Virus record (IMG/VR): IMGVR_UViG_3300035670_013265
Coordinates: 1 to 30,243 of that record
Strand: one strand, 5' to 3'
Length of the DNA: 30,243 nt
Source of the DNA: a virus
The position numbers were made by a program, and so were the translations under genes. The notes below the pieces were generated by a model. The model did no database searches and was not told where the DNA came from. It saw nothing but the letters and a program-made list of their open reading frames with translations. This document shows, one piece after another, positions 1 to 30,243 of the stretch (positions within the stretch are counted from its first letter, which is position 1; the number at the start of each line of letters is the position of its first letter).

Positions 1-528
1 TGCAACTAGAACTCCCGTTTCATATTCTATGTAATACAACGGTCTTTTGTGGTTTCGATAGAATTTGAGAGTTTTGTCTGCACTGAGTTCACAGACTCCC
101 ATTGACATGCTGTTGAATCTCTGGAGTGCATCGTCGAACAGAAGCACAAGTTCAGAATCGTTCTTGGTTGTGCAGTCTACACCATAGAGTTCTTTCCACA
201 AAGAAGAATCTTCTTGAGTGATAACTCCATTATGAACGATTGATTTCTGTTCGTTTGCTATTGGCTGATTGTATTCAAGATCGCTTGTAGAATATCTGCA
301 ATGACCTATCAAATACAAATTTCCATCCTCATTCAAATAATTTTGAAATTCAAATGGAAATTTTCTTGCTGGAACGGGCAATTTGATTGTTTCGACCCTG
401 GAGTTCCTCACAAAAGAAACTCCAGTAGCATGCAACCCTCTGACGCTAGATTCTTCGAAAAGTGTTTTCAGCAAAACAAAATCTATGTCAGAAGGTTTGA
501 TGATAACAGCACCAAGTACAGCGCACAT
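1..528 (-). CDS. Class II glutamine amidotransferase (Ntn hydrolase), 3' part missing
   Basis: The frame reads open from ATG at 528 to the window edge (176 codons), so the C-terminus is missing. It begins Met-Cys-Ala-Val-Leu-Gly; Cys2 would be the N-terminal nucleophile after Met removal. Class II amidotransferase motifs follow in order: GHCRYST near residues 76-82, HNGVI near 99-103 and NDSELV near 123-128. These match the glutaminase domain of PurF, GlmS and AsnB, which frees ammonia from glutamine for an acceptor domain or partner. No acceptor domain is visible in the part present, so the substrate is unknown. Its ATG overlaps the stop of the dioxygenase gene by one base (TAATG), so the two are probably translationally coupled. 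The fold call is firm; a role in DNA modification is inference from the neighbour only. Confidence 0.88.
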   Translation of the reverse strand, partial: MCAVLGAVIIKPSDIDFVLLKTLFEESSVRGLHATGVSFVRNSRVETIKLPVPARKFPFEFQNYLNEDGNLYLIGHCRYSTSDLEYNQPIANEQKSIVHNGVITQEDSSLWKELYGVDCTTKNDSELVLLFDDALQRFNSMSMGVCELSADKTLKFYRNHKRPLYYIEYETGVLVA

Positions 529-1925
529 TAAGAAAAGAAATCCTCAAGAGAAACAGAATTTTCAAACGCTTCTACTAGATGCGGGTGGTGGCGGCTCAAA
601 TACTTATCTCCGTTTTCTTTCGACTTCAAAAAGTCATACCATTCTCTTGAGGTTTCATAGTTCCCGCCTTTCTCTGGTGCATCAGCCCACATTCCTGGAG
701 AGATCCCGTTCCAAAGAGGTCTTTGTAGTGGATGCTCTTTGTTCTTGCGACGGAACTCAACAAACTCGTAGCGATAATCTTCGTATTGTTTAGAGCCAAG
801 ATCCAACATTCCTTCTCGCAGATAGCAAACCAACGAGATGCGCTCTGATCCTTCTTCGCAAACAATAGGAGTGTTTCCGTGGATTACTTCGTGATTGTTG
901 ATCAGCAACAAGTCGCCTGGACGAACATTGATAGCTGCTCGATATTCAGGAAGAACCAGATATCCACCAGTGTATCGTCCATCGTTGGAAAGAACACATA
1001 GATTAGAAAGACCGTCAGAGAAGTCACCAGCGTCTAGGTGTGCTGCTGTTCTGAAAGTTTTGTTGACAGTGACAGTCGTAAAGACTGTGTCGGGAACCAA
1101 GAAAGCAGGATCGATTTTCTTAGATGCCTCATATTGATTGTTCCATCTCCAAGGTAGAAGTTCTTTGAATGCGTCGTTGAGAGATTTCAAGAAAGGGAAA
1201 GCCTTCTTGAACTGATCGAAGTTATGTTCGGTGTATGAAGTCGCCCGACCGTATGGAATCCGAGGATACCGATCGAACCAACCACATATACCACTGAACA
1301 CAGAGTTCGCGTAAGTTGTGGTACTAATCATATCCTTGCAGACTTTTTTGGCTAGTTCTGCTTTTTGTTCTTGTGGAAGATCCTTGATGGATTCAAGCCA
1401 TTGGTTGAACTCAAAGTTTGATTCTTTCGTTTTCTGTGAAAGCCAGACCTGTCCCCTTGAAGAGGAAGCTGGTTTGTTCTTGTACTTGGCTCTGATTTCT
1501 TGTATTGGGTCGGAACTTTCAATGAGCGTATTTGTTGCAGTCATCAGACAGTCGAGAATCTCGTATTGTTCTTCGGTGACCCATTCGCGACCACCTAGAT
1601 TGTCAACTTTTGGACCAGCTGCCATTCCACGGTTCTGAGACTGTACTGCAGCTTCTCGCAAGCCTTCGTAGGCTTGATCTTGTTGCTCTTTGGAAAAGAA
1701 GTTCTTGCGGAAGATGAATCCGATTTTGCGTTCGTCTCTGCCCTTTTCGCAACCAGAGCATCCTGTGCGATCTTGACAAGAAGAAGCAATTTCAACAGAA
1801 CAATCAGGAAACCCGTAGAAGTCTGTGTCCTCGTTGATCACAACGTCATAGTGACTCTCGTCCAGAAACTGACCGATGAGATGATCTGCGTTGTGTTTCT
1901 CTGTGGCAACAATAACCTTTACCAT
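528..1925 (-). CDS. TET/JBP-like 2-oxoglutarate/Fe(II) dioxygenase
   Basis: This 465-residue protein has a C-terminal double-stranded beta-helix dioxygenase domain (about residues 275-375). The iron ligands appear as HLD (H296, D298) and H349 in NHEVIHGNT, and R362 in ERISLV would bind 2-oxoglutarate. The context GGYLVLPEYRAAINVRPGD is typical of the TET/JBP branch, which oxidises 5-methylpyrimidines or thymine in DNA. The N-terminal half has a Cys cluster (C42, C50, C56, C59) that could bind metal, and a helical linker. It starts with ATG at 1925 behind a sigma70-like promoter and ends overlapping the amidotransferase start. In phages, TET-like enzymes are known to initiate hypermodification of cytosine. 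No C5-methyltransferase is visible in this window, so the actual substrate is unproven; another 2OG hydroxylase role remains possible. Confidence 0.82.
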   Translation of the reverse strand: MVKVIVATEKHNADHLIGQFLDESHYDVVINEDTDFYGFPDCSVEIASSCQDRTGCSGCEKGRDERKIGFIFRKNFFSKEQQDQAYEGLREAAVQSQNRGMAAGPKVDNLGGREWVTEEQYEILDCLMTATNTLIESSDPIQEIRAKYKNKPASSSRGQVWLSQKTKESNFEFNQWLESIKDLPQEQKAELAKKVCKDMISTTTYANSVFSGICGWFDRYPRIPYGRATSYTEHNFDQFKKAFPFLKSLNDAFKELLPWRWNNQYEASKKIDPAFLVPDTVFTTVTVNKTFRTAAHLDAGDFSDGLSNLCVLSNDGRYTGGYLVLPEYRAAINVRPGDLLLINNHEVIHGNTPIVCEEGSERISLVCYLREGMLDLGSKQYEDYRYEFVEFRRKNKEHPLQRPLWNGISPGMWADAPEKGGNYETSREWYDFLKSKENGDKYLSRHHPHLVEAFENSVSLEDFFS

Positions 1926-1957
1926 TTTATCCTCTGATGTTTGGATTGATATAGACT

Positions 1958-1986
1958 ATAATAACCCTACTTTCTGTAAAAGTAAA
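1958..1986 (-). promoter_or_regulatory. Sigma70-like promoter for the dioxygenase/amidotransferase pair
   Basis: On the minus strand TTTACT (1986-1981) is followed after 17 bp by TATTAT (1963-1958). The predicted start lies about 25-30 bp before the ATG at 1925. The same TTTACTTT-type -35 recurs at several other gene starts in the window. Confidence 0.6.
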
Positions 1987-1988
1987 GT

Positions 1989-2192
1989 CTAAATTGAAAT
2001 GGACTGGTCTAGACGACCACAACCCCAGTCATCGAAATCAGGGTCTTCGAGAATCATCTGGGCGAGGCAGTAATACTCAAGTTCTTTATGGATTGATTTG
2101 ATTATATTGGAAGGGACGTAATAATATCGTTGTATCACGTCTTCAAGGGGAATGGATTCTAGGTCTTTGCGGATAGATTCTGTTATATGCAT
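1989..2192 (-). CDS. Small hypothetical protein (67 aa)
   Basis: A 67-residue acidic protein without membrane segment or recognised motif; the C-terminal half is rich in aromatic and acidic residues (DPDFDDWGCG). It lies between two promoters of the same strand and fills the gap before the dioxygenase. The ATG at 2192 has no clear Shine-Dalgarno sequence: the upstream bases are pyrimidine-rich and belong to an inverted repeat. The start is therefore uncertain, and the gene itself is only moderately supported. Confidence 0.5.
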   Translation of the reverse strand: MHITESIRKDLESIPLEDVIQRYYYVPSNIIKSIHKELEYYCLAQMILEDPDFDDWGCGRLDQSISI

Positions 2193-2200
2193 ATATGAAA

Positions 2201-2239
2201 GGGTGAGTTAGTAGGCAATAAAGCTATTCTAACTCACCC
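2201..2239. repeat. Perfect 11-bp inverted repeat overlapping a promoter -10
   Basis: GGGTGAGTTAG (2201-2211) is matched by its complement CTAACTCACCC (2229-2239) with a 17-base loop. It lies between the 95-aa membrane protein and the 67-aa protein, and its right arm contains part of the -10 hexamer of the promoter at 2226-2254. It could be an operator, a 5' leader hairpin or a weak terminator; no U-run follows, only TTTCAT. Confidence 0.6.
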
Positions 2240-2254
2240 CGTCATAAAAGTAAA
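2226..2254 (-). promoter_or_regulatory. Sigma70-like promoter upstream of the 67-aa gene
   Basis: On the minus strand TTTACT (2254-2249) and TAGAAT (2231-2226) are separated by 17 bp. It lies directly after the stop codon of the upstream membrane-protein gene and would drive the 67-aa gene. The -10 falls in one arm of the 2201-2239 inverted repeat. Confidence 0.6.
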
Positions 2255-2258
2255 GACG

Positions 2259-2546
2259 TTAGTCTTTCTTTTCTTCCTCGACTGGTTCGGCTGGCTTAAC
2301 AATTTCAACCAGTTCCTGAATGGCATTTTTCTTCTTGGCTTGCTGATTTTTACCGAAGTACATCAGAGTACCGAGAGCAAGAGCAACAGGGAAAAGAACA
2401 GTCACAACACCTAGAAGGCTATAAAGACTGGTGTTACCATATTTCTCAGCAAATGCCTTGAGTTCGTTGGTTGACTTTAGAGCGCCAACCCCAGTAGAAC
2501 CAAGACCGAGTAGAGAATAAACAATAGCGATAGTAGTGCCCGACAT
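2259..2546 (-). CDS. Two-span membrane protein (95 aa)
   Basis: The protein has two hydrophobic stretches (about residues 3-23 and 41-64) joined by a short polar loop, and a charged C-terminal tail rich in Lys and Glu (QQAKKKNAIQELVEIV, then EPVEEEKKD). Size and layout fit an inner-membrane protein; small phage holins can look like this, but nothing is diagnostic. The ATG at 2546 has the strong ribosome site AAGGGG, which lies over the end of the 48-aa gene upstream, so the two are coupled. The function is unknown. Confidence 0.75.
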   Translation of the reverse strand: MSGTTIAIVYSLLGLGSTGVGALKSTNELKAFAEKYGNTSLYSLLGVVTVLFPVALALGTLMYFGKNQQAKKKNAIQELVEIVKPAEPVEEEKKD

Positions 2547-2549
2547 AAA

Positions 2550-2696
2550 TCATTCCCCTTTATCTTTTTGAAATGCTGCAACAGAAACGCCGAATATGCG
2601 AGTGGACCAATAGAAAGCAGTCGTTACAAGTTTTTTCACTAGAACAACTGGCTTAGTAATAGCAGTAAAGAATGCTTCAATAATACCCATGATCAT
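2550..2696 (-). CDS. Small hydrophobic protein (48 aa)
   Basis: A 48-codon frame from ATG at 2696 to TGA at 2552-2550, preceded by the good ribosome site AGAGGAA. The product (starting MIMGIIEAFFTAITKP) is hydrophobic and amphipathic with a Lys-rich centre, so it may be membrane-associated. Its stop is three bases from the ATG of the 95-aa membrane protein, and its last codons carry that gene's ribosome site, which supports a co-translated pair. No family is recognised. Confidence 0.65.
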   Translation of the reverse strand: MIMGIIEAFFTAITKPVVLVKKLVTTAFYWSTRIFGVSVAAFQKDKGE

Positions 2697-2772
2697 AAAA
2701 TTTTCCTCTATTTAGGTACGAATTTAGCTTGGTGAAGGTTGCGTATAAAAAATACGCCAAAAGCGTTCGCAA

Positions 2773-2788
2773 CTAAATACTATTTATA
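2773..2788. promoter_or_regulatory. Divergent TAAATA (late-type) promoter motifs
   Basis: CTAAATA (2773-2779, plus) sits next to TATTTATA (2781-2788), which reads TATAAATA on the minus strand, the consensus of T4 late promoters. They lie between the minus-strand small membrane genes and the plus-strand PstS-like/porin cassette and could serve both. The assignment is from motif and position only. Confidence 0.45.
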
Positions 2789-2804
2789 CATAGGGGTGTT
2801 GTAT

Positions 2805-3104
2805 ATGAACGAAGAAAAAGCCGTCATTAATGTAGATTCGGTCGTGAAGTTCTTCGGTCTGATGAGCGCAGTCATCGCTTCTGTTTTTGCTGCGTATCTA
2901 CATTTCGTTTCTCTCGTTAGCGAACTAGAAAATCGTATCGACGATCTGGAAAAACAAAAAATAAAGGACGAGAAATATCAAGACTACGCCAACAAAAACA
3001 GAATAGATATCGAGAATATACAAAACGATATGCGTTCTATGAACGAAACTGTTACTGAACTGATTAGAACTCTGAGATACAAAGGCATTGAACAGGAGCC
3101 TTGA
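2805..3104 (+). CDS. Membrane-anchored coiled-coil protein (99 aa)
   Basis: ATG at 2805 is chosen because TAGGGGTG lies just upstream; a longer frame from 2739 lacks a ribosome site. The protein has one transmembrane segment (about residues 14-36) followed by a charged, heptad-like helix (SELENRIDDLEKQK and on to the C-terminus). This is the layout of a single-span inner-membrane protein with a long soluble helix; an i-spanin (Rz-like) is possible, but no matching o-spanin lipoprotein follows. It is the first gene of a plus-strand cassette and its stop overlaps the ribosome site region of the PstS-like gene. Confidence 0.75.
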   Translation: MNEEKAVINVDSVVKFFGLMSAVIASVFAAYLHFVSLVSELENRIDDLEKQKIKDEKYQDYANKNRIDIENIQNDMRSMNETVTELIRTLRYKGIEQEP

Positions 3105-3105
3105 T

Positions 3106-3579
3106 ATGATTATGAGCAGACTTATTGCTGCTGTATTGCTGTGTCTACCGATAACAGCAAATACAGCAGCAGAAACTAGGATCTACATGGATAGTTTTCA
3201 AGAAGTAATTGTTCCTGTAGATCCAATTACCAAGAGATCTCGTGTCAAGAGAGTGCATGTTGACTCTCTTGTGGATATTTTCACTCACAAATCCAACACT
3301 TGGATTGACGGTTCTCCTGTTGTTGTTCTTGAGTTTCCAGAAAATTCAATCGAACACAAACTTTTTGTAATACAAAATCTTGCAATGACTCCGTACCAGT
3401 ACAAAACCCGTAAAGAAAGATATCTTTATAGGGGTAGAGCCATACCGCCTATTATAGTAAAGAGTCAAGAACAAATGTATATGAAACTTATGTCGACAAA
3501 CAATTCCATAGGATACTTGAAAGATAACCTCATCTACAAAGACGAGAAGAATCTATATGTCGTTGAAGTCATTTATTAG
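3106..3579 (+). CDS. PstS-like periplasmic binding-fold protein, exported
   Basis: ATG at 3106 follows AGGAG with 7-bp spacing, giving 157 residues. A signal peptide is clear (about residues 1-25, ending near ANTAAET). The mature part follows the pattern of short PstS-like (PBP-like) proteins of marine gammaproteobacteria: DSLVDIFTHKSNTWIDGSPV near the start, EFPENS, a segment resembling the L-x-M-x-P-x-Q-x-K-x-x-W helix (LAMTPYQYKTRKERYLYRGR), PP, and NSIGYL near the end. Full PstS binds phosphate for the Pst importer; these short relatives often sit beside outer-membrane porins and their ligand is less clear. It overlaps the porin-like gene by 23 bases. Family placement is from pattern memory, not a search. 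Confidence 0.7.
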   Translation: MIMSRLIAAVLLCLPITANTAAETRIYMDSFQEVIVPVDPITKRSRVKRVHVDSLVDIFTHKSNTWIDGSPVVVLEFPENSIEHKLFVIQNLAMTPYQYKTRKERYLYRGRAIPPIIVKSQEQMYMKLMSTNNSIGYLKDNLIYKDEKNLYVVEVIY

Positions 3580-4894
3580 TCTTGCTTCTGTCATTGGGTT
3601 GCTCTTTTCAACAGGAGCGCATTCTTCTGTTGAAAATGAAGAATGCGAATGCAAGAAAATAAAAAGAGAAGATCACGTTTTCTCGCACAACCATTTTATT
3701 ATGATGGATTATTCTCTGGATTCGTTTGATAAAATGGGGCAAGAAAGGAAACCACAAACTCTATTTGGATCAAACCTGGTCTACTTCACCAAGCGTTTCT
3801 CTTTGTTTGCAGATGTTCTTGTTGGGGATTCTTCCGCTTCTGTTAGACCGATTGTAGAAGGAAAGGAACAAGAAAACGAAATAAAGCAACTTGGTTTGAC
3901 TATTCCATTTCAAATAGGAGAAACTAGAGAAAGGATTTATGTTGGGAAACTTGCTCTTCCAGTAGGACTTTACGATAAACAAAAATTGATTCCTACCATA
4001 GAAAATGGAAGAACTCTGTCAGATTCATTCGCTTCATATTATTACAATCAATACATCCCCCCAGTTTCTGAGGGGATTATGTTCGAGTTTCAAACAGGAA
4101 AATTTATCTACACCGCTGGATATTTTTACCCAGAAGAACTTACCCTGAACACCTCTGTCAACATAGCAAGTCTTGAACCCTATATCAATTTTCTCCCTCC
4201 GAACTACAAGTTCGATTTCTTTTCTGGTGGTGGGGAGATCGTAGTTGACAAAAATGCAACGGGAGATTTCCCGCAACAAATCAATCTACCCATAGGATTG
4301 AGAAGAAAGATCTCGTATTTCTCTGTACAATACGACACAGGAAACGACAGACTTATTAAAGTAGAATATCTGAGGAACGTGCAGCCAATTTACACGGACT
4401 TCCCAAAACAAGATCCAAATTCTCCAATCAGGATGTATAACACGAAAACACAATTCGATGATCAAAGATACTACAGAATTGGACTAGAAGAAAGATTTCT
4501 AGAGAATTATTATGTTTCTATTGAAAGGTACATTGAGTCTGCAGAACTATACGATGGATACGACTTTGTACAAAGAGCAGAGGCATATGGGTTAAGCAGA
4601 TCATACGACGATCATACATTACATTTTTCTTATGTGAATTGGCACGAGTCTGAAATAGGGTACTCGAAAGAAATAAACGCAGGTTTCACATATAATTTCA
4701 CTGGAAATCTTAGTGCAAGATTCATGCTAAGAAAAATGGAAGGAGAAGTTGGTCTTGCAGGATTTAGGAGTGGATTTGATATGACAAACCCAGTCGTACA
4801 AGCACTAGCAGCAACAAACCCATATCTCTTTAAGGTCAATACTATTCCTTATAAAGATTCTGGGTTTGAAGTCAGAGCAAAATATAGTTTCTAA
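3557..4894 (+). CDS. Porin-like outer-membrane beta-barrel protein
   Basis: The 445-residue product starts with a signal peptide (about residues 1-23, cleavage near GAHSS), has a short Cys-bearing segment (ECECKK), and then continues as alternating polar/hydrophobic strands rich in Tyr, Phe and Gly. It ends in RAKYSF, with the C-terminal Phe that is the typical BAM recognition residue of outer-membrane barrels. No plug or TonB box is seen, so a porin-type channel is more likely than a TonB receptor. It overlaps the PstS-like gene and ends by overlapping a convergent minus-strand gene. A bacterial-type barrel in a phage is unusual; it may alter uptake or block superinfection, but this is inference. 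Confidence 0.75.
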   Translation: MSLKSFISLASVIGLLFSTGAHSSVENEECECKKIKREDHVFSHNHFIMMDYSLDSFDKMGQERKPQTLFGSNLVYFTKRFSLFADVLVGDSSASVRPIVEGKEQENEIKQLGLTIPFQIGETRERIYVGKLALPVGLYDKQKLIPTIENGRTLSDSFASYYYNQYIPPVSEGIMFEFQTGKFIYTAGYFYPEELTLNTSVNIASLEPYINFLPPNYKFDFFSGGGEIVVDKNATGDFPQQINLPIGLRRKISYFSVQYDTGNDRLIKVEYLRNVQPIYTDFPKQDPNSPIRMYNTKTQFDDQRYYRIGLEERFLENYYVSIERYIESAELYDGYDFVQRAEAYGLSRSYDDHTLHFSYVNWHESEIGYSKEINAGFTYNFTGNLSARFMLRKMEGEVGLAGFRSGFDMTNPVVQALAATNPYLFKVNTIPYKDSGFEVRAKYSF

Positions 4895-5013
4895 AACAAC
4901 TTATCAAAAATAACGTATCCGATAAGAACAACATTCAGTAAGACGCTTGCTACTGTGTACACAGATAACATAAACGTATTTCTTGAAGCTGTGAGTGCGT
5001 TATGTTGGTACAT
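4891..5013 (-). CDS. Tiny single-span membrane protein (40 aa)
   Basis: ATG at 5013 has the strong ribosome site GGAGG five bases upstream; the stop is TAG at 4893-4891. The product has one hydrophobic helix (about residues 14-35) and a short polar N-terminus. Its start lies inside the preceding 42-aa gene and its stop overlaps the stop of the convergent porin-like gene. It is the last gene of the ribonucleotide reductase run. No family is recognised. Confidence 0.7.
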   Translation of the reverse strand: MYQHNALTASRNTFMLSVYTVASVLLNVVLIGYVIFDKLF

Positions 5014-5128
5014 ACTTCCTCCGAATTTTTCGTGTCTTATATTCTATAAAGGCGCAAGCAAGTGGGATTGCAAAGAATCCCACACTGCCTACGAATAATA
5101 TAGGAACTCCTGCTAGATTATGGAACAT
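5000..5128 (-). CDS. Tiny single-span membrane protein (42 aa)
   Basis: ATG at 5128 is preceded by GGAGGAG, which lies inside the last codons of the ribonucleotide reductase, and the reading frame overlaps that gene by 16 bases. The product has a hydrophobic helix (about residues 4-27) and a basic C-terminus (KTRKIRRK), so it would sit N-out/C-in. Together with the following 40-aa protein it forms a pair of overlapping small membrane proteins of unknown role. Confidence 0.7.
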   Translation of the reverse strand: MFHNLAGVPILFVGSVGFFAIPLACAFIEYKTRKIRRKYVPT

Positions 5129-6984
5129 ACTCCTCCAGTACAAGCCAGCGTTTGAGTTGATTCTGTCTGGTCTTCTTTCTCGTAGTTAGCCAATTCTGAC
5201 CAGTCTACGATTGGGAATTCCTCTGCCATCTTCTCAAACTCATCCTTGCTGATTTCCTGGAACGGGGCTTGTGCATACACGTGATCGCTGTGTGGCAGGA
5301 ACGATGTTGCGTAGACTTTGTTCCAGTTCTTGTAGATCCAAGATCCAACTTCCAGCCATTCATCGTCACGAACATACACCGTGATACTGACGTTGTGATC
5401 ACACCAGTGTTCGTTGAACATCTTCTGGTGCTCAAGCTGCTCAATGGCAGTCATGTCGTCGCGAGAGACTCCAGAAGTTCCAGAGAACACAGGGAACGAA
5501 AACACAGTGGTTTTCTCTGGCTTGGTGACATCGGGTTCGTTTGGGACACCTTGATCTTTCATCAGCTTGGTGATAGGATCGTCGTTTGATCCACGAACCG
5601 TCCGAACGTAGAAGTCAGCATACTTGGGATGGATCCCAGAAGAGGTCTGAGTCAATTCTGATACTGTTCCTGAAGGTTTGACGCAAGTGATTGCAGCCGA
5701 ACGATTGATTCCAAGTTTGTCAGCCCACTCTGCGTTGGTGTCAAGCGAAACTTGCTTGAGTTCTTTCAACCAACGAACCGCTTCGTCTGAGACTTTCGAC
5801 AGAACAGGATGCTGCATAATTCCCGTCATCGACACACCAAGTAGACGCTCTTCTTCAGCGTTCTTTTTCCAGACTGGGCGCAGATATCTGAATTCAGTCA
5901 GCGTTGATTGGAAAGTGCCGACGATAGTTGCCAGACGTACCTTTTCTTTCAGATCTTCTAGACTGTCTTCTTCTCTGATGATCACTTCTGACAAGTTGCA
6001 GAATCCAGAGGGGCGCAAGAAAATCTCTGCGCAAGGATTGAGACCGAATTCTTGGTTCGAATCGCGAACACCAAGATCTTTGATCTTCTTCTGGATTGCC
6101 TGGCGGTTGACAATTCCACGCTCACCAGACTTTGACTCGATCAAAGAGAGCCATTCTTTCAGGAAGATCTCAACGTCTGGTTTCTCTGTGTATGCTGCCG
6201 AGTTATTGGCAAGCGCACGTTGGACGTTGTCGACCCACCACTGACCGTTCTTGGCATTGCGCATACGATCATCGGACAAGTTTGACAAAGAGATCAAAGC
6301 AGAACGACGAACTCCACCAACGACAACAATGTCAGCAATCTTGCAAACAATGTCATGACATTCAATAGACGAAAGTTTGCGACCAGCTGCGTGCTTGAAC
6401 ACGTTGATCGTAAACTTGAACAGATCAACAAGAGGAGCAGGTCCAGAAGCACGACCACCGAATGTCTTCAGGCGAGCACCAGAAGGACGTACTTTTGATA
6501 TATCCCACTTAGGAATAGCGCCAGCAAACAAAAGATTGATTAGTTCTTTGTACGCAGAAGCCCATCCGATCTTGGAATCAGCAACAACGATCGTTGTGTC
6601 GGAATCACGAAACTCATCAGGAACGCTTGGGAGTTTGGAAACAAACTGACGCTCGACCGAGAATCCTGCGCCAGTCCCGCACATCAAGACATACATGATC
6701 TCATCAAATGCACGAGGATGGTCAACAGCGATATACGAACAATTATAGCCAGCTACGTTGTCTCTTTCAAGTGCCTTTCCTGCGGTCATTAGAGCACGCA
6801 TCGATGGCATGACTTTCATGCTCTTGATTGCGTCTTTTATTTCGTTTTGAGGAAATTCTGGATGTTTGTTTTTGAAGAAATTTACATAGCGCGATACGGT
6901 CTCGTCCCAAGTTTCCCGACGACCCGCATCATCTTTCCAACGAGCATACCTGGAAAGATGGATGTACTCTTGATATTGATTCAT
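5113..6984 (-). CDS. nrdJ: Adenosylcobalamin-dependent (class II) ribonucleotide reductase
   Basis: The 623-residue protein matches the monomeric class II reductase that converts ribonucleoside triphosphates (or diphosphates) to deoxy forms using adenosylcobalamin. Active-site residues are visible: C82 (in NCSY) and C329 as the redox pair, N316, C318 and E320 in NPCAE as the thiyl-radical site, with C318 and C329 11 residues apart as in the Lactobacillus enzyme. The C-terminal pair C615 and C620 (CTGGVC) would re-reduce the active site. It starts at ATG 6984 behind AAGGAG and follows ThyX and primase in one run. It needs no oxygen and no second subunit, but it needs host B12. Confidence 0.95.
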   Translation of the reverse strand: MNQYQEYIHLSRYARWKDDAGRRETWDETVSRYVNFFKNKHPEFPQNEIKDAIKSMKVMPSMRALMTAGKALERDNVAGYNCSYIAVDHPRAFDEIMYVLMCGTGAGFSVERQFVSKLPSVPDEFRDSDTTIVVADSKIGWASAYKELINLLFAGAIPKWDISKVRPSGARLKTFGGRASGPAPLVDLFKFTINVFKHAAGRKLSSIECHDIVCKIADIVVVGGVRRSALISLSNLSDDRMRNAKNGQWWVDNVQRALANNSAAYTEKPDVEIFLKEWLSLIESKSGERGIVNRQAIQKKIKDLGVRDSNQEFGLNPCAEIFLRPSGFCNLSEVIIREEDSLEDLKEKVRLATIVGTFQSTLTEFRYLRPVWKKNAEEERLLGVSMTGIMQHPVLSKVSDEAVRWLKELKQVSLDTNAEWADKLGINRSAAITCVKPSGTVSELTQTSSGIHPKYADFYVRTVRGSNDDPITKLMKDQGVPNEPDVTKPEKTTVFSFPVFSGTSGVSRDDMTAIEQLEHQKMFNEHWCDHNVSITVYVRDDEWLEVGSWIYKNWNKVYATSFLPHSDHVYAQAPFQEISKDEFEKMAEEFPIVDWSELANYEKEDQTESTQTLACTGGVCSII

Positions 6985-7003
6985 TGTTGCTCCTTATTAT
7001 AAT

Positions 7004-7684
7004 TCACTCAAACTTCTTGAAAAACGAGATCACTTTGGCTATTTCAATAGCAATCGCTTGGGCGAGTTCGCGATGTTCTTTCTGAGTGGAAGGGTCAGTA
7101 CGGACTTCACAATAATGCAACCAGCCTCTTATGGTGTTATTGGCATATAACCTTGATACGGTATTGCCCTCTGGTAGTATTGCTCTCGCTTGCTCTTTGG
7201 CTATTCCGTTTGACACTGCCCAAGAATATGAATCACGAACTATGCGATTTATCTCTTGTTGTTTTTCTTCCCACAGTCGGGACAGTTCCCGATGGGCAGG
7301 GATATTTAAGTCAATGTCGATTGAATTCTGACGGTTCTTATCATCCTGGAATCTTGCTTGGCGAGTGACGAATTCAAGATCTTTTGTTGGATCTGCGTAT
7401 CGTTGCGAATACTCTTGGAAAGCGCAAGAACGATGGCGCAATAATTGCCGAGCAATATCACGAGTCGTTTCAATTTCTAGAACCGCATTGCACATCTCAA
7501 ACGGTGAAAAGTGCTTGTGCTTCAGAAGATAATTCAGGAGTTTTTCTGATGTTTCAAAATTAGATTGATTCGAAGGATTGGAAACTCGAGCGCAGTAGAC
7601 AATCAAATCCTGGACGTCCTTGGCTCCAGTCAATTCACGAAATTCTTCTGTTGGTTGGGTATATGATATTAGTTTGACTTTCAT
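7004..7684 (-). CDS. thyX: Flavin-dependent thymidylate synthase
   Basis: The 226-residue product carries the ThyX motif RHRSCAFQEYSQRY (residues 83-96, an RHRX7S-type motif). ThyX methylates dUMP to dTMP using FAD, NADPH and methylene-tetrahydrofolate and acts as a homotetramer. The C-terminal region holds the other conserved part (ILPEGNTVSRLYANNTIRGW, residues about 169-188). The length is normal. ATG at 7684 has GGAG upstream. It lies between primase and ribonucleotide reductase, and fits with the dCMP deaminase at 27.5 kb, which supplies dUMP. Confidence 0.96.
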   Translation of the reverse strand: MKVKLISYTQPTEEFRELTGAKDVQDLIVYCARVSNPSNQSNFETSEKLLNYLLKHKHFSPFEMCNAVLEIETTRDIARQLLRHRSCAFQEYSQRYADPTKDLEFVTRQARFQDDKNRQNSIDIDLNIPAHRELSRLWEEKQQEINRIVRDSYSWAVSNGIAKEQARAILPEGNTVSRLYANNTIRGWLHYCEVRTDPSTQKEHRELAQAIAIEIAKVISFFKKFE

Positions 7685-7694
7685 TTGTTCTCCG

Positions 7695-8723
7695 TTAGAC
7701 TTTCTTCCACATTTTTAGAGCCAGCTTCGCAGCAGCCCCACGCTTTGAATTCTTCTTGATTGACTCGAGAATGTTTCTGGTTGTGATCTCGGCTTTGATC
7801 ATGTCATTGATATCTTTCAACGAACTGTCATATTCCCAGAACATCACGTTGTATCCAAGATCGATCGCTAGATCCATTCTCATAATCGTGTCTTTCGAAC
7901 GAGGCTCATTATCTAGACAGACGTAGACCTCTCGCGAGGGAGTCTGTTTGAAAACCGTTTGCAGACCACCAACGTCACCACCACAGATAGCCAGACAGTT
8001 CGGCAAAAACAGACTGTCAATGATTCCCTCTGTAACAAACACAGGATATTCTTTCAAGTCAGCAGAGTCAAGCCCGTATACCTTGGGGAAATCGTCATCG
8101 GTCTTGATAGTGATAAACCTGTATTTCTTGTCAACTTTGCTGTCAATGGTTCTGGCTTGGAAACCGAATAGTCTGTCGTTCTTGTCTCGCATCTCAAAAA
8201 CTATTCTGGCATCAGAAGGCAGGTTCCTTTCTTTGTATTTTTCGATGCCAAGCTTGTTGACAACATAATCTTTCAGGTTGTCTGTGTACTTGATTTTGGA
8301 AATCTTCGATTCAGGGATCAGGCGGTCTCGGCAATACGCTCTTGCAGGGTGTCCAAATTCAAGATCAGAGAGCCGAGAAATGTCTTGGGTTGGCTTGGTA
8401 TCAACCATGGGAGTGCGTTGCTTCGCAGCCGTTTTAGGGGCTTGGAGCGAACCATTTTCTTTGAACTTCTCGGTCTTGTATTCTGTGTGTAGTGTTGGAT
8501 CGATCTTCTTGAGGAATGTGTCAAAAGAATATTTCAGACCGCAGTTGAAACAACCAAACCAAAACTCGGTCTTGTGCTGGTAAATGTTTCCACGAGTCTT
8601 GGATTTGTTCTTCTGCGAGTCGCCACAGAACGGGCATCTGAAAACATATCCAGCACCCGATCTTTTGAAACGCTCAAGGCGTGGGGAGACCAACCCGATG
8701 TATTTCTGATCGAGCCAAGACAT
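7695..8723 (-). CDS. DNA primase, zinc-finger plus TOPRIM (T4 gp61-like)
   Basis: The 342-residue protein has an N-terminal zinc ribbon (C30-x2-C33 and C58-x2-C61) and a TOPRIM domain: VTEGIIDSLFL with E232, then VYVCLDNEPR with D271, and KDINDM (303-308). A basic C-terminus follows. This is the layout of single-domain phage primases that make RNA primers for the lagging strand alongside a separate helicase. No helicase domain is fused. The ATG at 8723 has only a weak ribosome site. It is preceded by a MazG-like gene that contains a promoter-like sequence. Confidence 0.9.
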   Translation of the reverse strand: MSWLDQKYIGLVSPRLERFKRSGAGYVFRCPFCGDSQKNKSKTRGNIYQHKTEFWFGCFNCGLKYSFDTFLKKIDPTLHTEYKTEKFKENGSLQAPKTAAKQRTPMVDTKPTQDISRLSDLEFGHPARAYCRDRLIPESKISKIKYTDNLKDYVVNKLGIEKYKERNLPSDARIVFEMRDKNDRLFGFQARTIDSKVDKKYRFITIKTDDDFPKVYGLDSADLKEYPVFVTEGIIDSLFLPNCLAICGGDVGGLQTVFKQTPSREVYVCLDNEPRSKDTIMRMDLAIDLGYNVMFWEYDSSLKDINDMIKAEITTRNILESIKKNSKRGAAAKLALKMWKKV

Positions 8724-8741
8724 ATTGTTTTACCGAAGATT

Positions 8742-9026
8742 TTAGTTGAAAAGACCCGATTCAGTCCAACGCTTGAGTTTTTCTTGTTTGGCTCTGCAAG
8801 CATCAGCGACTTTATTACTGTCAATGATACCTTTATCCATCAGAAAAGTAAAGAGATATGTTAGGTCGCCAATCTCGGTCTGGAGATGGTCGCGATTAGA
8901 AACGCCATCGTATGAATTGTCAAGTCCGAATCGGATGATCTTGGAGCAAGCCTGAGTTACTTCAGAGCATTCTTCCATCACCAACAACAGAGTCTCCGAG
9001 AGAGCCTTGAAGTCTAGATCATTCAT
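8742..9026 (-). CDS. MazG-like nucleotide pyrophosphohydrolase (94 aa)
   Basis: ATG at 9026 is chosen over a longer frame because GAGGTG lies just upstream. The all-alpha NTP pyrophosphohydrolase motifs are present: MEECSEVTQACS (an E-E-x-x-E helix) and EIGDLTYL (E-x-x-D). Such enzymes hydrolyse (d)NTPs to the monophosphate and pyrophosphate; phage versions are thought to clean the nucleotide pool or alter host ppGpp. The size is near the minimum for the fold. It sits between a 29-aa membrane peptide and the primase. The substrate is not predictable. Confidence 0.8.
   Translation of the reverse strand: MNDLDFKALSETLLLVMEECSEVTQACSKIIRFGLDNSYDGVSNRDHLQTEIGDLTYLFTFLMDKGIIDSNKVADACRAKQEKLKRWTESGLFN
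8824..8852 (-). promoter_or_regulatory. Candidate internal promoter for primase-thyX-nrdJ
   Basis: Inside the MazG-like coding region, TTTACT (8852-8847, minus) is followed after 17 bp by TATCAT (8829-8824), the same layout as the intergenic promoters. It would start transcripts about 95 bases before the primase ATG. Being inside a gene, it could be chance. Confidence 0.3.
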
Positions 9027-9040
9027 AAACACCTCAGATG

Positions 9041-9130
9041 TTATTCCGTAAAGTATATAATTCCAATAAACATAACAAGCAAACAAATTACTGATATTTG
9101 TATAATAACACCAATTTCTCCTAGTTCCAT
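9041..9130 (-). CDS. Tiny membrane peptide (29 aa)
   Basis: ATG at 9130 has AGAGG eight bases upstream. The product is almost all one hydrophobic helix (IGVIIQISVICLLVMFIGII) with short ends. A longer frame upstream would lie entirely inside the alpha/beta hydrolase gene and lacks a ribosome site. It sits between the hydrolase and the MazG-like gene on the same strand. The function is unknown. Confidence 0.55.
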   Translation of the reverse strand: MELGEIGVIIQISVICLLVMFIGIIYFTE

Positions 9131-9141
9131 TGTTTTTGCCT

Positions 9142-10086
9142 CTAGATAGATACGCACCAGTGGATTTTCATGAAGTTTGCAATTTCTTTGAGGGATTGCC
9201 TTGCGTCTTTGTGAAGCGCCGCCCACATCTGAAAGACGTGACCGTGTTTCTCCCATACCTTGAGAGTACAGTATGCGCCTTGGGCTTTTGCGTTCTTGTT
9301 GACAAACTTAGCGTCGGACAAAAGCACTTCCGTTCCACCGACGTGAATCAGTATTGGAGGGAACTGGGAAAAGTCGGCAAACGCTGGAGAAATAAGAGGA
9401 TTCCTGAGTTCCTCGTCTGTTTTCTCTCCGACATACATTTTCCTACAATCAGCCATTCTGTGGGGTGGAATCATCATATCGGTTGAAAGATTGTATTCTA
9501 TAGATGGACCATTATTTGTCAAATCAGCCCATGGGCTTAGACCAACTACGCAAGCTGGTTTGTTTTCGGGCATGAGCGCTGCAATCGCCTCAGTTGTAGC
9601 GAGGGCTAGATTACCGCCAGCAGAGTCTCCTGCTATTGCAATATCCTTTCCTGTATATCCCAACGACAGAAGATACTTATATGCCTCGACGCACTCGTTT
9701 ATCTGTGTCGGAAACATCTTGTCAGGAGCCAGAGTATATTGAACCGTGAACACTTTCCTCTCGGTATACTTTGACAGACAAGAAGCGATTATCCTGTGTG
9801 TAGCAGGAGAACAGGTAACAAACCCGCCTCCATGAATGTACAATACGACCTTGTCGTCTTTTATGTTAGTTCTTTTTCTTGATATCCATTCTCCTCTTAC
9901 GTTACCCAGATCTACTTTGTCTATGTTGCACATATAAAACGTGCTAGAGACAGGTTCAAAAAGGGAAACAAACTGAGGCAGAAGTTTGAACACTCTTTCG
10001 TGAGCAGGAGCATACTTGAACGCTTGCTTGAATGTTCCTTGAATAGTTTTGTCTAGAACAAAATGAGGAAGATGAAATTTGAACAC
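9142..10086 (-). CDS. Alpha/beta hydrolase, hormone-sensitive-lipase family esterase
   Basis: The 314-residue protein has the HSL (family IV) signature HGGGF at residues 85-89 (oxyanion hole), the nucleophile elbow GDSAGG with S155, an acid candidate E253 (in GGTEVLLSDA) and the catalytic H283 in KHGHVFQMW. The family hydrolyses short-chain esters and lipids. There is no clear signal peptide, so it is expected in the cytoplasm. It starts with GTG at 10086 behind GAGG. Such an enzyme is rare in phages; possible roles are host lipid turnover, deacylation of a polysaccharide or inactivation of a small molecule. The substrate is unknown. Confidence 0.88.
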   Translation of the reverse strand: MFKFHLPHFVLDKTIQGTFKQAFKYAPAHERVFKLLPQFVSLFEPVSSTFYMCNIDKVDLGNVRGEWISRKRTNIKDDKVVLYIHGGGFVTCSPATHRIIASCLSKYTERKVFTVQYTLAPDKMFPTQINECVEAYKYLLSLGYTGKDIAIAGDSAGGNLALATTEAIAALMPENKPACVVGLSPWADLTNNGPSIEYNLSTDMMIPPHRMADCRKMYVGEKTDEELRNPLISPAFADFSQFPPILIHVGGTEVLLSDAKFVNKNAKAQGAYCTLKVWEKHGHVFQMWAALHKDARQSLKEIANFMKIHWCVSI

Positions 10087-10107
10087 GATTGCGAATACCT
10101 CAGAGAT

Positions 10108-10215
10108 TTATTGCTTCTTATTAGTTAGTTTAGCATACACATCGCTGACGTACATCTTGCAAGCAAGTAGATAAATCTTTCCGTTGTAGTAAACAAATCT
10201 TACAGCATCGCACAT
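10108..10215 (-). CDS. Small hypothetical protein (35 aa)
   Basis: A 35-codon frame starting inside the end of the 190-aa gene (ATG 10215, preceded by AGGA about 10 bases upstream) and ending 22 bases before the GTG of the esterase. The product starts MCDAVRFVYYNGKIYLLACK and is basic at the C-terminus. It fills the gap between two genes of the same strand, in keeping with the nested small genes elsewhere in the window. It has no recognised family. Confidence 0.45.
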   Translation of the reverse strand: MCDAVRFVYYNGKIYLLACKMYVSDVYAKLTNKKQ

Positions 10216-10772
10216 AGTTCTTGATTCCTGATAGCGTATAAATGGTAGCCAGAAGAAGAATAGACGTCAATAGGACAGTCGACTTCTCCCGTGTCGGAGT
10301 AGGAACAAATATACTGTTCCTCGGTCTTGTTATTTACTGCGAACACTGATACTTTTCTGGATTTGGCAAGCCTGTTCCAGATTGATTTCCCACCAATCGA
10401 CTGCGAAGTTCCTGACTTGAGAATCCAGCCTGGATATTTAACAAGAAGATACTCGTACAGTTTAGGAGCAATGTCAAACCCCATGTATTCGTTATCGATC
10501 CTAGTGTAGTACGAAGAATATGTAGGAACGGAACCTTTGTGCTTACTGAAAACTATGTTGGCAATTACTCTTGGACGGTTCTTGGAATTACGCTGCGTCT
10601 CATCTACGACGTATACATCAATGTAAGTCCCGTTTGCTGTTGACGTCGCATATACTTTAAGGTGCTCGGCTCCAAACTCGCCTAGATCGAAGTCGTCCTC
10701 GTCTAGGTCGAATCGTTTCCAGGCGTATCCGAGTTTTTCGTTCTTAGGAAGATTTATTGACTTGATTGTCAT
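10200..10772 (-). CDS. Hypothetical protein (190 aa), possibly GNAT-like
   Basis: The product has an acidic N-terminal stretch (FDLDEDDFDLGEFGAEH) and a middle/C-terminal segment (residues about 97-140) with GFDIAPKLYEYLL, a YPGWILKSG strand and QSIGGKSIWNRLAK. The last part resembles phage proteins sometimes described as acetyltransferase-like, but no clear acetyl-CoA loop (Q/RxxGxG/A) is seen. ATG at 10772 overlaps the stop of the 64-aa gene (ATGA), so the two are coupled. The function is unassigned. Confidence 0.75.
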   Translation of the reverse strand: MTIKSINLPKNEKLGYAWKRFDLDEDDFDLGEFGAEHLKVYATSTANGTYIDVYVVDETQRNSKNRPRVIANIVFSKHKGSVPTYSSYYTRIDNEYMGFDIAPKLYEYLLVKYPGWILKSGTSQSIGGKSIWNRLAKSRKVSVFAVNNKTEEQYICSYSDTGEVDCPIDVYSSSGYHLYAIRNQELCAML

Positions 10773-10963
10773 TGGTTAATTCCCCACAGAGCGTCCTCGA
10801 TAAGACCAAGCCTGCCCTGTACGATACGGAGCATACTTTTTGCTTGGTCTTGCACGAACGGATCGTCGGTCAGGAAGTCAATGTATCCGATGAGTTCTTT
10901 GATGTTTTTAGATGTGGCTTCTTTCTGTTGGATCGCTTCGTTGAGTTGTTGCGTTTTGGTCAT
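10769..10963 (-). CDS. Small helical hypothetical protein (64 aa)
   Basis: The 64-residue product is predicted mostly helical and charged (MTKTQQLNEAIQQKEAT at the start), with no membrane segment. ATG at 10963 has GAGGTGAT upstream, and the stop overlaps the next ATG by four bases. It belongs to the run of small genes behind the promoter at 11262-11289. It is not recognised. Confidence 0.7.
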   Translation of the reverse strand: MTKTQQLNEAIQQKEATSKNIKELIGYIDFLTDDPFVQDQAKSMLRIVQGRLGLIEDALWGINQ

Positions 10964-10972
10964 AACATCACC

Positions 10973-11224
10973 TCACTTGTAAATGTAGTTGAGTTTGGCG
11001 TTAGAGGGGAGAAGGACGCTGATGCGCCACTTAATAAATTCCTCCATATCTTCCCTGCATCCTTGGCTCCATCCACCTTCCTCGGAATATGCGTACCAAA
11101 TTCCGGTTCCTATTTGGTGCATATATCCGATTGCTTCTTCCTCGCCCGCGATGGTGTAATACACCTTCGTCTCATCGTAGCCGTCGCGGTATGGCCAGGT
11201 AAAGGTGGTAACATAGATATTCAT
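10973..11224 (-). CDS. Hypothetical protein (83 aa)
   Basis: The ATG at 11224 is preferred; a TTG at 11239 would add five residues. The product is rich in aromatic residues (Trp, Tyr) and acidic residues with a compact alpha/beta look (MNIYVTTFTWPYRDGYDET at the start). It is the first gene after the promoter at 11262-11289, with a leader of about 35 bases. Its stop codon is ten bases from the following ATG. No family is recognised. Confidence 0.7.
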   Translation of the reverse strand: MNIYVTTFTWPYRDGYDETKVYYTIAGEEEAIGYMHQIGTGIWYAYSEEGGWSQGCREDMEEFIKWRISVLLPSNAKLNYIYK

Positions 11225-11261
11225 GGCGCTTTCCCACAAGTTATCTCACTTTATAAGAAGA

Positions 11262-11289
11262 AGTATACCTTATCCTGAGAGGAAGTAAA
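11262..11289 (-). promoter_or_regulatory. Sigma70-like promoter, strong -10
   Basis: On the minus strand TTTACT (11289-11284) and TATACT (11267-11262) are 16 bp apart. It faces the 83-aa, 64-aa and 190-aa genes. The whole block up to about 75 bp upstream of the -10 is repeated at 29231-29313. Confidence 0.7.
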
Positions 11290-11344
11290 GCGTTTCCTTA
11301 TACCGATTTGGAATAAGCTTGGGAGGCTTAGAACGAAAAGTTAT
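11262..11344 (-). repeat. Duplicated promoter-upstream block, copy 1
   Basis: This block aligns without gaps to 29231-29313. Fixed elements at identical spacing are TATACT, TTTACT, CAAATCGGTATAA (11310-11298 on the minus strand) and ATAACTTTT (11344-11336). The rest differs, so the elements look selected rather than recently copied. Confidence 0.6.
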
Positions 11345-11387
11345 AGGGTGGTTTCAGGGCTTGGCTCCTATCCTATGAAGACAGTCG

Positions 11388-11458
11388 TAAGTTATTGATT
11401 TTATTAGGGTCTGTCTCGGCTCACTCAGAGAACCTTTTCCTTCTAAATCAATAACTTA
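11388..11458 (-). repeat. Inverted-repeat element with conserved inner hairpin, copy 1
   Basis: Arms of 14 bp, TAAGTTATTGATTT (11388-11401) and its complement (11445-11458), enclose a core that, read on the minus strand, is closely related to the core of 29714-29788. The inner stem GGTTC/GAGCC with loop TCTGAGT keeps its pairing relative to the other copy although bases differ. It is non-coding and lies between divergent genes. It could be a structured RNA, an origin-type cruciform or a small mobile repeat. Confidence 0.7.
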
Positions 11459-11496
11459 GCAAAATCGAGCCTCGCCGATCACCGACAGCGTGGTAC

Positions 11497-11525
11497 TTTA
11501 CTTTAGTCGGCGACTAAAGTAAACT
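11497..11525 (+). promoter_or_regulatory. Palindromic, possibly bidirectional promoter/operator
   Basis: A perfect 13-bp inverted repeat around one G (11497-11523): TTTACTTTAGTCG and its complement. On the plus strand TTTACT (11497-11502), 17 bp, TAAACT (11520-11525) makes a promoter for the genes at 11558 and 11781; on the minus strand the same layout exists with TAAAGT. The symmetry also fits a dimeric repressor site. The remaining intergenic DNA (11240-11557) holds only this, the promoter block and the inverted-repeat element. Confidence 0.55.
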
Positions 11526-11557
11526 ATTAAATATGGTATGGGCTCGGAGATTTACCT

Positions 11558-11764
11558 ATGTTACAGATTCACACTCATGCCATAGTATTCAAAGACTACA
11601 ACGGAAAATCCCTGCTTACTTACTACACGACTAGATACGAACTAGACAAACAAACGTATGAGCTTCTGCAAATTTGCAGGGAAAGAGACTTATACGGTTT
11701 CGTTTGTGTATTTCTCCTAGAAGAAGGTCAGCTAGGCGAACTAATACAAGTGTACGTGGTTTAA
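11558..11764 (+). CDS. Small hypothetical protein (68 aa)
   Basis: ATG at 11558 has GGAG eight bases upstream. The 68-residue soluble product (MLQIHTHAIVFKDYNGKSLL at the start) shows alternating strands and helices with no known motif. It is the first gene behind the palindromic promoter and is followed 16 bases later by the nuclease. Function unknown. Confidence 0.7.
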   Translation: MLQIHTHAIVFKDYNGKSLLTYYTTRYELDKQTYELLQICRERDLYGFVCVFLLEEGQLGELIQVYVV

Positions 11765-11780
11765 CATCCAAGAGGAAATT

Positions 11781-12224
11781 ATGTTCAAAAAAATAATCGC
11801 AGCTTCTTTGTTGCTTGCTGCTCCAATCGTTTCTACAGCAGCAACGTATAGTTCCAAAGTGTATTACTGGCAAGTGACTTCGGTCGTTGACGGCGATACA
11901 CTCAACGTCGACGGATCTAAAGATTTCGCTCTTCCGATCAAAGTCAGAGTGAAAGGAATCGACACTCCAGAAAAGGGTAGCCTTGCCAAGTGCCAAGGTG
12001 AAAAGAACCTTGCCAACCGAGCCACTCAACAAACTCTAATGTATATCCAGAAAGCCAAGAAAGCTGGATACCAGATCTCGTTTGAAAACATCGAATGGGA
12101 CAAATACGGTGGGCGTGTTGTTGCCGATGTTTATCTTGCGGGAGACAAACTTGGCGACTTGTTGATTCGCGACGGGCTTGCTAAGAAGTACGACGGCGGG
12201 AAAAAGTCAAGCTGGTGTATGTAA
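11781..12224 (+). CDS. Exported SNase-type (thermonuclease-like) nuclease
   Basis: The 147-residue product has a signal peptide (about residues 1-20, MFKKIIAASLLLAAPIVSTA) and the staphylococcal-nuclease OB fold: VDGDT (36-40), VRVKGIDTPE (55-64; R56 and E64 match the catalytic Arg and Glu), DKYGGRVVADV (R112 the second catalytic Arg) and LLIRDGLA. It would cleave DNA/RNA with Ca2+ in the periplasm or outside. The two Cys (C71, C146) may form a disulfide. ATG has AGAGGAA upstream, and a terminator follows. Exported nucleases are unusual in phages; degrading competing or environmental DNA, or feeding nucleotides, are possible roles. Confidence 0.9.
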   Translation: MFKKIIAASLLLAAPIVSTAATYSSKVYYWQVTSVVDGDTLNVDGSKDFALPIKVRVKGIDTPEKGSLAKCQGEKNLANRATQQTLMYIQKAKKAGYQISFENIEWDKYGGRVVADVYLAGDKLGDLLIRDGLAKKYDGGKKSSWCM

Positions 12225-12244
12225 ACAATAACACCATATAAATG

Positions 12245-12266
12245 AAAGGGGGCTTACGCCCCCTTT
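12245..12266. terminator. Bidirectional rho-independent terminator
   Basis: AAAGGGGGC (12245-12253), loop TTAC, GCCCCCTTT (12258-12266), followed by Ts on the plus strand and preceded by As for the minus strand. It ends the nuclease transcript and the convergent minus-strand run; the TAA stop of the 82-aa gene lies in the loop. Confidence 0.9.
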
Positions 12267-12502
12267 TTTATTGCCTGCAATAATTTGATGTTAAGAACCA
12301 TATTTTCAACAAGCAACGCAGTTACAACAGATCTTCCAATGATAGGATCGTCCAGATCCTTGTTTTCTAATGTTGAAATCGCCATCATCCGATATGCGTT
12401 CTCCTCGTCTACGCTCAACATCCCCCAGTCTATATGATTCTCGTTCACAGTCATTGCTAGTTCGACAATCGCGTCAACAGGCGATGTTAATTTCTCGGTC
12501 AT
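12254..12502 (-). CDS. Hypothetical protein (82 aa)
   Basis: The 82-residue product is helical and acidic with a basic end; no motif is recognised. ATG at 12502 overlaps the stop of the repeat protein (TAATG) and has GGAACG upstream. It is the last gene of the fibre-like run, and its stop codon is in the loop of the terminator hairpin. It may be a small virion or chaperone protein, judged only by position. Confidence 0.65.
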   Translation of the reverse strand: MTEKLTSPVDAIVELAMTVNENHIDWGMLSVDEENAYRMMAISTLENKDLDDPIIGRSVVTALLVENMVLNIKLLQAIKKGA

Positions 12503-12903
12503 TATTTCGTTCCGATGACAACTGTTTCTTCAAGACCATTTTCACCGATCAGACCGTTGGTTAGACCATTCTCGCCGATCAGACCAGAATCAGATCCAGG
12601 TGGAAGAGGCTGTGGTCCAATTGCCACAACGCTGAAAGCTGCGTCAACAAGAGCATCAACGTCAGATTCGGAAAGCTCAAGACCATTTGTTCCAATCAAA
12701 CCATTCTCGCCGATCAGACCACGGATTCCTTCGAACCCTTGTTGGACGAGAGCCAAATCAGCTTTCGAAGCAATGTTCTGGTCGATTTGGTCCATTCTTT
12801 GGATCAAAGAAGAGACTGCTTGGCTTTGCATGGAGTGGACTCTACTAACAATAGATTTTGTCATAGAAGAAACAAGTGTTGCAAATGGATTGTTGTTTGG
12901 CAT
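12502..12903 (-). CDS. Fibre-like protein with GLIGENG repeats (133 aa)
   Basis: The N-terminal part (residues 1-58) is helical (MTKSIVSRVHSMQSQAVSSL) and resembles the N-termini of the neighbouring fibre-like proteins. It then has GLIG(E/T)NG units at residues 62-68, 68-74, 107-113 and 117-123, separated by a Pro-rich linker (GPQPLPPGSDS). Gly-rich hydrophobic turns of this kind fit a beta-solenoid or triple-stranded fibre segment. Stop and start overlap the 82-aa gene. A virion appendage role is inferred from repeats and neighbours. Confidence 0.7.
   Translation of the reverse strand: MPNNNPFATLVSSMTKSIVSRVHSMQSQAVSSLIQRMDQIDQNIASKADLALVQQGFEGIRGLIGENGLIGTNGLELSESDVDALVDAAFSVVAIGPQPLPPGSDSGLIGENGLTNGLIGENGLEETVVIGTK
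12534..12720 (-). repeat. Imperfect 22-bp coding repeats (GLIGENG units)
   Basis: Units at 12534-12555, 12564-12585, 12681-12702 and 12698-12720 share the core CCGATCAGACC or a variant and code the GLIG(E/T)NG motif. The near-identity of DNA in three of the units suggests recent unit gain. Confidence 0.65.
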
Positions 12904-12904
12904 A

Positions 12905-13330
12905 TCAAGGCACCTCTAAATTTGTAGGTTTTGTGATGTAAAGTTGATAGAGTCCCAGATTAGGAACGTCTAACGTATATTGTCCAGATGATCCTGGTAT
13001 GATTCCGAAGTAGGATCCTTCATACTCGTGCATATATCCATTTACTGTATGGACATACACAATGTTAGATTCTTGATTGTATACAACATGGCTGATCGAA
13101 TCCTCTAGAGGAATTTGAATTCCAGGATCAACAGAATCTCCAGAATTGTCCGCAGAAGGAGAAGTATCAGATCCAGAAGTGTTTTGCGAAGAATATCCAC
13201 CGCTCAACAATTTTTCTAGGTGTTGTATTCTCAACTCAAGCATGTTTATTCTATCTCTAAGAATTGTATCTCCCTGAGCAACTCTGTAAAAAATAGACTT
13301 AGAGATGTTGGTGATTATGTCTGCGTTCAT
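12905..13330 (-). CDS. Hypothetical fibre-like protein with coiled coil (141 aa)
   Basis: Residues 1-45 are helical with a short coiled coil (RDRINMLELRIQHLEKLL), followed by a Ser/Asp-rich flexible linker (about 46-70) and a C-terminal beta-rich domain (about 75-141) with many Tyr and Gly. The N-terminal pattern MNADIITNISKSIFYRV resembles those of the proteins at 13417, 12502 and 25287. It fits a small trimeric appendage protein with an N-terminal anchor. The ribosome site is weak (GGCTAGAACATT). No domain family is recognised. Confidence 0.7.
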   Translation of the reverse strand: MNADIITNISKSIFYRVAQGDTILRDRINMLELRIQHLEKLLSGGYSSQNTSGSDTSPSADNSGDSVDPGIQIPLEDSISHVVYNQESNIVYVHTVNGYMHEYEGSYFGIIPGSSGQYTLDVPNLGLYQLYITKPTNLEVP

Positions 13331-13361
13331 AATGTTCTAGCCTGATTTTGTATAACAAAAG

Positions 13362-13393
13362 AAATGGTGCGAAGATTTCTCCACGCACCATTT
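13362..13393 (-). terminator. Terminator after the 251-aa fibre-like gene
   Basis: Arms AAATGGTGCG (13393-13384 read on the minus strand) and its complement (13371-13362) with a 12-base loop, followed by CTTTTGTT. It lies directly downstream of the stop at 13417 on the minus strand. Confidence 0.75.
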
Positions 13394-13416
13394 ATTTAAC
13401 TCAAGAACAATTTATC

Positions 13417-14172
13417 TCAAGTAGGGTTTGCTTCGGAAGCAGCAAGAGCGGCAACAGCATCAAACAGAGCCTGACCAGAAAGACCCTCAAGAGTGGTTCC
13501 AGTAAGAACTAGATGATTCACAGCAGCAAGAACACCATTGATTTGGGTCTGTAGATCTGCATCAGCTGCAGCGCGAACAGTAGCTTCTGTTTCAAGAGCT
13601 CCGTTAATAGCAGCTCCAACAGTAGAAACCGTTACAGTACTTTGAATAGCTGTTTCGAGGCTAGTGATTCTGGTGTTGATAGTGCCTTCAGAAGAAACAG
13701 CAGATTCAACAGAAGAAACTCTCGCGTCAAGAGCAGCATCTCCAGCCAGACGCTGAGAGATCTCGTCGCCCATTACAGTAGAAACTACAGCGTTTACATC
13801 AGCGATTGTAGCACCAGAAGCAGAAGAAGCCTCTAGAGCATCAATGCGGTTGTCAAGGGCTTCGTCAGCAGCAATACGGGCAGCGGCTTCTGTTGCAACA
13901 GCAGCTTCACGATTTGCAATCTCAACAGTAACAAGATCAGCATCGGAATTAACACGAGCAGCAATTTCTGCAAGAGTGTTAAGATCTTGTGGGGCAAGAT
14001 CTGTGATTGCTGTGACTTGAGTTTCAAGAGCCATCAGATTCGCGAGAGTTGCTTTGTCAGCTAGTTCTGAATCGATACGAGTAATTTCAGATACATTTGC
14101 TTTGGTAGTAAGCTTGTTGTTTACAACACCCATTACACCAGAGACTATACCACGGATAATATCAGTCAACAT
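13417..14172 (-). CDS. Coiled-coil fibre-like protein (251 aa)
   Basis: The product is Ala-, Asp- and Thr-rich with repeated segments such as EAAARIAADEALDNRIDALE and DAALDARVSSVE that form trimeric coiled coils in phage tail fibres. A hydrophobic N-terminal helix (MLTDIIRGIVSGVMGVV) matches the pattern of the neighbouring proteins. The C-terminus (GLSGQALFDAVAALAASE) is short with no receptor-binding domain. ATG at 14172 has GGAG upstream; a terminator follows the gene. It is likely a shaft or hinge part of an appendage. Confidence 0.78.
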   Translation of the reverse strand: MLTDIIRGIVSGVMGVVNNKLTTKANVSEITRIDSELADKATLANLMALETQVTAITDLAPQDLNTLAEIAARVNSDADLVTVEIANREAAVATEAAARIAADEALDNRIDALEASSASGATIADVNAVVSTVMGDEISQRLAGDAALDARVSSVESAVSSEGTINTRITSLETAIQSTVTVSTVGAAINGALETEATVRAAADADLQTQINGVLAAVNHLVLTGTTLEGLSGQALFDAVAALAASEANPT

Positions 14173-14194
14173 TTAAGTTCTCCTAAAATAAATT

Positions 14195-15529
14195 TTATTC
14201 GCCAAGTTTACCAGACCAAATTTCATATTTGCGTCCTTTTCTCTCCCCTTCTTTGAAGAAAGCGACCCAGGTCATCGTCTGTTGGGTAAAATAAGGAAAC
14301 CCTTCAGGCTTATGTTCTGGATTGATTTCTTTATGAACGGGTCTCCAAGTAGCAGAATTGATATAGACTTTTGGAAGTTTGTTTTTATCTAGATCAATAC
14401 CTTCTACCGCAAGATCGTGTGTGTGACCATATACAACATAGTCACACATGTCATTTTTAATGTATGCTTCTTTTGCCGCTGCAGATTCATAAGAAGATCT
14501 CATAGACTCTACAAACTGAGTAACTATTCGAACTATACAAGTTGGACTAAACTGAGAAGCGAAGTTCAGCGCACGAAGTTTCGAAGTCGACTGCCAATGA
14601 ATTCCTCTTACTCTCTTGAAAATTGCAGAATCTGCTATTGACTTGGAGCATTCATAGAAAACTTCTTTGACGATTTTCCTATACTCTTTTGGAGTTAGTT
14701 TATCGATCACCATTCTCAAGAAAATCACAGTGTGTGTAGATGGACGAACATTGTCAAGTTCTTCTAGAGCCTGAAGAAACTCTGGAGGGAGAACAGCATT
14801 AGGGTTCTTCTTGTAGATTCTTCGTTTCACTTCTTCAGGGAATTTGTTGATGAGCTCAATAACAATTGCATCACCAAGGGAAGCGCCATCGCGCCCAATA
14901 GACTTGTGGTAATTGAATTCGTCGTATTCGTCCCCATGCTGGACATATACTCTATGGGCAACACATATGTCATGTAATCTAGACGCATCGTCGTTCCACT
15001 CTGTTATCTTCCAAGGGAACTTTTGTTGTGTTAGACCAAGAGCGTTTATTAACATTGATCTGGTTGCGTTTAGATGATGGCTTTCGACATAGGGCATCCA
15101 GTCATGATTGCCAACTAGGTAATGGAAATTCACCGCACACACATAAGAAGTGCCATCTGGATTTCTGATTGTAATTCCTTGAGTGGCTGCTGTTTTGAAA
15201 AGGTTTAGAAACTGTGCGTTATTTCTAATTATGTCTGCACAGATTTGTTCTACGATGGGAGCATATTTCTCAACTTTATCCCATGGTCTGATTTTTCTTG
15301 GGTTTCTATTGTCATCGAACAACCATTTGTCTGAGCGTATGAAGTCGAAGATATCTCCATTCAATACAATATCAATAGAAGTCACTGGGATATATGTTCC
15401 ATCTGCCCTATGACCAGCTGCATTTATTTGATCTTCTAGTTCCATGAAGAATATCTCAGCAGCCCCAGAAGTAGTTTGTTTACAGACAGTTCCATCGTTC
15501 AAATGAAGATCAGAAATAATTACTAACAT
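14195..15529 (-). CDS. Calcineurin-like metallophosphoesterase (444 aa)
   Basis: The metal-binding motifs of the family are all present: SDLHL (D7, H9), NGD (D59), GNHD (N141, H142, D143), a QHGDE segment near 217-221 and GHTH near residue 380. The motif set resembles LpxH/YbbF-type phosphoesterases, but the protein is longer and has an inserted helical region (about 235-350). It could hydrolyse phosphodiesters such as cyclic nucleotides, nucleic acids or lipid A precursors; the substrate is not clear. It sits between fibre-like genes on the same strand, behind a CTAAATA motif, with AGGAAG before the ATG, which suggests late expression. Confidence 0.85.
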   Translation of the reverse strand: MLVIISDLHLNDGTVCKQTTSGAAEIFFMELEDQINAAGHRADGTYIPVTSIDIVLNGDIFDFIRSDKWLFDDNRNPRKIRPWDKVEKYAPIVEQICADIIRNNAQFLNLFKTAATQGITIRNPDGTSYVCAVNFHYLVGNHDWMPYVESHHLNATRSMLINALGLTQQKFPWKITEWNDDASRLHDICVAHRVYVQHGDEYDEFNYHKSIGRDGASLGDAIVIELINKFPEEVKRRIYKKNPNAVLPPEFLQALEELDNVRPSTHTVIFLRMVIDKLTPKEYRKIVKEVFYECSKSIADSAIFKRVRGIHWQSTSKLRALNFASQFSPTCIVRIVTQFVESMRSSYESAAAKEAYIKNDMCDYVVYGHTHDLAVEGIDLDKNKLPKVYINSATWRPVHKEINPEHKPEGFPYFTQQTMTWVAFFKEGERKGRKYEIWSGKLGE

Positions 15530-15560
15530 ATCGAACTTCCTACTTATAAATTGTATTGAT

Positions 15561-15568
15561 TATTTAGG
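15561..15568 (-). promoter_or_regulatory. Late-promoter-like CCTAAATA
   Basis: On the minus strand CCTAAATA lies about 32 bases before the metallophosphoesterase ATG, a position and sequence like those at 16680, 19231 and 21634. Confidence 0.35.
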
Positions 15569-15589
15569 TTTCTCAGCAGGTTTCAAACA

Positions 15590-16642
15590 TCACGCCTCTA
15601 ATGGAGGTGGTGGATTAACAATAGATTCAATATGATCTTTGCTAATAGTAGCGAGAAGTTCTGTTTTGTTAGGCACTACTTTTTTAGAGTCTGGTCCAGT
15701 TGTATACAGATCTATGAAACTTTCTGCATATAATTTTACAAACCCAAAACTTGGGGTGTTGTGAAAGGTTGGAATTAAAAATTGGAACACCAACAAAGTT
15801 TGTTGCACTTTCTCTTCTGTAGGCAAATCAATTTCATCGATACCAGCTTCTTCTATGATGGAATTGGCTTCTTCGGGAGAAGGAGAGTGCACCACGAAAT
15901 TGGTTAGAAATAACACATCAACAAATTGTTCGGATTCATTGTATATTTCTAATTTTATCTTCATCCCATGTACATTTTGTCCAATATTGTTATCATCCAA
16001 TTCAGTTGGCACTACAACAAACACGTTAGTTGAAAACATATTATATGGATTTAAGGCGATTTCTCCATATTCCATGTAGACTACAGAAATTGGTTCGACA
16101 ACCTGTACAGGCTCTGGTGGCTCTTCCCCACCACCTCCATCCATGGAAAATTCTGAGACTTCAAGCAAATAGTTGTCTATGACTTTAATCAGGTAATTCT
16201 CAGCAAAATCCATACCAGAAAGAACAATTATCTTGTCAAATATCTGCTTGGTTATGCCGTGTTGCTTTAGAGTAGCACCTATAGTTTGAACTTGTTTTCT
16301 TTTAACTGGTTCTATCGCCGAAGCTGTTATATCTTTTGATAGACAATTTTGTATGATTTGTCTTATGGTTGTGTCTAGGCTTGAATTTATTTGAGTGGGG
16401 GATACAGAAATAGAGTTGTTATTGGTCTTAAAATATATTTGTTGGATATCAATTCCCTTTGATATCTGAGCACGAACATCAGCAATTAGCTTCCTGACAT
16501 TAGTTTTACCAAGACTCATAGAAGAAAAGATTGACTCTACTTCTTTGACCTGATTTTCTGTCTGTCTGATTTCTCCTTGGACAATTAATGCTTGGTCAAG
16601 GATGGGTTTTATTTGGCTAAAATCAAGAAATTCTAGACTCAT
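15590..16642 (-). CDS. Modular appendage-like protein, paralog A (350 aa)
   Basis: Residues 1-160 are the shared module found also in the proteins at 17449, 19234 and 19732: a helical start, a NVRKLIADVRAQI helix, IYFKTNNNSISVSPTQ, LDTTIRQI and SKDI. A Gly/Pro linker (DGGGGEEPPEPV, about 168-180) leads to a unique C-terminal domain (about 180-350) of mixed strands ending in a Pro-rich tail. It sits in the fibre-like cluster behind a perfect TATAAATA motif. The module is likely a virion attachment or oligomerisation domain, with the C-terminus as the variable part; no known domain was recognised. Confidence 0.75.
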   Translation of the reverse strand: MSLEFLDFSQIKPILDQALIVQGEIRQTENQVKEVESIFSSMSLGKTNVRKLIADVRAQISKGIDIQQIYFKTNNNSISVSPTQINSSLDTTIRQIIQNCLSKDITASAIEPVKRKQVQTIGATLKQHGITKQIFDKIIVLSGMDFAENYLIKVIDNYLLEVSEFSMDGGGGEEPPEPVQVVEPISVVYMEYGEIALNPYNMFSTNVFVVVPTELDDNNIGQNVHGMKIKLEIYNESEQFVDVLFLTNFVVHSPSPEEANSIIEEAGIDEIDLPTEEKVQQTLLVFQFLIPTFHNTPSFGFVKLYAESFIDLYTTGPDSKKVVPNKTELLATISKDHIESIVNPPPPLEA

Positions 16643-16679
16643 TAGGCAAGTTCCATATCGTTTGATACATTTGTCGAAT

Positions 16680-16687
16680 TATTTATA
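16680..16687 (-). promoter_or_regulatory. Late promoter TATAAATA
   Basis: An exact match to the T4 late consensus on the minus strand, 38-45 bases before the ATG of paralog A and overlapping the end of the glycosyltransferase gene. Confidence 0.55.
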
Positions 16688-17435
16688 CCCTATCAGAGTG
16701 CTTGGATATTGACTTTATATCGCCTTTGAAGAAGTGTAATCCAGCGTGTTCTATTTCTGCCGCTTGGTACATATAAATCTTCTCACCAATACCTCTGCAA
16801 AGTTTACAAAACCAATATCCCTCAGACATATACCTTCCAGTTTCTTCATCAAGTCTAGCGTCAAAGAAACAAGTCACCGTCTTGTTTTTTGCAAGCACAG
16901 AATGTGCTTTGAATGTTAAATTTGGATATTCTTGTTTTACTTTAGCGAAGGTTTCTCTCTTGACCATAAAAAGAGCAGTACCAACTTCAACGACCTCATT
17001 ACGAGAACTTAGGTTTACTCTATTATCTCCACTAAAAGCGAATTCTGCTCCGAACGCTTCCATATCGTGTTCGCTTATGGAAGGGTTTTTTATTACAGCA
17101 GTTTTTATTCTGTCCCATCTGATAGTTTTCTTTGGAAACGCCGCTCCGATAACTCCTACGTTAGACTTTATCATGGAAATAACATCAGATGCTCTGAATC
17201 CAATGTCAGAATCAATGAACAAAAAATGAGTGAAGTCGGTTTCTAGGAATTCTTCTACAAGATAGTTTCTTGCTCTTGATATTATTGCGTCTTTGAAGAT
17301 GTACATAAAACGAGTCTCTATGCCAAGTTTGGAACAGAGACTCTGTAGTTCAAGAACAGATCTAATGTAGATCCCATGCGCCGTTCCATCGTGCATGGGA
17401 GTTGCTACAAATAATTTTACATTTGAAAGAGTCAA
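16683..17435 (-). CDS. Glycosyltransferase, GT-A type (250 aa)
   Basis: The product has a GT-A-like fold start (LFVATPMHDG), a helix with ISRARNYLVEEFL, and the metal/nucleotide-sugar motif FLFIDSDIGF (DSD near residues 75-77), followed by GAAFPKK and a late Cys/His segment (FCKLCRGIGEKIYM, EHAGLHFFKG). Phage enzymes of this type transfer sugars to DNA bases or virion proteins. It starts with TTG at 17435, supported by AGGTG five bases upstream; no ATG fits. It lies between two members of the paralog family, so virion-protein glycosylation is a reasonable guess, though action on hydroxymethylated DNA made by the TET-like enzyme is also conceivable. Confidence 0.8.
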   Translation of the reverse strand: MTLSNVKLFVATPMHDGTAHGIYIRSVLELQSLCSKLGIETRFMYIFKDAIISRARNYLVEEFLETDFTHFLFIDSDIGFRASDVISMIKSNVGVIGAAFPKKTIRWDRIKTAVIKNPSISEHDMEAFGAEFAFSGDNRVNLSSRNEVVEVGTALFMVKRETFAKVKQEYPNLTFKAHSVLAKNKTVTCFFDARLDEETGRYMSEGYWFCKLCRGIGEKIYMYQAAEIEHAGLHFFKGDIKSISKHSDRV

Positions 17436-17448
17436 TTAAACACCTATA

Positions 17449-19200
17449 TCAAGGAAGGGCAACGGTGAAATTCACCCAGCCAATCAATTCTTCTTGGATG
17501 TATACTTCCATAGCATAGTTTCCTGTGTTACTTAGAAGTGTACCATCAGATGTAGTTATTGTTGTTCTCGCCTTCCATAGATTGTCAGATTGATATATTG
17601 TTCCTGCAGTTGATACCAAAAGAATATTTCCGGATTCAGAATCCATTCTGTATATGTTGAAATATGCAGTCAAGTTAGAAATGTCTGATTGGACTCCTAG
17701 CAGACCAAGAGTTAGTTGATATGTAGAAACTCCAGAATACAGAAGGTTTGTTTGATCTGGGTTGTTTTCTATTGTAGTAAAGTTTCCTTCTTGGGTAGCA
17801 TAAGAAGGCACGTCCCCAATGATTGAGTAGTACGAACCAAGATTATCGAACGAAATAGAAGATAGATCTGGTAGATCTCCTGAGGAAGAAGAACCAGAAC
17901 TTCCACAAGAAGAACCACACGATGAACTACAGGAACTTATCCAAGAAGAGCTACAAGAATCATCTGGTTGTGTATCAGGAGTATATCTCAGTTTGAAACT
18001 TATGTATTTCCAGAAGTATGAGGTGTTTGTCTGAGTATCTAGAACGTAGATAGGGAATGAAAATGCTTGAGATTCCCAAGGTAGAAATGTTTCCTGGTCG
18101 CTATTAAGCGTCAACCAAGTATCCAAATTTATTACGTCTTCTAATTGTAAGAAATTTAACGATTTGAAAATTTGTCTTTGTTCTTCTGTAGCATCATATT
18201 CATAAGAACCACCACCCAAGAATCCATGTTCAACGAGAAAGTCATCAATGCATTTAAGTTGTTTATCACCAACCAAAAATTTATATCTAGAAACCGTCTC
18301 TTCTGGTATTTTGTATGGGTTAAGTATAGATAATGGATCTGAACTAAACTCTGGTGTTGTGGCAATTGGGTTAATTTGTTGGCTAAACTTGTTTATTGAT
18401 ACAGGAAGATTAGGACCACTAGATCCTTCTGTAGTGTGATTTGGGTTAAAGAATATTGCTGCCGATATTTGTGCGGCATACACAGAAAGTATATCCATTG
18501 TATTATCAAGATTATCATCATCCCACCGTAAAAGTTTTTGTAAATCAAAGATACGAACTCCGTTTTCTATTGAAGCGGGGGAATTGTATCTAATCCCACA
18601 TATAAAAATATCACTATCTGATAATGCTACTTGATTGTCTGAAGTAAGGAAATATTCCCTTCCTGTTGAAATGGGACCTCCTCCCCCACCTGATTGATAC
18701 CATTCTTCTTTGTCTTGTATTGTTCCTATAAATCCTTGAGATGTTATGAAACAATAATTTAGAGGATTTCGTACTTCGTAAGAATGTTTTAGCATCTTAT
18801 CGAAATTGGGTTTCTTTACTCCAAGGGGCTTCAATTCATTGTTGTATAGATCCGTTATTTGTTTCTTTTTTACATTCTCTATAGAACTTGTGCCAATGTC
18901 TTTCCCAACAAGAGGAGAGAGAATAGATCTTATTTGAGAGTCTAGAGAAGCATCAATAACAGTAGGAGAAATTGCTATAGTTCCGTTGTTATTTCTAAAG
19001 AACGTATTTGATAATGGAGTTTGGCTCTGATTGATAGAAATGATAAGTTTTCTAACCGAAGATTTATTGAACCCCGCCGCCTGGAAGTTTTCAGTCGCTG
19101 TGTTTAGATATTCTTCTGTTTGTTTGATCTCTATGTGAAGGGATTTTGCTTGTCCGAAAATATTCTTTACAGCTTCTAGCGTCAATATCTCTAACAACAT
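17449..19200 (-). CDS. Modular appendage-like protein, paralog B (583 aa)
   Basis: Residues 1-160 are the shared module (SVRKLIISI, FFRNNNGTIAISPT at 67-80, LDSQIRSILSPL, GKDI). A penta-Gly linker (171-175) follows. The centre (about 180-410) is beta-rich. A Ser/Cys-rich low-complexity stretch (415-441, with Cys 416, 424, 428 and 432) separates it from a C-terminal domain (about 442-583) with an immunoglobulin-like beta pattern. ATG at 19200 has GAGAGG upstream and an AATAAATA motif 31 bases upstream. It is likely a large virion appendage or adhesin. The C-terminal parts have no recognised family. Confidence 0.78.
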   Translation of the reverse strand: MLLEILTLEAVKNIFGQAKSLHIEIKQTEEYLNTATENFQAAGFNKSSVRKLIISINQSQTPLSNTFFRNNNGTIAISPTVIDASLDSQIRSILSPLVGKDIGTSSIENVKKKQITDLYNNELKPLGVKKPNFDKMLKHSYEVRNPLNYCFITSQGFIGTIQDKEEWYQSGGGGGPISTGREYFLTSDNQVALSDSDIFICGIRYNSPASIENGVRIFDLQKLLRWDDDNLDNTMDILSVYAAQISAAIFFNPNHTTEGSSGPNLPVSINKFSQQINPIATTPEFSSDPLSILNPYKIPEETVSRYKFLVGDKQLKCIDDFLVEHGFLGGGSYEYDATEEQRQIFKSLNFLQLEDVINLDTWLTLNSDQETFLPWESQAFSFPIYVLDTQTNTSYFWKYISFKLRYTPDTQPDDSCSSSWISSCSSSCGSSCGSSGSSSSGDLPDLSSISFDNLGSYYSIIGDVPSYATQEGNFTTIENNPDQTNLLYSGVSTYQLTLGLLGVQSDISNLTAYFNIYRMDSESGNILLVSTAGTIYQSDNLWKARTTITTSDGTLLSNTGNYAMEVYIQEELIGWVNFTVALP

Positions 19201-19230
19201 TATTGAAAACCTCTCGTCTTTATTGTTCGG

Positions 19231-19238
19231 TATTTATT
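19231..19238 (-). promoter_or_regulatory. Late-promoter-like AATAAATA
   Basis: On the minus strand, 31-38 bases before the ATG of paralog B, overlapping the stop of paralog C. One base differs from the T4 late consensus. Confidence 0.4.
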
Positions 19239-19731
19239 GGATTTTGAAGCTGAACCCTTTAGAAAATATCATATTAAGTATAGAATCCTTCAAGAACAGA
19301 TCTTCGTCGAAAGAATTCCTGTCAACCATCATTTTGAATGAAACAGAATCGATTCCATAATTCTTGGAAAGTTTTATTTTATCAGAAAGAAGTTTTGCTT
19401 TTATTGGTTCAGCAGCAGAAGAACTTATATCTTTGCTCATCAGAGGAGATAGCTTTGCTCTTATGTTACTATCAAGGGTTTCGTTTGTCTGTGTAGGAGA
19501 TATAGAAATCGTTCCATTTGTGTTCTTGAAAAACACTTCAGAAAGTTGTTTGTTAGATTTCTTGATTGCTGCTACAAGAGACTTTATGTTCGGCTTCTTG
19601 AATCCTTCTGAAACTAACTCTGCTTCTTTGTCTGCAATAAGATCAACAGTTTCTTTTATTGCTGTTCTAAGATCCAGACACTCTTGGATGTATGCTTCTA
19701 GTAATTGCTTGTCTGCTACTATTATTGTCAT
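19234..19731 (-). CDS. Stand-alone copy of the shared module, paralog C (165 aa)
   Basis: The whole protein is the N-terminal module of its neighbours (IKSLVAAIKKS, FFKNTNGTISISPTQ, LDSNIRAKLSPL, SKDI) plus about 25 residues of its own at the C-terminus. There is no effector domain, so it may be a minimal subunit, a cap, or a form that lost its C-terminus. ATG at 19731 directly follows the stop of paralog D (TAAATG), and AGGAG lies nine bases upstream. No frameshift into paralog B is seen, so it looks like an intact small gene. Confidence 0.75.
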   Translation of the reverse strand: MTIIVADKQLLEAYIQECLDLRTAIKETVDLIADKEAELVSEGFKKPNIKSLVAAIKKSNKQLSEVFFKNTNGTISISPTQTNETLDSNIRAKLSPLMSKDISSSAAEPIKAKLLSDKIKLSKNYGIDSVSFKMMVDRNSFDEDLFLKDSILNMIFSKGFSFKIQ

Positions 19732-21600
19732 TTAGATAACTCCTATGTCGCCCCAAGCAACAAATCTTTCTGGAACTGGGAATTCAAATGGTCTTGCTCC
19801 GACGTTTAGACTGATCTGTTCGAGAGATCCTTTGAGAGCAACACATATTTTCATGGCTTGGTTTACAGTAAACGAGTAAGAAGCGTACGAAGAAGAACCT
19901 AGAGAAATAGATGGTGGTTCATAAGAAGCCCAATCTTCTCCGACTCCAAACCAAACAACACCCATGTCAAAATCAACAGCAACTCTTACAATACCACCAG
20001 CTTCTATTGGTACTAACGCAGGGCGAGAATCATATTGTCCTGTGCTGCCATACCCACCATAGGTTATAACACCAACTGCTCTGTTAGGAACGATTCCGAA
20101 AGAGTTTGTATATTTTCCTGGATAGAAATCTGCCGCTAGGTTGTTCATTTCTTCTTGTATCAATCCTACAACCAAACAATTTTGTTCGTTTGCTAGGTTT
20201 TTTACTTCAAAATACTTCCTACCTGTGTACGCAGATTTTTCCGAAACAGAAGAAACCCAAGTGGTTGAGCTAGAATTCAACGCCAAATTTTGCTTGGAGT
20301 TTGATATTGAAATTTTTGGAGAGGTCTTCGTCTGATCGAACCCTTCTACTATCTGAGGAGAATCAAACACATTGCTTGTTTTGACAGAAAAGTTGTCTAT
20401 GTACAGAATTGGTTGTTTTTCTTGCTGGGATTCTATATTAACATTGTCAGAATTAACAAAGGCGGCTAAATCTGAGAAAGTAAACCCAACGTACATAACA
20501 GTAGAAGTTATATTGTTAACATATGCGCTATAATAATTTCTAGCGATTCTAGTTTCGTTTGTTGAAATATTTGTTAATTTCATCTCTTTTCTGTATGCAG
20601 CGTTTACGCTGTCGTACCAGAAAGATATTTTTAATTTGTACCATTGGTCTGTCTGAATTTGGTTATCTATGCGAAGTTCCGAATATGATCCTGTAGAGAG
20701 AACCAAATCAAAATTTCCCGCTGCCTGACCTGATTCTTTTTTTATCTGTAGAACAAACAGAGAATACACGTTCACTATAGTAGAACGCATAAACGAATAC
20801 GCTTCTACTTCTTCGGATTTCTTTAGTTTGAAATCCATTTCCAACACAAATGTATCCTCTACATCTACAAATCTTTGATCAGAAGTAATTCCTATGGAGT
20901 TTATAGCGATATTCCAAGTAGTCAACCCAACAAATTTGGCAGCGTTTCTTCCATCAACAACTTCTACCGAAGAAACCCCCATAGAACTGACATTCGCTCC
21001 AGAAATTTCGCTAGTCAGGCTAGAATCCATCAACAAAGATCCTTCGGTTCCAACAACCTCAAACTTCAGGATTATAGTTGAATCTTCTTCAATGTAACTA
21101 GAAGGATTCTCTACGTCCCCAGTTTCCAAAAGATATCCGTCCTTCGAGTACACATAATAGTTCAACTGTGTGGTTGTAGAGGTGATTTTGTTTAGAATAT
21201 CATAGAACTCGGTTTTCTTCATTCCATACACAAGCATCTGTTTCTCTATAGAAGCGACTTGTGCTTTCTTGGAGATTTCCAGCCCTTTATCTGTAATGTC
21301 TCTAACAAGCAAAGGCTCGATGATTGGTCTTACTGCAGAATCTAACTGTTGACTTATCTGTGTTGGATTTATAGAAAGAACACCAGAGGTGTTTTTGAAA
21401 AACACCTGACCTAGTTGTAGATTGGAAGTTTTTATTTGGTGTACGAGTTTTGTTAGATTGGAAGTCTTGATCCCTAGAGAAGCAAGACTTCCTTTGGCGG
21501 TTTCAAAAAGAGAAGTTGTCGTAACAACTTCTTTTTGAATGGTTTTTGCTTGTCGTATTTTTTGTAGTATGTTAGGGAAGTTTACCGTTTCTAGCAACAC
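19732..21600 (-). CDS. Modular appendage-like protein, paralog D with lectin-like and SPRY domains (622 aa)
   Basis: Residues 1-160 are the shared module (LTKLVHQIKTS, FFKNTSGVLSINPTQ, LDSAVRPI, VRDI). Residues about 185-405 look like a LamG/concanavalin-type jelly roll (FVLEMDFKLKK, WYKLKISFWYD, ILYIDNFSV), and residues about 440-610 match a SPRY-type domain (KYFEVKNL, GIVPNRAVGVITYGG, VRVAVDFDMGVVWFGVG). Both are binding folds for sugars or proteins, so this is a good receptor-binding candidate. It starts with GTG at 21600 behind AGAGGG; a TTAAATAC motif lies 34 bases upstream. Confidence 0.8.
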   Translation of the reverse strand: MLLETVNFPNILQKIRQAKTIQKEVVTTTSLFETAKGSLASLGIKTSNLTKLVHQIKTSNLQLGQVFFKNTSGVLSINPTQISQQLDSAVRPIIEPLLVRDITDKGLEISKKAQVASIEKQMLVYGMKKTEFYDILNKITSTTTQLNYYVYSKDGYLLETGDVENPSSYIEEDSTIILKFEVVGTEGSLLMDSSLTSEISGANVSSMGVSSVEVVDGRNAAKFVGLTTWNIAINSIGITSDQRFVDVEDTFVLEMDFKLKKSEEVEAYSFMRSTIVNVYSLFVLQIKKESGQAAGNFDLVLSTGSYSELRIDNQIQTDQWYKLKISFWYDSVNAAYRKEMKLTNISTNETRIARNYYSAYVNNITSTVMYVGFTFSDLAAFVNSDNVNIESQQEKQPILYIDNFSVKTSNVFDSPQIVEGFDQTKTSPKISISNSKQNLALNSSSTTWVSSVSEKSAYTGRKYFEVKNLANEQNCLVVGLIQEEMNNLAADFYPGKYTNSFGIVPNRAVGVITYGGYGSTGQYDSRPALVPIEAGGIVRVAVDFDMGVVWFGVGEDWASYEPPSISLGSSSYASYSFTVNQAMKICVALKGSLEQISLNVGARPFEFPVPERFVAWGDIGVI

Positions 21601-21633
21601 AGGAGAACCCTCTTTTGGCGTGTCTATAGACGA

Positions 21634-21640
21634 GTATTTA
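21634..21640 (-). promoter_or_regulatory. Late-promoter-like TAAATAC
   Basis: On the minus strand about 34 bases before the GTG of paralog D, at the same spacing as the motifs before paralogs A and B. It matches the consensus only in its TAAATA part. Confidence 0.3.
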
Positions 21641-22216
21641 ACCTTCTACAAAAAACTCATGGTCTCCTATTCTAGCTACACGACGAAGATTTTCTACAAA
21701 CCATTTGTTTTTGGTGTCGTATCTTTTGAAATACAAACTTCCTCTGGTTGGATCTATAGAGGAACGATTAGACACCATCGCAATGGTTTTTACTATGGTT
21801 GTTATTTGTGAATACTCTTCGGAATTCCTGTATGCGTAGTTGTTGTGACGATAACAGACCCAGGAATATTGGCAGACCTTTCCCTTTCTCTGGTATATTA
21901 TGTCGCATGCATTCTTGGGGAAGTCTTCACTTTCTTTGCGATTCAGCGCAACGTGTATGACAGCGACCCAACCGTTGACTCCTTCGCCAACAGCTTCCTT
22001 GTAGACCATGTCTGATACGCACTGGATTTCTTTTTCGCTCAGAGTTGATTTTGCTAACGATTCCCTGTTTGAATATAAAACAACAACAGGGAGTTTTTGC
22101 ACAGCGGGTTGTACTTCTGGATTTACTTCGCTATCTTGCGTGAATATTCTCAACGTGTTTGTTGCGCAATATGATAGCAGAAGAATCAGAAGGATTTGAA
22201 GCATTCTGATTTTCAT
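21638..22216 (-). CDS. SleB/CwlJ-like cell-wall hydrolase with lipobox
   Basis: The 192-residue protein begins with a hydrophobic leader ending in LLLSYC (C17), which fits a lipoprotein signal, so it may be anchored in the outer or inner membrane. Residues about 60-190 follow the Hydrolase_2 (SleB/CwlJ) family: VYKEAVGEGVNGWVAVIHVA with a catalytic-Glu candidate near E74, NRK, FP, CQYSW and GSLYF near the end. These enzymes are lytic transglycosylase-type peptidoglycan hydrolases and serve phages as endolysins or virion lysins. The late-gene neighbours fit. The ribosome site is weak (GAGATC); another ATG is available at residue 5. Confidence 0.82.
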   Translation of the reverse strand: MKIRMLQILLILLLSYCATNTLRIFTQDSEVNPEVQPAVQKLPVVVLYSNRESLAKSTLSEKEIQCVSDMVYKEAVGEGVNGWVAVIHVALNRKESEDFPKNACDIIYQRKGKVCQYSWVCYRHNNYAYRNSEEYSQITTIVKTIAMVSNRSSIDPTRGSLYFKRYDTKNKWFVENLRRVARIGDHEFFVEG

Positions 22217-22241
22217 GGCTAAATGATCTCATGTTATGAAT

Positions 22242-23000
22242 TTACCTTTTCAAGTAAGAGTATAGTTTCGATTCACCTCCACAGTAGTCGCCTTTGACAA
22301 AATTTGAAAGATAATGAGCGTTCAAAAAATGCCCATAATTATCGGATTCGTAAACTTTGGCTTGTCCTGCGCCATATGATAGCACACCTATTCTTGCAAC
22401 ATAATCATTTTTGTTGCCAAAATGTTCTGAATACAACTTTCCATCGAAATCAAAAAAGTCATGAGCACTTCCGAAAGTATAAACTGAAAGCTTGGAAGTG
22501 TCAACATTTTTCTTGTGTAAAATCTTCAGAGCGTTACCTAGAGTGATTCCACCCTGTGAGTATGCAATTATATGAACTTCTTCGCCGTTACGAAGAATAG
22601 GCTCCAGAATATTGACATACTTTTTAGCTGCAGCTTCTGCCTTATTCCATACTCTTCCAGCCATACATTCAATAAGGTCTACAACAATTGTATCTGTTGG
22701 ATTGTGTAAAGCCTCTACTTTCTTGCCAAAAAGCTCAGAGATGTAATCAGCTTGAAGTTTCCAGCCACTCTTGTCAGAGACAACACCATTACAGAAGAAC
22801 CAACGCTCTGGGTGGACGTTTTGTATGCCTACTGGATGAGGAACATCTTTTTCAAGCTTGATGAACTTATCCCAATTTCTATGTTCGTGGCGTTCATCGT
22901 TCGAATATGGGAGACAGAAAATAGGAATATATGGAATGTTAGGAATAGCAATAGAAAATTCTTGTATGATCTTTTTCAGGTCAGCATTCTTGTCCATCAT
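22242..23000 (-). CDS. Alpha/beta hydrolase, lipase-like (252 aa)
   Basis: The nucleophile elbow AYSQGG places S148; a predicted acid D199 (NKNDYVARIG) and His (H224 or H229 in YGHFLNAHY) follow in the order seen in class 3-type lipases. The N-terminal strand WFFCNGVVSDKSGW and the helix EAAAKKYVNILEPIL fit the fold. There is no signal peptide, so cytoplasmic action or release at lysis is expected. ATG at 23000 has AGAGGCG upstream. It is the second alpha/beta hydrolase in the window, and not related in sequence to the HSL-type one. The substrate is unknown. Confidence 0.75.
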   Translation of the reverse strand: MMDKNADLKKIIQEFSIAIPNIPYIPIFCLPYSNDERHEHRNWDKFIKLEKDVPHPVGIQNVHPERWFFCNGVVSDKSGWKLQADYISELFGKKVEALHNPTDTIVVDLIECMAGRVWNKAEAAAKKYVNILEPILRNGEEVHIIAYSQGGITLGNALKILHKKNVDTSKLSVYTFGSAHDFFDFDGKLYSEHFGNKNDYVARIGVLSYGAGQAKVYESDNYGHFLNAHYLSNFVKGDYCGGESKLYSYLKR

Positions 23001-23104
23001 AATAAATCGCCTCTTGGTAAAACTGCATAAAACTTGGTAGGCGTAACACTCAGATCGAATACGATACGCATTATTATATAGTTAGTATAAATTTTAACCT
23101 CTAC

Positions 23105-23347
23105 TCAAAACACATCTTCGTAGTATTTCAATGTCTTCTTCGGAATCAAATGGTTAGAAACCAACCATTCGGCTGCATGTCTTGATTGTTTAGATTTCAG
23201 AATTTGCACTAGATCAAAACACTTCAGATTGAGATTGACCATTCCAAAATATTCTGACACCAGCAATAATGTAACGACTGGAATCGCAAGCAAGAAAAAG
23301 AACCAATCATTTATCTGTGTTGTGAGATGATAGGAACTGGAAACCAT
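23105..23347 (-). CDS. Single-span membrane protein (80 aa)
   Basis: ATG at 23347 is chosen for AAGGAGAG just upstream; a longer frame has no ribosome site. The product has one transmembrane helix (about residues 14-36, WFFFLLAIPVVTLLLVSEYF) and a basic, soluble C-terminus. It starts one base after the stop of the 99-aa gene, so the two are coupled. No family is recognised. Confidence 0.7.
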   Translation of the reverse strand: MVSSSYHLTTQINDWFFFLLAIPVVTLLLVSEYFGMVNLNLKCFDLVQILKSKQSRHAAEWLVSNHLIPKKTLKYYEDVF

Positions 23348-23348
23348 T

Positions 23349-23648
23349 TTAACTCTCCTTTTGTGACGAGTTCTCATCAATTCGGCTCTGAATGACTTTC
23401 TCAAGCAGTGCCTTTTCGCATACTAAACTAACAATGGTGCTCACAATCGCCAAATGCTTCTCTGTAATTGTTTCACGCTCAGTTAGAATTCTGTTATATA
23501 CCTCTGTACATCTCTTTATGATAGCAGCCATTGCATGGTCTTCTAACGTAAAGGTTGTATTCAATACTGATGGAGGATCATCTCTCAGTATTCCAAAAAC
23601 ATTCTTCTCGAAAAATTCCAATTTATCTGGTGATATTGGGTTTAACAT
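23349..23648 (-). CDS. Hypothetical helical protein (99 aa)
   Basis: The product is helical (MAAIIKRCTEVYNRILTER and ALLEKVIQSRIDE) without membrane segment or known motif. It lies behind the promoter at 23714-23742, whose leader would be about 60 bases. Its last codons hold the ribosome site of the 80-aa membrane protein. Function unknown. Confidence 0.65.
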   Translation of the reverse strand: MLNPISPDKLEFFEKNVFGILRDDPPSVLNTTFTLEDHAMAAIIKRCTEVYNRILTERETITEKHLAIVSTIVSLVCEKALLEKVIQSRIDENSSQKES

Positions 23649-23713
23649 ATTTAGCTCTGTTACCTCTAAAATACTCTATATAAATTATATAGTACCTTAA
23701 CGACGACAGTCTA

Positions 23714-23742
23714 ATTTTACTGTAACTCAAAATAAAAGTAAA
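23714..23742 (-). promoter_or_regulatory. Sigma70-like promoter fused to a terminator
   Basis: On the minus strand TTTACT (23742-23737) and TAAAAT (23719-23714) are 17 bp apart. The -35 overlaps the descending arm of the terminator at 23740-23760, so transcription stops and restarts within about 40 bp. It would drive the 99-aa and 80-aa genes. Confidence 0.6.
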
Positions 23743-23760
23743 GGGGTTCTAGACCCCTTT
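23740..23760 (-). terminator. Terminator after the 126-aa membrane gene
   Basis: AAAGGGGT and its complement (23760-23753 and 23747-23740) with a five-base loop, followed on the minus strand by ACTTTTATTTT. It starts directly after the stop codon of the upstream gene. Confidence 0.75.
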
Positions 23761-24141
23761 TCAATGTTGTTCAGCAGAGTCTTTCGCCCACTTCGAATCA
23801 GCAAAAGTCTGGCTTCCAATGAAGAATCCGACGATGGAAGTCAGAGAGAACACACAAGTTTCAATCAATGGTCTGATCGAGTTGAATCTCTCCAAGTCAA
23901 AAGACTTCCAGAAATACATCACGAAGCATCCGATCAATACCCCTAGTATTCCAGCTAGAGAAAACCAAGCCATCTTTTTTCTTGTAGATAGCTTTTTGTT
24001 TTCCATGTCATATTCGGCTTCGGCTTGAGTGTTAATGCCGTCTGTCAAGTCGAATCTTTGGTTATCAACAGAACCAGTGGAGACATCTCCAGTGCTGACG
24101 TTGATGTTGATATCTGGTTTGTTATTATCGTTCATAGGCAT
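23761..24141 (-). CDS. Two-span membrane protein, holin candidate (126 aa)
   Basis: ATG at 24141 has GAGG nine bases upstream; an in-frame TTG two codons earlier is less likely. The N-terminal half (about 1-50) is acidic and polar, followed by two transmembrane segments (about 58-78 and 91-112) and a short charged tail. Two to three spans and this size fit phage holins, and the SleB-like hydrolase is nearby, but no family hit can be claimed. The terminator follows its stop at once. Confidence 0.65.
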   Translation of the reverse strand: MPMNDNNKPDININVSTGDVSTGSVDNQRFDLTDGINTQAEAEYDMENKKLSTRKKMAWFSLAGILGVLIGCFVMYFWKSFDLERFNSIRPLIETCVFSLTSIVGFFIGSQTFADSKWAKDSAEQH

Positions 24142-24157
24142 TGCCAATTACCTCAGC

Positions 24158-24165
24158 TATAAATA
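24158..24165 (+). promoter_or_regulatory. Late promoter TATAAATA for the pilin gene
   Basis: An exact T4-late-type motif on the plus strand, 63 bases before the pilin ATG, in the divergent intergenic region 24142-24227. Confidence 0.5.
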
Positions 24166-24227
24166 GTAAATATTAACGAAAGCTAGTGACTGCACTTTAC
24201 CCCTCTATTTATTCAAAAGTGCTATTT

Positions 24228-24671
24228 ATGAGAAAACAAGAAGTTGGGTTTACTCTCATAGAGATGGTATTTGTCATTGTAATAGTTTCTGTCTTGTCTG
24301 CCGTTGCCATCCCAAAATTTTCAGACACCTCTGGGGCTGCCAGGAAAGCAGTTCTACATAACACAGCATCTACAATTAGGGCTTCGGCTCATTATGTTCG
24401 TGGATTGTATCTGATGAAGCGCGAAAAGAATGGGTATGTTGATCTTCTTGGAGAAGAAGTTGCAGTGATAAGAGGATACCCAGTCCCTAGCGGAATCATA
24501 TATGCAGCTGGTGTAGAAGAATTTGAATTTTATGTCAACGAGGAATACGCAAGAATTTATGTTCCAGGAACAGTAGACATAGAAAACTGTAGCATAGTCT
24601 ATCGTTCTCCAAAGACCGACGGTTTTTTAACGATTCCACCCGTCGTTGAAATAGCAGATGTAGGATGTTGA
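24228..24671 (+). CDS. MSHA-type IV prepilin (147 aa)
   Basis: ATG at 24228 gives the leader MRKQEVG followed by FTLIEMVFVIVIV: Gly at -1, Phe at +1 and Glu at +5, the site cut and N-methylated by prepilin peptidase. The rest follows MshA-type pilins: AIPKF, AARKAVL, a central GYP, and a C-terminal disulfide-type pair C121 (in NCSIVY) and C147, the last residue. Length is normal for a minor or major type IVa pilin. An earlier in-frame ATG at 24186 would add an unlikely leader. No assembly genes are present, so it would rely on host PilD/MshE-type machinery. A role in receptor masking or host adhesion is inference. Confidence 0.88.
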   Translation: MRKQEVGFTLIEMVFVIVIVSVLSAVAIPKFSDTSGAARKAVLHNTASTIRASAHYVRGLYLMKREKNGYVDLLGEEVAVIRGYPVPSGIIYAAGVEEFEFYVNEEYARIYVPGTVDIENCSIVYRSPKTDGFLTIPPVVEIADVGC

Positions 24672-24689
24672 AAAAAATTACAAAATTAT

Positions 24690-24718
24690 TTTACTTTTGT
24701 ACCAAAAACACATAGAAT
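24690..24718 (+). promoter_or_regulatory. Sigma70-like promoter for the repeat-helix gene
   Basis: TTTACT (24690-24695), 17 bp, TAGAAT (24713-24718) on the plus strand, about 90 bases before the ATG at 24809. Confidence 0.6.
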
Positions 24719-24730
24719 AATCGCACACAG

Positions 24731-24768
24731 TTACTAAATAGTAATTGTGGATTAAACGTAAGTCCACA
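24731..24768 (+). promoter_or_regulatory. TTACTAAATAGTAA palindrome and leader hairpin
   Basis: The palindrome 24731-24744 contains CTAAATA (24734-24740), possibly a second, late promoter. It is followed by a hairpin TGTGGA (24746-24751) / TCCACA (24763-24768) that would lie in the 5' leader. A like palindrome lies after the gene at 25215-25228. Confidence 0.35.
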
Positions 24769-24808
24769 GAAACACCAAACTATAGTTTATCATCGAGAGG
24801 TAATCACC

Positions 24809-25216
24809 ATGTCTAAAGTAAAGCAAATCCAAACCAAAATCGACGACGCTCAAGCCAACGTTGCTGAGACCATTGACAGCGCTCAAGCCAAGTTCCAAGA
24901 GGCTATCGACAGCGCCCAAGCCAAGGTTGAATCTATCAAGGCTAAAGTTGATCAAGTAGAAGACAAAGTTGAAGCCAAAGTTGACGGCATCGTAGGTAAG
25001 ATCCAATATGGTATTGACTGGGTCAAGGCTGCTGTTGAGACTTCTGGTCTAACTCCTTCTAACCTTATCGATATCGCCAAAATCGTTATCGGTCGCGAAA
25101 CTGTTGCTCAACCCATCGTTCTTCCTTTCATCAAGAGCCTTGTAGTTGTTCAAATTTCTGAAAAGCCTAAGACTGCAGTTCTAAAGTCTGTTGTTGAATC
25201 CGCTATCGACGCCTGA
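24809..25216 (+). CDS. Repeat-rich amphipathic helical protein (135 aa)
   Basis: Residues about 5-60 carry imperfect 11-residue units (IDDAQANVAET, IDSAQAKFQEA, IDSAQAKVESI) followed by KVDQVEDKVEAKVDG: a long amphipathic helix as in LEA- or apolipoprotein-like proteins. The C-terminal half (about 65-135) is helical with a hydrophobic stretch (IVLPFIKSLVVVQI). No signal peptide is present. ATG has GAGAGG upstream, and the gene has two promoter motifs, a long leader and a strong UUCG terminator, so high expression is likely. Its role, perhaps in the virion or as a DNA/membrane-coating protein, is unknown. Confidence 0.75.
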   Translation: MSKVKQIQTKIDDAQANVAETIDSAQAKFQEAIDSAQAKVESIKAKVDQVEDKVEAKVDGIVGKIQYGIDWVKAAVETSGLTPSNLIDIAKIVIGRETVAQPIVLPFIKSLVVVQISEKPKTAVLKSVVESAIDA

Positions 25217-25235
25217 ACTAAATAGTTCAAGAGGC

Positions 25236-25259
25236 AAAGGGGAGCTTCGGCTCCCCTTT
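25236..25259 (+). terminator. Strong rho-independent terminator with TTCG loop
   Basis: AAAGGGGAGC (25236-25245), TTCG, GCTCCCCTTT (25250-25259), then TTT. It ends the transcript of the repeat-rich helical gene. Confidence 0.92.
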
Positions 25260-25286
25260 TTTATTCCCGAAAAAGAGGTTATCGCA

Positions 25287-26192
25287 ATGATTTTCAATGA
25301 TGTTATCAAATTTATCACCCGCACAGTCTATGACAAAGTAATCACCAAAACAGACAAAATCGTCTCTGAACTAGAAGGCAGAGCGAACAGAATGTTTGCA
25401 ACCAAAAAGGAGTTGTCTGATAAAATAGGAGAAGTAGCAGATATGCAAGAAAAGAACAAAAAATTCATGCTCGATGAACTTTCTACAAAGGCGACAGTAG
25501 AATCTCTAGTTGGTCTTGCTAACATGTTCAACGAAAGACTCAACAATGTTTATGTCGGAATCGCTTCTACCAATCAAAAAATCGCTTCTGATGTCAACAA
25601 CGTAAAAGAAGAAATCGGAAAATTGGTAACTGATAGCATCTCCACAGTCACAGAACAAATTATCAAAACCTCACAAGAAACCGAAATGCTCAAGACTGTT
25701 GTTTCGACTATTGTGCCACAAGTTGTAAACAGCTTTGACTCAAATAATCTTGCTCAAATGATCGAGGCTATTGTTGCTTCGGAAATTGAAAAACTCAACG
25801 CAACAACACCAGATTCTCCTTCTGATGTCATGGAACAAACGGAGGAATTCTATGGGAATTTTCGTTTCAACAACCCCATTGAAGACAAAACTGGATTTCA
25901 GTTTGTAAGCGATGGTTATAGCTTTGATATTGGATACAGAGTATTGAGTGGGGATCTTGCTGTTAAGAACTGGTTGCCGTCGTACAGCTACAACAACAAT
26001 TTTATCAACGCTTCGTTCACTGGCGCTGGTGTCCTTGAATTCGTAATCAACATATTCAAAGACAATAACATAACCGCTGTAACAGAAATTTACTCTGGAA
26101 CTATCGGTTCTTCGCTTGTTAGTTCTAGTCAAATGGAATACGTGGTAGACAATAATTGGTTAGACGTCGATGTAAGAAGTTTTTCTGATTAA
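25287..26192 (+). CDS. Coiled-coil fibre-like protein (301 aa)
   Basis: ATG at 25287 has AGAGG eight bases upstream; a longer frame from 25191 would cross the terminator. An N-terminal hydrophobic/amphipathic segment (MIFNDVIKFITRTVYDKVI) resembles the starts of the proteins at 12502, 12905 and 13417. A long coiled coil (about 20-205) follows, then a short C-terminal beta-domain (about 215-301). It fits a trimeric tail fibre or whisker with a small tip domain. The gene is on the plus strand, unlike most of the fibre genes. A terminator follows directly. Confidence 0.75.
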   Translation: MIFNDVIKFITRTVYDKVITKTDKIVSELEGRANRMFATKKELSDKIGEVADMQEKNKKFMLDELSTKATVESLVGLANMFNERLNNVYVGIASTNQKIASDVNNVKEEIGKLVTDSISTVTEQIIKTSQETEMLKTVVSTIVPQVVNSFDSNNLAQMIEAIVASEIEKLNATTPDSPSDVMEQTEEFYGNFRFNNPIEDKTGFQFVSDGYSFDIGYRVLSGDLAVKNWLPSYSYNNNFINASFTGAGVLEFVINIFKDNNITAVTEIYSGTIGSSLVSSSQMEYVVDNNWLDVDVRSFSD

Positions 26193-26200
26193 ACAAAAAG

Positions 26201-26219
26201 GGGGCTTTCGCCCCTTTTT
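26201..26219. terminator. Terminator between convergent genes
   Basis: GGGGC (26201-26205), loop TTTC, GCCCC (26210-26214), flanked by A-runs and T-runs, so it can act in both directions. It separates the fibre-like gene from the nucleotide-metabolism run. Confidence 0.85.
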
Positions 26220-26686
26220 CATGCCTCAGATCTTTCCCATCCACTAGAAGGGTCTTCTCGAAGAGTCATTCCAATCTCGTTGACCCTACGAAGAAACTCT
26301 CCTGCTTGGCAGTATCTGTCTACAATGTCTTTTAAGTCTGGCGGGCTATAGTCTGGACCTTTCATCACTTTTCCATCTGAACGATAGATCGGTTTCCCGT
26401 CTGGTCCAAGTTTTGACATATTCGAACGATGGACTTCCTCAAACAGTTTATCGCCTGGAAGACCAAGAGCAGCCAACGCACCATAAGTCACATAGAGAAT
26501 GTCTGCTAGAGCGTCTGCCATCCCCACCAGATCGTTTTCTTTGATAGCCTCGTCAAACTCCTCAAGTTCCTCTCGGATCAGCTCATAACGCAATGCAAGG
26601 GTTTCCTGGGAAGGAATCTCTGGATAGTCTGGAGCGTTTTGTCCAAACGCTTTCATGAATTCTCTGACTCGTTGTAAATTGCTCAA
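26219..26686 (-). CDS. MazG-like dNTP pyrophosphohydrolase (155 aa)
   Basis: Helices with EELEEFDEAI (E-E-x-x-E) and ADALADILYV (D-x-x-D) form the all-alpha NTP pyrophosphohydrolase site, and the segment NMSKLGPDGKPIYRSDGKV is typical of the phage/PRA-PH-like branch that follows it. It would hydrolyse NTPs or dNTPs to monophosphates. TTG at 26686, one base after the stop of the kinase and six bases after GGAG, is the most likely start; a TTG at 26704 is the alternative. It forms the end of the dNMP kinase and dCMP deaminase run. Confidence 0.82.
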   Translation of the reverse strand: MSNLQRVREFMKAFGQNAPDYPEIPSQETLALRYELIREELEEFDEAIKENDLVGMADALADILYVTYGALAALGLPGDKLFEEVHRSNMSKLGPDGKPIYRSDGKVMKGPDYSPPDLKDIVDRYCQAGEFLRRVNEIGMTLREDPSSGWERSEA

Positions 26687-26687
26687 G

Positions 26688-27245
26688 TTATTCTCCGCTT
26701 GCAATCGAATATTTGAATTTAATATGTTCTTCTACGATGTTGATGATTTTGCTATGATATTCTTGCAAAGAACCATCATTGACAACTTCGTACGAAACAT
26801 ACTTATCATCTATGCCAGCTTCTGATGAATGGCTGGACTCGGCAATTTTGATTCCAGGGCGATTCACTCGAATGATGAATCCACCGTTGTTGACAATAGC
26901 AAGTGCTTCGTTGTCAAACCGAAGATCAGAAATTACTGCGTGTTGCATCTTGAGTGCTTTGTTGATGCAAATATCAACCCAAAGACTGTCAGAAAGCATC
27001 TTGCGACCCCACTCTGTTCCAAGGGTCTGCATCGCGAATCTCGGCGTTTTCCCACCAAGTAGGGGATGAGGATTCTCTTTGATGAGATCGAGTTCCTCCA
27101 GCCCAGATAGACCTAGGATGGATATCATAAATTGCCTCATCGGAGCGGCGAATGAGTATTCAACAAAATCATAATTTGAATAAATCAACGCTTTCGCAGC
27201 TTCGTTTTTTCCTGCTCGGGCTGGACCTGCTATTCCGACAAGCAT
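26688..27245 (-). CDS. Deoxynucleoside monophosphate kinase (T4 gp1-like)
   Basis: The P-loop is GPARAGKNE (residues 7-15), the same unusual form as in T4 dNMP kinase, followed by FAAPMRQFM and, further on, TLGTEWGRKML and ISDLRFDNE (near 106-114), all typical of that family. It phosphorylates dGMP, dTMP or a modified dCMP with ATP. Length (185) is close to normal. ATG at 27245 overlaps the deaminase gene by 16 bases, and AGGA lies seven bases upstream. If the phage modifies its cytosines before or after synthesis, this kinase would have to accept that base. Confidence 0.88.
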   Translation of the reverse strand: MLVGIAGPARAGKNEAAKALIYSNYDFVEYSFAAPMRQFMISILGLSGLEELDLIKENPHPLLGGKTPRFAMQTLGTEWGRKMLSDSLWVDICINKALKMQHAVISDLRFDNEALAIVNNGGFIIRVNRPGIKIAESSHSSEAGIDDKYVSYEVVNDGSLQEYHSKIINIVEEHIKFKYSIASGE

Positions 27246-27688
27246 AACTGTTCCTCATATTTTGATGGCATTTTGACTACAATGACTTTGTTTCTAAGAA
27301 GGAAACTAACACCGTCCATTATACGGTATTCCTGCTCAAAAAACAATTCTTTTATTCCAGCTTGTACGATCATCTTTGCGCACTGCATACACGGAGCGTG
27401 TGTCACGAACATCGTCGAGCCGGAAATTGATTCGTTGCAGGTCGCCATCTGAATGATTGCGTTTTGTTCTGCATGCAGGACTTCGTCTTTTGTCGATGTA
27501 GTTCCATCTTCGTGGTGATGTTCGCAGCAGTTATCACAACCACGTGGAGTTCCATTGTACGAGAGAGCAAGAGGGCGATCGTCTTTGACAACGACGCACC
27601 CAACTTTCAATCTAGTGGCGTAAGATTGTCTAGAAGCCTCCCACGCCATGTTCATAAACATTCGACGATATTTTGGAGAACAACTCAT
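27230..27688 (-). CDS. dCMP deaminase
   Basis: The 152-residue protein has the zinc site of the cytidine-deaminase fold: HAE (H72, E74) and APCMQC (C100, C103), and the dCMP-type insertion with the CDNCCEHHH segment (51-59) that binds a second zinc in ComEB/T4 CD enzymes. It converts dCMP to dUMP, the substrate of ThyX. ATG at 27688 is preceded by AAAGGAT. It is followed by the overlapping dNMP kinase. Confidence 0.93.
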   Translation of the reverse strand: MSCSPKYRRMFMNMAWEASRQSYATRLKVGCVVVKDDRPLALSYNGTPRGCDNCCEHHHEDGTTSTKDEVLHAEQNAIIQMATCNESISGSTMFVTHAPCMQCAKMIVQAGIKELFFEQEYRIMDGVSFLLRNKVIVVKMPSKYEEQLCLSE

Positions 27689-27876
27689 ATCTTAATAGAT
27701 CCTTTGTATGCGCAATAAACAATTCCAACAAACGCAACAGTTCCTGCAACTGGCAAAATAACAGTACAGAAAAATACGTTCCTACAAACTGTCTGGGACA
27801 GACTTGTCTTCTCTGATCTGATCGAATCTTGGAAGAAACAATGATCTAGTACCGTCTTCCGCAGTGATGATTTCAT
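27685..27876 (-). CDS. Small membrane protein overlapping the ligase end (63 aa)
   Basis: A 63-codon frame from ATG at 27876, with GGTGG six bases upstream, overlaps the ligase 3' end by 95 bases in another frame. Its C-terminal half is a transmembrane helix (FFCTVILPVAGTVAFVGIVY) with a basic tail. The stop lies just before the deaminase start. The non-overlapping part holds the membrane helix, so a shorter protein from an unmarked start is also possible. Supported by the many like small genes in the window. Confidence 0.4.
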   Translation of the reverse strand: MKSSLRKTVLDHCFFQDSIRSEKTSLSQTVCRNVFFCTVILPVAGTVAFVGIVYCAYKGSIKI

Positions 27877-29095
27877 TATAGACCACCGAGATAATTTTAC
27901 CTATAATGTTCTTGGCAGTAATCGTCTCTCGTTCTTCGTCGGAGAATCCTGATCCTACAGATACACGAACAGGATTATTGCCACCGCTTTCGCACACGAG
28001 AGCACCAAGTTTTCCTTTGTACTTTCCAGTTCCTTCAACCCAATCGACAACAACAAGTGCATTTTCTATCTCTTCCTTCATTTTGCATAGATCTGGTGAA
28101 CGCTTGTCTTCCCAGATGCCTTTGGTGTTCTTGATAATCAGACCTTCTTTGCCCTGAGCGACAACGTCCGAGTATATCTGTTTCGCTTTGTCCCAAGAAT
28201 CAATCTTCCAGGAGCGAACGGGAAATACTCGACTAACTGCAAACGAAGCCAACTCAAAAGCGTTTTCGTAACTCTGCTTGCGCTTGTCGTATGAAACAGA
28301 GCAAGATCCTTTCTCGAAGTCCTTGACTGGAATTGCATCCCAGACGCAGATCACGAACAGGTTCTTTTCTTTCTCAGAAACAGTTCCCTTGATTGCCTTG
28401 TTGCAAATTCCGTTTCCGACTTTCCTTGACATTGGAGCGTCTGTTGCATTGTCCCATACAAGAAGTTCGCCGTCAAGAACAACAGATCCATCAAAGTAGG
28501 AAGCGATAGTCAATACTTGACTGTCAAGAACATCGGAATTGCAATCAACGGTCTTTCCGTTGCGGGATTTATACGTCACTGCTCCGTTCTTAACAATAGC
28601 GTTGATTCGCATTCCGTCGCACTTCTCTTGTGCGTATGCGGGAAACTTAACTTTTGCTCTCGCTTTAGGATCATCCGAAGAAGCGAGCAAGCAAGGATAA
28701 GTTGGAACAAGACCTTTCCAAATCTTGTTGATAGTAGCCTCAGATACACCGCAGCGAAGGTCACGCTGAATAATTCTTGCAAGAACATCACGATCCTTAA
28801 AACTTAACTCACCAAGAATGCGAGCGAGTCTATTAATTGCTTGATTGCCTGTAACAGTTCTGTTAACGATGTCATCTAGTTTATCCAGTGCGTGGTGTAG
28901 GGAAATCTTAATGAAATACTCTTGCTTGACTTCTGGAATCTTCTTGATCCAGAAATTCAGATGAGGGTCGTATGCTGTCCGAAGAACTCGCATCAGAAGC
29001 GTGTTGCCTTTCTGGGATTCTAGGATCGCTTCCTTTTCCTTGCGAGAGTTCGTTGCCGCAAGTTGTTCCAGTACGTCGTATATAATGTCGTTCAT
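27782..29095 (-). CDS. ATP-dependent DNA ligase (T4 gp30-like)
   Basis: The nucleotidyltransferase motifs are in order: KCDG (K158 is the adenylated lysine) with R163 nearby, VLDGELLVW (motif III, Asp-Gly-Glu), EGLIIKN (motif IV), and CKMK (motif V), then an OB-fold C-terminal region with VDWVEGTGKYKGKLGAL. An N-terminal helical domain (1-145) precedes the catalytic core, as in T4 ligase. It seals nicks during replication and repair. Length is near normal (437). ATG at 29095 has a weak ribosome site, directly after the 33-aa gene. Confidence 0.95.
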   Translation of the reverse strand: MNDIIYDVLEQLAATNSRKEKEAILESQKGNTLLMRVLRTAYDPHLNFWIKKIPEVKQEYFIKISLHHALDKLDDIVNRTVTGNQAINRLARILGELSFKDRDVLARIIQRDLRCGVSEATINKIWKGLVPTYPCLLASSDDPKARAKVKFPAYAQEKCDGMRINAIVKNGAVTYKSRNGKTVDCNSDVLDSQVLTIASYFDGSVVLDGELLVWDNATDAPMSRKVGNGICNKAIKGTVSEKEKNLFVICVWDAIPVKDFEKGSCSVSYDKRKQSYENAFELASFAVSRVFPVRSWKIDSWDKAKQIYSDVVAQGKEGLIIKNTKGIWEDKRSPDLCKMKEEIENALVVVDWVEGTGKYKGKLGALVCESGGNNPVRVSVGSGFSDEERETITAKNIIGKIISVVYNEIITAEDGTRSLFLPRFDQIREDKSVPDSL

Positions 29096-29100
29096 ATTGA

Positions 29101-29202
29101 TTATTGGCTCACAGTCATAATGGAGTATATGTAGGGCACCAGCACAGGAGAGAAATACAGTATCGTTATTCCTGTGTATCGGATAAGTTCTTTAGCAGTC
29201 AT
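29101..29202 (-). CDS. Tiny membrane-associated protein (33 aa)
   Basis: ATG at 29202 has a strong site, AAGGAG, six bases upstream. The product (MTAKELIRYTGITILYFSPV at the start) has one hydrophobic helix with a short basic N-terminus. It is the first gene behind the promoter at 29231-29258 and precedes the ligase by five bases. Function unknown. Confidence 0.65.
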   Translation of the reverse strand: MTAKELIRYTGITILYFSPVLVPYIYSIMTVSQ

Positions 29203-29230
29203 AGCAAACTCCTTACTTTTCATACATACA

Positions 29231-29258
29231 AGTATACCTTATATGGACGAGAAGTAAA
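29231..29258 (-). promoter_or_regulatory. Sigma70-like promoter for the ligase run
   Basis: On the minus strand TTTACT (29258-29253), 16 bp, TATACT (29236-29231). It is the second copy of the promoter at 11262-11289 with the same spacer length. Confidence 0.7.
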
Positions 29259-29313
29259 GCCCTTTTTTATACCGATTTGCTATATGCAGGGGATTGTAAT
29301 AACCAAAAGTTAT
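29231..29313 (-). repeat. Duplicated promoter-upstream block, copy 2
   Basis: It aligns without gaps to 11262-11344: the -10, -35, the block CAAATCGGTATAA (29279-29267) and ATAACTTTT (29313-29305) keep the same spacing. Confidence 0.6.
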
Positions 29314-29336
29314 ATCTAATAAAATCAATAACTTAG
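29304..29336. repeat. Truncated copy of the inverted-repeat element
   Basis: TAATAAAATCAATAACTTA (29317-29335) is identical to one end of the full elements; the opposite arm is only AAGTTAT (29307-29313), and the central hairpin is missing. It overlaps the end of the duplicated upstream block. Confidence 0.6.
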
Positions 29337-29337
29337 G

Positions 29338-29553
29338 TCATCTATGGGAAACTGCAGCCGTTTGCTGCCCTTGACGCTTTGCTTGATCAGCTTTTATCGC
29401 ATCGCCAGACACTATCATTAGCCATATGCATATGCCAACTAATATTTTGTGCCAGACCCATTGCCAAGTACGGATAATCTGTCTGCCAATATATGCGCCG
29501 ATTGCAAGCCTGGCACCACGCTCGACGTATCCCATTTGTTTTCTTTTTGCCAA
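29338..29553 (-). CDS. Small membrane protein (71 aa)
   Basis: The basic N-terminus (MAKRKQMGYVERGARLAIGA) precedes one transmembrane helix (about 35-50, KILVGICIWLMIVSG) and a polar tail with Gln-rich end. TTG at 29553, with GGAG nine bases upstream, is the likely start; an ATG six codons later lacks a ribosome site. It lies behind the promoter at 29590-29618. No family is recognised. Confidence 0.6.
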   Translation of the reverse strand: MAKRKQMGYVERGARLAIGAYIGRQIIRTWQWVWHKILVGICIWLMIVSGDAIKADQAKRQGQQTAAVSHR

Positions 29554-29589
29554 TTTAGTCTGCTCCGTTTAGAGGTAATTTCAAATTTT

Positions 29590-29618
29590 ATATTACCATA
29601 AGTTGGGACAAAAGTAAA
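29590..29618 (-). promoter_or_regulatory. Sigma70-like promoter for the 71-aa gene
   Basis: On the minus strand TTTACT (29618-29613), 17 bp, TAATAT (29595-29590); the leader would be about 30 bases. Confidence 0.55.
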
Positions 29619-29635
29619 TCGTTCCATATGCACGA

Positions 29636-29666
29636 AACCCCTTAAAACTTTTGGTTCTAAGGGGTT
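29636..29666. repeat. Hairpin of 9-13 bp without a T-run
   Basis: AACCCCTTA (29636-29644) and TAAGGGGTT (29658-29666) pair, and most of the next four bases pair too. Neither strand has a clear T-run after it, so a simple terminator is doubtful. It lies just upstream of the promoter at 29590-29618. Confidence 0.5.
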
Positions 29667-29713
29667 CTCGGCGGGAAGGCTGGGTAAAACAAGAAAGTAG
29701 GAAGCTGGGAACT

Positions 29714-29788
29714 CGTAAGTTATTGATTTAGAAAGAAAAGGTTCCCTGAGTGAACTTTTAGGAACTCTAATAGAATCAATAACTTACG
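29714..29788 (+). repeat. Inverted-repeat element with conserved inner hairpin, copy 2
   Basis: Outer arms of 15 bp, CGTAAGTTATTGATT (29714-29728) and its complement (29774-29788). Inside, GTTC (29741-29744) and GAAC (29752-29755) close the loop CCTGAGT, with three A-T pairs and a G-T pair extending the stem. It is the inverted relative of 11388-11458, in the non-coding stretch 29554-29793, which otherwise holds only a promoter and a hairpin. Confidence 0.7.
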
Positions 29789-29793
29789 GTAGA

Positions 29794-30243
29794 TCAGATC
29801 CATAGGGAACGAAAGTATCGAGCGAACAGGTCTATACCTTCTTGGAGCCTCGCCTCATATTCCCTGATCTTCCGTTGACTGTCAACATCCAAAGGAAGGT
29901 CAACCCAACCTTCGTTGACAATATTTTCAAAAGACCAGATCATCTTGTCAAGAATTTCACCCCACCGACGCTGAGCTGCCGTTTGGACCAACAGTTCTCT
30001 TTCTTCAAGATCAAACATGTCTATAGTTTTGCAATCGTAGATTTCGTCTTCAACTTCATGAAAGACTTTACCTGGGGTTCCAGCAAATGGATTTTGTTGA
30101 GCTTCTTTGAATTTTTTCAGAGCAGCAAGTATAACCATAGCCAGCGTAGAGTCTAGGCTCCAAAGATCGTGTTCTTCGATCTGAACGTCGGCTACTCTTT
30201 CTTGCTCACAGTCTTCTGGAAAGTCATCTATACGGACATACAT
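29794..30243 (-). CDS. Hypothetical phage protein (149 aa), start at the window edge
   Basis: The frame begins with ATG exactly at the last base and may extend beyond the window, so the start is not proven. The product has EEHDLWSLDSTLAMVILAAL, a helical middle and a Trp-rich segment RRWGEILDKMIWSFENI (about 92-108). The pattern of an opening L-W-S-L-D-x-T-L-A stretch and a later W-x-x-x-L-D-x-M-I-W-x-F is seen in small phage proteins of unknown function. It lies before the inverted-repeat element. Confidence 0.7.
   Translation of the reverse strand: MYVRIDDFPEDCEQERVADVQIEEHDLWSLDSTLAMVILAALKKFKEAQQNPFAGTPGKVFHEVEDEIYDCKTIDMFDLEERELLVQTAAQRRWGEILDKMIWSFENIVNEGWVDLPLDVDSQRKIREYEARLQEGIDLFARYFRSLWI

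Follow-up and report, generated by a model that had tools for sequence, protein, structure and literature searches.

Does a phage gene for a TET/JBP-like dioxygenase that runs directly into a gene for a class II glutamine amidotransferase (GATase) belong to a DNA hypermodification pathway, and is glutamine nitrogen placed on the DNA? The window analysed here is a whole virus record of 30,243 bp, whose position 1 is the record end. An earlier sequence-only reading had proposed that the two genes at this end form one module, which may aminate an oxidised methylated base. Only the TET gene and about three quarters of the GATase gene are seen in the window, the latter being open at the contig end (Table 1). 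Because the record and the window coincide exactly, the remainder of the GATase gene and the genes after it lie outside the record. No sister contig turned up when viral contigs were scanned for exact 24-mer matches, and the truncated GATase recovered no relatives when used as the sole query. A promoter scan upstream of the TET gene gave 6 sites against 5.9 expected, and thus no evidence of a promoter.

Table 1 Features of the window, with the evidence for each
Feature	Position	Strand	Basis
TET/JBP-type 2OG-Fe(II) dioxygenase (465 aa, phrog_24024)	528..1925	-	PF12851, PHROG, AlphaFold2 model
Predicted Fe(II)-binding H296-x-D298	1032..1040	-	Invariant, 29 sequences
Predicted Fe(II)-binding H349	879..881	-	Invariant, 29 sequences
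Predicted 2OG-binding R362	840..842	-	Invariant, 29 sequences
Optional Cys cluster C42/C50/C56/C59, possibly metal-binding	1749..1802	-	10/29 sequences; low-confidence model loop
Class II glutamine amidotransferase (Ntn glutaminase), N-terminal 176 aa	1..528	-	PF13522 (GATase_6), 3e-9; conserved residues
TAATG stop/start overlap of one base, coupling TET to GATase	526..530	-	Sequence; same overlap type in relatives
ThyX thymidylate synthase	7004..7684	-	PF02511, 7.8e-38; supporting context only

A predicted TET/JBP dioxygenase overlaps a predicted glutaminase

The 465-residue protein matched the Pfam Tet_JBP family at 3.6e-25 and 88.5 bits, against a curated cut-off of 34.9, and PHROG 24024 (function unknown) at 4e-162. 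The residues that had been singled out as TET/JBP-type (H296-x-D298, H349 and R362) are all present and are invariant across the 29 aligned TET sequences. A structural model had been set beforehand as the check on this assignment, with a match to a non-TET 2OG hydroxylase as the adverse outcome. The best fold matches of the AlphaFold2 model (pLDDT 78) were human TET2 (Z 20.5), NgTET1 (19.2), CcTet (18.6) and CMD1 (18.4); matches to this group spanned Z 17.4-20.5, and the next family, ABH3/AlkB, followed from 14.4. By sequence and predicted fold, the protein is a true TET/JBP dioxygenase, and its predicted activity is the oxidation of a 5-methyl group in DNA, on either T or 5mC.

The cysteine cluster noted earlier in the N-terminal half is indeed there, but its standing as a conserved functional element was ruled out, since only the minority of aligned TET sequences given in Table 1 carry it; residues 52-62 of the model, in the loop that holds the cluster, fall below pLDDT 50. 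The cluster is an optional insert outside the catalytic core. Several deposited phage genomes (L082, L083, L085 and L086; DLP6, Cr30 and others) name their TET-family proteins 'SNF2 DNA repair protein', probably a misannotation. As a function for the window protein this name was rejected, since no SNF2 family in Pfam matched it at <=0.1.

The GATase product starts with Met-Cys and contains GHCRYST and HNGVI, as had been observed, and in 19 relatives these features and Asp124 show no or almost no variation. Cys2, Arg78, Asn100, Gly101 and Asp124 are present in the window and invariant in the relatives, and the full-length relatives are stand-alone proteins of 225-235 residues. A model of one of them (L079, pLDDT 89) matched PurF with Z 23.5, GlmS with 21.2 and asparagine synthetase with 17.9. 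On the strength of this model, the GATase is a free-standing Ntn glutaminase domain with PurF as its nearest fold. The two genes meet in the TAATG overlap reported before, where the last A of the TET stop codon TAA is the A of the GATase ATG.

The TET-GATase pair heads a conserved operon in related viruses

An IMG/VR scan with the window TET yielded 80 loci at 53-62% identity, and a scan with a GATase alignment yielded 493 relatives, 80 of which were kept; 114 loci of the combined set hold a GATase. Because the loci were picked by TET or GATase similarity, the counts below describe one clade, not all phage GATases. TET precedes GATase in all 111 loci with upstream room, directly in 103 and with a small 2OG oxygenase gene between in 8, and the one-base overlap is kept in 100 of 112 pairs (94 TAATG, 6 TGATG). 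Where the contig was long enough, a GNAT gene came after GATase in 91 of 93 loci, an ADDT gene was found in 75 of 75 and a P-loop DNA-kinase-like gene in 51 of 53; an amidoligase occurred in 10 of 93 GATase loci. The order is TET, GATase, GNAT (or amidoligase plus GNAT), ADDT, f11 and P-loop kinase. In these relatives, ADDT matched PF18724 ('Amino acid:DNA transferase', 1.6e-23), the kinase PF18751 (1.2e-6) and the amidoligase of L152 PF12224 (7.5e-9), and the Pfam match of GNAT was weak (4e-4). At 90% TET identity, the TET-GATase pairs form 20 clusters, and median pairwise dN/dS was 0.09-0.16 for every operon gene, indicating purifying selection.

The pairing of TET with GATase is therefore not accidental. 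We read the cassette as a DNA hypermodification operon, of which the window holds the first two genes, and this conserved context strongly supports the proposal that the two act in one module. By analogy with relatives at 53-62% TET and 53-61% GATase identity, GNAT, ADDT and kinase genes are expected past the contig end. On the other side of the window TET, the flanking genes differ from those of all relatives, so the arrangement of the window genome is not identical to theirs. The 493 GATase relatives from one scan and more than 100 related viral fragments make the cassette common in uncultured viruses.

The GATase itself very probably belongs to the DNA hypermodification module. A function away from DNA, in cell-wall or protein modification (superinfection exclusion) with co-location in the operon only, has a precedent, as a role in the cell wall or metabolites has been proposed for the phage amidoligase-GATase modules of the PaP3/phiEco32 type (PMC10580990), and the nearest cultured GATases sit in PaP3/Kovu-type phages. 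The window GATase, however, is 53-61% identical to TET-linked GATases and about 30% identical to those of the PaP3 type, and its invariant position between TET and ADDT across the 20 TET clusters, with the one-base overlap, makes this reading highly improbable.

Still less credible is a TET-like enzyme whose substrate is protein, RNA or a small molecule. 2OG oxygenases switch substrate easily, and the gene between TET and GATase in eight loci encodes a second 2OG-Fe(II) oxygenase (about 200 aa, PF13759; L056, L059, L062, L071, L047 and others). Against this stand the modelled fold, which is closest to DNA-acting TETs, the linkage to ADDT and to a kinase, both of families known from DNA modification, and the weak TET-associated glycosyltransferase matches in other relatives.

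In further relatives, the GATase slot is taken by glycosyltransferases or a cytidylyltransferase, and TET thus appears to be the constant opening step, with decoration genes that can be exchanged: it holds its place in the operon while GATase-GNAT, amidoligase, glycosyltransferase and cytidylyltransferase genes swap. Several clusters carry unusual additions. A tryptophan-halogenase-like gene (L152:10139-11614; PF04820, 7.9e-93) lies within a TET-GATase-amidoligase-ADDT operon, and a member of the same halogenase-like cluster lies near TET in another locus (L013:606-1982). A myo-inositol-1-phosphate synthase gene stands between ADDT and the P-loop kinase at L004:3917-5056 (PF01658, 1.1e-20) and in Cr30 (L083, 13293-14474), hinting at an inositol-derived decoration. 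The TET cluster of L065 has a gene for a 512-residue nucleotidyltransferase-plus-APH-kinase-like protein (7433-8971), flanked by a TAGT-like gene and a gene with a weak ADDT match.

A predicted route from methyl oxidation to a nitrogen-bearing base

Family knowledge and gene context suggest a post-replicative hypermodification of phage DNA. TET would first hydroxylate the 5-methyl group of a pyrimidine in the DNA, with conversion of thymine to 5-hydroxymethyluracil (5hmU) being likelier than that of 5mC to 5hmC. The kinase would then phosphorylate the hydroxymethyl group to give a good leaving group; in related phages, a DNA kinase phosphorylates 5hmU in DNA before a transferase modifies it (PMC6449724). 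Next, ADDT may swap the leaving group for an amine, glutamine hydrolysis by the GATase providing ammonia for a 5-aminomethylpyrimidine. GNAT would finally acylate this amine or, in a variant, the amidoligase would attach an amino acid or some other carboxylate. The likely purpose is to shield the phage DNA from host nucleases. We regard this TET-kinase-ADDT-GATase-GNAT/amidoligase route as a whole as fairly likely.

Its most delicate point is the destination of the ammonia. In PurF, glutamine-derived ammonia displaces pyrophosphate from PRPP, and in ADDT enzymes an amine displaces a phosphorylated leaving group on the base. By analogy, the GATase ammonia may go to the ADDT step, for which we see a chance slightly short of even; the amines used by ADDT homologues are, to our knowledge, amino acids or putrescine and not ammonia, which counts against it. 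More tentatively, the pair could constitute a glutamine-dependent DNA aminase, a split counterpart of PurF: ammonia from a stand-alone Ntn glutaminase would pass to an ADDT whose substrate is phosphorylated 5-hydroxymethyluracil in DNA, so that the thymine methyl would become an aminomethyl group, then given an acyl or aminoacyl cap by GNAT or amidoligase. The GATase arm in the operon predicts a base that carries the glutamine nitrogen and, if the aminase reading is true, this would be a DNA modification route with glutamine as the nitrogen donor.

The main rival keeps the GATase on DNA but assigns it to amide chemistry: it would feed the amidoligase or GNAT, so that a carboxylate introduced by ADDT is amidated at the expense of glutamine, along the lines of PaP3/phiEco32-type modules. 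The GATase nearly always adjoins GNAT or amidoligase, GATase-amidoligase pairs occur in the TET-free phages PaP3 and Kovu, and for one group of phage DNA ligases, which carry a fused glutaminase, amidation of 5-carboxymethylcytosine has been predicted (PMC12783734). Independent support for amide-type decoration of TET-oxidised DNA comes from the genes grouped in a distant element, whose contig was binned with a Parcubacteria MAG; its combination of TET, kinase, amidoligase, GNAT and oxidoreductase genes also speaks for the route proposed above. This element (L157:2052-8930), which looks like a distant phage hypermodification cluster, contains GNAT, glycosyltransferase-like, amidoligase, LMW phosphatase, ParB-like, FAD DAO (FAD-dependent oxidoreductase), PF18751 kinase and TET genes, and the GATase queries used found no GATase in it. 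Amidation is nevertheless doubtful, since just the 10 loci noted above have an amidoligase and the modelled GATase fold is nearer to PurF than to asparagine synthetase. We also know of no GNAT protein that uses ammonia.

Gene content favours thymine as the modified base

The sequence-only reading had advised looking for a C5-methyltransferase near the two genes. No such enzyme (PF00145) was found in the window or in 12 GATase-type records, two of which are about 160 kb long, or in nine TET-bearing records that include five complete phages, one of the nine being shared with the GATase-type set. The dUMP hydroxymethylase family (PF00303) was likewise found in none of the 13 records formed by the window and the GATase-type set, most of which are fragments, and ThyX occurs in eight of these 13, the window included. 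The window ThyX makes ordinary dTMP and no hydroxymethyl precursor. The lack of both enzymes in these records, with ThyX in eight, favours thymine as the TET substrate, and thymine is the substrate of kinetoplastid JBP. We therefore consider thymine the probable modified base, in which case TET would stand in for a dUMP hydroxymethylase as the source of 5hmU.

One residue counts against settling on thymine. Five positions after the first His, the window TET has Asp301, which aligns with an Asn of TET2. The TET of the Melnitz phages, which is linked to a C5-methyltransferase, likewise has Asp at this position (HVDSGD), whereas the mycobacteriophage 'thymidine hydroxylase' has Asn. The match with Melnitz fits a cytosine route, in which TET would oxidise 5-methylcytosine made by the host or by an unrecognised methyltransferase, after which kinase, transferase and amidotransferase would act as above, decorating 5hmC. 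5mC in DNA is a demonstrated substrate of phage TETs, C5-methylation supplied by the host is possible, and in the cultured Melnitz phages an HhaI-like C5-methyltransferase directly precedes TET, accompanied by a related kinase. We nonetheless hold the cytosine route to be unlikely for the window, as PF00145 was not found in the records listed above and 5hmU is the substrate of those DNA kinases that have been characterised in thymidine systems (PMC6449724).

In Melnitz (L155:2137-6217), the C5-methyltransferase, TET, a 427-residue protein without a Pfam match and the kinase stand in a row, a candidate cytosine version of the cassette. It shares the TET fold and a related kinase with the GATase-type records, which differ in having no C5-methyltransferase.

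The amidotransferase arm distinguishes the operon from known systems

TET-ADDT-kinase systems are known. In Rhodococcus phage Tonitrus, the combination of a TET-like protein, aGPT-PPlase2 and a 5hmU kinase has previously been interpreted as serving thymidine hypermodification (PMC11955845). The actinophage cassettes of Tonitrus and Mycobacterium phage Prince (gp2-gp4) likewise place a TET-family oxygenase, ADDT (aGPT-PPlase2) and a P-loop kinase side by side, but their TET is only distantly related, their kinase is about 26% identical, and no GATase or amidoligase was seen within the stretch examined. Cr30, a Caulobacter phage, and DLP6 are the nearest cultured TET relatives. The Cr30 TET is 48% identical and is followed downstream by ADDT and a kinase (39%); it differs in that no GATase was found near TET, TAGT-like and inositol-1-phosphate synthase genes being there instead, and in that a PF00303 gene is present. 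Phages M6, ViI and phiW-14 have hypermodifications derived from 5hmU (PMC6449724, and the Lee 2018 work cited there). In these phages 5hmdU is incorporated during replication, whereas in the GATase-type operon no PF00303 enzyme was found, TET would make 5hmU after replication, and the GATase is an additional component.

Two further systems involve glutaminases. In the CmoA/CmoX/CmoY 5-carboxymethylcytosine system, one CmoY cluster has a glutaminase domain, and its predicted activity on phage DNA draws ammonia from glutamine (PMC12783734). This system differs in that the AsnB-type domain is fused, the handle is a carboxymethyl group and the ligase forms AMP, and no TET, ADDT or kinase is described for it (PMC12783734). 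The PaP3/phiEco32-type modules (PaP3, Kovu) also have a class II GATase beside an amidoligase, but no TET, ADDT or kinase is annotated nearby; gamma-glutamyl cyclotransferase and ATP-grasp proteins are further partners that mark this type of module.

We found no phage TET or thymidine hypermodification system coupled with such a GATase in the literature searched, although an earlier description may exist. The GATase arm appears to be new: with it, TET-ADDT-kinase hypermodification of phage DNA gains an enzyme that splits glutamine and, in some members, an amidoligase as well. If the proposal is true, the operon would be a source of enzymes for tagging DNA with amines, and it would present an anti-restriction strategy open to testing.

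Other genes of the window

The sequence-only reading was largely right in kind, in that it proposed TET-based phage DNA hypermodification with a glutamine-amidotransferase arm. Its extension to three further window genes was not borne out. The dNMP kinase and the dCMP deaminase belong to ordinary T4-type nucleotide metabolism. The 16.7-kb glycosyltransferase (16683-17435) sits between tail-fibre-like paralogues with a common N-terminal region (15590-21600), though it is 40% identical to a glycosyltransferase encoded two genes after TET in L009. Elsewhere, positions 9142-10086 encode a hormone-sensitive-lipase-type alpha/beta hydrolase (PF07859, 1.7e-46), an unusual phage cargo, and the genes at 12502-12903 and 13417-14172, which adjoin a metallophosphoesterase gene, encode short proteins with repeated GLIGENGL or coiled-coil-like sequence.
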